A DNA stretch of 64,000 nt from Spartobacteria bacterium (lineage in GTDB: Bacteria; Verrucomicrobiota; Verrucomicrobiia; Chthoniobacterales; UBA10450): NCBI GenBank assembly GCA_003167555.1, contig PMSN01000010.1:80973-144972 (forward strand), given 5' to 3'. Of the stretch, positions 1 through 64,000 are shown one piece after another (position 1 is the first letter of the stretch; each line of letters opens with the position of its first letter). Made by a program: the position numbers and the translations under genes. Under the pieces are notes generated by a model that worked only from the letters and a program-made list of their open reading frames with translations, was not told the DNA's origin and did not search any database.

Positions 1-90
1 CCGTAGGTGTAACTGTCGGCGTTGGCGTTGCCGTAGGTGTGACTGTCGGCGTTGGTGTCGCCGTAGGTGTGACTGTCGGCGTTGGCGTAG
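1..90. repeat. Three tandem 30-bp units encoding a Thr-Pro linker
   Basis: Three near-identical 30-bp units lie at 1-30, 31-60 and 61-90, each starting CCGTAGGTGT and differing at a few bases. A fourth degenerate stretch follows to about 110. On the minus strand, in the frame of the surrounding gene, they encode Thr-Pro/Thr-Val dipeptides, a flexible linker after the PKD domain. The array continues past the left edge, so the copy number is unknown. Confidence 0.85.
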
Positions 91-3000
91 GAGTTGGTGT
101 CCCCGTCGAGATGATGACTTGGGCAGGATTTGTGCTCACCTGGCCGAACGAATCCTTAACCGTCAATCTGGCTGGGAAATCGCCATCAGTGGTATAGGTG
201 TGGGTGAAGAGAGCCGAGGAGAATTGAGTGATAGGAGTGCTGCCGTCGCCGAAATCGAGGGTGTATGAAGTGATCGTGCCACACGCGCCGTGCGTCGAGG
301 TCGAGGCGTCAAAATTGACGGTTAGGGGCGCGGCGCCGGTCATCGGCGCGGCCGTCAGTCCCGCAACTGGCAGGCCCGTGGTGGAACAGGCCGTGTTCCC
401 ACTCCTGGTGTAGCTCGATGTAGCTCCACCGCCGGTCTTCTGGACTGTTTCCAAGAGCCCTGTGCCGGCCCCGCCGACAAGAAGGATAGTCTGGCCGGTA
501 ATGCTCGCCAGTTTTTCCCCCGGTTTGCGAGCATCCCAGGTAAAGGCAACCCCAGTCGCGCCGGCGGACGGTGCCGGGAAATTGAGTGCCTGCGAAACAT
601 CCAGTTTTATGGTGATCGTTCCGTCCGGATTAATGTTTCCCGAGATCGCCGGGCACGCCTGTGCGGTAGCGGCCGTGCAGATCGCACTGTCGAAGGTGCC
701 GCCGGTCGCGCTCGGGTCTTGTCTGCCGTAACTAAACTCCGGTGTTGGACTGATGCCGTTCGTATCCATATCCACAAAGATCGTTTGGGGGTTCCCGGTG
801 GTGTCCGTGACGTGAAAGAGGATTTGCCATTCGCCATTTGCCGGCGTAACCGCCGTCCCCGTCCCACTGGGGTCCATTGTCTGCACCTTCATGACAAAGG
901 TGATCGAATTGTCGGTACAAATCGTGAAGGGCTCTCCTAGGTTGATGCGTTGGATGGTCATTTCTCCCATTGTCGGATCGGTCGGGACGTTTCCGGCTGT
1001 CCCCGCACCGGCTACTTGAATGAACGGGGCGGCGCATGCGCTCTGGTTCGGCGCCACCGCGGTCAAGCTGAGCTCTTGACAAAACGGAGATTCACCCTGG
1101 CTGTTCACGGCCGTGACATGGTAGAAATAATTTGGAACGGTGGAGCTTACCGTCGTGTCGAGAAATTTTGTGTGTTTGTTCAAGGGGTCGTTTGAAACGG
1201 TGGCTAGCAATGTTTCCGTCCCGCTGGCTGTGCCGCGATAGATATTGTAGGAGGTGATCGGCGAGCCGCCATTGTCTGGCTCGAGCCACGATACGAGCAC
1301 AGAGGTGGAGCTTTGCTGCGTAGCCGAGACTGCCTGTGGCGCCGCAGGAACCGCCACCAAAGGCGGGTCAAATTGTGTGAACAGCCTCGGTCCACCCGAT
1401 TGCCGCGCTATCATACCTTGAGCCGAGTTTGAGTCCCCGGAAGCGGATGTGTTCGTGCAATTCACGCAACCATCCGAGAGCCCGAGCACTCCGCGCCCCT
1501 GGCTGTCGACATCGAACCCATTAAAGTCCAGGAGATTTCTCTTTGTCGGGCAGGTCGTGCCGCCGTTGCAAACAGGGCCTACTTGAATGGGATCATCGGG
1601 GGTCGCATCGATAGTCACGTACGAGTTACCGCCGTCATAGGTTGTAGCGATGTAGAGATGCCATATGCCGGTAAAGCTCGCATTTAAGGAAGAGTCGCCG
1701 GGCGTTGTAGTGCCGAGGAAGCCGAAGCTGGCACGGTTATCATCTCCGGCCACCACGACTGGAAAGGTGGTGTTGGCGAGACCGAAGGCACCGCCCACAT
1801 TCTGATCGCCTACCCAGGTCACGCCGCGATCGTGTGATGCGGCAATATGTGGAGTGCCATCGCTATGGATGTATCCAAGATAAATAGTGTTGGTAGCCTG
1901 GCCAGCAGGCTTGCCTACGTCGTTCAAACCAATCGCGACTGAGGGATCGACCAGTCCTGGCTTAGGGCTTCCGCTTCCTGGGACATTGAATTCATTCCAA
2001 GTGGTGCCGTTGTCCGTCGAGACGGCAACACCCTGATTGCCCGTGGGTAAGGTGCATGAATAATTCGGGACATACACCGTGCCGTCTCGCGCCACCTTGA
2101 CGTGACCGTGAATTGAGCCTGTGCACTGCGTGAGATTGTAAATGGGAACGCTGGGCCCAAATGTCAGACCGCCATCATCGCTCCGAGAACATTCCGCCTC
2201 GGGCGCGATGTTCTGAGTGCAATAATAAATGGCATTGGAGTAGACGGTGTTAGGAGGAGGGGGTGGCGTCGAGTTGGGATTGTAAGGCCCGCCGCCGATG
2301 GTCTCGTGGTCGGGTCCTTGTGGGACGCCGCCGCCCTGCGAAGGCGTATGAGAGGCTCCGTCATCGTCGGTGAAAGCAGTGATGCTGTCGCCGCCTGAAA
2401 GCTGCCCGTGAAAGGTGCGCCCCGGTGTCTTGGGTGGTGGGTAGCCGGTGCCAAGCGCGGCGCTTGTAAAGTGGTCGGTGAACCCGATCGCATCAAGAGT
2501 CGTTATTCCCTCCGTCGGGAAGGCCGTGTCCTGCCAGGTATTGATCGCGGGTGAAGAGCAATCGTCAAAGGCAACCCGGTATTGGTTAAAGGTGCCCGTG
2601 AACATCGCGAGGCCGCCCGTGTTGAGCTCAGTCGGGCCATGCGCGCCGGTGCCAGGAGCGACCTGCTGGAGGCTGGCTACATTTGGGTTCCAGTCTATAC
2701 CAATGGAAGGCTCTCCCGACATGGTGGCGACGCCGTTGGGAGCCTCATAAACCTGATAGCGCGGAGCTGGGCCGCTACCGGTCGTTCCGGCCGCCGAACT
2801 GCTCGCCAGGCTGACCGTTCCCGTATAACCGGTACCGGGCGAGCCAATCTCCAGGGTCGTGACTATCTTGTAGGGACCATTCGTGTCCAAGCCGGGCGTA
2901 TTCGGAGCAAGTGTGATTGTTTCGGGATCCAGTCCAGCAGTATTCGACGCGATGACGTTGCCATTCTTGTCCTCGACAAAGGAGCCGTATTGAATGGCCG

Positions 3001-3358
3001 ATGGCGACCACTTGATCTGAATGACGATGTTATTTTTCGTCGGATCATAGCCGGGACTACCCACGAAGATAGCAGGATCGAGCGTAAGCGTGAAGATGCT
3101 GCAATCAGCGCCATTAGCCGCGCAAGTAGGCTTGCTAAAGCCGACGCCTTCGCCGGTAGCGTTAGGCGCCGGTCCGACCGGATCATTGTATGTCACGAGC
3201 CGATTGGCCGTGCTCAGTGTGCCGCTCGCCGGAGCCGGTCCCCCGACTCCCTGGGCAAAGCTGACCATCGCCAGGGCCACGCCCAGAAAACAAAGTGAGA
3301 GCGAGACCGCAACGCGTAGATAGGAGACGCCGGACTTCGAGGTGGAGTTTTTTTGCAT
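1..3358 (-). CDS. Giant secreted Asp-box/FnIII/PKD protein (C-terminus beyond window)
   Basis: The minus-strand frame is open from the ATG at 3358 to the left edge, so at least 1119 codons are present and the end is missing. The start MQKNSTSKSG is followed by a hydrophobic signal segment, LCFLGVALAMVSFAQG, so export is inferred. It aligns by eye with the two genes upstream: an N-terminal beta domain, Asp-box segments (STDNGTTW near 2000, SHDRGVTW near 1815), a fibronectin III domain (about 1050-1350), a second beta domain, then a PKD domain containing LDFGDGST (about 120-370) and a Thr-Pro linker. Asp-box folds occur in sialidases and other beta-propellers, but no catalytic set could be assigned. 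It diverges more from its two neighbours than they do from each other. It is probably followed by the same C-terminal module, which cannot be seen here. Confidence 0.85.
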   Translation of the reverse strand, partial: MQKNSTSKSGVSYLRVAVSLSLCFLGVALAMVSFAQGVGGPAPASGTLSTANRLVTYNDPVGPAPNATGEGVGFSKPTCAANGADCSIFTLTLDPAIFVGSPGYDPTKNNIVIQIKWSPSAIQYGSFVEDKNGNVIASNTAGLDPETITLAPNTPGLDTNGPYKIVTTLEIGSPGTGYTGTVSLASSSAAGTTGSGPAPRYQVYEAPNGVATMSGEPSIGIDWNPNVASLQQVAPGTGAHGPTELNTGGLAMFTGTFNQYRVAFDDCSSPAINTWQDTAFPTEGITTLDAIGFTDHFTSAALGTGYPPPKTPGRTFHGQLSGGDSITAFTDDDGASHTPSQGGGVPQGPDHETIGGGPYNPNSTPPPPPNTVYSNAIYYCTQNIAPEAECSRSDDGGLTFGPSVPIYNLTQCTGSIHGHVKVARDGTVYVPNYSCTLPTGNQGVAVSTDNGTTWNEFNVPGSGSPKPGLVDPSVAIGLNDVGKPAGQATNTIYLGYIHSDGTPHIAASHDRGVTWVGDQNVGGAFGLANTTFPVVVAGDDNRASFGFLGTTTPGDSSLNASFTGIWHLYIATTYDGGNSYVTIDATPDDPIQVGPVCNGGTTCPTKRNLLDFNGFDVDSQGRGVLGLSDGCVNCTNTSASGDSNSAQGMIARQSGGPRLFTQFDPPLVAVPAAPQAVSATQQSSTSVLVSWLEPDNGGSPITSYNIYRGTASGTETLLATVSNDPLNKHTKFLDTTVSSTVPNYFYHVTAVNSQGESPFCQELSLTAVAPNQSACAAPFIQVAGAGTAGNVPTDPTMGEMTIQRINLGEPFTICTDNSITFVMKVQTMDPSGTGTAVTPANGEWQILFHVTDTTGNPQTIFVDMDTNGISPTPEFSYGRQDPSATGGTFDSAICTAATAQACPAISGNINPDGTITIKLDVSQALNFPAPSAGATGVAFTWDARKPGEKLASITGQTILLVGGAGTGLLETVQKTGGGATSSYTRSGNTACSTTGLPVAGLTAAPMTGAAPLTVNFDASTSTHGACGTITSYTLDFGDGSTPITQFSSALFTHTYTTDGDFPARLTVKDSFGQVSTNPAQVIISTGTPTPTPTPTVTPTATPTPTVTPTATPTPTVTPT

Positions 3359-3421
3359 GGGATTGTTCTTTCTTAACTTCGAATTCGAAGCATTGGAGGC
3401 GTAGTTACACTTCGCAGTTCG

Positions 3422-6400
3422 CTAGTGGACGTTGTAGATCTCCACGAGACCTACTCCGGAGGTGTTATTTTTTCCGGCCAGGATGGCGGTGTAATTGCCG
3501 GGCGCGACGTCAGTCAGGATAGCTGATTCACGATCGTCGCTCGGTGGAATGCCAGTTCCCTGGATGTCCGATTGCTGAGACTGTCCTGACTGGTCGTCGA
3601 TCTTCCAGTTATCGTTGGTCCGAATCTTGGCGCCGTTAGCGTCGTGCAGCTCGAGCGTGGGATCCTGGAGCGGGTTCGCTACGAAGTTACTCAGCGAAGG
3701 TCCGATGCCGCGAATCAGTACTCCCGTTGGAGCCGCGTTAGCGGGGCCGGCGACGAAGCCCGCGATCATGACATTGTCACCCGTTTGCACGAATCCACGG
3801 GTGCTGATGTTTGACAGTTTGGAGTTCGCAAATGGATCGAGGTCATAGGCCTCGACCACCCCAATGCCGGTGGTATTGTTTTTCCCGCGCAAGATCACCG
3901 TGTAGTTACCGGGATTCAATGTTCGTACTAATGCGGACTCGCGATCATCACTCGGCGCGGCGCCGGTATTTTCGATGGCAGCTTGTTGCGATTGCCCATT
4001 TTGATCGTTGATCTTCCAGTTATCGTTGGTCGCGACAACTCCATTTGCGTCGTGCAGCTCGATCGTCGGATCTTGCATGGCTCCGGGGATTGGCTGGCCA
4101 TTGCTCTTCGCCGAAGGACCTATGCCGCGGAGAAGTATTTGCCTCGGGTCGTTCCCAGTGACAATAAACCCTGCGATCAGGACGTTGTCGCCGGTCTGAA
4201 CAGAGCCGCGCGTTGATATATTGCGGAGCGCAGCATTTACTTCGATGGGCAATACTGCCGTATTAGTGCTTATTAAGCCTCGCGAGTCCGTGACGGTTAG
4301 TCGCGCGGGATACTCACCCGGTGCATTATAGGTGTGCGTGACCGTGGGTGAGCTTTGTGACGAAGTTGAGCCATCGCCGAAGTCAAAGTTGTATGTCGCA
4401 ATGGTGTCCCCTGAATCTGGGTCAGTAGAGTTAGCGCCACTGAGGTTAACGGTTAATGGACCTGGACCGTGGTCCGGAGAAGCGGTCAATACCGCTGTCG
4501 GCGCGGCATTTGGCGCACAGATGTTATTGCCGTTGACCGTATAGCTGCCGGTGAAGGTGAGGCTATCGGGCATGCTGTCATAGACCTCGGTCAGGACGCC
4601 CCCGGTGGTTTGCGACGAGCCCGAAACAAATCCGGCGATAGTGTCGCCCGGTTTCAAGCCGAGATCGCTGGCCAGGACCACGATGGTGATCTTGCCGTTC
4701 GGTCCGTCCAAGTTGCTGGCAGGATCGGCTGGCTTGCTGGAGGCAACGAAACGTCCGTCTACGCCACCGCTACCGTTCGCGCCCGGTACGTAGGACGAAA
4801 AGGTGGGCGACGCTCCGCCATCCATGCGCACACCGGAAAAGTGAAACGTCGTTGCCGGCGACGCGTCCGGAATCTTGATCGCAACATACCAACCCGAACC
4901 AGGAGGCGTCGCGGTGATCGGATCAGTGTTAATGGTGAAAACAAATTTGATCACCCCATTCTGAGCAAAAGGCTGCGAGAGGTGGAATGAAAGCAGGTCC
5001 GTTCCAGGGACACCGCCCGTGTTATCGCCCGCGTTGTCCGTCAGCTCAGTCAGCCCAGCGAGCGAGCAAATGTTTTGCGGCGGCAGCGTGGGCACTATCT
5101 TTAGGTCGATCTCGTTGCTGGCAAAGCCAGTGCCTACCGAGTTGATCGCTTTGACGATGTAGAAGTAGTCGGGCACCGAAGGACTTGCCGTTCCGTCGAT
5201 GAAGCTTGTCTTGCCGACAGTCTGACCTATCGGCGTAACGCCTTCGCCACCGGCAATGGTTCCGCGGAAGATTTGATATTTGATGATATCCGAACCGCCA
5301 TTATCGGGCGCTTTCCAGGAAAGATGTGAAGCGGTCGCATCGCGAGTTCCCGACAGGCAGGAAGGCTTGGGCACCGTCGGCTCCGCTGTATCTTTGCTCG
5401 CCAGCAAGCCTTTACCGCCAGACAGGCGCGCGACACGCATGAACGCGACAAAGTCGTTCGGCTTCGTCCCGGCAATGCAACCTGCCGTCACGCAGCCATC
5501 GCTGTAGCCGTAGAGCACACGACCTTGGTCGTCCACGGTGATTTCATTGAAATCAAGCAGATTGCGATCTTGCGCGCCTCCGCCCTGCTGCCACACGCCA
5601 GTCATGCTTTGGACTGGATCGTTAGGTGTAGCGTTGACCGTCACCCAGGTCTGACCGCCGTCATAGGTGGTAGAAATAAAGGCATACCACTTTCCAGGGA
5701 AATCCAGGTCCTGGTAGGGCCCCGGATTGTCAGTTCCCAGGAAGCCAACGGCGGCGCGGCCGGAGCTGCCGCCGACAGCCTCAATCTCCACGGCATTCCT
5801 GAGACCGTGCGAAGCGCCAAGATCGACATCGTTAATCCAAGTCTTGCCGCCGTCTTTGCTCACCTTAACGCGAGCGTGGCCTTCGGGAAGGCTACCAGGC
5901 GCCACCGGATCATTGTTGACGTAGGCATAATAAACAGTGTTATCGGTGTCGATTGCGATGGAGGGATCGGCTCCGTTGACCTGCGACACGCTTCCGGTGA
6001 CGATGAACTCTGTCCATGTGGTCCCGCCATCCGTACTCAGAGCTCCGCCCTGTTTCCCGTTGCATTGATTAACCGGGAGCCAGGCCGTGCCGTCGGGGGC
6101 GACGTGAAGGTGTCCATGCAGACCACCGCAATCGGTGCCTCCGGGGGTGGAGCTGCCGAGACCATTGTAAGCAAGAACTCCCGGACCATAGCTGGCGCCG
6201 AGCGTATCGCTCCGCTGGCATGAGGCGGGGCCAACGATGTCCTGCGAGCAATAATAAACGGCGTGACCCTGATTTACCGGCGTCGACAACGCACTCAATA
6301 AAGCCGGATAGGGGCCGGACCCGATCGTTTCATGGTCTGCTCCACCATTCGGAGGTGACACGCCACCCTCGGTCCATGAATCGCCATCGTTATCGCTGTA

Positions 6401-7336
6401 GGCATAGACAGCATTGGCGCCCGCCGTCGAGTTGGAGACCAAAGTGCGCCCGGTCTTTTGATCCGTCCATAGAATTGGGTCGAGACCCGTATTAGCACTC
6501 ACGGTCGACTTATCTTCCCAAAGTCCCTCGCAGCACTCCGGTTTCTTAGGAGTCTGCGCGTCACCCGGAGTGAGCCGCCAAACGGGCCCGGAGTTCATCA
6601 ACATCATGCGTCCCGTCGCGGGATTGAACCCAATGTTAAACTCGCCGTTGCTCACTTCGGCCGAGGAGCCAGAAGGCGCCTCGAAAATTTGGTAACGTGG
6701 AACGCCAGGGGTAGTCGGATCTGGTCCACCGAAGCCACCAACCGGTCCGCCAGACCCATCCAACAGCTCAATTTTTACATGGACCATTTCACCAGTGGGC
6801 GTGCTAGGCACAATGTTGAGCGTGTAAGTCTGGCTCCCGTCCTTCAGCGGAAAAATCGATGCGACCTCCGGGTTTTTCCCGCTGGCCGATTGATAATCGG
6901 CCCGCTCATTGCCGTCGGGCGTGGAGCAATCGGGCGTGGGACAATCCGCTCGGCCTGTTTTATAGATGTAGAGATCGTAGTCTGACTTGCCCGAGCCGGT
7001 ATCGGTCCAAAACATCGTGACTTTGGCTCCGGCAAAGGGGTGCGCGGCGGCGTATCCGGACGGCAGCGTTACAGTCAGCGAGAAATTATCACAGGGATCC
7101 GCGGCATCGCAGCGTGGTCCAGAATCGAGTTGACCCAACCCGAGGGGCGACTGATTAGCCTGAAAAAATGGACCTGCATCGTACGTCAGCGTGCGTGTCG
7201 ACACGGAAAGGATCCCGCTCGGCGGCGTTGAAGCGAGGCTGAACATGGCGAGCAAGGCTCCCGCTGAACAAAGAAAAAGAGCGGCGAGGATCCGCGGATT
7301 AAAGAGTCCCGATTCGGACGTGGATTTTTTTTGCAT
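3422..7336 (-). CDS. Giant secreted Asp-box/FnIII/PKD protein with C-terminal double module (1304 aa)
   Basis: Probably a cell-surface or secreted protein. Residues 1-37 are a signal peptide (RILAALFLCSAGALLAMFSLA). About 45-195 is a beta domain resembling pre-peptidase C-terminal domains (KSDYDLYIYK). About 240-640 carries Asp-box motifs (SDNDGDSW, STDGGTTW, SKDGGKTW, TYDGGQTW), as in sialidase-type beta-propellers. About 655-745 is fibronectin III, 755-945 an unassigned beta domain, 947-1036 a PKD domain (FDFGDGST). Two related modules follow at 1039-1175 and 1176-1304 (DNA 3812-4222 and 3425-3811). A Shine-Dalgarno-like AGGA precedes the ATG. It lies 63 bp from the next paralogue and is the same length (1304 aa) as the upstream one. 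The enzymatic role is unknown; adhesion or polysaccharide binding is possible. Confidence 0.9.
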   Translation of the reverse strand: MQKKSTSESGLFNPRILAALFLCSAGALLAMFSLASTPPSGILSVSTRTLTYDAGPFFQANQSPLGLGQLDSGPRCDAADPCDNFSLTVTLPSGYAAAHPFAGAKVTMFWTDTGSGKSDYDLYIYKTGRADCPTPDCSTPDGNERADYQSASGKNPEVASIFPLKDGSQTYTLNIVPSTPTGEMVHVKIELLDGSGGPVGGFGGPDPTTPGVPRYQIFEAPSGSSAEVSNGEFNIGFNPATGRMMLMNSGPVWRLTPGDAQTPKKPECCEGLWEDKSTVSANTGLDPILWTDQKTGRTLVSNSTAGANAVYAYSDNDGDSWTEGGVSPPNGGADHETIGSGPYPALLSALSTPVNQGHAVYYCSQDIVGPASCQRSDTLGASYGPGVLAYNGLGSSTPGGTDCGGLHGHLHVAPDGTAWLPVNQCNGKQGGALSTDGGTTWTEFIVTGSVSQVNGADPSIAIDTDNTVYYAYVNNDPVAPGSLPEGHARVKVSKDGGKTWINDVDLGASHGLRNAVEIEAVGGSSGRAAVGFLGTDNPGPYQDLDFPGKWYAFISTTYDGGQTWVTVNATPNDPVQSMTGVWQQGGGAQDRNLLDFNEITVDDQGRVLYGYSDGCVTAGCIAGTKPNDFVAFMRVARLSGGKGLLASKDTAEPTVPKPSCLSGTRDATASHLSWKAPDNGGSDIIKYQIFRGTIAGGEGVTPIGQTVGKTSFIDGTASPSVPDYFYIVKAINSVGTGFASNEIDLKIVPTLPPQNICSLAGLTELTDNAGDNTGGVPGTDLLSFHLSQPFAQNGVIKFVFTINTDPITATPPGSGWYVAIKIPDASPATTFHFSGVRMDGGASPTFSSYVPGANGSGGVDGRFVASSKPADPASNLDGPNGKITIVVLASDLGLKPGDTIAGFVSGSSQTTGGVLTEVYDSMPDSLTFTGSYTVNGNNICAPNAAPTAVLTASPDHGPGPLTVNLSGANSTDPDSGDTIATYNFDFGDGSTSSQSSPTVTHTYNAPGEYPARLTVTDSRGLISTNTAVLPIEVNAALRNISTRGSVQTGDNVLIAGFIVTGNDPRQILLRGIGPSAKSNGQPIPGAMQDPTIELHDANGVVATNDNWKINDQNGQSQQAAIENTGAAPSDDRESALVRTLNPGNYTVILRGKNNTTGIGVVEAYDLDPFANSKLSNISTRGFVQTGDNVMIAGFVAGPANAAPTGVLIRGIGPSLSNFVANPLQDPTLELHDANGAKIRTNDNWKIDDQSGQSQQSDIQGTGIPPSDDRESAILTDVAPGNYTAILAGKNNTSGVGLVEIYNVH

Positions 7337-7417
7337 GGTTTTTTTTCCTGCGTTTGGATCCGAAGCGCGGGAGGCGCTGTTAGCGTTCTAAAAGCCGTCC
7401 CATCATCTCGAAGTTTG

Positions 7418-10400
7418 CTAGGGAACGTTATAAATCTCGACCAGACCAATGCCGGATGTGCCGCCTTTACCAGCTAAAATGGCCGTGTAGTTCCCAGGCG
7501 CAAGCTCGATGAGAATGGCCGATTCGCGATCATCGTTCGGCGCGAGCCCCGTGGCTTGAATGGCCGACTGCTGAGACTGCTGCGTCTTATCGTCGATTTT
7601 CCAATTATCGTTAGTGGCGATCTTATCGCCATTGCCATTGTGCAATTCGAGCGTGGGATCCTGCAACGGATTCGGCACGCTGGAGTTACTCAGAGAAGGT
7701 CCCATGCCGCGGATAACCACCCGCGTATTCCCCGCCTTGGGAGGACCCGCTACAAAGCCGCCGATCATCACATTGTCTCCCGTTTGAACCAATCCGCGCG
7801 AACTGATGTTCGCTAGTTGGGAGGTCGCAGCGGAGTCGAGGTCGTATGCTTCAACCACGGCGATGCCGGTGGTGTTATTCACTCCGCGCAGGACCACGGT
7901 ATAGTTCCCAGGATTCAAGGTCCTCACGAGGGCGGATTCACGATCGTCTGTGGGCGGTATTCCGGTCGCCTCGATTTCCGCTTGCTGGGATTGCTGGTTC
8001 TGATCGTTGATCTTCCAGTTATCGTTAGTGGTGACACCTCCGTTAGCATCGTGCAGTTCTAGTGTTGGGTCTTGCATGGCCCCTGGAATAGGCTGGCCAT
8101 TCGATTTCAATGAAGGACCGATGGCGCGCACGATGATCTTTTTCGGCTGGGTGCCGGTTACAATGAATCCTCCGATCAGGACGTTGTCCCCGGTGAGCAC
8201 TTGTGCGCGGGTGGAGATGTTCTGCAGGATCGCATCTACATCTATTAGGAATATCGACGTGTTCGTGCTGGCCAGGCCATGGGAATCAGTCACGGTGAGA
8301 CGCGCCCCATACTCTCCAGGTGAGTTATAGGTATGTGAAATGGTCGGCGAAGACTGCGTGACGGGAGGCGAACCATCGCCAAAATTGAAGGTATAAGAGG
8401 CAATTGAATCGCCGGCGTCTGGGTCCGTTGAGCCTGCACCGCTGAAGTTAACTGTTAACGGATTAGGACCAGATTGGGGCGTCCCAGTCAGTAATGCTGT
8501 TGGCGCTGCGTTAGGCGCGCAGGCTGCGTTTCCTAGGACAGTGTAGCTACCTGACGGCGCAAGGCTGTCCGGCATATTGTCTGGCGTAAGTGTGATAACG
8601 ACTCCATTGACGCCAACAATCCTTACTAGGAATCCTGAGATGGCCTGACCCGGCGCGGGATTGCCAATGGCGCTGCCCGGCACGACAATCCTGATTGTCC
8701 CATCGGGAGTGAAGGTGCTGGCGGGATCGGCCGCGACCAACGTTCCCGCAGTCGGTCCAACTTGAAAGATCGGCGCGGTGGTGGCGCCGTCTCCTGGTGC
8801 GTTAGTCATCCGCACGGTGTAGTTAACGGCGGGTGAGCCAACATTAAACGTTACCGGCCAGCGAGTGTTAGGAGGTACCGTCGCAAGGCTTTGCATTTTG
8901 AGAGTGAAAACCACCTTGTTTGGCGCGAAAGCAAAGGGCTCGGCGATAGACAAGCTTTGCACATCGTGCCCAGGCACCATGTCGAGCTCATCCCCAGTGG
9001 CATCGCTCAGGATCAGAAGGCCCGGCAGCGCGCACGCTGTCGGAGTCGGTGGCGTCACCGCGATTTTCAGGTCAATCTCGTTGCTCGCTACGCTGGTGCC
9101 ATTGGCATTAATCGCCTTGACCACGTAGAAGTAATCCGGCACCGAAGGGAGGGCCGCAAAGTCGTCATAAGTGGTCTTGGTATCACCCGGCAGACCTGTC
9201 ACCAAGACTACTTCGCTGCCTGAGGTGGTTCCGCGCAGGATTTGATAATTGGTGATCTCGGCGCCGCCGTTGTCTGGCGCTTTCCAGCTTAGATGCGATG
9301 CAGTGGAATCGCGCGTGCCGGACAAGCAGGGCGGTTTCGGCGCCGTCGGCTCTGCTATGTCCATACTGGCGAACAGACCTTTGCCGCCGGACTGGCGCGC
9401 GACCCGCATGTAGGCTGTATAATCGTTGGGCGCTGTTCCCGCGATACAGCCTTCGGTGACGCAACCATCGCTGTAGCCATAGAGCACGCGGCCCTTGGCA
9501 TCTACCGTGATTTCGTTGAAGTCGAGTAGGTTGCGGTCCTGGGCGCTGCCACCCTGTTGCCAGATACCGGTCATGCTCTGAACTGGGTCGTTAGGTGTGG
9601 CGTTCACGGTGACCCACGTTAGTCCACCATCATAGGTGGTAGAGATGAATGCATACCATTTGCCAGGGAAACTTCCGGCTTGGTAGTCGCCGGGAACGTT
9701 CGTGCCGGGAAATCCAACCGCCGCGCGGCCCGAGCTGCCGCCGACCGCCTCAATCTCTGCAGCGTTTACGATTCCGTGAGACTTGCCGAGATCTACGTCG
9801 TTGATCCAGGTCACGCCGCGGTCTTTACTCACCTTGACATGAACATGGCCTTCCGGCGGGTTGCCCGCCGCCACTGGCTCGTTGTTAACGTACGCGTAGT
9901 ACGCGGTGCTATCGGCATCAATGGCAACAGAAGGATCGGCGCCGTTGCCCTGCGACGCGCTTCCGGTCACAATAAATTCCGTCCACGTGGTGCCTCCATT
10001 TGTGCTCACCGCACCGCCCTGCTTCCCGGCGCATTGATTAACCGGCAACCAAACGGTCCCATCCGGTGCTACATGGACGTGGCCGTGCAGACCGCCGCAA
10101 TCTGTTCCACCTGGGAGGCCACTTCCTTGTCCGTTGTAAGCGAGAACCCCCGGGCCGTAGCTAGCACCGAGCGTATCGCTCCGCTGGCATGAGGCGGGAC
10201 CAACAATATCCTGCGAACAATAGTAGACCGCTTCGCCTTGATTCACGGGAGTCGACAGCGCACTCAAGCCTGCAGGGTACGGTCCGGAGCCTATGGTCTC
10301 GTGATCCGCTCCCCCATTAGGCGGAGAGGCCGCGACTGGGACCCATTGGTCGCCGTCGTTGAAGGGCGCTGCCGCGTCGGTGTATCCGTAAACAGCGTTG

Positions 10401-11332
10401 GCGCCGGCCGTCGAATTCGAGGAAAAGGTGCGCCCGGTTTTCTGATCAGTCCACAGGATCGGGTCCAAACCCGTGTTAGTCGCCGGATTGGATTTATCTT
10501 CCCAAAGCGCTTCGCAACACTCCGGCATCTTCGGCGTCAAAATCTCCGGCGGAGTCAGACGCCAAATCGGCCCGATATTCATCACCATGATGCGGAGGGT
10601 CTTTGGATCGAACCCGATATTGAACTCGCCCTGCGCCGCGTTTGCAGCGCTTGTGCCGAGGGGCGCATAGAAATTTAGGTAGCGCGGATTGCCAGGGACC
10701 GTGGGGTCCGTGCCACCGAACGGGCCGGGGGCCGGTCCACCGCCACCAGCCGCACCCGGTAGCAATTCAATTTTGACATTGACGGTTTCGCCAGTCGGAG
10801 TGTACGGCAGCACTACGACTGTGTATTTGTGAGTCCCATCCAATAAAGGACTGATGGTCGCGATCTCAGGATTATTGCTGCTGGCCGATTGGTAGTCAGC
10901 CGCCTCGCTGCCGTCTGTGGTAGTGCAATCGTTGGGGGTGCAATCGCTCCGAGGATTCTTGTAAATATAAAGGTCGTAGTCCGATTTGCCGCTGCCGGCA
11001 TCCGTCCAGCCCATCGTGACTTTCGCCGCGGCGTTTGGATGCGCGGCGGCATAACCAGCGGGCAGCGTTATCGTCAACGCGTAATCATCGCATGGCTGAG
11101 AAGGATTGTTGCACTCGGGGCCCTTATCAACCTCGATCACCGGAGTAGGATTGGCCGCGGTGAATGGCCCTGCGGTGTAACTCTGAGCGCCGGAAGTGTC
11201 GGTAAGGGTCCCGCTCGGCGGCGTTGAAGCGAGACTGAACATGGCGAGCAAGGCTCCCGCTGAACAAAGAAAAAAAGCGGCGAGGATCCGCGGATTAAAG
11301 AGTCCCGATTCGGACGTAGATTTTTTTTGCAT
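7418..11332 (-). CDS. Giant secreted Asp-box/FnIII/PKD protein with C-terminal double module (1304 aa)
   Basis: First of three tandem paralogues. The frame opens 42 codons upstream, but the ATG at 11332 is chosen because it gives the same MQKKSTSESG start and 1304-aa length as the next gene and places the signal peptide at the N-terminus. Domain order is the same: signal peptide, PPC-like beta domain, Asp-box region (STNGGTTW, SKDRGVTW, TYDGGLTW), fibronectin III, beta domain, PKD (FNFGDGSP), then two C-terminal modules (DNA 7811-8221 and 7421-7810). The first 120 or so coding bases are almost identical to those of the downstream paralogue while the rest has diverged. A palindrome lies upstream in the divergent region shared with pgi. 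Function unknown. Confidence 0.9.
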   Translation of the reverse strand: MQKKSTSESGLFNPRILAAFFLCSAGALLAMFSLASTPPSGTLTDTSGAQSYTAGPFTAANPTPVIEVDKGPECNNPSQPCDDYALTITLPAGYAAAHPNAAAKVTMGWTDAGSGKSDYDLYIYKNPRSDCTPNDCTTTDGSEAADYQSASSNNPEIATISPLLDGTHKYTVVVLPYTPTGETVNVKIELLPGAAGGGGPAPGPFGGTDPTVPGNPRYLNFYAPLGTSAANAAQGEFNIGFDPKTLRIMVMNIGPIWRLTPPEILTPKMPECCEALWEDKSNPATNTGLDPILWTDQKTGRTFSSNSTAGANAVYGYTDAAAPFNDGDQWVPVAASPPNGGADHETIGSGPYPAGLSALSTPVNQGEAVYYCSQDIVGPASCQRSDTLGASYGPGVLAYNGQGSGLPGGTDCGGLHGHVHVAPDGTVWLPVNQCAGKQGGAVSTNGGTTWTEFIVTGSASQGNGADPSVAIDADSTAYYAYVNNEPVAAGNPPEGHVHVKVSKDRGVTWINDVDLGKSHGIVNAAEIEAVGGSSGRAAVGFPGTNVPGDYQAGSFPGKWYAFISTTYDGGLTWVTVNATPNDPVQSMTGIWQQGGSAQDRNLLDFNEITVDAKGRVLYGYSDGCVTEGCIAGTAPNDYTAYMRVARQSGGKGLFASMDIAEPTAPKPPCLSGTRDSTASHLSWKAPDNGGAEITNYQILRGTTSGSEVVLVTGLPGDTKTTYDDFAALPSVPDYFYVVKAINANGTSVASNEIDLKIAVTPPTPTACALPGLLILSDATGDELDMVPGHDVQSLSIAEPFAFAPNKVVFTLKMQSLATVPPNTRWPVTFNVGSPAVNYTVRMTNAPGDGATTAPIFQVGPTAGTLVAADPASTFTPDGTIRIVVPGSAIGNPAPGQAISGFLVRIVGVNGVVITLTPDNMPDSLAPSGSYTVLGNAACAPNAAPTALLTGTPQSGPNPLTVNFSGAGSTDPDAGDSIASYTFNFGDGSPPVTQSSPTISHTYNSPGEYGARLTVTDSHGLASTNTSIFLIDVDAILQNISTRAQVLTGDNVLIGGFIVTGTQPKKIIVRAIGPSLKSNGQPIPGAMQDPTLELHDANGGVTTNDNWKINDQNQQSQQAEIEATGIPPTDDRESALVRTLNPGNYTVVLRGVNNTTGIAVVEAYDLDSAATSQLANISSRGLVQTGDNVMIGGFVAGPPKAGNTRVVIRGMGPSLSNSSVPNPLQDPTLELHNGNGDKIATNDNWKIDDKTQQSQQSAIQATGLAPNDDRESAILIELAPGNYTAILAGKGGTSGIGLVEIYNVP

Positions 11333-11463
11333 GATTTTTTGGACTAGGGACGAAGCGTGTGGACTATCGATGTCGCGGAACGTCCGACATAAACGTTGGG
11401 CATACTGCAGTTCGGAAGCGGCAGGCCGAAGTGGATGCCTAATTCTCGTTGCTCCCAAGTTTG

Positions 11464-11483
11464 GGATTACAAAAGTGTAATCC
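11464..11483. promoter_or_regulatory. Perfect 8-bp inverted repeat in a divergent intergenic region (possible operator)
   Basis: GGATTACA and TGTAATCC form a perfect dyad around the 4-base centre AAAG. It sits in the 261-bp gap between the divergently transcribed giant-protein gene (start 11332) and pgi (start 11594). Length and symmetry suit a dimeric repressor site, but a short hairpin followed by TTT could also terminate transcription. No other copy was noticed in the window. The rest of the 261 bp shows nothing else I can name. Confidence 0.4.
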
Positions 11484-11593
11484 TTTGAGCGCGATGACGC
11501 TTTGGTTCGCGAGCACGCATTTCTTGGCGAAACTCCACGCGTTCAAGAACAATCCTGTTCCAATCGCCTTCACTTTTCTGTTAGAAAAGCGGA

Positions 11594-13171
11594 ATGGCTT
11601 CCACTTCTCTTTGGCCGCGTTTCCAAAAATATTTTTTGCGCTACGACGATCTCGATTTCTCGATCGACATCAGCCGGATGCGTTTTGCGGACGATTTCTT
11701 CGAGAAAATGCGGCCGCAAGTGGAGAAAGCTTTCGCCGCCATGCGCGAACTCGAGGCGGGCGCGATCGCGAATCCGGACGAGCAACGGATGGTCGGGCAT
11801 TACTGGCTGCGCGATGCGAAACTCGCGCCGAATGCAGACCTGCGCCGCGACATCGACGAGACAAATACGCGCATCAAACAATTCGCGGCCGATGTGCACG
11901 GCGGAAAAATCGCCCCGCAAAATGGGACGCACTTCAAGCATGTGCTCCTGGTCGGCATCGGCGGCTCAGCGCTCGGCCCGCAGTTCATCGCCGACGCACT
12001 CGGCAACGCCACCGACCCGCTCGATATTTATTTTCTCGATAACACCGATCCGGACGGCTTCGATCGCGTCTTCAATAGGATTGGCGATCACCTCGCCCAC
12101 ACGCTGACGGTGGTCATCTCGAAATCCGGCGGCACAAAGGAGACCCGCAACGGCATGCTCGAAGCCGCCGCCCGTTACGAGCAAGCCGGCCTGAACTTCG
12201 GAAAACATGCTGTGGCCGTCACCGGTGTCGGCAGCGAACTCGACAAATACGCCGAGAAAAATGGATGGCTGACGCGTTTCCCCATGCACGATTGGGTGGG
12301 TGGACGGACCTCGATCATGAGCGCCGTCGGGTTGGTGCCGGCCGCGCTCGAGGGTTTCGACATCGACAATTTTCTCGCCGGCGCCGCCGCGATGGACGCG
12401 AAGACGCGCGCGACGAATGCGGCTCAAAACGCCGCGATGCTCCTCGCTCTGATGTGGCATTACGCTGGCAACGGGCGCGGCCAAAAGGACATGGTGATCC
12501 TGCCCTACAAGGACAGGCTCATGTTGTTCAGCAAATATTTGCAGCAACTCGTCATGGAGTCGTTAGGCAAGGAGAAGGACCTCGATGGGAACGTGGTGCA
12601 TCAGGGCATCGCCGTTTACGGCAACAAGGGATCGACCGACCAGCACGCCTATGTGCAGCAGTTGCGCGACGGCATTCTGAATTTCTTCGCGACCTTTATC
12701 GAGGTGCGCAAGGACCGCGCCTCGGAGCGATTCGAGGTCGAAGAGGGCGTGAGCAGCGGCGATTATCTCCAGGGGTTTCTGCGCGGAACACGAGCCGCGC
12801 TTTACGAGAGCGGACGCGAATCGATCACGATCGCCATTCCCGCGGTGAACGCGTTTCAGGTCGGCGCGCTGATCGCGTTATACGAGCGCGCCGTCGGGTT
12901 CTACGCGTCGCTCGTTAACATCAACGCCTATCATCAACCAGGCGTCGAAGCCGGAAAAAAGGCGGCGACGCGAGTGCTGCAATTGCAAAAGCGGGTCGAG
13001 GAAACTTTGAGTGCGGGCGCGGGCAAGAGCGCGGAAGAAATCGCGCAAGCGCTCGAGGCGGACCCGGAAGATGTCTTTCACATTTTACGGCATCTGGCCG
13101 CGAACGATCCGGCCATCCTGGTCTCCAGCGGAGATGGGATTGCCGCCCAGAAATTTTCGCGCGCACGCTAG
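11594..13171 (+). CDS. pgi: Glucose-6-phosphate isomerase
   Basis: Cytosolic enzyme interconverting glucose 6-phosphate and fructose 6-phosphate. The 525-aa product has the family's sugar-isomerase hallmarks: [12 protein letters not shown] near residue 117, the phosphate-binding [27 protein letters not shown], and [20 protein letters not shown] before the C-terminal helical part. The length is normal for bacterial Pgi. The ATG at 11594 is the first plausible start and no strong ribosome site precedes it. It is followed 45 bp later by the histidine kinase gene on the same strand, but there is no functional reason to expect one operon. Confidence 0.93.
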
Positions 13172-13216
13172 CACGCGCGGCCGCTTGCCTTAGAGTGGAC
13201 GCGGTCGTTTGCCGTA

Positions 13217-13930
13217 ATGTCCACCATCTCCGATCCACAAAATTCGAAACAAGATGCGCCGATCCAGGTTCCAATGCCGGACGTGGTGAAGTTTGTGCGC
13301 CAGCTCGGCCACGATCTGCGGAATCATCTCAATGCGGCCGAACTGCAAGCGGCGTATCTCGCAGAGATCGTAAGAGACCCGGAAGCCACTGATGAAATCA
13401 AACGGCTCCGCGCGATGATTTCCCAAGTCGGCGCGAGTTTGCAAAGCGTGACCGTCGCGCTCGGCCAGCCACGGCTCATGCCGATGGAATACAGCGCGGC
13501 CGATTTTGTCGCCGATCTCCGCCAGAAGCTGGCGACCGAATATCCGAACGAATCTATCGAATGGGACATCCAGACGGGAGACGCCAGCCTTGAAATCGAT
13601 CCGCAGGCATTGCAGCCCGCCGTCATCGAATTGTTCGCAAACGCATTTCGGCACGATCGCGGCCAAGGCCCCGTCGTGGTCGAAGCACGAATCGAACATG
13701 GGCAATTCGTCATCTTCATCCGCGAGCCGAAGCGAAAGTTCGATCACCCCACGGAAAATTGGGGCCGCGAGCCGCTGCAAACCATCACGCAAGGCCATTA
13801 TGGTCTTGGTCTTCACCGGTCGAGGGCTATTCTCGAAGCGCACAGCGGGCAACTGAGCGCGCGTTATGACAAGGGCACTTCTTCTCTCATTACGAAGATC
13901 ACACTTCCGCTTTCGAATAAGCGCACCTAG
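13217..13930 (+). CDS. Soluble sensor histidine kinase (NtrB-like position)
   Basis: A 237-aa protein with no signal peptide or membrane segment. The H-box LGHDLRNHLN gives a candidate phospho-acceptor His32, a helical dimerisation region follows, then an ATPase region with N-box ELFANAFRH (Asn142) and a G2-like GHYGLGLHRSRAILEAHSG (about 193-211). The expected G1 Asp-x-Gly-x-Gly is not visible; that position reads FIREPKRKFD. There is no PAS or other sensor domain. It precedes an NtrC-family regulator by 53 bp and glnD follows, so it is probably the cognate kinase of that regulator and perhaps governed by PII, as NtrB is. Kinase activity is uncertain given the degenerate G1. Confidence 0.75.
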   Translation: MSTISDPQNSKQDAPIQVPMPDVVKFVRQLGHDLRNHLNAAELQAAYLAEIVRDPEATDEIKRLRAMISQVGASLQSVTVALGQPRLMPMEYSAADFVADLRQKLATEYPNESIEWDIQTGDASLEIDPQALQPAVIELFANAFRHDRGQGPVVVEARIEHGQFVIFIREPKRKFDHPTENWGREPLQTITQGHYGLGLHRSRAILEAHSGQLSARYDKGTSSLITKITLPLSNKRT

Positions 13931-13983
13931 CTGCCGTGTCATAGCGGCAGCTCCAACAACAACCGCGCACCCCCAGGCTCCAC

Positions 13984-15372
13984 ATGCCTGCTGAAAACCG
14001 ACGCATTCTAATCATCGACGATGAGCGCCCGATCCTGCTCACCCTCGAAGCGCTTCTCGGCCGGCATGGTTATCAACCCGAGACCGCCGCGACCGCTTCA
14101 TATGGCCTGCGGGCTTTGAAAACCAATCCGCCCGCCGTCGTCTTGCTCGATCTCCAATTGCCCGATGCGGACGGCTTGCAGACGCTCGATCAAATCAAAC
14201 GCGATCATCCTGAAGTGCAGGTGATTATTTTGACCGCGCACGATTCGCTCAACAACGCAATCGAATCGATCAAGCGCGGCGCTTATCATTTCATCAGCAA
14301 ACCGTATGCGCCGGAGGAATTGCTGAGCCTGATCGAAAAAGCGCTCGAGAAACAATCGCTCTTGCGCGAGACCGAAAAGTTGCGGGAGAAAACGCAACAG
14401 CTCGAGAAACGTCTCGAGATCGCCGAGACGCGCCTGGCGCCCGTAATAAAGAGCAAGGCCATGCAGGAAATCAAGGAATTGATCGAGGCCATGGCGCCCT
14501 CGGAAGCCAACGTCCTGATCACGGGCGAGAGCGGCGTGGGGAAGGAAGTGGTCGCGAACGCGATACACATCCGCAGCCGGCGCGCGGACAAGCTGATGAT
14601 CAAACTGAATTGCGCGGCGTTTCCGCAGACGATGATCGAAGGGGAATTGTTCGGCTACGTCAAAGGCGCGTTCACGGGCGCGACGAACGATTTTTCGGGA
14701 ATGATCGCGGCGGCGAGCGGGAGCACGTTGTTTCTCGACGAGATTTCCGAGATGCCGCCGGATTTGCAGACGCGATTCCTGCGCGTGCTTCAGGAGCGCG
14801 AATACCGTCCACTCGGGAGCACGAAGACTTTGAAAGCGGATTTTCGCGTCATCGCCGCGACGAATCGACCGATCGCCAGCGCGCTGGCCGAGAACCGGCT
14901 GCGGGCCGATCTCTATTATCGGCTCAATACTTTTCAGATCGAGATCCCGCCCTTGCGTGAGCGCAAGGAAGACATCCCGCCGCTGGTAGCCACGTTCCTG
15001 AAACGTTTCGCGCAGGAGCTGGGCAAGGAAGAACCGGTGATCGCTCCGGAAGCGTTTCAAAAATTGCTCGATTACTCGTGGCCGGGGAACGTGCGGGAAT
15101 TGCAAAACGCCATGGAATACGCGGTCGTGCTCGCGCGCCACAACAAGATCGGCGTGAAAGAATTGCCGGCCGAAGTGCAGCTTCCCGCCGTGCTGCAACA
15201 AACCGTGCGCGGCAATAACGGCGGCGTCCAGAATCTCGACGACATGGAGCGCGACGCCATCATCGCAGCACTCGCTCAATGTCACGGGAATAAAAAGAAA
15301 GCCGCGCAAGTCCTCGGCATTCAGCGCCCGACGCTTTACAACAAGATGAAGCGCTACGCGATCGAGCTCTGA
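13984..15372 (+). CDS. Sigma-54-dependent response regulator (NtrC family)
   Basis: A 462-aa DNA-binding activator of sigma-54 RNA polymerase. The receiver domain (1-120) has acidic Asp12/Asp13, phospho-acceptor Asp56 (VVLLDLQLPD) and Lys106 (SKPY). The AAA+ domain has Walker A GESGVGKE (181-188), the sigma-54 contact loop GAFTGA (228-233) and Walker B LFLDEI (249-254). A Fis-type helix-turn-helix ends the protein (KKKAAQVLGIQRPTLYNKMKRY). All catalytic signatures are intact. Lying between a histidine kinase and glnD, it probably controls nitrogen-responsive genes; the exact regulon is not shown. No convincing -24/-12 promoter was found in the window. Confidence 0.92.
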   Translation: MPAENRRILIIDDERPILLTLEALLGRHGYQPETAATASYGLRALKTNPPAVVLLDLQLPDADGLQTLDQIKRDHPEVQVIILTAHDSLNNAIESIKRGAYHFISKPYAPEELLSLIEKALEKQSLLRETEKLREKTQQLEKRLEIAETRLAPVIKSKAMQEIKELIEAMAPSEANVLITGESGVGKEVVANAIHIRSRRADKLMIKLNCAAFPQTMIEGELFGYVKGAFTGATNDFSGMIAAASGSTLFLDEISEMPPDLQTRFLRVLQEREYRPLGSTKTLKADFRVIAATNRPIASALAENRLRADLYYRLNTFQIEIPPLRERKEDIPPLVATFLKRFAQELGKEEPVIAPEAFQKLLDYSWPGNVRELQNAMEYAVVLARHNKIGVKELPAEVQLPAVLQQTVRGNNGGVQNLDDMERDAIIAALAQCHGNKKKAAQVLGIQRPTLYNKMKRYAIEL

Positions 15373-15390
15373 GCTCCCGCTTGAGATTCC

Positions 15391-15441
15391 GAGGCAGGGG
15401 CGATTGACTTAATCGCCCGGGCGGTTGCGGTGAACCGCCCC
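15391..15441. repeat. REP-like double hairpin before glnD
   Basis: Two adjacent perfect 8-bp stems: GGGCGATT/AATCGCCC (15398-15405 with 15411-15418) and GGGCGGTT/AACCGCCC (15419-15426 with 15433-15440). The unit is bounded by GGCAGGGG-like and CCCCTAC ends. It lies between the NtrC-like gene and glnD and could act as a terminator, an mRNA stabiliser or an interspersed palindrome. A GTG inside the second loop opens the glnD frame but is unlikely to be the start. Confidence 0.7.
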
Positions 15442-15462
15442 TACCTCCATTCTAAATCCAAA

Positions 15463-18234
15463 ATGCCCGCGTCCCGTCACCTCGAAAAAGTTCTCGCCCA
15501 TGCTGACCGCGGCCTTTCCGGGGCGAGCGCCAAACGTCCGGCGGAAGCGCTCCCTCTTTACAAAAAATTCGTCAAGATCGAGGAGCATCGGGTCCGGCTG
15601 CGGCACCAATCGGGTGGCGGTGGCCGGGAAATCTGCGCGCTTCGGGTCGAGCTGCTCGACGTCGTGTTGCGTCACATCTTCGCGCTGGTCGCCAGCTTCA
15701 CGGAGAAGCAAAAAACCGTTTCTCCTCTGACGGTAATTGCGCTCGGCGGTTACGGCCGCGGCGAGCTCAATCCCTTTAGCGACGTGGACGTGATGTTCCT
15801 CCACGACAAGAACGGGGCGCGCATCTCGCCGTATGCGGCGGAGGTGGTGGAACAAATCCTCTACCTGCTGTGGGACATTGGCTTCAAGGTCGGCCATTCG
15901 ACTCGCTCGATTTCGGAAGCGATCGCCCTGGCGAACAAAGACATGCTCACGAAAACGGCGATGCTCGAATCGCGTTATGTCACGGGCGACCCGGGGTTGG
16001 CCCGCCGGTTCCGCGAGCAGTTTCGGGAAAAATGTGTCGCAGGGCACGAACGCGAATATGTGGAGCTGCGCATGCAGGACCAGACGGCGCGCCACGCGAA
16101 ATTCGGCGACAGCGTTTACATGCAGGAGCCGAATCTGAAGAATGGGTGCGGCGGTCTGCGCGATTACCAGAATCTTCTTTGGATGACATTTTTCAAAGAA
16201 GGCGCGCTCACCACCACGCACCTCGTCGGCCGGGACTGGCTGAGCGAAGGCGATCGCCGGCGAATCGAAGCGGCCTATGATTTTCTCCTCCGGCTCCGCA
16301 CCGACCTGCACTACGCGACGCGACGCGCCACCGACACGCTTCATTTTAGCGTGCAGGACCAGATCGCGCACCGGCTCGGTTATCGGCAAAAGCGAGGGAC
16401 CCTGCGCCACGAGGCGTTGATGAAAGATTATTATGAGCACACGCGAAATATCTTTCGCGTGACCGAGCGAATCACGGAGCAGTTCGCCAGCGGGCGGTCA
16501 TCGAAAGTAACGCGGTCGCTCTTCAGCTTCCTCCCCCGGCTCCAAACCCGCGAAGAGCAGGTCGGCGAGTTTAGGATTCGGCAGGGTCAGCTCTTTGCGA
16601 AGGGCCCGGACATTTTCGCGCAGGATCCCGACGCGATGATGCGCGTCTTCGAACTGGCGCAGGAGCGACGCCTGGATTTGAGCCCGGACCTTTCCGATCT
16701 GATGACGCGGAACCTCGGTCTGGTCACCGGGAAATTTCGCAATGCGCCCGGGCCGCGGGAAATTTTCCGCGCAATCATTTCCCGAAAAGGCGAAGTGGGC
16801 CGCGTGCTGCGGATGATGCATCGCATCGATTTCCTCGGACGTTACCTGCCCGAGTTTGGGCAGCTCACCTGTCTGGTGCAGCACGAATTTTTCCATCGCT
16901 ACACCGCTGATGAACACACGCTGGTCTGCATCGACAAGCTCGATCAGGTCATGCAGACCGAAGACCCAAAGCTGCGCGCCTACCGGCAGTTATTCGAAAA
17001 ACTGGACGATCCTTTCGTTCTCTACCTTGCGCTTCTCCTGCACGACACCGGGCGGGCCGTCGGCGCGCGTCCGCACGCGGAGGCCAGCGCGTTGTTCGCG
17101 CAAGGCGCGGCAGCCCGCCTCGCGCTTTCCGCCACCCAACGCCGCTCGCTCGTTCGGCTCGTCGATCATCACCTCACGCTCTCGAACATGGCGCAGCAGA
17201 GAAACCTCGACGATCCGGAAACGGCGATTGAGTTCGCCGGCATCGTGAAGGACCAGAAAAATCTCGACGCGCTGATGTTGCTCACGCTCGCCGATGGCCA
17301 GGGCACGAGCGCGGACGCGTGGTCGGACTGGAAGGAGTCGCTCGTCTGGCATCTTTATCACGCCACCTCGCACTATCTGACCGACCAGGAGGCGTTCCAT
17401 GCGCAGATGAAGATCGAGCGCGAGCAATTGCAACAAAGCGTCTCGGAGAAACTCAGCGCTGATTTTGGGGAGGAAGTCGAAGCACATTTCGAATTCATGC
17501 CGGACAATTATTTTCGCGCGTTCGGCGTCGGAGAAATCGCTTTTCACGTACAACTCTTCCGCCGCTTCCTCGAAAACCTTTACTGGCATGATGAGCCTCC
17601 CCTCGCCCCTGTGATCGCGTGGGAGGCTTTCGCCGCGCAGGGTCACAGCATCGCTTCGTTTTGCGCCTGGGACGGGCAGGAGCTGCTGGCGAAAATCGCG
17701 GGCGCGTTTGCGATCGTCCCGCTCAACATTCTAAGCGCTGACATCTACACCCGCGGCGACAACGTTGTGCTCGATGTCTTTCGCGTCTGCGACACGAAAT
17801 TCCGGGCGGTGACCGACCCGCACAACCACGCCCTGGTGGAATCGACTCTGCGCCGCGCCCTCGCCGAGGAAGATTTCGATTTCGCGGCGCTGCTCGATCG
17901 GGTCCGGCGCGGAACGGCCCGGCGCATCAATCACGAGATCGATTTCCCGACGCGCGTCTCGATCGAAAACAAAGCGCATCCGACCTACACGCTCGTGCAA
18001 ATTCAGACGCCGGACCGGCTCGGGTTACTTTACGAATTGCTCTCCGCGTTTGGGCAGGAGCACGTCTCGATCGCGCTTTCGCGCATCAGCACGGAGAAAG
18101 GCGCGGCCATCGATACCTTCTACGTCGCGGATCGAACCACGCGCGGAAAGATTACCGATCCATCGCGCATCGCGACCTTGCAGGAACACCTGCACAGCGC
18201 GGCGCTGGGTGAAGCGAGTTCGATGGAAGAATAA
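15463..18234 (+). CDS. glnD: Bifunctional PII uridylyltransferase / uridylyl-removing enzyme
   Basis: Senses glutamine and uridylylates or deuridylylates PII proteins, controlling nitrogen assimilation. From the ATG at 15463 the product is about 923 aa, typical for GlnD. The nucleotidyltransferase signature ALGGYGRGELNPFSDVDVM lies near residue 92. A central GlnD-specific region follows, then an HD-type phosphohydrolase (LLLHDTGRA, LVDHHLTLS) and two C-terminal ACT-like regions (around FAIVPLNILSADIYTR, and YTLVQIQTPDRLGLLYELL). The frame also opens at a GTG at 15430, but that lies inside a hairpin repeat. Placement behind a histidine kinase and an NtrC-type regulator supports a local nitrogen-control cluster. 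Confidence 0.93.
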   Translation: MPASRHLEKVLAHADRGLSGASAKRPAEALPLYKKFVKIEEHRVRLRHQSGGGGREICALRVELLDVVLRHIFALVASFTEKQKTVSPLTVIALGGYGRGELNPFSDVDVMFLHDKNGARISPYAAEVVEQILYLLWDIGFKVGHSTRSISEAIALANKDMLTKTAMLESRYVTGDPGLARRFREQFREKCVAGHEREYVELRMQDQTARHAKFGDSVYMQEPNLKNGCGGLRDYQNLLWMTFFKEGALTTTHLVGRDWLSEGDRRRIEAAYDFLLRLRTDLHYATRRATDTLHFSVQDQIAHRLGYRQKRGTLRHEALMKDYYEHTRNIFRVTERITEQFASGRSSKVTRSLFSFLPRLQTREEQVGEFRIRQGQLFAKGPDIFAQDPDAMMRVFELAQERRLDLSPDLSDLMTRNLGLVTGKFRNAPGPREIFRAIISRKGEVGRVLRMMHRIDFLGRYLPEFGQLTCLVQHEFFHRYTADEHTLVCIDKLDQVMQTEDPKLRAYRQLFEKLDDPFVLYLALLLHDTGRAVGARPHAEASALFAQGAAARLALSATQRRSLVRLVDHHLTLSNMAQQRNLDDPETAIEFAGIVKDQKNLDALMLLTLADGQGTSADAWSDWKESLVWHLYHATSHYLTDQEAFHAQMKIEREQLQQSVSEKLSADFGEEVEAHFEFMPDNYFRAFGVGEIAFHVQLFRRFLENLYWHDEPPLAPVIAWEAFAAQGHSIASFCAWDGQELLAKIAGAFAIVPLNILSADIYTRGDNVVLDVFRVCDTKFRAVTDPHNHALVESTLRRALAEEDFDFAALLDRVRRGTARRINHEIDFPTRVSIENKAHPTYTLVQIQTPDRLGLLYELLSAFGQEHVSIALSRISTEKGAAIDTFYVADRTTRGKITDPSRIATLQEHLHSAALGEASSMEE

Positions 18235-18289
18235 TCCCGCTGGCCGGGGTGACCTTTCCGTTTAGTTTCTCGGCCGATCGTCCTTCACC

Positions 18290-19045
18290 ATGAATGCCCT
18301 CATCCTCGCTGCCGGTTACGCCACCCGGCTCTATCCGCTCACTCTGAACAAGTCGAAGCCGCTCCTCGAGGTGGCAGGCAAGCCGATGATCGAATGGGTG
18401 CTCGATAATCTCGCGCCCATCCCGGAGTTGGAGACTGTTTACGTCGTCACGAATAGCAGGTTCGTAAAAGACTTTCAAACCTGGGCCGATGTGTATGGCC
18501 GGAAACGCCGGGCACCGCTCACGCTCAAGATCATCAACGACGGATCGACGGGCGACTCGGACAAGCTCGGCGCGATCGGCGACATCTGTCTCGTGGCGGG
18601 CCGGGAAGATTTGGCCAGGAACGATCTTATCGTGGTCGCCGGCGATAATCTTTTTAGTGAGCCGTTGCTCGAGTTCGCGCGCGCCGCGAAAGGCGCGGAG
18701 GCGATGCTGGCGACTTACGACGTGGGCGATCTCAAGGAGATCAAGAAATACAGCAGCATAACGACCGACTCGGAGGGCGTCGTCACTCAATTCGAAGAAA
18801 AGCCGGCTGAGCCCAAGAACACGATCGCGGGAATTGCGCTCTATTATTTTTCGCGCGAGGCCGTGCCGCTTTTCACGACGTATGTGGCCGCGGGAAATAA
18901 TCCGGACCAGCCAGGGCGTTTCATCCAATGGCTTTACCCGCGCAAGCCGGTGAAGACTTATCAAGTCAAAGGGACCTGGTTCGATATCGGGAGCAAAGAG
19001 ACGCTCGAAGAAGCGAACGAGATTTTCGCGCAATTTGTCAGGTAG
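18290..19045 (+). CDS. Sugar-phosphate nucleotidyltransferase (RmlA/GlmU-N type)
   Basis: A 251-aa Rossmann-like NTP transferase that would join a nucleotide to a sugar 1-phosphate. The signature [21 protein letters not shown] at the N-terminus includes the nucleotide-binding loop and catalytic Arg/Lys. VVAGDN gives the metal-binding Asp, and EEKP and [17 protein letters not shown] match the family's C-terminal half. Similarity is to glucose-1-phosphate thymidylyl/uridylyltransferases; the substrate cannot be set from sequence. The start is 55 bp after glnD. The stop codon TAG is supplied by the first bases of a palindromic repeat. Confidence 0.87.
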
Positions 19046-19113
19046 GGACGGCGCGCTGCGCCGTCCGTCGGCACTGCTTTTCATTCGCGGACGCCGCAGC
19101 GCGGCGTCCCTAC
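19042..19113. repeat. Paired palindromic REP-like element
   Basis: GTAGGGACGG... at 19042 and its inverted counterpart ending ...CCCTAC at 19113 enclose two perfect short palindromes: GGACGGCGC/GCGCCGTCC, and GGACGCCGC/GCGGCGTCC. It sits between convergent genes, so the hairpins could serve as a bidirectional terminator. The outer GTAGGG resembles the edge of the element before glnD. Confidence 0.75.
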
Positions 19114-19122
19114 CAGAAGCGG

Positions 19123-19542
19123 TTACTTTAACCGGCCCTCGTCGAATTCGATGAGATCGAAATAGGTCCGGATATCTTTGCGGCCCCCGCCGCCAGCCTC
19201 TTTGAGAAAATGAGTGAAGCGCGCTTTTTTTGCGGCGGTGTCGGGCCTGCGTGAAATCATCGCCTCGTTCCATTGCTCGATCGCTTCCGGCGAATGCTTC
19301 GCGCCATTTTTCGAAATCCAATCCAGAATGGCGGCGTCATCATCCAGACGATGTGCGGCTTCCTCGAACGCGTCGGGATTCAATTTCAAAAAGGCGAGGA
19401 GATGTTTGTCGAAGCCGACGGTTTTGTAATTGTAACCGTCGAGCAATCCTTTGCGCTGCAGCTTCGCTTTGTCGATCAAGCGCGGCAGATGCACGTAACC
19501 GCCGAGTCGATCGTAGGGACTGCGTGGCAGCAGTTTTTGCAT
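19123..19542 (-). CDS. DUF5069-family protein
   Basis: A 139-aa soluble protein of unknown function. The N-terminal LPRSPYDRLGGYVHLPRLIDKA followed by a Leu/Phe-rich helical core and a C-terminal DLIEFDEGRLK matches my memory of DUF5069 proteins, common in Verrucomicrobiota. There is no signal peptide, membrane segment or catalytic motif. It lies 10 bp downstream of the zinc-ribbon bactofilin gene on the same strand and may be cotranscribed. Confidence 0.7.
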   Translation of the reverse strand: MQKLLPRSPYDRLGGYVHLPRLIDKAKLQRKGLLDGYNYKTVGFDKHLLAFLKLNPDAFEEAAHRLDDDAAILDWISKNGAKHSPEAIEQWNEAMISRRPDTAAKKARFTHFLKEAGGGGRKDIRTYFDLIEFDEGRLK

Positions 19543-19552
19543 TCAGCCCGGG

Positions 19553-20404
19553 CTAGGTCGCGGGCAAAGGATCTGGCACCACCGCCGGTGCAACAACGCC
19601 CGCTTCCGCCGCAACAGCCGGCTTCGCTTCCGGCAGCAGCTCGGCCTGGGTAAGACCAGCGTTACCGATCACTAATTGACCGGTGAAGATGCCGCCCTTC
19701 TCCACGGAAATGGATTTTGCGGTCACGTTCCCGTCGAGTATGGCGTTGCGATGAATGACGACGGCCCCGTCCGCCAGGATCTCGCCAGTCATGCGCCCAC
19801 GAATCTCGATACTTTTCACCTGGACCTGCCGGAAGAAGTGCACATCGGATTTTCGTTCCACCAAAACGTGCTCCGCCGTTAAACGCCCGGGAATTTTGCC
19901 GACGTAATTAACCGTGACCGTGCCGGCGCAATGCATGTTGCCGCGCATTTTTCCTTCAATCAACGCGGACCGGCAGCGAATGCTGGTGCTGGCCAGATCG
20001 CCCTTCGCGGTCAGATGGATTTCGCCGTGGGTGCGAATGGAACGGCTGAAACTCGTCGCGATTTTGTAATCGCGCAGATCGATATGGGTGCTGCACTTCG
20101 GGCAAATCGTCGAGGTAGCGGCGGAACTGATCTCCTGTTTCGCTTTGCAATCGAAACACTCGATGACGGAGCTGTGGTGCTTGGTCCAGAAACCTTCCAA
20201 TTTTCGGAGGAGTGACGGATCGTTCGAAATCGACTCTAGCGGTTCCTCTTTGGCGTGAAGCCGCACCACCTGCTTGGGAACAGAGGGCGCGAAATGCGCG
20301 CCGCATTGCCGGCACATCGTGCTCTTCGCAGCCGCATACTCCATCTGCTTAAAGCCGCAGTGCGGACAATCCACACTGACTTTAGCAGGGGATGGCTTTG
20401 CCAC
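19553..20404 (-). CDS. Bactofilin with two N-terminal zinc ribbons
   Basis: A 283-aa polymer-forming cytoskeletal protein. Residues 10-37 hold one CxxC pair set (CPHCG...CRQCG), and about 82-107 a second (CFDC...CPKCS), both with zinc-ribbon spacing. About 115-250 is a right-handed beta-helix with the regular hydrophobic and glycine pattern of bactofilins (STSIRCRSALIEGKMRGN, VKSIEIRGRMTGEILADGAV). The tail is Ala/Pro-rich. Bactofilins assemble nucleotide-free filaments under the membrane. The gene follows a second, ribbon-free bactofilin by 27 bp, so the two may copolymerise. The zinc ribbons are unusual for this family and suggest a partner- or nucleic-acid-binding adaptor. Confidence 0.82.
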   Translation of the reverse strand: MAKPSPAKVSVDCPHCGFKQMEYAAAKSTMCRQCGAHFAPSVPKQVVRLHAKEEPLESISNDPSLLRKLEGFWTKHHSSVIECFDCKAKQEISSAATSTICPKCSTHIDLRDYKIATSFSRSIRTHGEIHLTAKGDLASTSIRCRSALIEGKMRGNMHCAGTVTVNYVGKIPGRLTAEHVLVERKSDVHFFRQVQVKSIEIRGRMTGEILADGAVVIHRNAILDGNVTAKSISVEKGGIFTGQLVIGNAGLTQAELLPEAKPAVAAEAGVVAPAVVPDPLPAT

Positions 20405-20431
20405 TGGTCGAGCTGGAAGAAGGGTGGCGGC

Positions 20432-20992
20432 CTAGACTCGCGAGCCAAATGCCGATTTCACCGGCGCCGGCTCTTCGTTCCGGACGATCTCCGGTTTCGC
20501 CGGAGCGGCCGCGGGTTTCACTCCGCCGCTGGTCACTTCGGACTTGCCGATGAAGGTCGCGCCTTCTTCGATCACGAGGCGTGCCGCCTTCAGGTCGCCC
20601 TGCAGCGTGCAGCGCGACTTTAGCTCGCAGCGTTCGCCCACGGTGATGTTGCCGCGCACTTTGCCATACACGGTGATCGATTTTGTTTTGATCTCGCCCT
20701 GGATGTCCGCGTTCTCGCCGATCGTCAGGACACCGTCGGAATTGATTTCACCTTCGACCTTGCCGTCAATCAGGAGCTCTTTTTGGAATTTGATCGAGCC
20801 TTTGATCTCGACGTCGCTTGAAAGAATGTCTTTGCCAGAATGTTCAGCCATATATTTTTTTGGATCGATTGTTGGTGGTGATGTCCTTTGTTCTTCGCGC
20901 TGAACGAGACCGTTGTTCTCGTCAGTGCCCGCGCTTAACGATCCTTCTCCGATCGACGACAAGGGCTTTTGCGGGATGAATTTTTTCAGCAC
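20432..20992 (-). CDS. Bactofilin (polymer-forming cytoskeletal protein)
   Basis: A 186-aa protein with a disordered N-terminal 50 residues, a bactofilin beta-helix (about 57-150; SDVEIKGSIKFQKELLIDGK, GEIKTKSITVYGKVRGNI) and a Pro/Ala-rich tail. Bactofilins form scaffolds for cell shape or wall-modifying enzymes. The ATG at 20992 gives the full ORF. An in-frame ATG 47 codons later (MAEHSGKDIL) would yield a shorter form closer to typical bactofilins. It is first of a probable three-gene unit with the zinc-ribbon bactofilin and the DUF5069 gene. Confidence 0.85.
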   Translation of the reverse strand: MLKKFIPQKPLSSIGEGSLSAGTDENNGLVQREEQRTSPPTIDPKKYMAEHSGKDILSSDVEIKGSIKFQKELLIDGKVEGEINSDGVLTIGENADIQGEIKTKSITVYGKVRGNITVGERCELKSRCTLQGDLKAARLVIEEGATFIGKSEVTSGGVKPAAAPAKPEIVRNEEPAPVKSAFGSRV

Positions 20993-21030
20993 GCGGCATT
21001 ATGGTAATACTGGATGGCTCTGTCAATCGA

Positions 21031-22611
21031 TTAGCGAGGGAAATCCGCTTTTTCTCGGAAAATTTCTGCCTGGAAGACTTTGCAGGCGTCATTTTGGGAA
21101 ACGAGCCGGAGGAATGACGGGGCCTGGCTGGGGGTGCGGTCGAGAATTCGGGCCAGAGGATTCGGCGGCGACGGGACGCCGAGGAGGGCGGAAGAATTCG
21201 CTATCGTGCGGTCGGCGTCGTAGACGAGCACCCACGCGACTTTGCTGCTGTGCAAAATCTCGCGCGCTGTTTCTGGTTCGGTCGCGAGAAAAAAGCGGGC
21301 ACTCCGGGCGATTCCGTCCAGCGCCTCATGCGAAGAGCCGGCAATTCCGGGCTGGCCCGACCAATACGCGACCGCGGGCGAAAGCCACCACGGCGCCAGG
21401 AACGGCGTTTCATTATCCGACGCGAGCGACACCGCGGCAGATCGCCAGCCCATCGCCTCCCGGCGGCGCTCGAGGCGGAGCGCATTTTGAGACTCGTTAG
21501 GCCAGAGCGTTTCGTCCCAATCCTGCAGGGTCGGCAACAGGGAGATGCCAATGGCGACCCAAGCGAGCGCGCGATTCGTGACAACGCCAAGCAACGCGGG
21601 AAGAGACAGGGCAAAAATGGCGACAAAAAAATAAGCCCATCGCGCCTGCCAGATCGTCAAAGCAAAAGTCGCCACCAACAGCGCCATCAGGAAAACGGGA
21701 ATCGCGTTGCGTTTCCGAAACGCGATCCAGAGCAGCGCGGGCGCCGGCACCAGCAAAAGGCCCGCCCACTTCAGCCAAATCGGATCGTCTAGTGGAACGG
21801 CGCGCAGCTCGCCGATCGTTCCCATCCAGTTTGCGAAAATCGAGTCCGTTGGTGAGACCGGCCAGACGACAAACCGCCGCTCGATCACGAATGCCAGGAG
21901 AACGATTGTCCCGAGCGCCGCCCAGCCGAGACGGCGCTGCGGCAGCGAGAAATTCCTTCGGGCCCAGATCGCGTGGGCAATGAGGACGATCGCGAGCAGA
22001 ATCAGCGGCTCGTAGAGCGAAACCCACAACGCAAGACCCCACGCCACGCCACTGACGATGCTCCATCTTCGCGATGCCTCGTTTTGCAGAGTGCACTCCG
22101 CGCAAACCGCGACCGCGAAAAGCAGAATCAACAGCGATTGATGGTCCGGCCTCCCGAGTTCCGTTCCGTGAACGAGAATCGGACTTGCCGCGTAGAGCAG
22201 CAGAAGCGCGCCGCGATATCGCAGCCCGCTCCGCCGCGCCCACCACCACAGAAACCATCCCGCGATCAAGCCGAGAAGGGGCGAAATGATCGCGCCCGCC
22301 AGATCGAGCGCGCGGACAGTGAAAGGTTTCAAAACCGCAGCTAGCGCGACGATGAGATAATCAAATGGCGCCGTCGTGTGCGGCGCGGTGCCCGCGGGGA
22401 AATTTTCAAACGAGTGGTGCCGAATGACGAGCCCTGGATGCTCGAGGCACAGGTGCGCGCGCGTCATGCGCGAATAACAATCGGCGTCGGAGAAATAAAT
22501 GTCGCCGTTGACGAAAACGTCCTGATAGTTCGCGCAACGCGTTGCCAGGATGAGTGCGCTTAAAATGCCGATTTCGAAAGCGGCGATGTACCAACGGCTC
22601 GCTTGCGTCAT
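21031..22611 (-). CDS. STT3-like multi-pass membrane glycosyltransferase (GT-C fold)
   Basis: A 526-aa membrane protein with about 11-12 hydrophobic spans and a short soluble tail. The first external loop has a DxD-type motif, FSDADCYSRMTRA, followed by a long loop ending in TAPFDYLIVALAAVL. A later loop has GRPDHQSLLILLF, matching the second acidic/His motif of STT3/AglB/PglB oligosaccharyltransferases. The tail contains PWWLSPAVAYWSGQP at the place of the WWDYG motif, so the Asp-Tyr-Gly is lost. It may transfer lipid-linked sugars to protein or another acceptor. The assignment rests on motif layout; a generic PMT-like transferase is the alternative. The start at 22611 is divergent from the phasin-like gene. 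Confidence 0.55.
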   Translation of the reverse strand: MTQASRWYIAAFEIGILSALILATRCANYQDVFVNGDIYFSDADCYSRMTRAHLCLEHPGLVIRHHSFENFPAGTAPHTTAPFDYLIVALAAVLKPFTVRALDLAGAIISPLLGLIAGWFLWWWARRSGLRYRGALLLLYAASPILVHGTELGRPDHQSLLILLFAVAVCAECTLQNEASRRWSIVSGVAWGLALWVSLYEPLILLAIVLIAHAIWARRNFSLPQRRLGWAALGTIVLLAFVIERRFVVWPVSPTDSIFANWMGTIGELRAVPLDDPIWLKWAGLLLVPAPALLWIAFRKRNAIPVFLMALLVATFALTIWQARWAYFFVAIFALSLPALLGVVTNRALAWVAIGISLLPTLQDWDETLWPNESQNALRLERRREAMGWRSAAVSLASDNETPFLAPWWLSPAVAYWSGQPGIAGSSHEALDGIARSARFFLATEPETAREILHSSKVAWVLVYDADRTIANSSALLGVPSPPNPLARILDRTPSQAPSFLRLVSQNDACKVFQAEIFREKADFPR

Positions 22612-22761
22612 AAGAGTGACAATGAAAACGAGCCGTTACCGATGAAGACCAGCCGAATCGTTGAACAATTTAGATCAAAAGCTAGCTAGATCCTTCTTCG
22701 CAGACGTTGGTCGACGATAAAACATTTTTGACCTGAGAGCATTGTTGCCGTAAAAGAACGC

Positions 22762-23091
22762 ATGCAAAAGAAAACCTCCCAGGATGTCCGTGCCGTGATG
22801 GTAGAGACGGCCAAAATGCAGCTGGCCACGTTAAACGCTGGCATTGAATTTTGGAGCGGTTGGGTCGAGAGCGCAGGAAAATTTGCTCAAGACGTCAATA
22901 AGCAGTTGAGCGTGCTAACCGAAGCGAACACGAACGCCGACGAACTCGTCTCGCGGATCACCGACTCCAGTCGCAAATATCTGACTACTATGTCGGAATT
23001 GCCGGACAAGGCGGTGGCACGATTCAAGGCAGAGTTGAAGTCGGAACGAGGCAAAGGCCCGGCTCGGCGCGCTGCCCGCGCCAAAGAGTAA
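22762..23091 (+). CDS. Phasin-like small helical protein
   Basis: A 109-aa protein predicted to be almost all alpha-helical, with amphipathic stretches (AKMQLATLNAGIEFWSGWVES) and a basic C-terminus (KGPARRAARAKE). Size and pattern resemble phasins that coat polyhydroxyalkanoate granules, but no PHA synthase gene is in view. A TTGACC box at 22728 with a weak TAAAAG 17 bp later ends only a few bases before the ATG, so a very short leader is possible. It converges on the polyprenyl synthase gene with a 7-bp gap. Confidence 0.5.
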   Translation: MQKKTSQDVRAVMVETAKMQLATLNAGIEFWSGWVESAGKFAQDVNKQLSVLTEANTNADELVSRITDSSRKYLTTMSELPDKAVARFKAELKSERGKGPARRAARAKE

Positions 23092-23098
23092 ACCGCAG

Positions 23099-24055
23099 TC
23101 ATTTGCGTGAGAGGGTTCGCGTATGGCGAACAAGCTCTAGAAGCGGCTTTGGATCATTTGCATTTCTGATCGCTTCTGTTTTTGCCTCTTCTGCGAGTTC
23201 ATCGAGAATCTCCTCGGCTTCGGGGACGGCGGCGGCAATCTTTCTCATAAGCAAGGTTCCCGAGGGCACGCTTGGGGCGCGAAATAGAACAGCCACTTGG
23301 GGATCTTGGATCGCGATAGCGGCCGGAAGTGTCAGGATGCCATCGCGTACGTCGGCGTCGCCCCCACCGCCCAGGGCAGAGAAGCCGCGTGCGTCTGCGA
23401 CATCATCGCAACCATGATACAGCATGCCCAATAGGCGCCCAAATTTTCGCAAGCGATCATCGCGAGTGCCCAGGCAAGCGCAGGTCTCGAACATGGAGCC
23501 TGTATCTTCTCCAGCAATTTCGCGCCAGTCGGCGACGCTCAGCGGTCGACGCCTTAGACGCCACTGAAAGCATTCAGCCACGCCCAGCCGTTGCATCAAT
23601 TCCGACAGGAGCCGCACACTGTATCGATCTCGCGACACCAACTCGAAGCCACCGGCGGTTATGTAACCCGAAGCCATCAGGGCTGGCAACGAGCCGAAAC
23701 GGCAATGTAACGTTAGCCTGTTCCGCCGGGAGCGAGACCGATCAAGAATATCATCGACGATGAGCGAAACATTATGAAAGAGCTCGAGCGCAACGGCGGA
23801 GAGCATCACTTTCTTCGGAACCTGCTGCGTCGTCACGGCACGATGGCAGGAAAAAATTGTAAAAGGTCGAAAGTACTTGGGTTGGCTGATTAATTGCCAC
23901 CGCAACAAATCCGCCAGCTCAGGATTGCTCCGCTCGATCCAGCGATTGATCAAGAATTTCAACTGATCCAAGTCCGCGGTTAAATTTAACTGCCTTGCCA
24001 AATTCTGAAAAGGCGTGCGCGCCGCTTTCTTTCTGGGGGGTTTTGCGATACTCAT
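23099..24055 (-). CDS. Polyprenyl diphosphate synthase family protein
   Basis: A 318-aa trans-prenyltransferase that would elongate isoprenoid diphosphates. The first aspartate-rich motif is DDILD within FHNVSLIVDDILDRSRSRR, and the second is DDVAD within LYHGCDDVADARG; both are intact for Mg-diphosphate binding. The usual Lys/Arg substrate positions are plausible (KYFRPFTIF). Chain length, hence role (quinone side chain, carotenoid or hopanoid precursor), cannot be read. The N-terminus is basic (KPPRKKAARTP). A tRNA gene lies 23 bp upstream on the same strand. Confidence 0.82.
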   Translation of the reverse strand: MSIAKPPRKKAARTPFQNLARQLNLTADLDQLKFLINRWIERSNPELADLLRWQLISQPKYFRPFTIFSCHRAVTTQQVPKKVMLSAVALELFHNVSLIVDDILDRSRSRRNRLTLHCRFGSLPALMASGYITAGGFELVSRDRYSVRLLSELMQRLGVAECFQWRLRRRPLSVADWREIAGEDTGSMFETCACLGTRDDRLRKFGRLLGMLYHGCDDVADARGFSALGGGGDADVRDGILTLPAAIAIQDPQVAVLFRAPSVPSGTLLMRKIAAAVPEAEEILDELAEEAKTEAIRNANDPKPLLELVRHTRTLSRK

Positions 24056-24078
24056 GCTTCTTCAACCGGCAAGGGACG

Positions 24079-24151
<73 letters not shown>

Positions 24152-24281
24152 CGCAACCATGAAATAAATCATGATCGATCGGCGATGACCAATCCTGAAT
24201 GCGCCTAATCGCGAATGCATACATAAATTGGCCGGTGAGGTCATATATCGTGCAGCCACCCTTGCGCGTCGTGCCGACGGT

Positions 24282-24647
24282 CTATCGTGCGGTTGGATGA
24301 ACTGTTGACCGCGTTTCTGGAGCTGGAAAATTTGGTTCGAGCGTAAGCCGCCTAGCAATCTCTTCCACTCTGTTGCCATATCCGCCAAGGCCGGTATTGA
24401 AAATATTGGCACGCTTCACCGATGTTTCGAGCGCATCGCGATCTTGCTGTAGCTGTTTGCATTGATCCTCACGCAATGTGCCCACAGGCAGGGCGAGAAT
24501 CGCCTCCGATGATTTCATCGCTGCATCAGCGGCCGCCTTGGTTTCATCGCAACCCACGAAAACCGTGCTGCACACTTTCCAGTTCGGCGTGGAACTGATA
24601 CCCAGGGTGCTTGTGTAGGGCGCGGAAAATCCAAATGAAATCTGCAA
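24282..24647 (-). CDS. Hypothetical protein, possibly degenerate
   Basis: A 121-aa ORF with believable composition and a helical middle (KAAADAAMKSSEAILALP, CKQLQQDRDALETSVKRANI). No family was recognised. The start is unclear. An overlapping frame just upstream (to 24729) encodes another protein-like stretch (WSDEQLTHAYFADFIWIFRAL), so a single longer gene may have been broken by a frameshift near 24550-24600. No ribosome site stands out. Confidence 0.35.
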   Translation of the reverse strand: MQISFGFSAPYTSTLGISSTPNWKVCSTVFVGCDETKAAADAAMKSSEAILALPVGTLREDQCKQLQQDRDALETSVKRANIFNTGLGGYGNRVEEIARRLTLEPNFPAPETRSTVHPTAR

Positions 24648-24729
24648 AATAAGCGTGCGTTAGTTGTTCATCACTCCAAGGCGGAGATCCTAGGATTTCA
24701 CTCGCTGTCTGTTTCATCTCCACGCACAT

Positions 24730-25184
24730 CTTTTAAGAGTTTCGCAGATTTTTTCTACACCTCTCTGCTCTTCCTCGTGGCACTTTCATTAGCGCAAATT
24801 TCGTGCGGCGTTCGCGGCAATGGGCAGAAACCCGTCGGGGACTCCACGGCTCTTTGAAATCGCCTGTCCAGCTTTTCGAGGTTCAACACCGCGCCAGTTC
24901 CATTGAGTGGTTGGCTTTCCGACCCATCGCCCGTGGGAAAAATTTGGTGAACCTCAAGATCGCATCGCGGAATACCATGGTACGTTCAATAATGGGCGCT
25001 TGAGCGGCATCACGTTCGGTTTTGCACGCAACCCGGTGCAAAGCTGCGCGATGACCGTGGAATTAAATCACGAGCCACCGCCAATGACCAAGCTCGAATG
25101 CTTCGCTTGTCGAGCGGCCAGCCGTCGGACCAGATATCGATCGCCTCAGTTTCGCTGAGCGGACTCGCTCAGCGAATCGGCGCG
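24730..25184. other. Gene-free stretch
   Basis: About 455 bp with no ORF of convincing composition on either strand, no tRNA and no repeat that I could match elsewhere in the window. It may hold promoters for the flanking small genes or decayed coding sequence. Confidence 0.4.
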
Positions 25185-25616
25185 CTATAAGTGCGTGCCA
25201 GTTTGCGAGGCGGGACGCGGAGCAAGGTTCCGCTCTCTCTCGGCCGTTTTTGAGGCGGGGCTGTTCGGATCCGGAGATGGCGCGGGCTTGGTTTTCACAG
25301 AATTCAGAAGCGACTTCGCCGGCGGCTTTGGTGGACTTTTGTGAGTTTGCGCGCCGGTGCGAATGACCTGGCCCTTCACATACTTGTAGCCGTCTGGATG
25401 AATCCATTCGCCCTTCACGTAGTTCCAGCCTTCCACTAACGAAGGCGCGGCAACAATTTTGGAGGCGGCCTTGCTTTTGGCTTTTGGCTTTTGGCTCTCG
25501 ACTTTGCTCGCGTTCTTGCTCGAAGTGCGATCGGCGCTCGGCGCCGGTTCCGCTTTCAGCGAGACCGCCGCGGCGAGAGTCGTGAGCACAATGAGAGATA
25601 AAATATTTCGTGTCAT
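25185..25616 (-). CDS. Small secreted hypothetical protein
   Basis: A 143-aa protein with a clear signal peptide (NILSLIVLTTLAAAVSLKAEP), a Lys/Ser/Ala-rich low-complexity region, a compact aromatic segment (WNYVKGEWIHPDGYKYVKGQ, about 64-83) and a Pro/Lys-rich tail. No family is recognised. The aromatic repeat-like segment may bind the cell wall or a polysaccharide. It is one of three small exported proteins in this stretch. Confidence 0.65.
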   Translation of the reverse strand: MTRNILSLIVLTTLAAAVSLKAEPAPSADRTSSKNASKVESQKPKAKSKAASKIVAAPSLVEGWNYVKGEWIHPDGYKYVKGQVIRTGAQTHKSPPKPPAKSLLNSVKTKPAPSPDPNSPASKTAERERNLAPRPASQTGTHL

Positions 25617-25872
25617 AATTCGGTTCCTTTTTTCCCTGGATCCGGGGGGGAACGTTTGGGGGCTCGCGGTCGCGATGGGCGACCAGCGATCAGGTTTCTT
25701 TGAACAAGCCGGCCCAACCCACTACCATAATGTGCGAGATCGCGGTAATCATTGAAAACAAGGTTCGCCACGTATGAACTAAATGGCAGAAAGACGCAAG
25801 TCGAATAAGACGGCGGCCGCACCGCTCGTGGCCCCGCAGACTTCGATTGAAGAAATAAGGGAGCTTAGATTC

Positions 25873-26172
25873 ATGAAGGCAAAAATTAGACTGCTATTCG
25901 TTTGCGCAGCGATATCGATCGCACCGTGCATTGTCTCCGCCCAAACTCCCTCCCCCGCTCCGACCGAAACCACGGCGGCCGAATCGAAGCCGCCGCGCGA
26001 TCATCGGTCGAATTACGGATTACTCGGCTTGCTCGGGCTCCTCGGGCTCGCCGGCCTTGTGCGCAGGAAATCCGGCGCGCGCAAGATCGACCCGATGGAC
26101 GAGCGGCCGCCGGCGCCCTCCGGCAGTTATGTGAGCGATTTGAAAACCGAGAGACGCGCCAAGCCGGAGTAA
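25873..26172 (+). CDS. Small exported protein with WGxxGxxG-like Gly/Leu segment
   Basis: A 99-aa product from the ATG at 25873, which follows an AAGGGA ribosome site; the frame is open 30 codons further upstream without need. Residues 1-24 are a signal peptide (MKAKIRLLFVCAAISIAPCIVSAQ). A Pro-rich stretch is followed by NYGLLGLLGLLGLAGLVRRKSG, which resembles the WGxxGxxG membrane/sorting-like segments of short bacterial proteins: a hydrophobic Gly-repeat helix ending in basic residues. The tail is hydrophilic. The role is unknown; membrane anchoring is likely. Confidence 0.65.
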   Translation: MKAKIRLLFVCAAISIAPCIVSAQTPSPAPTETTAAESKPPRDHRSNYGLLGLLGLLGLAGLVRRKSGARKIDPMDERPPAPSGSYVSDLKTERRAKPE

Positions 26173-26312
26173 CTTCCGAGCCCAACCACGGCGCGGCCCC
26201 GACACCCGATCCCGACAACCGCAATCGGTCCGATCAGATGGCGGACCAAAGGCGACGCGCGACGCCGACTAATTTCTTTGGGTCGGCGCCGCGCTCCGAA
26301 ATTCAACTTCGT

Positions 26313-26585
26313 CTAGCGACGGTCATCGCGACGATCGTCGTCATGATGTCTGTCCCAATGGCGGTGGTGGCTGCCACGGATGTAATGACCGTGGATCCAT
26401 TCATGGTGATGACGCGACCAATGCCCCGGCGCCCAGACCATCTCCCAATCGTTATCCCAATACGTCCCACCTCTATAGTACGGGCGATCGCCGATCTCGA
26501 TGCTAATGAGGCCGGCGTGTGCGGCTGCTGGAACGAGCCCGCTCGCCAGAACCATGGCTGCAATTAAAATTCTGTGTTTGACCAT
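26313..26585 (-). CDS. Small secreted His/Trp-rich protein (WxxGxW-type)
   Basis: A 90-aa protein with a signal peptide (ILIAAMVLASGLVPAAAHA) and a mature part rich in His, Trp, Arg and Asp. Segments VWAPGHWSRHHHEW and IHGHYIRGSHHRHW follow the WxxGxW/H pattern of short periplasmic repeat proteins. The many His and Asp suggest metal binding. It lies 57 bp downstream of the broken TonB-receptor gene on the same strand, so a metal-uptake link is conceivable but unproven. Confidence 0.65.
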   Translation of the reverse strand: MVKHRILIAAMVLASGLVPAAAHAGLISIEIGDRPYYRGGTYWDNDWEMVWAPGHWSRHHHEWIHGHYIRGSHHRHWDRHHDDDRRDDRR

Positions 26586-26642
26586 AATTGCCAGTGATTC
26601 GGTGCCCCAGCGCCGGACGCGCGTGTTTTTTTGCGGTCAGTC

Positions 26643-27701
26643 TCAAAACTTCTTGTTGAACGCAATGTAGCAATAGCGGTTTCGGATGGAGTAGAGGGAG
26701 GTGTCGTAATTATCGTTCGGCGCAGCCAGGACCGTGGGCGGATTCCTATCGAAGGCATTGTTCACGCCGACGGTGAATGTTGTGCCCCAGAGCAATCGTT
26801 GCCAGATCGTTCCACTGGAAGCGTTCACTTGGGTGGTCATGACGTTCTCGGCGCCCTTGGTATACGGAGGCGCGGGTTCGGCCGGTTTCTTCCATTCGTA
26901 GCTCAATTGCAAGTCGAGCGTGACGTAGCTTGTCACCCGCCGATGAAAATTCGGACCGGTCGACTGGTTGATGAAGGCGGGATCGTCTTCGTAATCACCA
27001 ATGTAATTTCCCGTAGCGATGAAATCGAAACCCCGCCACTCCCATTCGCCGCGCAAGAATCCCTTGTTATACGGAACCGCCCCAGGACCGAGTGGCAGAC
27101 TCCCATTGTTATAGGTGCCCAGAAAGCTGTGGGCGCCTGTGCCAGCCAGCGGTTCTGCCTTCCAAGTGAAGAAGTGATTGTAACCGCCCGAGATCGTGAA
27201 CTTGCCAAAGCGTTCCGTGAGAACCTCGTAAGTCGCGGTCACGTCAATTCCCTGCACAAGGCGCTTGCCGGCGTTGGAATTTAGCGAATCGATACACACC
27301 AGATTCCCGTTGCCATCCCGAGTGATCCCAACTCCTGGGCCCCCAGGAAATCCCCGCGCACCGGAACCGCCACCACAACCGTCTGGATCAACAAAAGCCG
27401 TGCTTCCGCTAATAATGCTCGGCGGCGCCGCCAATTGCCAAAAGTAATTCCCATCCAGAATCACGTCCCTGGTAAAGAGTTGATACCAATCAGCCGTCAT
27501 ACTGAACCCATCGATAAACCTGGGATTCCAGACGATGCCGGCTGAATAGGTATCGGTCTTTTCTGGCTTCAGGGTAGGATTACCGCCAATCCAGATGCCT
27601 TCGGGCGGCTGAACAAAAATCCCCGATCCAAAAAATACCGGAAAGGTTTGGACGACTGGAGTGAATAGCTCTTCGAAAGCCGGCGGTCGGATCGATTGCC
27701 G
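26643..27701 (-). pseudogene. TonB-dependent receptor, C-terminal part after in-frame TGA
   Basis: Codons continue in the same frame straight after the TGA at 27702-27704, with no further stop until 26643. The first residues RQSIRPPAFEELFTP and the following NPTLKPEKTDTYSAG are the classic beta-barrel sequence of TonB-dependent receptors, and the end (YCYIAFNKKF) has the terminal Phe of outer-membrane barrels. The first ATG after the stop (27500) would give only 285 residues, without plug or signal peptide, so it cannot work alone. I infer one gene interrupted by a single nonsense change. Confidence 0.85.
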
Positions 27702-29654
27702 TCAGGAAGCGCGGAGCATCAGGTCCGGGATTGGCTGGTAACGCAGGGTAAGCGTCGGAGAGCCAGCGAAGTTTTCGTCGGGATTTTCGTTAGCAAAGCG
27801 GGCCGATGTCCGGACCGGAGACCCTGCGACCAGCACAACATTGGTGTCGCTGAATTCGTCGCGCCGCCAGCCGATACCCAGGTCCAACGAACGCACCAAC
27901 GGAACGTTCATGGTTGCAGTAACTAAAGGGATGTTGAGTTCGAAGAACCAGGAGTCGACTTGCTGCCGGAACTTGGAAAGAGCCGCCTGGTTGAAGCCCA
28001 GTTGATCGCCGGAAGCCTGAACCGCATCAGGAATCTGCTTTTGGTTGACCTCCCGGTGCTCGTAGCTCCCGGCGACGTCGATGCCTCCGTTCCACAAGTT
28101 CGGAAGAAGGTGGGCGTTCATTTTCGCGTCGCCCAACCAATCCCGCTCGTAGGAGAAGGAGTGGCCAATGTAGGAGGCGGCCTCCGCGCCGGCGATGTTG
28201 TTGTAGGCGCGCGTTCCAGTCTGCACTCCATTCGCATAGGTCGGAGCGACGCCCACGGGCGCGGCAAACTGACCTATGAAGGGATCGAAAACACCGATAC
28301 GGATTTGGTTCCGAATCCCTTCGCGAGTGAAGTCGCCGCTGTCCGTTCGCAACTTGTCTGAGCGCTCGTAAACAAATCCTGTGTCATAACCAAAGCGACT
28401 GACGAATCCGTTCTCGTTCCAATTGAAATCGCCGTTTATGCCAGCGACATAACGGTAGTAATCCTGATCGTAGAAGGATTGCCGGTCGCCCAGTTCCTGG
28501 ACTGTCCGATATCTTAGCAACGTCAGAGTGTTACCCGGAAACGGGTTGAAAGGTGAGCTGCGCACGTCGCCCAATCCATTTGCAACGCTGGTAAAAGCGA
28601 TAGGAGTCGGCGAGATGGCGTTATCCTGCTTCGCTTTGGAATACAGGATGTCGCCATAGAGCTGGAGGCCATCGCTAAAAACCTTGTATCTTCCGGTCAC
28701 AAAATACATCGCTTTCTCGACCGCGGGAATCGCGGGAGTAAAGGCGCGGAAATTGAATCGGCTCGGGTCTGCGCCTGCTGGCGTGTCAAAAAGACGATAG
28801 CTGGCGGGATTAGGCGCGTTGTTCGTGAGATCGATCAGGACGCGCTGGCCGCCGCCGGCCGCGATTGGTCCGGACAAAGACATTCGGCCGGCAAACGTCG
28901 GGCTATTGTTGTTCAAGCCGTCCAGCCCGAGACCGGTCGCGTCGTTACTCAGATCGCCGGTTCGCGAGATCTCACGGTCACGCGAAAATAAGTTTGCGCG
29001 GGAATAATATTCGGCGGCCGCCGCGATGGAGACTCTTCCATGGAGACCGGTGACGCCACCACGCAGATAGACCTGACGAACATGCGCATCCGAGTCCGTC
29101 GTGTTCCCGTAGAAGGCATAAACTTCTGCCCCTTTGTACGGTTTTTCGCCAGGGCCGTTGAGCATGACGAAGTTCACAACGCCTCCGGTCGAATCGGAAC
29201 CGTAGACCCCGCCGTCAAATACTTCGGCGCGATCGAGTGCGCTAAGCGGGATGGCATTGATATTCGAGAAACCGAAGGCGCGCCGGCCATTGATTAGCGT
29301 CACGACATTGCGCGCACCGAGCGCATAGAGATTGATGGACGCGCTGCCATCGCCACCCACCGAGTCATTTTCAGTCCGAGTGGTTCCCACAAAAAAAGAA
29401 GTCTGACGTAATGCCTCGATGGGAGTGTCAGCTCCTTCCTTCTTCATCCACTCACCTGTGGTGACCCACACCCTCAACGACCCCTCCGTCTCGCTACTCG
29501 GGATTGGATCCATGATGACAATTGTACGTTCCTCGTCATCAGATGCCTGGGAGGTCGACGGACTTTGAGCATGAGCGCTCAGGCGCAAAACGAAGAACAC
29601 CGCGACAATGCCTGTGAGAATCGAGCGAAGTGGAGGTGGATTCGGTAGCTGCAA
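27702..29654 (-). pseudogene. TonB-dependent receptor, N-terminal part (plug and partial barrel)
   Basis: Outer-membrane receptor for TonB-driven uptake. The frame opens at 29798, but a TTG at 29654 preceded by AGGAG at 9 bp gives a signal peptide (ILTGIVAVFFVLRLSAHAQ) at the correct place, so this start is preferred. A plug domain follows (SASINLYALGARNVVTLINGR, SALDRAEVFDGGVYGSDSTG), then barrel strands to LMLRAS and TGA. The codon expected there is TGG (Trp) before RQSIRPPAFEE. The substrate is unknown. Unless the stop is read through or is a sequencing error, the receptor is truncated. The subtilase gene lies divergently 171 bp away. Confidence 0.85.
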
Positions 29655-29824
29655 GTCAGACCGCTCCTGGTTGGGAATGCGACGACAGACTGTTGAAACG
29701 CAATCGATGTGACAAGACTTTTTTCCGCATTGACGATATTTCCAAGTGGGACGATTGGTTGCCTGTCGCGCGATCCAAGACGCGTGTGATCGGTCCACTT
29801 ATCTTTCTTGACCGCTTGGGATCC

Positions 29825-32800
29825 ATGAGACGATTTTTTTACTCGATGTGCGCGCTTCTCGCCTTCGCGACGGCGCACGGACAGACTTCGCCCGCGCTCA
29901 CTCCGGTTTCGGGCGCTGTCGTCGCGCCAGAAAATCTGGGCCTCGGGCTGAAGCAAATCTTCGAACTCTATCAAGCAGATCAAGCGCAGGCGCGCAACAA
30001 GGTCGCCTCGACCGGATCGATCATGTCGGACGCTTCCGGGCGGCTCGTGGTCAACATCTACCTCAACGGAAAAACCGCGCCGGGCCAGGTCGCCGCCCAA
30101 TTGTCTAATCTCAGTTTGGAGATCATCGCGGTGGAAACACACTGGCGGAGCGGCGTCATTTCCGCGTGGCTGCCGATCGCAAAGGCCACCTCGGTCGCGA
30201 ATCTCCCCGGTGTGCAAAGCGTGATGCTCGCGCGGCGTCCGCTTCGTCGTGTCGGCGCGGTCACGGCCGAGAGCAGCGTGGTCGAGCACGCGCGTGAGGT
30301 TAACACGCCGGGAACCGTTACGAATCAAGGCATCCTTGGCCGCAATATCAGCGTCGGCATCGTTTCGGATTCGTTTGATGGCGCCACGGGAGTTCCGCGC
30401 GCGAGCGTCGGAGTCGCGGCCGGCGATCTCCCGGGGCCAGGGAATCCCGATGGCTACACCCAGCCGGTTGTCGTTTTGCAGGATGATCCGAGTTCGTCTT
30501 CCACGGATGAAGGCCGGGCCATGGCCGAGATCGTCCACGACATCGCGCCGGCGGCGAAGATTTGTTTCTCGGCCTCCGGTGCGACCCAAACCACCATGGC
30601 CGCCAGCATTCGCAATCTCCGCACCTCGTCGCAAGCTCTGAGCGACATCATCGTCGATGACACTGGTTTTCCCGACGAACCTTTCTTCTCCGACGGCATC
30701 ATCAGTCAGGCCATCGAGGATGTGGTGACGAGCAACGCGCTCGCGGGGAAAAAAGTGACTTATTTTTCCGCGGCGGGGAACGCTGACAACCGCGGCTATG
30801 CGGCGGACGCCAACATCATCACGTCGGTCGCGGCGCAATCATATCGGGGCAACCTCAAGTTCACATCGGTCTCCTCGACCCTCTACGCGGGTGGCTTTCA
30901 GAACATCGGCTCAAACGCTGCGCCCGCGATCGTGATGCCGATCATGACGGGTTCCGACCCCGCGGAAATCGTCTTTCAATGGGACGATCCGTTTAATGCC
31001 GGCAGCGTGACGACCGACTACAACCTTCTCGTTTTCGATCAGAACGGAAATTACCTCTCGTCGGCCAGCGGCACCGACAACAATTCCCCGACCGGCCAGC
31101 CCATCGAGATCGTCGATCTGAATCCGGGCACGAACTACCAACTCGTCATCAGTCTGCGCACCAACGCTCCCCCCACCGCGCGGCATCTTCGAATGATCAG
31201 CTTTGGCGGGGGCACGATCACGGGTCCTTATTTCACCGACAACGTCATTTCGCTTTTTGGGCACCCGGCTGCCGCAGATGCGAATGCCGTGGAGGCCTAC
31301 GTCTACAGCAACACGCCGAATACCATCGCGAATTATAACTCGGGCAAACTCAATCCGCCGCCCGGGCCCTACGAGCCAGCAAGCGAGAGCTTCAACGCAA
31401 AGGGCGGCGCGCTCCCTTTTTATTTTAACGCGCAAGGGCAGCGGCTCTCATCGCCGGAGATTCGGATGAAGCCGGAGTTCGCCGCGGCGGATGGCGTCGA
31501 CACTTCTTTTTTCCCGCCCGACGCCGGCTCTGATTACGACAACGACGGTTTCCCAAATTTCTTTGGCACCAGCGCGGCGGCTCCGAATGCCGCAGCTTTC
31601 GCAGCGTTGCTGCTGGAAGCCGCGGGCGGTCCTGGCTCGCTGACGCCCGCGCAGGTGCGGTCCACTCTCGAGCAAACGGCGATGCCGCACGACATCGATC
31701 CGAATTTTTCCAGCGCCACACTTTCCGGAGGAACCGCTGCGGTCCAGGTCAATGCCTCTGGTGATGACAGCAATGAAAGCGCGACGAGCCCGAATTTTTT
31801 CACGGTAACTTTCAATGGCGGCGCCGGAGAGACGCTCAACCAACTTACGATCGATCTGACCAACACCGCGCTTGTCTTCGATCAGCGAGCCGACCTCGGC
31901 TTCCCATTTACCGTCGGCCAAAACAGCGGCGGTGTGTCGGTGACGCCCAGCCTCTCCGCCGACAATCGCGTTCTCACTCTTACATTCGGAAACACCTTCA
32001 CCCCGGGGAAAACGATTTCGTTCGGAATCGATCGCGACCTGGCAGCGATCACGGCCGGTGGCAATTCAGCTGATCTGCTCGCGGGCGCGGACGTCACCGC
32101 AACCGTCGATTCCGGCCAAACGCTCTACGGCGCTTTCGCCAATGCGCTCGGGAACAGCTTCGTTCCCACGGACGGCTACGGATTGGTGGACGCGCGCGCC
32201 GCGGTCCAATCGATCGTCGGAAAAAAATCGAGCAGCAGCGGCGTGCCGGGGAATCTTTCCACGCGCGGAACGGTCGGCACCGGCAACAATGTCCTGATCG
32301 GCGGCGTGATTGTCGACGGGACGGCGGCGAAAAAAGTGATCGTGCGCGCGCTTGGCCCGTCGGTTCCGGTGCCCGGTGCGTTGGCCGATCCGACCCTGGA
32401 GTTGTTCGACGGCAACGGCCAATCGCTCGCGTTTGATAATGATTGGCAGGACGATTCGAACCAGGCCGCGCAAATTCAGGCCACAACAATCCCGCCGACT
32501 GATCCGCGAGAAAGTGCGCTGGTCGAGACGCTCACTCCCGGCAACTACACCGCCATCGTGCGCGGCGCGGGTAACACCACCGGCATCGCGCTCGTGGAAG
32601 TTTACGACCTCGACTCGAAGCCGGCCGCGTCGCGCCTCGCGAACATCGCCACACGCGGCAACGTGCAGAGCGGCGACAACGTCATGTTCGGCGGCTTCAT
32701 TCTCGTGAACGGTCCAGCCACGATGGTCGTCCGCGCCATCGGTCCATCCCTCGCGGCGTTCTTCCCCGGCGTCCTCGCCGATCCCGCGCTCGAGCTGCAC

Positions 32801-33010
32801 GATGGAAACGGCGTCTTGATCGCTTCGAACGACAACTGGCAGCAGGACTCGTTGCAAGCGATCCAGGTGCAGTCGATCGGCCTCGCGCCCACGAGTCCGC
32901 TCGAAAGCGCCATCATCACCACGCTCAACGCCGGCAACTACACCACGATTGTGCGCGGCGCGCGCGGCACCACCGGCGTCGCGCTGGTGGAAGTTTACGA
33001 TTTGCAATAA
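29825..33010 (+). CDS. Secreted subtilase (S8) with C-terminal double module
   Basis: The frame is open from 29630, but the ATG at 29825 starts a signal peptide (MRRFFYSMCALLAFATAHGQ) and avoids the divergent TonB gene, giving 1061 aa. The S8 catalytic triad is visible: Asp182 (GIVSDSFDG), His238 (AEIVHDIAP) and Ser583 (GTSAAAPN). Residues 810-1061 are two related modules (DNA 32252-32641 and 32642-33007) of the same type that end the giant Asp-box proteins 20 kb away. The protein is probably exported and surface-attached or released, degrading extracellular protein. A beta region (about 645-800) separates catalytic and C-terminal parts. Confidence 0.9.
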   Translation: MRRFFYSMCALLAFATAHGQTSPALTPVSGAVVAPENLGLGLKQIFELYQADQAQARNKVASTGSIMSDASGRLVVNIYLNGKTAPGQVAAQLSNLSLEIIAVETHWRSGVISAWLPIAKATSVANLPGVQSVMLARRPLRRVGAVTAESSVVEHAREVNTPGTVTNQGILGRNISVGIVSDSFDGATGVPRASVGVAAGDLPGPGNPDGYTQPVVVLQDDPSSSSTDEGRAMAEIVHDIAPAAKICFSASGATQTTMAASIRNLRTSSQALSDIIVDDTGFPDEPFFSDGIISQAIEDVVTSNALAGKKVTYFSAAGNADNRGYAADANIITSVAAQSYRGNLKFTSVSSTLYAGGFQNIGSNAAPAIVMPIMTGSDPAEIVFQWDDPFNAGSVTTDYNLLVFDQNGNYLSSASGTDNNSPTGQPIEIVDLNPGTNYQLVISLRTNAPPTARHLRMISFGGGTITGPYFTDNVISLFGHPAAADANAVEAYVYSNTPNTIANYNSGKLNPPPGPYEPASESFNAKGGALPFYFNAQGQRLSSPEIRMKPEFAAADGVDTSFFPPDAGSDYDNDGFPNFFGTSAAAPNAAAFAALLLEAAGGPGSLTPAQVRSTLEQTAMPHDIDPNFSSATLSGGTAAVQVNASGDDSNESATSPNFFTVTFNGGAGETLNQLTIDLTNTALVFDQRADLGFPFTVGQNSGGVSVTPSLSADNRVLTLTFGNTFTPGKTISFGIDRDLAAITAGGNSADLLAGADVTATVDSGQTLYGAFANALGNSFVPTDGYGLVDARAAVQSIVGKKSSSSGVPGNLSTRGTVGTGNNVLIGGVIVDGTAAKKVIVRALGPSVPVPGALADPTLELFDGNGQSLAFDNDWQDDSNQAAQIQATTIPPTDPRESALVETLTPGNYTAIVRGAGNTTGIALVEVYDLDSKPAASRLANIATRGNVQSGDNVMFGGFILVNGPATMVVRAIGPSLAAFFPGVLADPALELHDGNGVLIASNDNWQQDSLQAIQVQSIGLAPTSPLESAIITTLNAGNYTTIVRGARGTTGVALVEVYDLQ

Positions 33011-33084
33011 GCGCCGGTTGCATTCGTTAGGCCGGGCGGATTCTGGATTGCGCGTCTTTCGAGCGGCGTCTATGAATTAGACGC

Positions 33085-34338
33085 ATGGAGGCTCGAGTCG
33101 AACCCCGGCGCACGATCGCCGAGCTGAAGGATTTGCGCGAGCTGACTGGCGACGAAAATGGAGCGCAACGCGTGGCGTTCACTTCCACGTGGGCGAAGGC
33201 GCGGGCCTGGCTGCGGCGCAAGCTGCAAGAATTGCCGACGGAAATTCACGCCGACGAAGCTGGCAATCTCTGGGCGACTCTGCGCGGTGAATCGGAACAG
33301 GCGCTCCTCATCGGCGGGCACATCGATTCAGTCCCGAACGGCGGCTGGCTCGATGGTTGCCTGAATACTCTCGCCGGCGTGGAAATTTTGCGGCGCATCA
33401 ACGCGCAATACAACGGCAGGCCGCCGGTGACGGTGCGCCTCGTGGATTGGGCGGATGAAGAAGGCGCGCGTTTCGGAAAGAGCCTCTTCGGTTCTTCCGC
33501 GTGTTCAGGTCACCTCGATATGGCTGAGGCGCGCGCGCTGAAAGACAGAAACGGCGTGCGCCTGCCATCTGCGCTGGCGGAAAATGGAATCGAGTTTGAG
33601 CACGTGATGGAGTGCCGGAAGGAGCTGGCGAACGCGGCTGCTTATCTCGAACTGCACATCGAGCAGGGTCCGGTCCTTCTCGATTTGGATCGGCCGCTCG
33701 GCACAGTGCTCGGAACTTTCGGCGTCGAGCGTCACGCGATTACGTTTCACGGGCAAGCCGCACACTCCGGCAGCACGCCGATGAACAAACGGAAGGATGC
33801 ATTTCTCGCCGCGGCGAAAATGAGCCCGGAAATTTATCGCATCACCGAGCGGAACGGCGGCGTTTGCACCATCGGCTCCTGCACGACCAAACCCGGCATC
33901 GTGACCAGCGTGGTGGAAGAATGCCGCATCACGCTCGATCAACGTCATCTGGACGCCGCCGCCCTTGCCCGCATGCTGGCCGAAGCGAAAGCCGCCGGCG
34001 AACGCTTCGCCCAGGAAGGCAACGTCACCGTCTCATGGGATCGACTCTGGCAAATCGAACCCATTTTATTTAACGGCGATCTGATCGCGCTCTGCGATAA
34101 AGCGATCTCAGAAACCGGCGCCGCGCCACATCGCCTTCCCTCCGGCCCGTTGCACGACGCCGCCGAGGTGGCGCGCTCCGGCATTCCCACTATCATGATG
34201 TTCGTGCAAAGCCTGCACGGCATCAGTCACAACAAGATCGAAGACACGAAAGAAGAGCACCTGGAATTGGCCGTCACCGCTTTCGATAACCTCGCAACGA
34301 AAGCAATCAGGTGGATCGAGCGCTCCGCCGCTCGATGA
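33085..34338 (+). CDS. M20 amidohydrolase, probable beta-ureidopropionase
   Basis: A 417-aa zinc hydrolase of the allantoate amidohydrolase / N-carbamoyl amino acid hydrolase group. Metal and active-site motifs are present: GGHIDSVPNGGWLDG, DEEGARFG, LHIEQGPVL and SHNKIEDT near the C-terminus. The small dimerisation domain includes HAITFHGQAAHSGSTPM. The sequence alone cannot separate allantoate, N-carbamoyl-L-amino acid and N-carbamoyl-beta-alanine as substrates. Its place directly before dihydropyrimidine dehydrogenase and dihydropyrimidinase genes points to N-carbamoyl-beta-alanine cleavage to beta-alanine, CO2 and ammonia. First gene of the pyrimidine catabolic run. Confidence 0.85.
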   Translation: MEARVEPRRTIAELKDLRELTGDENGAQRVAFTSTWAKARAWLRRKLQELPTEIHADEAGNLWATLRGESEQALLIGGHIDSVPNGGWLDGCLNTLAGVEILRRINAQYNGRPPVTVRLVDWADEEGARFGKSLFGSSACSGHLDMAEARALKDRNGVRLPSALAENGIEFEHVMECRKELANAAAYLELHIEQGPVLLDLDRPLGTVLGTFGVERHAITFHGQAAHSGSTPMNKRKDAFLAAAKMSPEIYRITERNGGVCTIGSCTTKPGIVTSVVEECRITLDQRHLDAAALARMLAEAKAAGERFAQEGNVTVSWDRLWQIEPILFNGDLIALCDKAISETGAAPHRLPSGPLHDAAEVARSGIPTIMMFVQSLHGISHNKIEDTKEEHLELAVTAFDNLATKAIRWIERSAAR

Positions 34339-34486
34339 GAAATGGCGGCGAAACCACCAGATGAAAACATCGCGCGACGGAGCGCGCGATCCACCTTGCC
34401 AGCACCGCGCCCGCTTCCTGCAAAATGCTATCGAGTTTCCCCGGCGAAACCGATAAACAGAAGGATTCACCCAAGAGAGGAACACG

Positions 34487-35626
34487 ATGCCGACACTTGC
34501 GACCACCGTCGATGGCCTGAAACTCCCGAATCCGTTTGTCATTGGATCGGGACCGCCAGGAACCAACCTCAATGTGATCACACGCGCGTTCCGCGAAGGC
34601 TGGGGCGCGGTCATCGCGAAAACGGTCAGCCTCGATTCCTCGAAGGTGATCAACGTCGCGCCCCGTTACGCGAAATTGCACGGACTCGACCCCAAGGACG
34701 TGATCGGCTGGGAAAACATCGAGTTGATCAGCGATCGCCCCTTCAACATCTGGCTCGATGAATTCAAGAAATGCAAAGACCAGCATCCCGACGGGATCCT
34801 GATTGCGTCGATCATGGAGGAATATAATCGCGACGCCTGGGTGGAAATCGTCGAGCGCTGCGAAGGCGCCGGGATCGATTCGTTCGAGCTGAATTTCTCC
34901 TGCCCGCACGGATTGCCCGAGCGAAAAATGGGCGCGGCCATGGGCGAGAATCCCGAGATCGTCCAAGAGGTTTGCGGCTGGGTGATGGCGGCGGCGAAGA
35001 AACCGGTCTGGGCGAAGATGACGCCGAACGTAACGCGCATCGCGGAGCCGAGCCGCGCGGCGTTCCGCGGCGGTTGCCAGGGCGTGAGCGCGATCAACAC
35101 GATCCGCAGCGTCATGGGAGTGAATCTCGACACGCTTCGTCCCGAGCCGACGGTCGAGGGATTCACCACGCCCGGCGGATATTCTTCAAAAGCGGTCCGG
35201 CCGATTGCGCTGCGGATGGTGATGGAAATCGCGACGATGATCCGGAGCGAATTTCCCGGCCGCAGTTTGTCGGGGATCGGCGGGATCGAAAGCGGCGGCG
35301 ACGCGGCCCAGTTCATCCTCCTCGGCGCGGACACGGCGCAGGTCTGCACGGGCGTGATGAAGTTCGGCTACGAATCGGTGAAACGAATGTGCGACGAGCT
35401 GCTCGCCTTCATGGAGAAGCACAAGTTCGAGACGCTGGCCGATTTCAAAGGCAAGAGCCTCGATTATTTCACCACGCACGCGGAGCTGGTGCGCATGCAG
35501 ACCGAGCGCAAAGCGAAGGACAAGGCCGCCGCCGCGGCCGCCGCGACGAAGAAGATGGTGGCGGCCGACGGCGAATGGAGCGGCGATGAATTCGTGAAAC
35601 AATCCGACGCGCTCGCGCGTGGCTAA
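34487..35626 (+). CDS. preA: Dihydropyrimidine dehydrogenase subunit PreA-like, lacking Fe-S domain
   Basis: FMN-binding alpha/beta barrel reducing uracil/thymine to the dihydro form. A strong AGAGGAA ribosome site precedes the ATG. FVIGSGPPGTN, ELNFSCPHGLPERKMGAAMG with the catalytic Cys139, and SGIGGIESGGDAAQFILLGA match the DPD family, which includes dihydroorotate dehydrogenases. The product is 379 aa; E. coli PreA is about 411 aa and ends in two CxxCxxC clusters. Here the tail is Ala/Lys-rich (KDKAAAAAAATKK) with no such clusters, and no PreT flavoprotein gene is in the window. The electron donor is therefore unclear. Second gene of the catabolic run. Confidence 0.87.
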   Translation: MPTLATTVDGLKLPNPFVIGSGPPGTNLNVITRAFREGWGAVIAKTVSLDSSKVINVAPRYAKLHGLDPKDVIGWENIELISDRPFNIWLDEFKKCKDQHPDGILIASIMEEYNRDAWVEIVERCEGAGIDSFELNFSCPHGLPERKMGAAMGENPEIVQEVCGWVMAAAKKPVWAKMTPNVTRIAEPSRAAFRGGCQGVSAINTIRSVMGVNLDTLRPEPTVEGFTTPGGYSSKAVRPIALRMVMEIATMIRSEFPGRSLSGIGGIESGGDAAQFILLGADTAQVCTGVMKFGYESVKRMCDELLAFMEKHKFETLADFKGKSLDYFTTHAELVRMQTERKAKDKAAAAAAATKKMVAADGEWSGDEFVKQSDALARG

Positions 35627-35635
35627 TTTGATTTG

Positions 35636-35711
35636 CCGCGGATGCCGCGGATAACACGGATGAAATAATTCCTTCTGATATCCGCGTAATCCGCGTAATC
35701 CGCGGTTATCC
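35636..35711. repeat. Intergenic inverted repeat (CCGCGGAT family, copy 1)
   Basis: The 95-bp gap between preA and the semialdehyde dehydrogenase gene is almost filled by an imperfect inverted repeat built from CCGCGGAT, ACGCGGAT and TCCGCGTAATCCGCGG words. It resembles the element at 37204-37271 in sequence and position. It would form a long imperfect hairpin in the mRNA. Confidence 0.75.
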
Positions 35712-35720
35712 TGTTTTTCA

Positions 35721-37202
35721 ATGATTTCCTGCCCAATCTTCATCGGCGGTGAATGGCGAACGCCTTCCGGTGTCGCTACCTCTCCGGTCTTCAATCCATC
35801 ACGGGGCGAGACGATCGCGGAAGTGCCGATGTGCGGTGCGGACGTCGTGAACGAAGCCGTCGAGTCCGCCGCGGCGGCATTCCCCGCGTGGCGAGAGACA
35901 CCTCCCGTGGAACGCGCGCGCGTCTTTTTTCGCTACCGCCAGTTGATCGAGGAAAACTTCGATCGCATTTGCCAGAGCGTTTCCCGCGAGCACGGCAAGA
36001 CGCTCGCGGAAGCGCGCGGAAGCGTTTATCGCGGCATCGAGAATGTCGAATACGCTTGCGGCGTTCCGACTTTGCTCTTCGGCGACACGCTCGAGAATCT
36101 CGCGCGCGGTGTTGATTGTGAAACGCTCCATCAGCCGCTCGGGGTCTGCGTGGGCATCACGCCATTCAATTTTCCCGCGATGGTGCCGATGTGGATGTTT
36201 CCGCTCGCGATCGCTTGCGGAAATACTTTCGTGCTGAAGCCGAGCGAGAAGGTTCCGCTCACCGTTGTGCTCATCGTCGAGCTGCTCGAAAAAGCGGGGC
36301 TGCCCAAAGGTGTTCTCAATCTCGTCCACGGCGGACGCGAATGCGTGGATGCGCTGCTCACCCATCCGAAGGTGAAAGCGATCTCGTTCGTCGGCTCGTC
36401 GCCCGTGGCGAAATACATTTTCGAAACGGGAACGCGCCACGGGAAACGTGTGCAAGCCAACGGCGGCGCGAAAAATTACATCGTGATCATGCCCGACGCT
36501 GACGTCTCCCATACCGTCGATGCGCTCTCGACTGCGGCGTTCGGCTGCGCGGGCGAACGTTGTATGGCGGGCTCCACCGCCATTACCGTCGGCGCCGCCG
36601 CCGATCGCGTGTTGCCTTCACTGGTCCAAGCCGCGCGCTCCATTCGAGTCGGACCGACGGACACCGAACTGCAACCCGACATGGGCCCGGTCATCACCGC
36701 GCAACATCGCGATCGCGTCGCGAATCTTGTCGCAAGCGGGGAAACCGAAGGCGCGAAGATTATTTGCGACGGCCGGGGCGCGCGGATCGCCGCAGCGCCC
36801 AATGGATTTTACATGGGCCCGACCATTGTCGATCAAGTCCGGAACGAGATGACTCTCGCGCGGGAAGAAGTTTTCGGACCGGTCTTGAACGTCATGCGAA
36901 TGGAAGATCTCGATCACGCCATCGAGATCGCTAACAAATCGGCCTACGGAAACGGCACCGCGATTTTCACGAACTCCGGCAAAGCCGCGCGCGAGTTCAA
37001 GCATCGCGTCAAAGCCGGCATGGTCGGCATCAATGTCGGCGTGCCGGCGACGATGGCGATGTTCCCCTTCACGGGCTGGGACGATTCCTTCTACGGCGAT
37101 CTGCACATTCAGGGGAAGGAAGGCGTGCAGTTTTACACTCAACAGAAAGTCATCACCACGCGTTGGTTCGGCGACGGGGTTGGCGATGTGTGGAAAAAAT
37201 AA
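35721..37202 (+). CDS. mmsA: CoA-acylating methylmalonate/malonate-semialdehyde dehydrogenase
   Basis: A 493-aa NAD-dependent aldehyde dehydrogenase. The family signatures are intact: GITPFNFPAMVPMWMFPLAI, KPSEKVPLT and the catalytic Cys281 in GCAGERCMAGS, the Cys-Met context of the CoA-acylating MMSDH subgroup rather than ordinary ALDHs. In this neighbourhood it would oxidise malonate semialdehyde (from uracil) and methylmalonate semialdehyde (from thymine) to acetyl-CoA and propionyl-CoA. It is flanked on both sides by the same type of hairpin repeat. Confidence 0.92.
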   Translation: MISCPIFIGGEWRTPSGVATSPVFNPSRGETIAEVPMCGADVVNEAVESAAAAFPAWRETPPVERARVFFRYRQLIEENFDRICQSVSREHGKTLAEARGSVYRGIENVEYACGVPTLLFGDTLENLARGVDCETLHQPLGVCVGITPFNFPAMVPMWMFPLAIACGNTFVLKPSEKVPLTVVLIVELLEKAGLPKGVLNLVHGGRECVDALLTHPKVKAISFVGSSPVAKYIFETGTRHGKRVQANGGAKNYIVIMPDADVSHTVDALSTAAFGCAGERCMAGSTAITVGAAADRVLPSLVQAARSIRVGPTDTELQPDMGPVITAQHRDRVANLVASGETEGAKIICDGRGARIAAAPNGFYMGPTIVDQVRNEMTLAREEVFGPVLNVMRMEDLDHAIEIANKSAYGNGTAIFTNSGKAAREFKHRVKAGMVGINVGVPATMAMFPFTGWDDSFYGDLHIQGKEGVQFYTQQKVITTRWFGDGVGDVWKK

Positions 37203-37203
37203 A

Positions 37204-37271
37204 CCGCCGATTACGCGGATGACTCGGATAAATCATCTTCACATCCGCGATATCCGCGTAATCCGCGGTTA
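37204..37271. repeat. Intergenic inverted repeat (CCGCGGAT family, copy 2)
   Basis: The gap between the MMSDH and dihydropyrimidinase genes is an imperfect inverted repeat: CCGCCGATTACGCGGAT at the left and ATCCGCGTAATCCGCGGTTA at the right, with AT-richer centre. It shares words and layout with the element at 35636-35711. Confidence 0.75.
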
Positions 37272-37282
37272 ATGATTCTGTC

Positions 37283-38665
37283 ATGTCACTTCTGATCAAA
37301 GGCGGGGAAATCGTGACCGGCGATGAGCACTTCATCGGCGACATCTACTGCGAGCACGAGCGGATCACACACATCGATCGCAACATCGATGCGCCGCCCG
37401 GCGCGGAAGTGATTAATGCGAGCGGGAAGTATGTCTTTCCCGGTTTTATCGATCCGCATACGCACATTTATCTCCCGTTCATGGGGGCGTTTTCGAAAGA
37501 CACTTACGAGACCGGGAGCAAGGCGGCGCTTGTCGGTGGGACGACAACGATTTTCGAAATGGTTTGCCCATCGCGCTCGATGAGTGCGGCGGAAGGATTC
37601 GCGCTTTGGAACGAGCAGAGCGCGGGCAAATCGGCCTGCGATTATACCTATCACATGGGCGTGACGAAGTTCGACGCCGAGAGCGCGGAGCAACTGCGCG
37701 AGATCGTGAAGGCCGGAGTTTCGTCCTTCAAAATTTTTCTCGCTTACAAAGGCGCGTTCGGGATCGACGACGCGGAGCTCTATCAGACATTGAAACTCGC
37801 GAAAGAACTCGGCGTAATCGTGACGGCCCATTGCGAAAACGAAACGCTCGTCGCTGAGCGCCAGAAAGAATTGTTGGCCGCGGGAAAAGCCGGTCCAGAG
37901 CAACATCACGAGAGCCGGCCGCCACGCGTGGAAGCGGAAGGGGTCCATCATTTGATGACGTTTGCCGAACTGACCGGCGCGCACGTTTACATCGTCCACC
38001 TCAGTTGCGACGAAGCGCTGCGCGAAGCGCTCGCGGCCCGGCATCGCGGCGTAAATGTCTCGATCGAGACGCTGATTCAATATCTCGTGCTTGATAAGAC
38101 AGATGCGGAGCGCGCGGATTTCGAAGGAGCGAAGTTCGTCATGTCCCCTCCCCTGCGCGACAAGCGGAATCAGGAAATTCTTTGGAACGGTTTGCGGAGC
38201 GGTCTCGTGAATACGGTCGCGACGGACCACGCGCCCTTCGATTTCAAAACGCAAAAGCCAATGGGCCGCGACGATTTCACAAAGATCCCAAACGGCATTC
38301 CGTCGCTGGAAGATCGCGTGAACCTGCTCTTCACGCACGGAGTGAAAACCGGCCGGCTCGATCTCCACACGTTCGTGAATGTGGCCAGCACAAACGCGGC
38401 GAAGATTTTCGGCCTCTTCCCGCGGAAAGGCGCGATCCAGATCGGCGCCGATGCTGATCTCGTGATTTACGATCCGGAATATCGCGGGATGATCTCCGCC
38501 ACGACCCAGGCGATGAACGTGGATTACAGCGCGTTCGAAGGCTGGAAGATCGAGGGACGGCCGAGCGTGGTCACGGTCCGCGGCGAAGTCGCGGTCCGCG
38601 ACGGGAAATTCGTCGGCACAATTGGCCGCGGGAAATTTCTCGCTCGGGCGACGACACATTTTTAA
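37283..38665 (+). CDS. hydA: Dihydropyrimidinase (cyclic amidohydrolase)
   Basis: A 460-aa binuclear zinc amidohydrolase that opens the dihydropyrimidine ring to N-carbamoyl-beta-alanine or its methyl analogue. All metal ligands are visible: His59 and His61 (FIDPHTHIY), Lys150 (SFKIF, carboxylated in the family), His183 (TAHCEN), His239 (IVHLS) and Asp315 (ATDHAPF). The C-terminal DADLVIYDPEYRGMIS is typical of D-hydantoinase/dihydropyrimidinase. Context favours dihydropyrimidinase over hydantoinase. The next gene begins 2 bp after its stop. Confidence 0.92.
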   Translation: MSLLIKGGEIVTGDEHFIGDIYCEHERITHIDRNIDAPPGAEVINASGKYVFPGFIDPHTHIYLPFMGAFSKDTYETGSKAALVGGTTTIFEMVCPSRSMSAAEGFALWNEQSAGKSACDYTYHMGVTKFDAESAEQLREIVKAGVSSFKIFLAYKGAFGIDDAELYQTLKLAKELGVIVTAHCENETLVAERQKELLAAGKAGPEQHHESRPPRVEAEGVHHLMTFAELTGAHVYIVHLSCDEALREALAARHRGVNVSIETLIQYLVLDKTDAERADFEGAKFVMSPPLRDKRNQEILWNGLRSGLVNTVATDHAPFDFKTQKPMGRDDFTKIPNGIPSLEDRVNLLFTHGVKTGRLDLHTFVNVASTNAAKIFGLFPRKGAIQIGADADLVIYDPEYRGMISATTQAMNVDYSAFEGWKIEGRPSVVTVRGEVAVRDGKFVGTIGRGKFLARATTHF

Positions 38666-38667
38666 GC

Positions 38668-39429
38668 ATGGAACGGCTGATTACACGACGTCGATTCGTC
38701 GATCTCGGACTTTGGAGCACAGCCGCGCTCGTCTGCGGAAAAGCTACTTCGGCGCGCGCCGAAACGAGACGTGGAGCCCGATTGCTTGCGCGTCCGACGA
38801 AACCGAAGCTGCGCGCGCCAGCAGGAAGGCACTCCTTCGGGTTGGCGACTGGACGCGATGGCTACCTGTCGGTTCCGTCAAGTTACCGGCCCGAGAAGCC
38901 GATTCCGTTCATCCTTATGTTGCACGGAGCTCTCGGGAGCGGAGGCCTCGAAGTTTTCTGCGAAGGCGCCGCGAAGGAAGGAATCGCGGTGGCGGTGCCG
39001 GATTCCCGCGGACGCACCTGGGATCGGATCAGGGGTAGCTTTGGTCCCGACATCGATTTTCTGGATCGCGTCCTTCAGTTTACCTTCGACCGCGTTAACG
39101 TCGATCCGCGGCGGCTCGCGATCGCCGGATTTTCGGATGGCGGGTCCTACGCGCTTTCGGTTGGATTATCCAACGGCGATCTCTTCAGCCATGTGATCGC
39201 GTACTCGCCCGAGTTCGTCGCGGCGCCCATTCGTTTCGGTAAACCGCCCATCCTCATCATGCACGGAGTGCAGGACGAAATCCTTTCGGTCAATTTGTCG
39301 GAGACCATGGTGCGTCAGTTGGAGCGTTCGGGTTACTCGGTAAAATTCACCGAGTTTACAGGCGGTCACATGATGAGGCCTGATCTGGTCAAGGAGTCGT
39401 TGCGTTGGTTCGTCGGAACAGGTCGGTGA
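38668..39429 (+). CDS. Exported alpha/beta hydrolase (PHB depolymerase/phospholipase-like)
   Basis: A 253-aa alpha/beta hydrolase that starts 2 bp after the dihydropyrimidinase stop, suggesting cotranscription. The N-terminus TRRRFVDLGLWSTAALVCG looks like a twin-arginine signal. The nucleophile elbow is GFSDGG, with candidate Asp in HGVQDEIL and His in TGGHMM. LMLHGALGSGG supplies the oxyanion region. Its substrate is not evident and it has no known place in pyrimidine degradation; an esterase or carboxylesterase function is likely. Confidence 0.75.
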   Translation: MERLITRRRFVDLGLWSTAALVCGKATSARAETRRGARLLARPTKPKLRAPAGRHSFGLATGRDGYLSVPSSYRPEKPIPFILMLHGALGSGGLEVFCEGAAKEGIAVAVPDSRGRTWDRIRGSFGPDIDFLDRVLQFTFDRVNVDPRRLAIAGFSDGGSYALSVGLSNGDLFSHVIAYSPEFVAAPIRFGKPPILIMHGVQDEILSVNLSETMVRQLERSGYSVKFTEFTGGHMMRPDLVKESLRWFVGTGR

Positions 39430-39478
39430 GTCCCGCAAGGCGCCGTCATCATTCAAGGGAATCGCTTCGATCGCGAGC

Positions 39479-40981
39479 ATGAGCACGAGGGAACCAGCGC
39501 CGAGCGAAATGCCAGATGCTCGCCTCTACAACGCCGATCTTGCGCCGGTGTCGCCGGAGCGCCGCACCTGGGGCGTGGCGAGTTATGCCGCGCTCTGGAT
39601 TTCGATGTCGGCCTGCATTCCGACTTACATGCTCGCGTCGTCGCTGATCGGTGGCGGGATGAATTGGTGGCAGGCGATCATGACGATTTTCCTCGGCAAT
39701 CTCATCGTGCTCGTTCCGATGGTTCTGAACGCGCACGCCGGGACGCGTTACGGAATTCCGTTTCCGGTTTTCTGCCGCGCCTCGTTCGGCACGCGGGGCG
39801 CGAATGTTCCAGCACTGATGCGCGCGTTCGTCGCGTGCGGCTGGTTCGGCATCCAAACGTGGATCGGCGGAAACGCGATCTACAAAATTCTCGCGGTGTT
39901 TTTCCCGTCCCTCATCGCAGCGGACGCCGCGACAGCGTTCGGCATCACGCTGCCGCAGTTCCTTTGCTTCCTCTTTTTCTGGGGCATCAACATGTTCGTC
40001 GTTTACAAAGGAATCGATTCGATCCGGATTTTGTTGAACATCAAAGCGCCGCTTCTCATCGCGCTCGGCTTGCTTCTGCTCTGGTGGGCGTATCGCAACG
40101 CCGGCGGCTTCGGTCCGATTCTCTCGCAGCCTTCAGCGTTCGATCCCGGCCAACCGAAGAGCGGCAAGTTCTTTGCGTTTTTCGTCCCGGCGCTTACCGG
40201 CATGATCGGGTTCTGGGCCACGCTCTCGCTGAACATTCCTGATTTTTCCCGTTACGCGCGCTCGCAACGCGACCAGGTCATCGGGCAAACGCTCGGCCTG
40301 CCGCTGACGATGGCGCTTTACGCTTTCATCGGCGTCGCGGTTACATCGGCAACAACGATCATTTACGGCCAGACGATTTGGGATCCAGTCGACGTGCTGA
40401 CGCGTTTCAAAAATCCGGCCGTGCTCGTGGTGGCGATGCTCGCACTTTGCATCGCAACGCTGGCGACCAACATCGCGGCGAACGTCGTGAGCCCCGCGAA
40501 TGATTTTTCGCATCTCGCGCCCCACCGGATTTCGTTTCGCATCGGCGGGTTGATCACGGGCCTGGTCGGGATCGTGATGATGCCGTGGAAACTCGTGGCC
40601 GATCCGTCCGGTTACATTTTCACCTGGCTGGTCGGGTACAGCGCGCTTCTCGGACCCATCGGTGGAATCATGATCGCGGATTATTTTGTCTGGCGCCGGA
40701 GACAACTCGACGTGCCGGATTTGTATCGCGCAAACGGCCGCTATCGCTTCACCAACGGCGTGAGCATGGTCGCGATGATCGCGTTGGTCGTCGCCGTCCT
40801 GCCGAATCTGCCCGGCTTTCTTGTGAACGTGAAACTTCTCGACGCCGCGAGCACGCCGCGCTTTTTCGTCGCGCTTTATGATTATGCGTGGTTCGTTGGC
40901 TTCGCGATCGCCTTCATCGTCTATCTCGCACTGCGCTTCGCTTCTTCTAAAAATGAAAACGCCAGACCTGCCACCATTTGA
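39479..40981 (+). CDS. NCS1-family nucleobase permease
   Basis: A 500-aa inner-membrane transporter with about 12 hydrophobic spans. The N-terminal [21 protein letters not shown] and later [24 protein letters not shown] and [14 protein letters not shown] are characteristic of the NCS1 (cytosine/uracil/allantoin/hydantoin) family. In this gene run it probably imports uracil, thymine or a dihydro- or hydantoin-type substrate. The last 29 bp overlap the start of the aminotransferase gene. Confidence 0.9.
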
Positions 40982-42293
40982 TTATCAACCAAAGCCGTAT
41001 GCCGGCCCGTCCGCCGACGAAGTCCTCCAGCTCCGCAAACAATTCCTCAATCCGGGAATTTTTCTCTACTACAAAAAACCGGTCATGTTCGTCGAAGGCC
41101 GGATGCAGTATCTCTTCGACGAAACCGGGCGGCGTTATCTGGATGCGCTGGCCGGCATCGTGACGGTGAGCGTGGGGCATTGCCATCCGCACGTGGTCGA
41201 AGCGGCCAACCGGCAGAACGAGACGCTCCAACATTCCACGACGATTTATTTGCACCCGAACATCGCGGAATACGCCGAGCAGCTGGCTGCGAAAATGCCG
41301 GGCAATCTCAAGGTCTGCTACTTCGTCAACTCCGGCTCCGAGGCGAACGATCTCGCGCTGATGATGGCGCGCGCTTACACCGGCAACTACGACATGATTG
41401 CACTGCGCAATTCCTATCACGGCGGCAATGCCTCTACGATGGGTCTCACTTCGCACAGCACCTGGAAGTTCAACGTGCCGCATAGTTTCGGCGTGCATCA
41501 CGCGATCACGCCCGACCCGTATCGCGGGGCGTGGGGACGCGACGATGCGGACGCCGGGGAAAAATACGCGGCGGATGTGAAGGACCTGATTCAGTTCGGC
41601 ACCTCAGGTCAGGTCGCGGGGTTTATCGCGGAATCGATCCAGGGTGTGGGCGGTGTCGTTGTATTTCCCGACGGATACCTGAAGCACGCTTACGAACACG
41701 TGCGCGGGGCCGGAGGAGTTTGCATCGCGGATGAAGTGCAAGCCGGCTTCGGGCGAACCGGCACGCACTTCTGGGGCTTCGAAACGCAGGGCGTGATTCC
41801 GGATATCGTGACGATGGCGAAAGGAATCGGAAATGGGTGCCCGCTCGCGGCCGTGGTCACCTCGCCGGAAATTGCTGCGACATTGGCGAAGCGGATTCAC
41901 TTCAACACGTTTGGCGGAAATCCGGTGGTGTGCGCGCAAGGCAAAGCGGTGCTGGAAGTGATCGAGCGCGAGAAACTCCAGGCCAATTCGCTGAAGTTAG
42001 GCGGACAGATTTCGGCCGGGCTGGAAAAGTTGAAGGAGAAGCACAACATCATCGGCGATGTGCGCGGCAAAGGTTTGATGCTGGGGATCGAACTGGTGAA
42101 AGATCGCGCGACAAAAGAACCGGCGAAAGCCGAGTGCGCGCAGGTGCTGGAGAGCGCGCGAGAGATGGGATTGCTGCTCGGCAAAGGTGGATTGCACGGA
42201 CAGACAGTGCGGTTCGCTCCGCCCATGTGCATCACAAAAGCGGACGCAGATTTTCTGCTGGAGGTTTTGGATCGCGCGTTCGGGGGGCTTTAA
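40953..42293 (+). CDS. Class III aminotransferase (AGXT2/beta-alanine-pyruvate type)
   Basis: A 446-aa PLP enzyme. The ATG at 40953 inside the end of the permease gene is preferred over the upstream opening at 40878 because it gives the family N-terminus. [35 protein letters not shown] and [15 protein letters not shown] (PLP lysine) are intact. Closest by eye are alanine-glyoxylate aminotransferase 2 and 3-amino-2-methylpropionate-pyruvate transaminases. Here it would convert beta-alanine or beta-aminoisobutyrate to the semialdehyde used by the MMSDH, completing the pathway. Last gene of the run; an inverted-repeat element follows. Confidence 0.88.
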
Positions 42294-42305
42294 CGCGGAT
42301 GTCTT

Positions 42306-42446
42306 GGGGAGCGCAGGCTGCCAGCCTGCTTGTCTCGGCAGCTTGCCGAGACGCATGCTCGACTTGCCACGGCGCGAAAGCATGATGCGTCGTTAGATGT
42401 TGCCGGCAAGCTGCCGGCAACTGCAGGCTGGCAGCCTGCGCTCCCC
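42306..42446. repeat. 141-bp element with perfect 24-bp inverted ends and internal hairpins
   Basis: The first 24 bp (GGGGAGCGCAGGCTGCC...) are the exact reverse complement of the last 24. Each arm is itself a palindrome around GCAGGCTG/CAGCCTGC. Two more hairpins lie inside (TCTCGGCA/TGCCGAGA and TTGCCGGCA/TGCCGGCAA). There is no ORF. It lies between convergent genes and may be a MITE-like or REP-cluster element and double as a terminator. Confidence 0.85.
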
Positions 42447-42466
42447 AGAAGCAGCCGCGCACCCGC

Positions 42467-43411
42467 TCACTGATGCGAAGTTTCTATTTGCGGTTCGATG
42501 CTGAAGCCGGCAATCAGTTCTCCGCCCGGCGGAATCTCCTGAATCCCTTCCTTTTTCTCGAACGCACGCTGCTCGTGATGATCGGTCAACCCCCAGCACG
42601 GTTCGACGCAGAGAAAGGAACCGCCATCCGACCACAAGGTCAGATAGGGAACACTCGTTAGGTCAAGGGCGACAGCTCGCCCGCTCGGCGGATCGGTGAA
42701 AGTGAAGGTGCGATCCGGGACGTCTACTAATTCGAGAATGTAAGACCCTTGCAGCTTCTCTTTCGGGAAAGGCATCTCGCCGCCGGCAAATCGAATGTCC
42801 TCCGTTTCGCCGCTCAAATAATTATCCGGAGAAAAATGGCGACGGTAAAGACCGGCGGGCATTTCGAAACGGAAGGAGTCGAACGATGTCGCGGCGAAGC
42901 CGGGATGCAAACCGAAACCGACATGCGCGGTCAGCTCCGGCTCGTCGTTCCTGAACTTGAACGAGATCGAAATGCGGGCGCCTTCGATTCGATAGGTCAG
43001 ATCGAGTGAGACCTTGAGCGGATACTCCGTCGCCGAAAAATCCTCCGGCGTGATGCGATAAGTCAGTTCGTCGTCGCGATATGTTTCCACTCGATGCCAG
43101 ACCTTGCCGCGCAAAAAGCTGTGGGTGCCGCCGCGAATTTCGTGACCGCGGTAAAGCGTCTGCTCGTTCTTAATCCGGTGCAGATAATAACCCATCACCG
43201 TCGCGTGATTCGCCCAGCCTTTTTCAGGCTTGGCCATCTCGTTATCGCGATTCAGAAAACCAATCCACTCGCCGACCGCATTTCGCCGCGCCACGCTGAT
43301 TAATTCCGCGCCGAGCCGTGAGACGATGAGGCGAAGTCCGTTCTCTTCGTCGGTCAGAACGTCGAGGAGACGCTCGCCCTGCTTATCTTCGCGCTGCGAA
43401 AATTTCATCAC
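42467..43411 (-). CDS. Aldose 1-epimerase family protein
   Basis: A 314-aa beta-sandwich protein of the galactose mutarotase superfamily. Family segments are a GGTHSFLRGKVWH loop, HVGFGLHPGFA with the likely catalytic His, and LWSDGGSFLCVEPCWGLTDHH with the likely catalytic Glu. No signal peptide. It would interconvert anomers of a free or phosphorylated sugar. It starts 3 bp after the glutamate dehydrogenase stop on the same strand, so the two are probably cotranscribed. Confidence 0.82.
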   Translation of the reverse strand: MMKFSQREDKQGERLLDVLTDEENGLRLIVSRLGAELISVARRNAVGEWIGFLNRDNEMAKPEKGWANHATVMGYYLHRIKNEQTLYRGHEIRGGTHSFLRGKVWHRVETYRDDELTYRITPEDFSATEYPLKVSLDLTYRIEGARISISFKFRNDEPELTAHVGFGLHPGFAATSFDSFRFEMPAGLYRRHFSPDNYLSGETEDIRFAGGEMPFPKEKLQGSYILELVDVPDRTFTFTDPPSGRAVALDLTSVPYLTLWSDGGSFLCVEPCWGLTDHHEQRAFEKKEGIQEIPPGGELIAGFSIEPQIETSHQ

Positions 43412-43414
43412 GCA

Positions 43415-44677
43415 TCATGGGAACAAGCCGCGCGAATGCTTCGCCTTCATGACGCGCTCGACCCCGATCGCCATGGCTGCAGTGCGATGGGAAACCTTGT
43501 GCGCTTTGGCCCGGCGAATGACTTGCGTGAACGAATGTTCGAGGATGCGGAAAAGTTTGTCGGTCACTTCCGTCTCCGTCCACATGAACGCCTGCAAGCC
43601 TTGCACCCATTCGAAGTAGGAAACGATCACACCGCCGGCGTTGCAGAGAATGTCCGGAATGATGAAGAGCTCATCCCAGCGCTCGTTGAGAATGAGATCG
43701 GCCTCCGGCGTGGTCGGACCATTCGCGCCTTCGGCGAGAATTCGGCACTTCAATTTCGCGGCATTTTTCGCGTTGATCACGCGATCGACCGCGGACGGGA
43801 CGAGCACATCGCACGGCATGGTCAGCATTTCGTTCGGATCGATCCGGTCGGCTTCGTCGAAAGCGCGCAGATTTCCCTTTTTCAGAACGTGCTGTTCCGC
43901 CTTCGCGACATCGATGCCTTTTGGATTGTAAAGCGCCACGGTCGCGTCGCTAATGCCGACTATTTTCATGCCCGTGTTGAGCGCGAGCGATAACGCCGCG
44001 ACCGAACCGACGTTGCCAAATCCTTGCACGATCGCGGTGCACTTTTCCGGATCCATTTTCAACATGTCCATCGCGCGCTCGATCAGATAAACGACGCCGC
44101 GCCCCGTGGCCTCACGGCGCCCTTCGGTGCCCCCGATCGAGACCGGCTTGCCAGTAACGATTTCGTTCACGCAATAGCCCTGGTGAACCGAATACGTGTC
44201 CATGAACCACGCCATGACCTGCTCGTTCGTGCCCATGTCCGGGCCCATGATGTCAGTGTGCGGGCCGACGAACGGAATCATCTCCTGCATGTAACGGCGC
44301 GAGACGGCTTCGAGTTCGTTGCGCGAGAGCTTGTGGGGATCGCACGCGACGCCGCCTTTGGCGCCGCCGTAGGGCAAATTCGCCAGCGCGCATTTCCAGC
44401 TCATCCACATGGCGAGCGCGGCGGTTTCACCCATGGAAAGATTGGGCGCGAAACGCGTTCCGCCTTTGGTCGGACCGAGCGTCAAGTGGTGTTGAACGCG
44501 ATAGCCCTGGAAAGTTTGGGTGCTGCCGTCATCCATGTGCACCGGCAGAGTGACCGCCATGGCACGCTTCGGGAGCATGAGCCGATCGCGATCGTTCGGA
44601 TTGATCTGCAAATACTCGGCAATGACCTGGAACTGGTCGCAGGCCATCTGGAAAACTTCGTCGTTGTAAATACTCAT
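43415..44677 (-). CDS. gdhA: Glu/Leu/Phe/Val dehydrogenase, probable glutamate dehydrogenase
   Basis: A 420-aa NAD(P)-dependent enzyme linking glutamate and 2-oxoglutarate plus ammonia. The catalytic lysine region PYGGAKGGV, the substrate-binding GPTKGGTRF, the Asp in GPDMGTNEQVM and the nucleotide loop VQGFGNVG are present. Length fits the hexameric bacterial/archaeal GDH type. Leucine or other amino-acid specificity is less likely but not excluded. It heads a two-gene unit with the epimerase-like gene. Confidence 0.9.
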   Translation of the reverse strand: MSIYNDEVFQMACDQFQVIAEYLQINPNDRDRLMLPKRAMAVTLPVHMDDGSTQTFQGYRVQHHLTLGPTKGGTRFAPNLSMGETAALAMWMSWKCALANLPYGGAKGGVACDPHKLSRNELEAVSRRYMQEMIPFVGPHTDIMGPDMGTNEQVMAWFMDTYSVHQGYCVNEIVTGKPVSIGGTEGRREATGRGVVYLIERAMDMLKMDPEKCTAIVQGFGNVGSVAALSLALNTGMKIVGISDATVALYNPKGIDVAKAEQHVLKKGNLRAFDEADRIDPNEMLTMPCDVLVPSAVDRVINAKNAAKLKCRILAEGANGPTTPEADLILNERWDELFIIPDILCNAGGVIVSYFEWVQGLQAFMWTETEVTDKLFRILEHSFTQVIRRAKAHKVSHRTAAMAIGVERVMKAKHSRGLFP

Positions 44678-44781
44678 AAAAGGGAAGGCGGAACCTAGAA
44701 CGTCCGGCCGGTGAATTCAGGTGGTATTTGCGCTCGGCGGATGAAACCGTCAAATCGAATTGGTGCTCCAAAATAGCAATT

Positions 44782-44917
44782 TGTCATTCCGAGCGGAGCC
44801 CGTTCGACTCACTTCGTTCGCTCAGGGTAAACTCCGCGGAGTCGAGGAACCCCGAACTAAATGGATTCCACGCCGCACACTAGCAGGACGGGATTCTTCG
44901 ACTACGCTCAGAATGAC
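44782..44917. repeat. Inverted-repeat element, TGTCATTCC variant
   Basis: It begins TGTCATTCCGAGCGGAG and ends ...GCTCAGAATGAC(C), an imperfect inverted pair 136 bp apart with internal GTCGAGGAACC and CTTCGAC words. It occupies most of the gap between divergent gdhA and the PLP-enzyme gene. Related in layout to the three elements at 46076, 54463 and 60546 but with different arms. Confidence 0.7.
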
Positions 44918-44922
44918 CGAAT

Positions 44923-46056
44923 ATGAGAACGAATCGCAAAATCCGGATTGAGACATTGGCGGTGCACGCCGGACACTCGATCGACGCCGCAACTGGCGCG
45001 GTCGCGATGCCGATCCATTTGTCCACGACGTTCGAGCGCGATGCGGAAGGCGGTTATCCGCACGGATACGTTTACGCGCGCGGCGCGAATCCCACGCGTG
45101 ATAGTCTCGAGCAAGGTCTGGCAGCGCTGGAAGGCGGTGAGAGCGCGGCGGCCTTCGGCTCCGGCCTGGCGGCATCGAGTGCAATCCTGCAAGCGCTCGC
45201 GCCCGGCGATCAAGTCATCGCGCCGACGGATGTTTATCACGGGATGACGAAGTTGTTGCGCGAGATTTACATGCGGTGGGGACTCGAAGTGAGCTTCGTC
45301 GACATGACAAGGATCGATGAGATCAAGCAGGCGTTCACTCCGAAAACAAAATTGATCTGGATCGAAACGCCATCCAATCCGCTCCTGAAAATCACTGACA
45401 TCTCTGCCGTCGCCGAAGCGGCCCACGGCGCGGGCGCGCTTTGCGCCTGCGACAATACATGGGCGCCGGTTGTGCAGCGACCGCTCGATCTCGGCGCGGA
45501 TTTCGTGATGCATTCGACCACGAAATATCTTGGTGGCCATTCCGATGTGATGGGCGGCGCCGTCATCGCCAGAAAAGCGGCGGGGTTTTTTGAGCGCGTC
45601 CGCGAAATCCAGGGCGCGAGCGGAGGAATTCCGTCACCCTTTGATTGCTGGTTGATCCTGCGCGGAATGCGCACCCTTCCCTGCCGGATGCGCGCGCATT
45701 CGGAGAACGCGCTCAAGATCGCCACGTGGCTCGTCGATCATCCGCGCGTGGACGCGGTGCATTATCCGGGACTTGCATCGCATGCCGGCCACGAGATCGC
45801 CGCGCGGCAGATGAGCGATTTCAGCGGGATGCTCTCGTTCGAAGTAGGAGGCGGCGCGGCGGCCGCGCTCGACGTGGCGGCGAAGACGGAGATTTTTATT
45901 CGCGCGACGAGCCTGGGCGGCGTGGAAAGTTTGATCGAGCACCGCGCCTCGATCAAAGGCGAAGATCCGCGCACGCCGCAGGGATTGCTCCGGCTTTCCA
46001 TCGGGCTCGAGCATCCGGACGATTTGATCGAGGATTTGGCGGAAGCGTTGGAGTAG
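44923..46056 (+). CDS. Trans-sulfuration PLP enzyme (cystathionine gamma-synthase/lyase type)
   Basis: A 377-aa member of the Cys/Met metabolism PLP family. ETLAVHAGHSIDAATGAVAMPIHLSTTF, the AFGSGLAASSAILQAL phosphate-binding loop, IWIETPSNPLLKITDI and the PLP-lysine segment HSTTKYLGGHSDVMGG are all present, with SLGGVESLIEHRAS near the end. Distinguishing cystathionine gamma-synthase, beta/gamma-lyase and methionine gamma-lyase from sequence is not safe. It stands alone between repeat elements. Confidence 0.88.
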   Translation: MRTNRKIRIETLAVHAGHSIDAATGAVAMPIHLSTTFERDAEGGYPHGYVYARGANPTRDSLEQGLAALEGGESAAAFGSGLAASSAILQALAPGDQVIAPTDVYHGMTKLLREIYMRWGLEVSFVDMTRIDEIKQAFTPKTKLIWIETPSNPLLKITDISAVAEAAHGAGALCACDNTWAPVVQRPLDLGADFVMHSTTKYLGGHSDVMGGAVIARKAAGFFERVREIQGASGGIPSPFDCWLILRGMRTLPCRMRAHSENALKIATWLVDHPRVDAVHYPGLASHAGHEIAARQMSDFSGMLSFEVGGGAAAALDVAAKTEIFIRATSLGGVESLIEHRASIKGEDPRTPQGLLRLSIGLEHPDDLIEDLAEALE

Positions 46057-46075
46057 CGAGCGGGGAACGAATGCC

Positions 46076-46215
46076 TGTCATCCCGAGCCGCGCAGACGGC
46101 GAGGGATCTCACAATAGGTAAAGCGCTAACGCGACATGGCCCGCGTTTCCTGCGCGCGAACCGTGAAACTTCTCGGGAGATGTCATCTACGCGTGTGAGG
46201 TCCCTCGGGATGACA
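46076..46215. repeat. TGTCATCCCGAG inverted-repeat element, copy A (140 bp)
   Basis: The left end reads TGTCATCCCGAGCCGCGCAG and continues GACGGCGAGGGATCTCACA. The right end is a shortened inverted version, GTGTGAGGTCCCTCGGGATGACA in two overlapping parts of the same arm. The interior holds AGCGCTAACGCG. It lies between convergent genes. It shares arms and interior words with the copies at 54463 and 60546. Confidence 0.85.
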
Positions 46216-46241
46216 AGCAAGAAATGACGCGATAGAACGGG

Positions 46242-47870
46242 CTAAGAACGCAAGCGACTGAACCGGCCGCGGACCAGCAGGACCACGTCACGCAGTTCCG
46301 CGACGTGCAGCAAATACGCGACGCCAAAGAACGCGGCGCCGCCAACAGCGATGGTCCCGACGAGGCCACATACTTTTCGCAACGAGGTGGCATCGACGTT
46401 CGAGAAAAAGATGAAGTGCTGCGCGACCAAACAAATCGCCGCCAGGAGCGCGCCGGCGATCAGCAGTTTGGCGAGCGTCCGGATCATCAGGCCGGTTTCC
46501 AATCGGCCGGAGAGGCGGCGCATCAAGATGTAGAGGAGGAGGAAATTCGTAATCGCCACCAGGCTCGTGGAAAGCGCGAGGCCACGATGACCGAGCTGCA
46601 GGTGGAAGGTGAAGAACCAGTTCAGACAAAAGTTCACTGCGATCGAGCCAAGGCTGACCAGCATCGGCAAGTTCCGTTTGTCCAGCGCGTAGAAGGCGGG
46701 CGCGAGAACTTTGACCGCGGAATAACCGACGAGTCCAATTGCGTAAAATCGAAGTGCCTCGGCTGTGTGCGCGGTGGCATCGGCGGTGAATCTGCCGTGT
46801 TGATAGATGAGCCCGATGATCGGCTCCGCCAGAATCACGAGCCCGATCGCCGACGGAATCGTGAGCAGCATGACCAGCCGCATCGCATGCGCGAGCGCGC
46901 CGCGAAATTCCGCTTTGTTGCCGAGCGCGGCGCTACGCGAAACGAGCGGAAGCGTGACGGTCGCAATGGCTACGCCAAAAATGCCGAGCGGCAATTGCAT
47001 GAGACGAAAGGCAATGTTCAGCCACGTCATTGGGCCATCGCCGAGTGCGGAGGCGAAGCCGCTGTTCACGGCGACGTTCACCTGCACCGCGCTGGCCGCG
47101 ATGGTGGCCGGCCCCATCAGCGCGAGGATTGTGCGCACACCGGGGTCGCGCCAATTGAAATCGGGCCGGAAACGAAAACCGACCCGGCCCAACGATGGCA
47201 ATTGGACGAGGAGCTGAAGCAACCCGCCGATGAGCGTCGCAATGGCGAGTCCCATCAGCCCGCGCTCACCGAAATGCGGATGGCGCCAGTCCGCTTGAGG
47301 ATCGAGCCAGTAGCAGAGCGTAACGCCGCCGATGATCGAGCCGAGATTGAAAAAGCTCGAAGCCATCGCGGGCATGCCGAAAATATTTTTCGCGTTCAGC
47401 ATTCCCATAACGAGCGCAGCGAGCGAGACGAGCAGGATGAAGGGAAACATGATCCGGGTGAGCTGGATCGTGAGCGCGGCTTTCTCGGCCGGAAATCCAG
47501 GCGCGAGAATCTGAATCAGCACGGGTGCGCCGATGATGCCGAGCACCGTGAGCGCGCTCATGAAGACAAGCGTGAGCGTGGCGACTTTGCTGGCGAGCCG
47601 CCACGCGGAGGCGTCGCCGTCAGTGGCGATGCGACGCGAGAACGTCGTGACGAAAGCGGTCGAGAGCGCGCCTTCCGCGAAGAGATCCCGCAACATATTC
47701 GGCGCGCGGAACGCGGTCAGAAACGCGTCCATGTTGCGCGAAGCGCCGAAGAGTGACGCGAAAATGACTTCGCGGAGCAAGCCGAGAACGCGGCTGCACA
47801 AGATGGCAATGCCGACGACGCCGGTCGCACGCGTGCTGACGCGTTTGTTTGGACTCGCGGACTCGGTCAC
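46242..47870 (-). CDS. murJ: Lipid II flippase MurJ
   Basis: A 542-aa MOP-superfamily membrane protein with about 14 hydrophobic spans that moves lipid II across the inner membrane for peptidoglycan synthesis. The N-terminal signature CSRVLGLLREVIFASLFGAS, then DAFLTAFRAPNMLRDLFAEGALSTAFV, is characteristic of MurJ/MviN, and PLGIFGVAIATVTLPLVSR occurs mid-protein. Starts 42 bp after the DUF2339 gene ends, so likely in one transcript with it and the Nif3-like gene. Confidence 0.93.
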   Translation of the reverse strand: MTESASPNKRVSTRATGVVGIAILCSRVLGLLREVIFASLFGASRNMDAFLTAFRAPNMLRDLFAEGALSTAFVTTFSRRIATDGDASAWRLASKVATLTLVFMSALTVLGIIGAPVLIQILAPGFPAEKAALTIQLTRIMFPFILLVSLAALVMGMLNAKNIFGMPAMASSFFNLGSIIGGVTLCYWLDPQADWRHPHFGERGLMGLAIATLIGGLLQLLVQLPSLGRVGFRFRPDFNWRDPGVRTILALMGPATIAASAVQVNVAVNSGFASALGDGPMTWLNIAFRLMQLPLGIFGVAIATVTLPLVSRSAALGNKAEFRGALAHAMRLVMLLTIPSAIGLVILAEPIIGLIYQHGRFTADATAHTAEALRFYAIGLVGYSAVKVLAPAFYALDKRNLPMLVSLGSIAVNFCLNWFFTFHLQLGHRGLALSTSLVAITNFLLLYILMRRLSGRLETGLMIRTLAKLLIAGALLAAICLVAQHFIFFSNVDATSLRKVCGLVGTIAVGGAAFFGVAYLLHVAELRDVVLLVRGRFSRLRS

Positions 47871-47912
47871 GGACGCAACAGAACAGCGGAGTCGCCGCTT
47901 ACGAAAGCGAAA

Positions 47913-50798
47913 TCAGGATTTCCCCGCGGGCTTCTCCACCTTCGGTACCAGGAAGCGCTGATAAACGAACGAGGCGACGATCAAGATCACGGCCACGCCG
48001 ATGAACGCGCCGATGCGATAAAGCTGATTAAGATTCCCCAGATCGTGGAGGAAGAGTTTGGCCAATGTCGCGACGAGAAGCGCCACGCCGGCGTAGCGCA
48101 CCCAACTTGTTTTTTGTCGCATGCCGGCGAGCAACAGCACGAAAGCAAAGAGCGCCCACGCGATCGAGTAGGTCATGTCGCGAGCGAAATTGCCCGAGAA
48201 AGAAAAGGTCAGCGTCGGGCCGATGGAAAAATAATCTGCGATCTCGATGTTGAGGAGAAGAAAGGCGAGGATCGTGCCTAACGAGTAGAAGAGCGTCGGC
48301 GCAGTCCGCTCGAGCGGCGATTCGCGCGGCGGACGAAAGAGCCATCCGCCCACGAACAGACAGAGGACGGTGATTCCGTAGATACCAAGGTACCAGTTCC
48401 AGATCGGCGTCCCGCTGCGTCGATGATACTCGAGCACGGCCGGGTTCAGCGCGAGCCGCACGAAAGCGATGCAGAGCAACGCGGCCCCGACATAACGCAA
48501 CCCGCGATGCGGCACGCGGCGGAACAACCAAAGCAGCGCGACGCCTTCCAGCGCCCAACCGAGCGTGATCCATTCGCGATCAAACTGGATGGGAAAGATC
48601 AGGCTCACAAAAAAAAGCATCGCGCCACCCTGCCAGGCGAGCCGCGCATCGCCGGAAGCCGGTTCGGCTTGTTTCCGTTTGATCAAAAACAGAGTGCCCG
48701 CGGCGTAGGGAATGACGAAGGCGGCCGGCGTGAATCCGTTGCGCAGATCCGGAAACGCTTTCGTGATGATTTCGTAGAGCAACACGAATTGGAGAGGACC
48801 CGAGAGAGAGCCGATGGCCCACGGAAGCGGTTTGCGTTCTTCCGCGGAGAAAAAAGGATAACCGAGAAAAAGAAGGAAAAACGCGAGCTGCCATCCGAGC
48901 GCGATCTCCGCGTAGCTGTTCGTGAAGTGCAAGGTCTGCCATTGGTTTTCCACGGCCCAGGAGAAAACGAGCGCCACGAGCGCGATCCAACTCGTCCGCG
49001 CCACGACGCCGAGTCCGAGCAGGAGCACCGAGAGAAAAAATGCGGTGATGAAGAACGGCGTCGGGTTTACGACCGGCGACTTCGCGATCGCCATCAGTAA
49101 AAGCAGAAACGGAAGCGACGCCGCCAGCGCGGGAATGTTTCGCTTAACGTTTTCGGATTCTGGAAAGAACTTTCGCGCGGCGAAGAGCGACACCGAGAAA
49201 AAGAAGGTGCCGGAGCCGGCGGCGACGATCAGGAATCCTCGCAAGTCCAGATCGGACGGGCCGATTGAAATCCAAAGGAACGCCGCGAAAAATGTCAGGA
49301 GCAACGCGATCGCAATCGCAGTGAGAGAACGGCGCACGAGCGCCACGCCGATCGCAACGAAGTCGAGGAGAAAGAGACAAAGCCAGACCGCGGAGGACGT
49401 TTGGTTTTTCGCGACGCAAATCCAAATCAGCGGGAGTGAGAGCAATGGCGCGTAGTTTTTCCAGGCCGCGCTCTCGAAATCATCCGCGCGCAATCTCGGC
49501 CAGACTGCGAAACCCGCGTGCGCAAAGGCGAAGACCACGTAACCGCCCAGTCCCCACCAAAGCAACGCGTCGCTCAGATACTTCGTCGTCCAGAACGCGA
49601 GGAAAACGAAGACGACCGCGCTAGCCAGCGACACGACCCCCGTCGGCTTGGAACGCAGGAGGGCGAGCGCGAGCAGGCCGGCCTCCGCCACAAAAACAAA
49701 CGCGAAGAGGAAACCGGGCCGCTGCCCGAGCTCCGGATAACCGAGAAGAGAAAAACCCCAGGCCAGGGCGGAGAAGCCGAGCGCGATGGCGGCGCCTGCC
49801 GTCCAGTTCGCGGTGGGAACTGTGCGGCGTTGGAAAGCGAAGATGGCGAGGAACTGCGCTTCGAACCCGAGAAAAATCGCGACCGAAGTATTCGCCTTCG
49901 GATAATCGAAGAACTTGCCGGCCCAGCCGAACTGCATAAGCACGGTGCCGGCCGCCGCGAGCGCGACGAGATAATCCCAGCGCCTTCGCAAGGCCACGGC
50001 CGCGATCCCGATATTCAAAACGGCGATGTAACCGAAGAGCGCGGTCGGATTATCCACACCAGTCGAGAGAAGGACCGGGGTGAGAAATCCGCCCAGCAGA
50101 CCGAGCACGACGATGACTTGCGCGTTCATGCGGACGGCGAGGAAGAACGCGGCGGCGGTGACGATCGCCATTGAAGCGAACGCGGGAACGAGCGCGATCA
50201 AATGGTAGAAGACATGCGCCGCAAAAATATTTCCGTAGAGAACCAGAACGCCGGTCGCACAAAGACTTTGTCCTGAGACACGATAACGGCGCGTCGCGGT
50301 AAGCCAGCCGGTGACGATGAGGCCAATCCCCAACACCGTCCCAATCGCGACGCGCATCGCGGGCGTGATGAGGTTGTTCTCGAAGGAATATTTCACGAGA
50401 AACACGATCCCGAGGAAAAGAACGAAGCCGCCGATCCAGGCGAAAAGTTTTACTCCGAAGAAAGCTTCCCAATCGATCGGCGCGCGTGGCGGCGCGGGAG
50501 GTTTCGCCGGTGGCGGTTCGAGCGGCGCCATCGTCGGCGCGACCTGCACTGGGATCGCCGGCTGCGGCGGCAGCGGTGGTGGGACAACCGGCGGAGCGGC
50601 CCGAGTCGGCATCGCTTCGGCAACTGGCGTTGGCGGCGTGACCGCGACGCCGCCTCCGCGAGATTCCAATTCTCCAACGCGACGAACGAGACTGCGCACA
50701 GTCGACTTGAGGGTGTGGAGTTGGACTATGCCGACGACCAACAATGCGAGAGGCGCCACGATCACCAACGCGCCAAGGCAAACATAGACTCCTTCCAT
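47913..50798 (-). CDS. DUF2339 multi-pass membrane protein
   Basis: A 961-aa protein with one N-terminal membrane helix, a Pro-rich cytoplasmic or periplasmic linker (about 55-105) and some 25 or more further hydrophobic spans. The start of the conserved part, WEAFFGVKLFAWIGGFVLFLG, followed by VKYSFENNLITP, is the hallmark of DUF2339. Function is unknown in general. Its place between the Nif3-like and murJ genes, with 7-bp and 42-bp gaps, suggests an envelope role but does not prove one. Confidence 0.85.
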   Translation of the reverse strand: MEGVYVCLGALVIVAPLALLVVGIVQLHTLKSTVRSLVRRVGELESRGGGVAVTPPTPVAEAMPTRAAPPVVPPPLPPQPAIPVQVAPTMAPLEPPPAKPPAPPRAPIDWEAFFGVKLFAWIGGFVLFLGIVFLVKYSFENNLITPAMRVAIGTVLGIGLIVTGWLTATRRYRVSGQSLCATGVLVLYGNIFAAHVFYHLIALVPAFASMAIVTAAAFFLAVRMNAQVIVVLGLLGGFLTPVLLSTGVDNPTALFGYIAVLNIGIAAVALRRRWDYLVALAAAGTVLMQFGWAGKFFDYPKANTSVAIFLGFEAQFLAIFAFQRRTVPTANWTAGAAIALGFSALAWGFSLLGYPELGQRPGFLFAFVFVAEAGLLALALLRSKPTGVVSLASAVVFVFLAFWTTKYLSDALLWWGLGGYVVFAFAHAGFAVWPRLRADDFESAAWKNYAPLLSLPLIWICVAKNQTSSAVWLCLFLLDFVAIGVALVRRSLTAIAIALLLTFFAAFLWISIGPSDLDLRGFLIVAAGSGTFFFSVSLFAARKFFPESENVKRNIPALAASLPFLLLLMAIAKSPVVNPTPFFITAFFLSVLLLGLGVVARTSWIALVALVFSWAVENQWQTLHFTNSYAEIALGWQLAFFLLFLGYPFFSAEERKPLPWAIGSLSGPLQFVLLYEIITKAFPDLRNGFTPAAFVIPYAAGTLFLIKRKQAEPASGDARLAWQGGAMLFFVSLIFPIQFDREWITLGWALEGVALLWLFRRVPHRGLRYVGAALLCIAFVRLALNPAVLEYHRRSGTPIWNWYLGIYGITVLCLFVGGWLFRPPRESPLERTAPTLFYSLGTILAFLLLNIEIADYFSIGPTLTFSFSGNFARDMTYSIAWALFAFVLLLAGMRQKTSWVRYAGVALLVATLAKLFLHDLGNLNQLYRIGAFIGVAVILIVASFVYQRFLVPKVEKPAGKS

Positions 50799-50805
50799 CA
50801 GGACT

Positions 50806-51561
50806 TCACAATCCAGTCGGACAATCGAGAAATTCCCACGGCACGTTGAATCGATCCGACAAATGCGCCGCCAACGCTTTCACGCCGAAGGTTTCCGTCG
50901 CGTAATGACCGCCGAGGAGCAGGTTGATGCCGAGATCGCCCGCCGCCACCGCCGCCCAATGCGGCGCCTCGCCCGTGATGAAAGTGTCGATGGCCTCTCT
51001 CGCCACCGCATAAATCTCGGAACCGGCGGCGCCTGTGACCAGACCGATGGTTTGGGTTTGCTCCGGGCCGGCCGAAAACATTTTCACCGCGCCGCCTAAC
51101 GAGTGCTCGAGCTTGCGTGCCAGTTCGTCGCGAGAAATCTGCGCGTTTGTTTTCAGGCCAACGCATTGCCCTTTTTCCTCCAGGAACGGCTCGGTGTTCT
51201 CGAAGCCCAACGCCGCCGCGAGCTGCGCGTTGTTCCCGAGAACGGAATGGACATCGAGCGGCAGATGCGCGCTGTAGAGCGCGAGGTCGTGCTGGAAAGC
51301 GCGCTCGAGCATGCGCCGCCGGCCACCCGCGATCGGCAGCAACCCCGGCCAGAAAAGTCCGTGATGCACGATGAGGAAATTTATTCCGCGCTCGATCGCG
51401 AGGTCGATCGTCTGCGTGGATGCGTCCACCGCCGCGCCCAGCTTCGTGACGGCGCCGGAGTTTTCGATTTGCAATCCATTGAGCGCATTCGGCCAGTCGC
51501 CGATCTCGCGAATGCGCAGATGTTCGTCCGCGTAGGAAACAATCTGAGTGAGCGAAGCCAC
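50806..51561 (-). CDS. Nif3-like dinuclear metal centre protein
   Basis: A 251-aa protein from the GTG at 51561 (VASLTQIVSYADEHL). The frame opens at 51714, but that would overlap the divergent zinc-ribbon gene and add a non-conserved basic stretch. LNGLQIENSG near the N-terminus, LIVHHGLFW (metal-binding His pair), YSAHLPLDVH, and GEAPHWAAVAAGDLGINLLLGGHYATE near the C-terminus are the Nif3/YbgI family signatures. It forms hexameric toroids in relatives; the biochemical role is poorly defined (GTP cyclohydrolase 1 type 2-like). First of a three-gene unit with DUF2339 and murJ. Confidence 0.87.
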   Translation of the reverse strand: MASLTQIVSYADEHLRIREIGDWPNALNGLQIENSGAVTKLGAAVDASTQTIDLAIERGINFLIVHHGLFWPGLLPIAGGRRRMLERAFQHDLALYSAHLPLDVHSVLGNNAQLAAALGFENTEPFLEEKGQCVGLKTNAQISRDELARKLEHSLGGAVKMFSAGPEQTQTIGLVTGAAGSEIYAVAREAIDTFITGEAPHWAAVAAGDLGINLLLGGHYATETFGVKALAAHLSDRFNVPWEFLDCPTGL

Positions 51562-51692
51562 CCGCGCAATGTGAATGGAGCCAAAGAAGATTGCACGCGC
51601 AGAAAGATGCAGCCACGGAATGGCTTGACGAAATCTTTGCCTGTTGTGACGGTTAGACCGCTGGTCCGCCTGACTTAACCGAGGAGAACGCT

Positions 51693-52100
51693 GTGGAATA
51701 TACCGACGCGCCAATCACCGAACTGCCCGTCTCCGCCGACACGATGACCTGTCCGCTCTGCGGGCATGTCCTGCCGAAAGATGCGGAAGCGTGCGATCGC
51801 TGCGATTGGGTGCGCGTGCCTGATGCCGACACCGCGGAAGGAAAAGCGAGCGATGCGGTGGCGGTGATGCTGAGCGTGATTCCGGGGCTCGGACACGTTT
51901 ACAAAGGTTACCGAGTGCTCGGCCTTCTTTTTGTGATCGGAGCGTTCGGTGCCATTCTGCTCGGCATGCTGGCGGCGACGGCGACAGCTGGGTTCGGCTT
52001 GGGCTTGATTCCGATCTATTGGTTAGCGGTCATGTTCCATGTCTTTGGAATCGAAGACCGCGTCGCGTCGACGGTGAAGGACGAGGGCGAGGAGTATTGA
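51693..52100 (+). CDS. Zinc-ribbon protein with TM2-like membrane hairpin
   Basis: A 135-aa protein starting at a GTG preceded by GAGGAG at about 8 bp. Residues 19-38 carry CPLCG...CDRC, a zinc ribbon. About 55-120 holds two hydrophobic spans with IPGLGHVYKGYRVLG between ribbon and helix, resembling TM2-domain proteins. The tail is acidic. Likely a small inner-membrane protein of unknown role. Confidence 0.72.
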   Translation: MEYTDAPITELPVSADTMTCPLCGHVLPKDAEACDRCDWVRVPDADTAEGKASDAVAVMLSVIPGLGHVYKGYRVLGLLFVIGAFGAILLGMLAATATAGFGLGLIPIYWLAVMFHVFGIEDRVASTVKDEGEEY

Positions 52101-52112
52101 ACGGCTGAAGCG

Positions 52113-53168
52113 TTACGAAGCTTTTACGGCTTCGTAAATTTCCTCGAGGATTTTGCGCAGGCCGTAGCGAAATTTCCATTCGGGATAATGCTCCTGAAAT
52201 TTCCGCACGTCGCTGATCCACCAAATGTGGTCGCCGATACGATTGTTCTCTTCGTAGCTCCAAGTCAGGCGTTTTCCGCTGATCTCTTCGCAAAGATTGA
52301 TCGCCTCGAGCATTGAGCAGTTGCTGTAGCGGCTCCCGCCGATGTTATAGACTTCGCCTGCCCGCGGCGCGCGGATGAACGCGGCGAACGCGTCGACGAG
52401 GTCCGCGCTGTGAATATTATCGCGCACCTGTTTTCCGCCGTAACCGAAAACGCGATACGGCCGGCCGCTCACGGTGCAGATCATCAGGTAGGAAAGAAAA
52501 CCGTGCAGCTCGGTGCCGGCGTGCGCGGGGCCGGTGAGGCAGCCGCCGCGGAAACAAGCCGTCGGCATTCCGAAGTAACGTCCATACTCCTGGACTAAAA
52601 TATCCGCGGCCGCCTTCGACGCGCCGAAGAGCGAATGTTTCGTGTGATCGATGCTCATCGTTTCGGAAATGCCAGGCTCGTACTCGTGGCCGGGCTCGAT
52701 TTCCCAACGCAACGGCAGCTCGCGCAGCGGCAACCGATTCGGCGTGTCGCCGTAGACTTTGTTCGTGGAAGTGAAAACGAAAGGCGCTTCCGGACAATGC
52801 GCGCGGGCGGCTTCGAGAAGATTCAATGTGCCGTTCGCATTCACGGTGAAATCCGTTTGCGGATCGCGCGCGGCCCAATCGTGCGACGGCTGCGCGGCGG
52901 TGTGGACGACCGCGGCGATCTCGTTCCGATGTTGCTTGAATAGTTCGAGGACGGCGTTCGCATCGCGAATATCGAGATCGTGATGCTCGTAATCGCGGAC
53001 GGTCTTCACGAGTTGGTCCCGCGTCTTTTGGGTTGAGGCCTCCGCGCCGAAGAAGCGGCTGCGCATGTCGTTGTCCATGCCGATGACGCGAAATCCTTCG
53101 CCGGAGAAATGCTTGACCGTCTCTGAACCGATGAGACCGGCTGAGCCTGTGACGATGATCTTGCGCAT
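52113..53168 (-). CDS. Nucleotide-sugar epimerase (CDP-paratose 2-epimerase-like SDR)
   Basis: A 351-aa extended SDR from the ATG at 53168 ([14 protein letters not shown]); the upstream opening at 53237 adds no conserved sequence. The NAD-binding [15 protein letters not shown] and [15 protein letters not shown] are in place. The segment [10 protein letters not shown] resembles the CDP-tyvelose/paratose epimerase branch. The catalytic YxxxK reads FGASK (in [13 protein letters not shown]), so Phe stands where Tyr is expected. The C-terminal substrate region [13 protein letters not shown] is normal. It follows pgl by 34 bp and probably acts in polysaccharide precursor synthesis. Confidence 0.82.
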
Positions 53169-53202
53169 GTAAAAAAACGGAAAGCGAGACTCGTGCCGAA
53201 TC

Positions 53203-53898
53203 CTATGCCTCGCCCAGAAACCAGGTGAGCGCGCCATCTTCCGGTTCGACTTGAGCAGCGGGAAACTGCTTGTCGCCTTGCATTACTTTTTCGAGCAGCT
53301 CGACGTTCTTGTTCGCATTCACCAGGAAGCAAACATGACGCGCCTGATTGATAAGCGGGAAAGTGAAAGTGATCCGCCAGGTGGCGAACTTCGGGACGAA
53401 GTTCGCCGCCACCTTGCGCGTTTTTTCCTCCAACGCCGCCGTTCCAGGAAACAAAGAAACCGTGTGGCCGTCGTCGCCCATGCCCAGCAAAATCAAATCG
53501 TGCCGGTAGATTTTTTCGCCGCGTTGCGCCGCGAGCAGATCGAGTCCGTCCTGATATTCTTGCGCCGCCATCTGCGGATCGATTTCACCGCGCATTCGCA
53601 TCACTGATTTTTCCGGAACGAGCGCCGGAACAAAAAGCGCCTCGCGCGCCATGCGAAAGTTGCTTTGCGCGTCATCGGGCGGCACGCAGCGTTCGTCGCC
53701 GAAGGTAAACACCATGCGGTCCCACGGGAGGTCATGTCCTATCCGGGCGAGTTCGGTATAAACCGGACGCGGCGTGTTTCCTCCGGAAAGCGCGATCCGA
53801 AATTGATCCCGCTCGGCCAGCGCGGCGCGCGCCTGCTCCAGAATAAATTCCGCGGCATCGTGCGCGAAATTCTTGGAGCGGATAACTTCGCGCTTCAT
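53203..53898 (-). CDS. pgl: 6-phosphogluconolactonase
   Basis: A 231-aa enzyme of the oxidative pentose phosphate pathway. The ATG at 53898 ([19 protein letters not shown]) is chosen; the longer frame to 54354 would run through the msrA gene. [37 protein letters not shown] and [18 protein letters not shown] are the family signatures, including the catalytic His in DDGHT. It lies between msrA (17 bp) and the epimerase gene (34 bp), on the same strand. Confidence 0.9.
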
Positions 53899-53915
53899 GG
53901 GTGCCGGCCCACAGT

Positions 53916-54392
53916 TCAGATCGCGCAGTGCGACAATCCGCGCCTTTCCAGATAGCGCTGGTGATATTCTTCGGCGGGATAAAATTTCGGGGCCGGTTCG
54001 ATTTGCGTGACGATGGGACGCGGAAAGCGGCCGCTCTTTTCCAGATTCGCCTTCGCTTCCTCGGCCGCGGCCCGTTGCTCGGGCGAATGATAGAAAACGA
54101 CCGACCGATACTGCGTGCCGACGTCCGGTCCCTGCCGGTTCAAGGTGGTGGGATTGTGGTTCGCCCAGAAAACATCGAGCAGTTGTTTGTAACTCACGAT
54201 CGTCGGGTCGAACTCCACCTGCACGACTTCGGCGTGGCCGGTCTCGTCGGTGCACACGTCTTCGTATGTCGGGTTTTCCTTCGTGCCGCCTCCATATCCG
54301 ACCGTCGCGTTCGTCACGCCGCGAGTGGCGCGAAAGGTGGCTTCCACGCCCCAAAAACAGCCCGCGCCGAATGTCGCTTTTTCCGTCGTCAT
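53916..54392 (-). CDS. msrA: Peptide methionine-S-sulfoxide reductase MsrA
   Basis: A 158-aa enzyme repairing methionine S-sulfoxide in proteins. The active-site GCFWG lies at residues 11-15, with the catalytic Cys12. [33 protein letters not shown] and [10 protein letters not shown] complete the family pattern. It has no signal peptide, so it is cytosolic. First gene of a probable msrA-pgl-epimerase unit. Confidence 0.93.
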
Positions 54393-54462
54393 GATGTCAC
54401 CATGAAATGAGAAGAGCTACGGCGCAAATGTCGGAGCGATGAATCGTGACATGGGCGTCATG

Positions 54463-54615
54463 TGTCATCCCGAGCCGCATAGACGGCGAGGGACCTCACA
54501 TGCGCTCTGCCGCTCGCGCGCCATCACAGGCGCATACGTCGGATCACGCGTGGTGTTTTGCGATGAAAAAAATTGCAGGTGTGAGGTCCTTCGCCGTCTC
54601 CGCGGCTCAGGATGA
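54463..54615. repeat. TGTCATCCCGAG inverted-repeat element, copy B (153 bp)
   Basis: Left arm TGTCATCCCGAGCCGCATAG and onwards to GGGACCTCACA; right arm is a nearly full inverted copy ending ...CGGCTCAGGATGACA. The interior contains CGGATCACGCGTGG, shared in part with copy C. It fills the gap between fabG and msrA and has no ORF. Confidence 0.85.
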
Positions 54616-54636
54616 CAAGCTGTTAACGATTCGCCG

Positions 54637-55380
54637 TCACATCACCATGCCGCCGTCGACGGCGAGCACCTGGCCGGTGATGTACTTGGCTTCCGCAGAA
54701 GCGAGATACGCCACGGCCGCGGCGATGTCGTCGGGTTCGCCAAGTTTGCCGAGCGGAACTTTTTGCAGAATGGCTTGGCGCACTTCGTCGGAAAGCACGC
54801 CGGTCATGTCCGTCTCGATAAGTCCCGGCGCGACTGCATTCACGGTGATTCCCCGGCTGGCCAGCTCGCGTGCGAGCGATTTCGTGAGCCCGATCAATCC
54901 CGCCTTGCTCGCGGAGTAGTTCGCTTGCCCCGCGTTGCCGATCAATCCGCTGACGGAGCTGATGTTGATGATTCGCCCGCTCCGTTGCTTGATCATCGGC
55001 CGCATCAGGGCCTGCACAAAATTGAACGCGCCTTTCAAGTTCGTGTTCAGGACGGTGTCCCAATCTTCGACCGGCATCCGCATGCTGAGGCCATCGCGCG
55101 TGACGCCGGCGTTGTTCACCAGAATATCCACGCGACCGAAGTCTTCCATAATCTGCGCGCCGACGGCTTGGACAGCGGCATGGTCCGCCACATCGACGGC
55201 GTAGGCCTTCGCCGCATCGGCGCGACCGGCATTAATTTCATCGGCGGTTCTTTGCGCGTTGGCCTCCGTGCGGCTCACTGAAGCGACGCGCGCGCCTTCG
55301 CTGGCGAGGCGGACGGCGATGGCATGACCAATCCCCCGCCCCGCACCGGTAACGACCGCGACTTGATTTTCAAATCTCAT
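54637..55380 (-). CDS. fabG: 3-oxoacyl-[acyl-carrier-protein] reductase
   Basis: A 247-aa classical SDR that reduces 3-oxoacyl-ACP in fatty acid synthesis. VTGAGRGIGHAIAVRL (nucleotide loop), DILVNNAGVTRDGLSMRM, INISSVSGLIGNAGQANYSASKAG (Ser and Tyr-Lys of the active site) and VNAVAPGLIETDMT match FabG closely in motif order and length. No other fab genes are nearby. Confidence 0.92.
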   Translation of the reverse strand: MRFENQVAVVTGAGRGIGHAIAVRLASEGARVASVSRTEANAQRTADEINAGRADAAKAYAVDVADHAAVQAVGAQIMEDFGRVDILVNNAGVTRDGLSMRMPVEDWDTVLNTNLKGAFNFVQALMRPMIKQRSGRIINISSVSGLIGNAGQANYSASKAGLIGLTKSLARELASRGITVNAVAPGLIETDMTGVLSDEVRQAILQKVPLGKLGEPDDIAAAVAYLASAEAKYITGQVLAVDGGMVM

Positions 55381-55496
55381 CCGTAAGCCGACATCCTGCG
55401 CTGCCGCGTAAAACTGTCAACGAAGGATCAGATGCGCTCCGAGGCGCCTGACGTGCGCTGACCGGCGACGCGAGCGTGTCCTAGCTCATCCCCATA

Positions 55497-55877
55497 ATGG
55501 GGATGAAAAAACAACACGCATACCTATTCGGCGAACCGCTCCCTGCACGACAGGCCGAGGCGATCGATAACATCAAATCAATCAATCGCGAGCTGCTGGT
55601 CGCGGCCGGGGCGGATATACCGGACCGGGCAGCAGCCGCCTTGGATGCGGCGCGCGACTTTGTCTTGGCGGCATTGCACCATCTTCTCGTAGCGCCAGAC
55701 CGCTGCCTTCCCGTCGAGGAAATGCCGGTTCGCTACTTCAAGGCTCTGATCGAGCAGGAGCAGTCGCAATTCGCCCCCTTGTTCGAGCCGGTTCGCTCTC
55801 CCTGTCTCCCAAAGTCTGTGCCTATGCCGTCAAAGCTCAATGGCCAGCGGAAGCACCGATCTATCGGGTGTCTGTAA
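55497..55877 (+). CDS. Hypothetical protein at start of accessory patch
   Basis: A 126-aa ORF starting MGMKKQHAYLFGEPLPARQAEAID; the first half has believable helical character (AAAALDAARDFVLAALHHLL). No family recognised. It ends overlapping the DUF559 reading frame by a few bases if that gene begins at its GTG. No strong ribosome site, so translation is uncertain. Confidence 0.4.
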   Translation: MGMKKQHAYLFGEPLPARQAEAIDNIKSINRELLVAAGADIPDRAAAALDAARDFVLAALHHLLVAPDRCLPVEEMPVRYFKALIEQEQSQFAPLFEPVRSPCLPKSVPMPSKLNGQRKHRSIGCL

Positions 55878-55891
55878 CGAGAAACCGGTGC

Positions 55892-56365
55892 ATGAAACTT
55901 CCGCAACTACAGAAGGCTTCGCCTGCGCGATACGGGGCGATTCGCTTCGCCCTTTATGCGAAATGGCTCCGTCAGCATCAAACAAAGGCCGAGCTGACGA
56001 TGTGGGACATTCTCGTGAAGTGTTGCCCGGATTTCCGGTTTAGAAGGCAACAGCCGCTTTTCGAACGAATTGCTGATTTTTACTGTCGAGAGCTGCGGCT
56101 TGTCATCGAAGTGGATGGTAATTCTCATCAGACTCCCATCGCAAGGCGCAGGGATACTATCGCCAACGAAAGATATCAGGAAAACGGCTTGAATATTCTC
56201 CGCGTTCAAAATTGGCACGTCATGTTTGCGCCCGAAAAGGTCGAATTGGTTGTCGTCTCGCTGATAAACATCCTCAGATATTCCGATGAGCTAAGATGCG
56301 GGACTCGCGGTCGCTGCGTCATCGTCTCATTTCGGGAGGACCCAAATTCGTTTCGGCTCATTTGA
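55892..56365 (+). CDS. DUF559 nuclease-like protein
   Basis: A 157-aa protein from the ATG at 55892 (MKLPQLQKASPARYG); a GTG at 55868 adds 8 residues. The conserved part reads TKAELTMWDILV, then FRFRRQQPLFERIADFYCRELRLVIEVDG, then RVQNWHVM: the DUF559 pattern, related to Vsr/endonuclease folds (E...D...E-V-D-G). It may be a PD-(D/E)XK-type nuclease in DNA repair or defence. It lies in an AT-richer patch with other accessory genes. Confidence 0.72.
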   Translation: MKLPQLQKASPARYGAIRFALYAKWLRQHQTKAELTMWDILVKCCPDFRFRRQQPLFERIADFYCRELRLVIEVDGNSHQTPIARRRDTIANERYQENGLNILRVQNWHVMFAPEKVELVVVSLINILRYSDELRCGTRGRCVIVSFREDPNSFRLI

Positions 56366-56450
56366 AAACTTCTCGACATCGCTATGCCGCTGTGAAATGC
56401 GAATGATAGATGCGCGTGAAGACGAGGACAGCAAACCGCTGGAGGGACGA

Positions 56451-57383
56451 ATGAAATTCACTACCAAATTTCAAGAAAGCACGATCATCCGCCGCTACGT
56501 CGATTTGCCGAAGCTCTTTCATCTGCTGCTTTCACGCCGTCTCTTCTTCCCATCTCTCGGATTGCTGCGCGAGCGCGATCCATTCGAGTGTGCCACTTTT
56601 CCGCCCGGCCGGTACTCTCGCCTTTCGGAGCCAACCTTAAAAACCCGCGCCCGGGACTTAGCAGACGCACTGCCCGAACATCTTTGCCACAGGGAAGGAA
56701 ACCGTCGCGCAGCGACAGCTGATTACCTAGCCTTGGTGGAAGAAACTCCGCGCGCGGAACTTGAGAAGTGCGTGTGGGAGCTGGAACGCGAGAAGCTTTT
56801 GGAACAAATAGTATGCAGTTGCTGGTATCAAGGTGAGCCGGAATCAGAGGCGATGTGGAAGCTGTACGCGAATCAGCACGGTGTAGCGATTGAGACCACA
56901 GTGAAGCAGCTCAAGGCTTCGATAAAGAAGGGATATCCTGATGCGTGGAACGCACAGCCAGATCCACCATTCAAACATTGTTACACGGTGGCAAGAGTGA
57001 AGTACCTTGATACTCCGAAAGCCAGCATACCACCTTTCTACTGCCAAAATCCGTGGATGTTGAAGCGTGCCTCCTTCGGTTACGAGAGCGAAATTCGCAT
57101 TTTCCACGAAGTCGACCATCGCATATCCCTTCTCAATGGCGGGGTCAATGTCGAAGTCGATGTCGGAAACCTCGTGAATCGAATCATTATCAGTCCGTTT
57201 CTTTCCGAGCAAACCTGGGTTCCAATTGGCAGCGCTATCGAGAAGATCGTTCAGGAAATAGAGACGCAAGGACGGAAGATAAGGGTAGAACGATCTCAAC
57301 TTCTTTCCACACCCAGCTACCAAAATAAGATTTTCCAAGCCCTCAGCTGGGAGACGGTAAAACCTTTAGTTGGCGTGCTCTGA
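56451..57383 (+). CDS. DUF2971-like protein
   Basis: A 310-aa protein from the ATG at 56451, which follows a strong GGAGGG site; the frame opens 18 codons earlier. The N-terminal IIRRYVDLPKLFHLLLSRRLFF followed by RDPFEC, and the central CSCWYQGEPESEAMWKLYA-N-GVAIETT, match the layout of DUF2971. No catalytic role is established. Such genes are often found in accessory or defence islands. Base composition is clearly AT-richer than the flanking housekeeping genes. Confidence 0.65.
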   Translation: MKFTTKFQESTIIRRYVDLPKLFHLLLSRRLFFPSLGLLRERDPFECATFPPGRYSRLSEPTLKTRARDLADALPEHLCHREGNRRAATADYLALVEETPRAELEKCVWELEREKLLEQIVCSCWYQGEPESEAMWKLYANQHGVAIETTVKQLKASIKKGYPDAWNAQPDPPFKHCYTVARVKYLDTPKASIPPFYCQNPWMLKRASFGYESEIRIFHEVDHRISLLNGGVNVEVDVGNLVNRIIISPFLSEQTWVPIGSAIEKIVQEIETQGRKIRVERSQLLSTPSYQNKIFQALSWETVKPLVGVL

Positions 57384-57391
57384 ATATTGAG

Positions 57392-58416
57392 CTAGCGAAG
57401 AACCCGTTTTGCGAAATCCAAAAGCTCGCGGTCATGGCGCAGCATGAACGTCGCGCGATCATCACGAGGTTGCGCGGTCCAGTAGGCCAATGAGTTATCG
57501 AGATCACGCAGCAGTTCATCTCGAAAGGGCAAAAGCACCTCCCGTACTTCGGAAGTAGGCTGAATCCTCAAGCGTGCAATTTGGTCCAAGTAATTTTGTA
57601 TGTAGTTGATCCGCGGCCAGCCCGCGTGCGCGCTAAGGGCGTCTGCCCACGTCGGGTGAGTGGCCAGTTTCTCAGTCCATTTGCGGTCGTCATCTTCAAG
57701 AAATCGTCATCTTCAAGAAATGTCTGACTACTGAAGTATTTTTTCCAGCACTTGGAAAAATTCTCTATATTCCCTTGCAGCCGGAATAGATCAGCCATGG
57801 CGACAAAGCACCGAGCGTGACCACGTGCTGCTCCTTGCTTGAGGTAATTCATCGCTGCCGAAAAATCAGGAGGATCAAGGAGGTGCGAGTAGTATTCGGC
57901 TAGAGCTGTATAGGCGGCTGGGAAATCGAGAGCCACTGCCCTCTTCAAGAGCCGAAGAGACTCCGCGCTATCCTGAATGGTGTCTCCTAAACCAAACCAG
58001 GCCGCCATCGCAGCTACGTATGTCTCATACGCTAAATGTCGATCCGAATCGTCGAAATTTACGTTCGATGATTTGCTACCTGAAATCTCACGGGTCTGTG
58101 AAATTGTCTCTGGCGACCCAAAGCGTCGTTTAGCATCTAAAAGAAAGTCAATCGCTCTTGGCAGGGGTACCTCAAAGAACTCTCGGTTACCTGCTAGTCG
58201 GAAACCATTATGCTCCAAAATCGCATGCACGTAACGCTCCGCGACATCGCAGTCTGCGAACGCCGCCGTGTAAGCGACCTCGAAAGGGGTCGCAACCGCG
58301 GTGGCCTGAGAAAGTTCCCGCGCGCGTTCGCTGGGATCACGTTCCGTCTTGCCAATCTTTACAAGGCCCGGGATCGACGGGTTAAATAAAATATAGATGT
58401 ATCCAATTTCTCCCAT
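57392..58416 (-). pseudogene. GIY-YIG-like (T5orf172-type) protein with helical repeats, frameshifted
   Basis: The N-terminus (IGYIYILFNPSIPGLVKIGKT, then RDPSERARELSQAT) matches T5orf172/Mug113 GIY-YIG-like domains. About 125-230 holds Sel1/TPR-like helical repeats (AYTALAEYYSHLL, AMNYLKQGAARGHARC). At 57687-57720 a perfect tandem duplication of 17 bp shifts the frame, giving a spurious tail and stop at 57568. Removing one copy restores a frame that reads DDDRKWTEKLATHPTW...NYLDQIARLRIQ and joins the ORF ending at 57392, adding about 100 residues. I infer a recently broken gene of about 335 aa. The N-terminal two thirds could still be made. Confidence 0.8.
57687..57720. repeat. Perfect 17-bp tandem duplication
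   Basis: Two adjacent copies of TCGTCATCTTCAAGAAA at 57687-57703 and 57704-57720. Seventeen is not a multiple of three, so the duplication frameshifts the overlapping gene. A replication-slippage event is the simplest explanation. Confidence 0.95.
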
Positions 58417-58449
58417 GTCTCTTTCGTAAGTGCGACGGACTCAAGTTTG

Positions 58450-58717
58450 TTACTCCTCCTCCGCGGCGCGCCGGCCAACACACGCCACCCAAATATAGTC
58501 GATGTAGGTCTTAGCAGAGTCGTGGCGGTCTTCAAAGGTGCGCTTTCTCCTTCGTCTCGCCCCAGAAGATTTCGTAGTTGCGGCTCGAGTTGAAGGGCGG
58601 ATCGATGTAGACCAGATCAACGCACGCCTCCGGCAGCTTGCGCAGTTGATCGAGATTATCGCCGCAGTGAATACCGCGCGTATCGACGAGCAGGAAAGGA
58701 TTTAGGGGGTTCGCCAT
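58450..58717 (-). pseudogene. DNA methyltransferase N-terminal remnant
   Basis: From the ATG at 58717 the frame encodes IHCGDNLDQLRKLP, then DLVYIDPPFNSSRNYEIFWG, which is the DPPF catalytic region of beta-class N6-adenine/N4-cytosine DNA methyltransferases of the type III Mod kind. It stops after 61 residues at KAHL. A shift to another frame continues FEDRHDSAKTYIDYI, the expected next family segment, for some 25 residues before the stop at 58450. So it has one frameshift and a large C-terminal deletion. Surely inactive. Confidence 0.8.
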
Positions 58718-58826
58718 CCACGCGAATCATAGAGGCACTGCGCGCAGCGTCAATTCCTCGCACAGTTTGGTAGTGCGACAAACGGAACGAAGTTATTCGG
58801 CTCTTCCGAATGAGAGGCGCCTCAAA

Positions 58827-59798
58827 TCAAAACGTGAAGACGCTCAGGAAGGCGACCTCGATCGCGAGCGCCTCCTGGATGTTGCGACCAAGATGATCGC
58901 GCAGCTCTTCGAGACGCCGGATACGGCGCAAAATTTCGGACGTCTTCAATTTCTGCGCGAGGATTTCTGTTTGTTTTTGCGCGGAGGGAAGCTCGCGCTG
59001 CTTCACACCGGTGCTCGCCCGGAGCACGTCCGACCACCAGAAGAAGAGCGTTTCCACCAGCCGTGAACGCTGGCGCACATACTGGCTTTCCGTGAGCGCT
59101 TTGAAATAGTCTTCGCGCTCGTCCAGCCACGCGCCGTCCGTCGTTTGCTTGTAACGGGCTTCTTCTCGCTTCAACGCGGCGGCGTTCTCGGTTTGAATGG
59201 CGTCGCGCATTTGCGCGAGCAGCCGATGAAAGCCGCGCGCCAGCCGGTAGGCAGGCTGCACTCCCTTCGCCGCCGGAGCGACCGCAGTCGCGAGCAATTC
59301 GACCAGCTCCTTTTCCTCCGCGGACAGCGCCGCCTTCTCGTCCGCCGCGAGCGGGACCGCGATGCAGCGCGATAAAATCGTGTCCGGCAAAACTTCCGGC
59401 ATCGCGCTCAGGAGAATCAAGAGCGAGTCGTTAGGCGGTTCTTCGAGCGTTTTCAGGAATGCATTCGCCGCCTGGGGCTGGAGGCGATCGGCATCGGCGA
59501 CGATCGCCACTTTCCGTCGGCCTTCGGAGCTGCGCATCTGCAAGGCATGCTCGAGCGCGCGCACTTGTTCGATGACGATGCGGCGCGATTTCGATTCCGG
59601 TTCGGCGAGATAAACGCCCGGCGGTTGGGAGGCGAAGACGTCACCGGACTTTGTGCCGATTACGAGATTCGAAAGATCGGAGGTGAGTCCGCGTTTGCCG
59701 CTGCCCGCCGGTCCGGAGATCAGGTAGGCGTGAGCGAGGCGGCCATTCTCATGCGCACGGCTCAGGTATTCGAAAGCGCCAGAGCGAGTGAAGGCCAT
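58827..59798 (-). CDS. holB: DNA polymerase III subunit delta' (clamp loader)
   Basis: A 323-aa AAA+ protein from the ATG at 59798 (MAFTRSGAFEYLSRAHENGRLAHAYLISG). GPAGSGKRGL is the Walker A loop, VAIVADADRLQPQAANAFLKTLEEPP the Walker B and sensor area, and LSRCIAVPL the SRC motif. It loads the sliding clamp with gamma/tau and delta. The start lies 2 bp after the tmk stop, the conserved tmk-holB pairing of many bacteria. Confidence 0.9.
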   Translation of the reverse strand: MAFTRSGAFEYLSRAHENGRLAHAYLISGPAGSGKRGLTSDLSNLVIGTKSGDVFASQPPGVYLAEPESKSRRIVIEQVRALEHALQMRSSEGRRKVAIVADADRLQPQAANAFLKTLEEPPNDSLLILLSAMPEVLPDTILSRCIAVPLAADEKAALSAEEKELVELLATAVAPAAKGVQPAYRLARGFHRLLAQMRDAIQTENAAALKREEARYKQTTDGAWLDEREDYFKALTESQYVRQRSRLVETLFFWWSDVLRASTGVKQRELPSAQKQTEILAQKLKTSEILRRIRRLEELRDHLGRNIQEALAIEVAFLSVFTF

Positions 59799-59800
59799 CG

Positions 59801-60469
59801 TTACATTTCCGATTTGTTTGCGGGCGCAACGGCCGGAAATCGGCGCGACAACGTATCCCAAACTTGCTGCTCAATCTCGGATGCGGATTGCGAGCCCTCC
59901 ATTAAGACAACCCGATCCGGTTCGCGCTTGGCGAGTTCGCGATAGCCTGCGCAGACCCGCTCATAAAATTCGACCGGCTCCTGCTCCATGCGATCGACCA
60001 CCACCGCGGGGCGCACCCGTCGCAACATCCGCGCGCGGGCGGTGGCGACATCCACGTCGAGGACAAAGGTCAGATCGGGCCGAGCCGCGCCGACAGCGAA
60101 TGCGTTAAGGGCTTCAACAATCTCCGGCGAAAGTTTGCGCGCGACGCCTTGATAGACAGTGGTCGAATCAAAAAAACGATCCGAAATCACGACCGTCCCT
60201 TTTTCGAGCGCCGGCTGAATCGTCTCGCGGACGAGCTGGCTGCGACTCGCTTCGAAAAGCAACACCTCCGTCTCCGGTGTCATGGCAAAACTTTCCGGGG
60301 CGAACTGGAGGAGATCGCGAATCTTCTCGCCGATGGCGGTGCCGCCGGGCTCGCGCGTGACGAGCACGGGCACGCCTTCTTGCTCGAGGCGCGTGGCGAG
60401 CCGTTGCACCTGCGTGGATTTCCCGCAGCCTTCCGATCCTTCGAATGTGATAAACACGCCGCGCGACAT
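59801..60469 (-). CDS. tmk: Thymidylate kinase
   Basis: A 222-aa P-loop kinase making dTDP from dTMP. FITFEGSEGCGKSTQ (P-loop), TREPGGTAIGEKIR (DRY/TREP substrate motif), ISDRFFDSTTVYQG (DR-type base-binding motif) and LDVDVATARAR are intact. Upstream of holB in a two-gene unit. Confidence 0.93.
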   Translation of the reverse strand: MSRGVFITFEGSEGCGKSTQVQRLATRLEQEGVPVLVTREPGGTAIGEKIRDLLQFAPESFAMTPETEVLLFEASRSQLVRETIQPALEKGTVVISDRFFDSTTVYQGVARKLSPEIVEALNAFAVGAARPDLTFVLDVDVATARARMLRRVRPAVVVDRMEQEPVEFYERVCAGYRELAKREPDRVVLMEGSQSASEIEQQVWDTLSRRFPAVAPANKSEM

Positions 60470-60545
60470 CTTGAGCGAGTGTGAAACAAAGGAGCGCAGT
60501 TGTCGAATTTACTGCGGCGGTTGCCCTGGAAGGGTCCGAGTGGCG

Positions 60546-60732
60546 TGTCATCCCGAGCCGCGCAGACGGCTCGGGACCTCGCAATAGGTCTAGCGCTTTC
60601 GCGCAATACCACGCGTTTACGTTGGATCACGCGTCGACGCCACTCGGCGATACAATTTGCAGTTGTGAGGTCCACATTCGGCTGCGCCTCAGTGCAGGCT
60701 CTCTTTTCCCGTCTGCGCGGCTCGGGATGACA
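60546..60732. repeat. TGTCATCCCGAG inverted-repeat element, copy C (187 bp)
   Basis: The left arm is identical to that of copy A for the first 28 bp (TGTCATCCCGAGCCGCGCAG, then GACGGC), then reads TCGGGACCTCGCAATAGG. The right end reads ...CGTCTGCGCGGCTCGGGATGACA in the inverse sense, after an extra stretch beginning at GTGAGGTCC. It lies in the divergent gap between tmk and the EVE-domain gene, with no ORF. Confidence 0.85.
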
Positions 60733-60782
60733 GCATTTCCTGAGCGTTGTCCAATGAATCGTGTTCAGTTATTTACAGGGGA

Positions 60783-61193
60783 ATGAAAAAATTCTGGCTC
60801 GTGAAACAGGAACCATCCGCTTATTCCTGGGAAAATTTTGTGGCGGATGGGAAGACGGCCTGGACCGGCGTCCGCAATTACACGGCGCGGAATAATCTGC
60901 GCGCGATGCGAAAAGACGATCAGGTGTTTTTCTATCACAGCGTGACGGACAAGGCCGTCGTGGGCATCGCAAGGGTGGTGAAGGAGGCGTATCCCGATCC
61001 GACTGCGACCGAAGGTGAATGGAGCGCGGTCGATCTCGCGCCGGAGAAAGGGTTGCCACGTCCCGTGACGCTGGAGGAGATCAAGGATAATCCGAAGCTG
61101 AAAACTATCGCGCTGTTGCGGCTCTCGCGTTTGTCAGTCCAGCCGCTGGCGAGCGCGGAGTTCCAAGAGATTCTTCTAATGGCGAAAAGGTAG
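60783..61193 (+). CDS. EVE-domain protein
   Basis: A 136-aa protein from the ATG at 60783 (MKKFWLVKQEPSAYSWENF); the frame opens 12 codons earlier within the tail of the upstream region. WTGVRNYTARNNLRAMRKDDQVFFYHSV and VGIARVVKEAYPDPTA are the classic EVE-domain segments, a PUA-like fold that reads modified bases in nucleic acids. It is often a stand-alone protein in bacteria, sometimes linked with defence. Confidence 0.9.
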   Translation: MKKFWLVKQEPSAYSWENFVADGKTAWTGVRNYTARNNLRAMRKDDQVFFYHSVTDKAVVGIARVVKEAYPDPTATEGEWSAVDLAPEKGLPRPVTLEEIKDNPKLKTIALLRLSRLSVQPLASAEFQEILLMAKR

Positions 61194-61220
61194 CGCGAGC
61201 GGCCACGCGATTGCGCTTGT

Positions 61221-62063
61221 TTGCTGGGCGGTTGGCGTCGAAAATCCGGTGTGAACGGCGCGTCCGCGACCTCTTTGTCCCCCATCTTCGCTGCCTCGGC
61301 GCAATCAGACCGCGAAGCGCTCATCGTTTCGCTGCATGATGTCGCGCCTGCCACGCGCGAAGATTGCATCCAAATTCTCGCGCAACTCTCCCGGCGCGGC
61401 GTGCCGGTCTCTTCGTTGCTCGTGGTGCCCAATTATCATCGCCGCGGCCCGTCGATGGAAGATCCGGCGTTCGTCCGCTGGCTGCGCGATCTGGAAACCG
61501 ATGGCCACGAAATTGTCATTCACGGTTATTTCCACGAGCGGCCACGGCAAGACAGAGAAAGCGCCGGCGCGAAATTCTTGACCCGCGTCTATACGAGTGA
61601 TGAAGGCGAGTTTTATGATCTCGATTACGACGAGGCGTTTCGGCGGATCACGCGAGCACGAGAGGAGTTGAACGGCGCGGGGCTGAAGCCGCGCGGTTTC
61701 ATTGCGCCGGCATGGTTGCTGGGCTCCGAAGCGGAGCGGGCCGCCGCCGCCGCGGACATGGAATATACCACCCTGCTCACCGGAGTGCGCGACTTGCGAT
61801 CCGGCGAGGAATTTCCCGCACGCACTTTGGTCTACAGTGTGCGAAGCGGCTGGCGCCGGACGGCGAGTTTGGCTTGGAACGGATTGCTTTGCCGTCATCT
61901 CGCGAGAATGCCGCTGGCGCGCGTGAGCATTCACCCGCCAGATTTGCATCACCGGGAAATCTGGAGGCAGATCCTGCGCTCAATCGATCGGCTGACGGAA
62001 AATCGGACGCCGACAACCTACAGGGATTGGGTCGCGGAAAAACGCAGCCGCGCCGGTACCTGA
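61221..62063 (+). CDS. DUF2334 polysaccharide-deacetylase-like protein
   Basis: A protein of up to 280 aa. The frame opens at a TTG (61221), and a GTG at 61251 is an equal alternative; neither has a good ribosome site. ALIVSLHDVAPATREDC, VIHGYFHE and GFIAPAWLLG follow the NodB-type fold of DUF2334, with metal-binding Asp and His pairs visible; SIHPPDLHH lies near the end. It may deacetylate a surface polysaccharide. It ends 13 bp before the PHP-glycosyltransferase gene, so they probably share a transcript. Confidence 0.78.
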   Translation: MLGGWRRKSGVNGASATSLSPIFAASAQSDREALIVSLHDVAPATREDCIQILAQLSRRGVPVSSLLVVPNYHRRGPSMEDPAFVRWLRDLETDGHEIVIHGYFHERPRQDRESAGAKFLTRVYTSDEGEFYDLDYDEAFRRITRAREELNGAGLKPRGFIAPAWLLGSEAERAAAAADMEYTTLLTGVRDLRSGEEFPARTLVYSVRSGWRRTASLAWNGLLCRHLARMPLARVSIHPPDLHHREIWRQILRSIDRLTENRTPTTYRDWVAEKRSRAGT

Positions 62064-62076
62064 GCGATTACCCGCA

Positions 62077-64000
62077 TGAGTCGCTGCGATCTTCACATTC
62101 ATTCGCGCTTCAGCGCGCGCTCCGAAGAATGGCTCTTCCGACGGTTCGATTTTCCAGACAGTTATTCGGATCCAAAGGAGCTCTACGGCCAGCTTCGCGC
62201 GAAGGGAATGGATTTCGTCACGATCACCGATCATGACACGATCGACGGGAATCTCGAGATCGCTGCTCTAAAGCATACGTTCATCAGCGAAGAAGTTACC
62301 ACTTATTTTCCTCAAGATCAGTGTAAACTTCATCTGCTCGTCTGGGGAATAACCGAGGCGCAACATTCCGAAATCGCGGCTCGAAGGGAGAACATTTTCG
62401 ATCTTCAGAGTTATCTCCAGAACGCGGGAATCTGCCACTCCGTCGCTCACCCGCTCTACAGCATTAACGGCAAACTCAAAGCCGCGCATCTCGAGCGTTT
62501 GATTCTTCTCTTCAAACATTTCGAAGGTATTAACGGTTTGCGCGATGCGCTTCTGAGCGAGTTGGCCCGCGAACTATTCTCCGCGCTCACGCCGGAAAAA
62601 ATCGAGGAGCTGGCGAACCGCCACAACCTCCAGCCCACTCACCCCGAGCCGTGGAAGAAAATCTTCACGGGCGGCTCGGACGACCACGGAGGGCAATTTG
62701 TCGCCGGCGCCTACACGGAAACGCCGGCGGCACGATCCGCCTCGGATTTCCTCCAGCACATTCGCGCGGGGAAATGCACGCCCCACGGTGAAGGCGGCAC
62801 TCCGCTGGCTTTGTCGCACGGTTTTTACAACACGGTTTCCTGTTTCATCCAGGACCGGTTCACGGAACACCTCGGACCGAGCGCGCCGTTACTGGAGACG
62901 ATGTTCTCGCGCTTCATGGAAGGACGCGACCCGACTGAATTCACCTTGCGCGAGAAAGCCACCTTCATCGCGCAAGGAGTGATGTCGGGAAAAATCTTCG
63001 AGCTGGCCAAGCCGCGCAACGTGTCGCTTTGGAAAGGCCTCTCGAAACATTTCGCGCGGCCGAAAGTGAAAGCGCAGTTGGCGAAGGAGATGGAGGGTGT
63101 GACGGAGCCGGAGCGGCGCACGTTCCTGATGGCGAACCTGGTTTGCGAACAACTCGCGTTTCGTCTCTTCGAGAAATTCGTGCAGCAGATCAGGAACGGC
63201 AATGTGATCGAGAGCATGCAGGCCTTGAGCGGCATCGCGCCGATCGTGGTCCTGCTCTCGCCTTATCTTTACGCGTTCCACAGCCAGGCCCCGTCCCGCC
63301 GGTGGTTGCGCGAAATTTTTTCGCAGATGACCGGGGCCATTCCTCTCGCGCTCCAAAATCGCAAGCGCGCGTGGTTCACCGACACGCTCGACGACGTGAA
63401 TGGCGTCGCGACTACGATCCGGAAAATGACGGCAGCAGGCGTCGCGGCGGGCGAGAAACTGATTGTCGTCACTTCCCGCCGCGATCTGAATATCGACGAC
63501 ATTCCGATCAAGAATTTCCGGCCCATCGGCGAGTTCGAATTGCCCGAGTACGAGCTGCAACGCCTGAGCTTTCCACCCATCATGCAGATTCTCGATTACG
63601 TGCAGCGGGAGCAATTCAGCGAAATTATTATCAGCACGCCAGGACCGATGGGCCTGACCGCCTTGCTCGCCGCGAAGATGTTGAATCTGCAAACGAGCGG
63701 CATTTATCACACGGACATCCCGGAGTACGTCCGCATTTTGACGGACGATCGTTTTCTCGAAAGCCTGGCCTGGAGTTACATGCACTGGCTCTACGGGCAG
63801 GTGGATACGGTCTTTGTTAACTCGGAGCAGTACCGGAAATGCTGGATCGATCGCGGGTTCGCGCCGGAGAAATTGAAGATCCTTCCGCGCGGGCTCGACA
63901 CCGATTTGTTCAATCCGGCGCGGCGCGACCTTTCCTTCTGGCAGGAGTCCAAAGCGAAGGTCAAAGAAGTTCGCCTTCTCTATGTGGGCCGCATCTCGCG
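62077..64000 (+). CDS. PHP-domain / GT-B glycosyltransferase fusion (partial at right edge)
   Basis: The frame is open from the ATG at 62077 to the end of the window, so at least 641 codons. Residues 1-60 show a PHP metal-dependent phosphoesterase start: CDLHIHSRFSA and FVTITDHDTIDG; further PHP-like His/Asp segments include HSVAHPLYS and GGSDDHGGQF. From about residue 430 the sequence changes to a GT4-like glycosyltransferase: ISTPGPMGLTALLAAK, YHTDIPEYVRIL, VFVNSEQY and LPRGLDTDLFNP, ending LLYVGRIS. It could couple sugar transfer to a phosphate-removing step in envelope glycan synthesis. The product is inferred from family features only. Confidence 0.85.

Follow-up and report, generated by a model that had tools for sequence, protein, structure and literature searches.

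Background

PPC-type domains are known as substrate binders: the PPC domains of protease E495 bind protein substrates (PMC3327674) and the PPC domain of G. hollisae binds collagen (PMC6168687). In other bacteria, tails of the GlyGly-CTERM/MYXO-CTERM type sort proteins to the surface (PMC11980579, PMC3237569). The NCBIfam model NF038127, which describes the DVUA0089 family (FDP_fam), is silent on a fixed two-module C-terminal layout and on function. No publication on the pair of modules discussed here was found in literature searches.

Module pairs in the window

The window is the whole stretch of 64,000 nucleotides that was analysed. Three of its proteins end in two related modules, M1 and M2 (Table 1). 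A sequence-only reading had described six copies of the module at the C-termini of these proteins, and all six were recovered with a family-derived HMM, at domain E-values of 1e-51 to 1e-57. The interval 3425-4222 holds both C-terminal modules of the minus-strand ORF 3422-7336. A six-frame HMM scan of the whole window gave no seventh copy. By profile match the six copies are 122-133 residues long, and the motifs listed in that reading are present in them, many being invariant in 6/6. A further pair lies at C13:80093-80869 on the minus strand, directly beyond the window edge and behind a run of 38 N, and because of this position the third giant protein probably ends in a pair too.

Table 1. Module copies and the proteins that carry them, in window coordinates
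Feature	Position	Strand	Details
Third giant protein	2..3358	-	BNR-like, fn3, PKD, T/P linker; cut by window edge
Host protein	3422..7336	-	signal peptide, Asp-box/BNR part, fn3-like, PKD (aa 943-1026), then pair
M2 of 3422-7336 protein	3428..3823	-	HMM 169.1 bits; stop 1 aa further on
M1 of 3422-7336 protein	3836..4231	-	HMM 170.8 bits
Host protein, paralogue of 3422-7336 with identical layout	7418..11458	-
M2 of 7418-11458 protein	7424..7822	-	HMM 170.9 bits
M1 of 7418-11458 protein	7835..8227	-	HMM 179.7 bits
Host protein	29630..33010	+	signal peptide, subtilase-family S8 peptidase, pair
M1 of S8 subtilase	32249..32614	+	HMM 170.3 bits
M2 of S8 subtilase	32633..33007	+	HMM 159.8 bits; runs up to stop

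At the left edge of the window, C13:75326-92514 is a series of consecutive minus-strand pair-bearing genes, one of which is interrupted by a run of N. Contig breaks inside modules are also seen elsewhere in the assembly, at the ends of C9, C22 and C24. The subtilase is adjoined by a minus-strand ORF (27702-29798, 698 aa) with a start like the plug of a TonB-dependent receptor, which is possibly truncated or frameshifted.

Fold and family of the module

The pair was modelled with AlphaFold2 at a pLDDT of 95.1 and a pTM of 0.89, and M2 alone at a pLDDT of 91.9. On these models the pair is predicted to be two beta jelly-rolls of the PPC/collagen-binding type. Its best structural match is the tandem collagen-binding domain s3a-s3b of ColG (Foldseek E 5e-10), although the tandem as a whole superposes poorly as a rigid body (TM ~0.3). 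The M2 model matches the C-terminal jelly-roll of Tk-SP (Z 10.3, 99 residues aligned, 3.7 A), the ColG CBD (Z 8.9, 92 aligned, 2.7 A), the PPC domain of B. anthracis collagenase (5sv5, Z 8.4) and the ColH CBD (Z 8.3); these scores come from a predicted model, and Z values of around 8 are modest. Folds of LipL32, calpain and enterotoxin also match, at lower Z.

Profile comparisons point to the same superfamily. In a single pairwise comparison, the module profile aligned to a profile built from PPC copies of the phylum with an hhalign probability of 92.5 over 78 columns. PF04151 had no match in the host genome at E<=0.001; with cut-out pairs it matched 11/71 at E<=0.1, the best at 0.0012, below the gathering cut-off. 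NF038127 matched 53/71 pairs at E<=0.1, with a best value of 6.8e-15. Its cut-off of 29 bits is reached by two of the three pairs cut out of the window (27.8, 30.0 and 44.8 bits), and the whole window proteins all fall below it (P0001 and P0005 without a match, P0002 at 16.4 bits). Judged by profile and predicted fold, the module is best placed as a divergent branch of the PPC superfamily near NF038127. The earlier view that it has no named family thus gives way in part to a place in the PPC superfamily, with some cut-out pairs reaching the NF038127 cut-off. A match to a known adhesive domain had been named as evidence against a signal function, and such a match exists in part, in that the fold is common to the substrate-binding domains of ColG and ColH.

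In one matrixin (L177) the module pair comes after two canonical PPC domains, an arrangement that suggests a PPC origin of the module. A profile search of PDB sequences returned kelch-type repeat artefacts only.

Scale and layout in the host genome

The host genome assembly is 4.2 Mb in 29 contigs. A 268-aa pair used as query gave 90 matches in it, and an iterated HMM run over the fetched regions found 155 modules in 85 ORFs. Exactly two modules are present in 70/85 of these ORFs, and 68 of the 70 reach their stop within 5 residues of the pair. The linker between M1 and M2 is 4-8 residues, and pair-bearing proteins finish with a beta-strand, VE-x-Y, and about three more residues; no extra C-terminal motif was found outside the fold. 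By a simple hydropathy rule, a strong hydrophobic stretch resembling a signal peptide is present in 70/85 module ORFs, the others being mostly fragments, at contig ends or cut by the fetched region. The passengers are very diverse: 62 passenger parts match 67 Pfam families, including kelch, DUF5122 propeller, beta-helix, subtilase, matrixin and PKD, with <=5 members in any one family. The idea that exported proteins of unrelated kinds share a portable pair at their C-termini, which had been drawn from three proteins, therefore holds on a far larger scale.

The two modules are equally conserved, with mean pairwise identities of 0.57 for M1 and 0.56 for M2, and some copies are near-identical. 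On a tree in which many forks are unresolved, the M1 and M2 labels change 8 times as compared with about 46 times when the labels are shuffled. M1 and M2 thus form largely separate groups, and the pair is therefore mainly inherited and copied as one unit.

The C-terminal position is usual but not universal. Pairs or single modules directly follow the signal peptide in C17:70261 of the host genome and its orthologue L088 (G013), ahead of a CHRD-like and DUF1800-like part; in C4:149501 and C4:151913, ahead of collagen-like repeats; in L099, ahead of a lipase-like part; and in L065, ahead of a short domain. The names of these parts were read from sequence unless Pfam was run. L155 and C24:232427 have additional sequence C-terminal of the pair. 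Nearly all carriers are signal-peptide proteins, but there is an exception on a 60-kb viral contig (L172:2041-3411, L181:8099-9466), where a 456-aa beta-helix ORF with no obvious signal peptide has one module at its end. A metallophosphoesterase and a helicase are among the neighbours of this ORF, and elsewhere on the contig there is a weak terminase match. The N-terminal and internal pairs, together with the phage-contig case, argue against a signal that has to form the free C-terminus of a protein secreted by a bacterium.

Distribution and the exchange on matrixins

Among 289 Verrucomicrobiota genomes, 15 match the module: 12 have many copies, G170 and G182 have one each and one distant genome gives a marginal match. 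The copy number per genome is thus dozens or nearly zero. Where they are named, the relatives that bear the pair are soil assemblies of Chthoniobacterales/Spartobacteria, and in f9, a further family of the class, the genome G272 has 77 matches, mostly full pairs. The layout is also maintained, with exactly two modules at the extreme C-terminus in 115/133 closed ORFs of other genomes and a two-module C-terminal layout in 28/30 loci of three further genera.

The 289 genomes were also searched with the catalytic part of a matrixin that carries the pair in the host genome. Most of the complete matrixin copies in module-rich genomes end in the pair, and none ends in the tripartite tail described next; copies with neither device were found once in G099 and twice in G091. 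In module-poor genomes 9/10 copies end instead in a tripartite tail, which consists of a Gly-rich stretch with a GAPSxWF motif, a hydrophobic (transmembrane) segment and a basic end (two in G060 and one each in G075, G088, G122, G155, G170, G182 and G275). The motif in G088 is the variant GSPSAYF, and the copy in G167 has neither pair nor tail. The exchange of pair and tail gives a Fisher p of 1e-6 over copies, a level that ignores kinship, and of 0.007 over genera; some ORFs in the tally of 19 and 10 were assembled from several searches.

Strong tail matches occur genome-wide in the same genomes that have tailed matrixins and are frequent in several module-poor ones. The tail is absent from 10/12 module-rich genomes, and in the other two (G018 and G284) it lies inside one giant ORF each. 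It was also observed on dozens of proteins of module-poor f9 genomes (L201, L206, L208, L212-L215, L242, L252, L253). The sequence of the tail suggests a CTERM sorting tail that no model covers; it is similar to GlyGly-CTERM and MYXO-CTERM but scores below their cut-offs, and by analogy with them it may have a role in localisation. In G170 and G182 the sole pair-bearing protein has both pair and tail, so the pair may be without its partner in these genomes, or the two devices may have different jobs.

Secretion genes and gene neighbourhood

A partner gene for processing or secretion had been named as a thing to look for, and none that tracks the pair was found: exosortase and type II secretin genes occur both with and without the module, and no protease dedicated to the pair was found. 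SprA of the T9SS matched in 0/25 genomes, but the controls were equally silent, so this search is uninformative.

In six f9 genomes (L184-L188, L193) a giant Big_7-type protein that ends in the pair is encoded directly after a conserved operon, which consists of four unassigned genes plus a secretin. The four genes are PilM/N/O-like when read by eye; Pfam found no match on those scanned. In G099 the corresponding giant protein downstream of the secretin operon is without the pair, and the arrangement was not seen at the secretins of the host genome. It probably reflects one common inheritance within f9.

The neighbourhood of pair genes is enriched in Ser/Thr kinase genes, which often come with an ECF sigma gene and are usually divergent from the pair gene. 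In the host genome 6 of about 16 kinases lie within 1 kb of pair genes as compared with 0.44 expected, and 0/20,000 simulations reached five; the exact ends of two of these kinase ORFs were inferred. Kinases beside pair genes, mostly with an ECF sigma gene (PF07638), are found at L015, L018, L025, L057, L102, L115, L131, L143, L145, L148, L155, L168, L170 and L171.

Proposed function of the pair

The leading explanation, held with moderate confidence, is that the pair is a putative cell-surface retention tag made of two PPC-type jelly-rolls. Surface retention is favoured because the matrixins of pair-less relatives carry an anchor-type C-terminal tail instead. The passenger would leave by Sec and would cross the outer membrane via a general route, type II-like secretins being present. 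The tandem jelly-rolls would then bind one ligand that is common to all passengers and lies on the cell's own envelope or matrix, with LPS, exopolysaccharide, an S-layer or a receptor protein as candidates. A passenger's substrate is an unlikely candidate for this common ligand, since the passenger families are so diverse. One device would in this manner display dozens of different proteins, and in near relatives the tripartite tail would do the equivalent job. Of the proposed roles in sorting, anchoring or secretion, the matrixin exchange makes anchoring or sorting likely, while secretion is left without a gene to go with it. Several observations count against a retention tag. No receptor or machine was found, and some module-rich matrixins have neither device. 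The pair and tail occur together in G170 and G182, pairs may be N-terminal or internal, and a single module occurs on a phage contig. PPC relatives elsewhere bind substrate (PMC3327674, PMC6168687), and the meaning of the tail for localisation is itself only inferred.

It is possible, though this is put forward tentatively, that Verrucomicrobiota have an undescribed surface-display system in which the pair serves as targeting element for a dedicated envelope receptor, and in which some members are under the control of adjacent Ser/Thr kinase/ECF sigma pairs.

The two strongest alternatives are substrate binding and a secretion signal. The first, somewhat doubtful, is that the pair is a generic PPC-type accessory for substrate binding or stabilisation, as in ColG and E495, and that the C-terminus is merely its usual site. 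The closest folds are those of the ColG and ColH CBDs, the B. anthracis collagenase PPC domain and the Tk-SP jelly-roll, the layout in the window is ColG-like, PPC domains bind protein substrates in E495 (PMC3327674) and collagen in G. hollisae (PMC6168687), and the module also occurs on the beta-helix protein of the phage contig. However, no type of substrate is common to the passengers, and neither dozens of proteins per genome with exactly two copies nor a swap with a transmembrane sorting-type tail on one enzyme would be expected of a substrate binder.

It is also unlikely that the pair is an outer-membrane secretion signal for a translocon, of type II or of another kind, resembling the T9SS CTD and possibly cleaved after export. 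Such a signal would fit a C-terminal element on dozens of signal-peptide proteins per genome, its all-or-few distribution and the secretin operon followed by a giant pair protein in six f9 genomes, but genomes have secretins and exosortases whether or not they have the module, SprA went unseen in a search with silent controls, pairs are also N-terminal and internal, and M1 and M2 are equally conserved with no C-terminal motif outside the fold. That the pair is chiefly a coding cassette which spreads by recombination and has little function of its own is very improbable: copies are near-identical in places and contigs break within modules, but the layout has long been strongly conserved across families of the class and M1 and M2 have kept their identities.

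If the pair is a surface retention tag, it accounts for the destination of some seventy otherwise unrelated exoproteins in each genome of these soil Verrucomicrobiota, which are abundant and for the most part uncultured, and it makes their surface proteome open to testing through a single feature. For diderm bacteria, a tandem tag that is folded and can be exchanged for a tripartite sorting tail would be a new way to display proteins at the surface.

Comparison with known systems

The module has the jelly-roll fold in common with PF04151 PPC and clostridial collagen-binding domains, and a tandem C-terminal layout like that of the pair is known in ColG and E495. The window proteins also recall ColG in their order, with a catalytic-like part, PKD and two PPC-like domains. 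Unlike PPC and CBD domains, the module has a conserved N-terminal part (NISTRG..TGDNV) and shows massive paralogy on unrelated passengers.

Both the T9SS CTD (TIGR04183, PF18962) and the pair are C-terminal beta domains carried by dozens of unrelated cargo proteins. A window pair scores 15.5 bits against TIGR04183 (type A CTD), for which the cut-off is 23, a faint profile similarity; the T9SS CTD is absent among the structural matches listed, which carries no weight either way. In contrast to that domain, the pair is about 260 aa long, consists of two modules and is tolerated at the N-terminus.

The GlyGly-CTERM, MYXO-CTERM and PEP-CTERM tails are, like the pair, portable C-terminal devices on dozens of secreted proteins, but the pair is folded and lacks their C-terminal motif, transmembrane helix and basic end. 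The proposed display system would be a functional equivalent of CTERM/sortase and T9SS sorting, but one that uses a folded tandem PPC-like tag.
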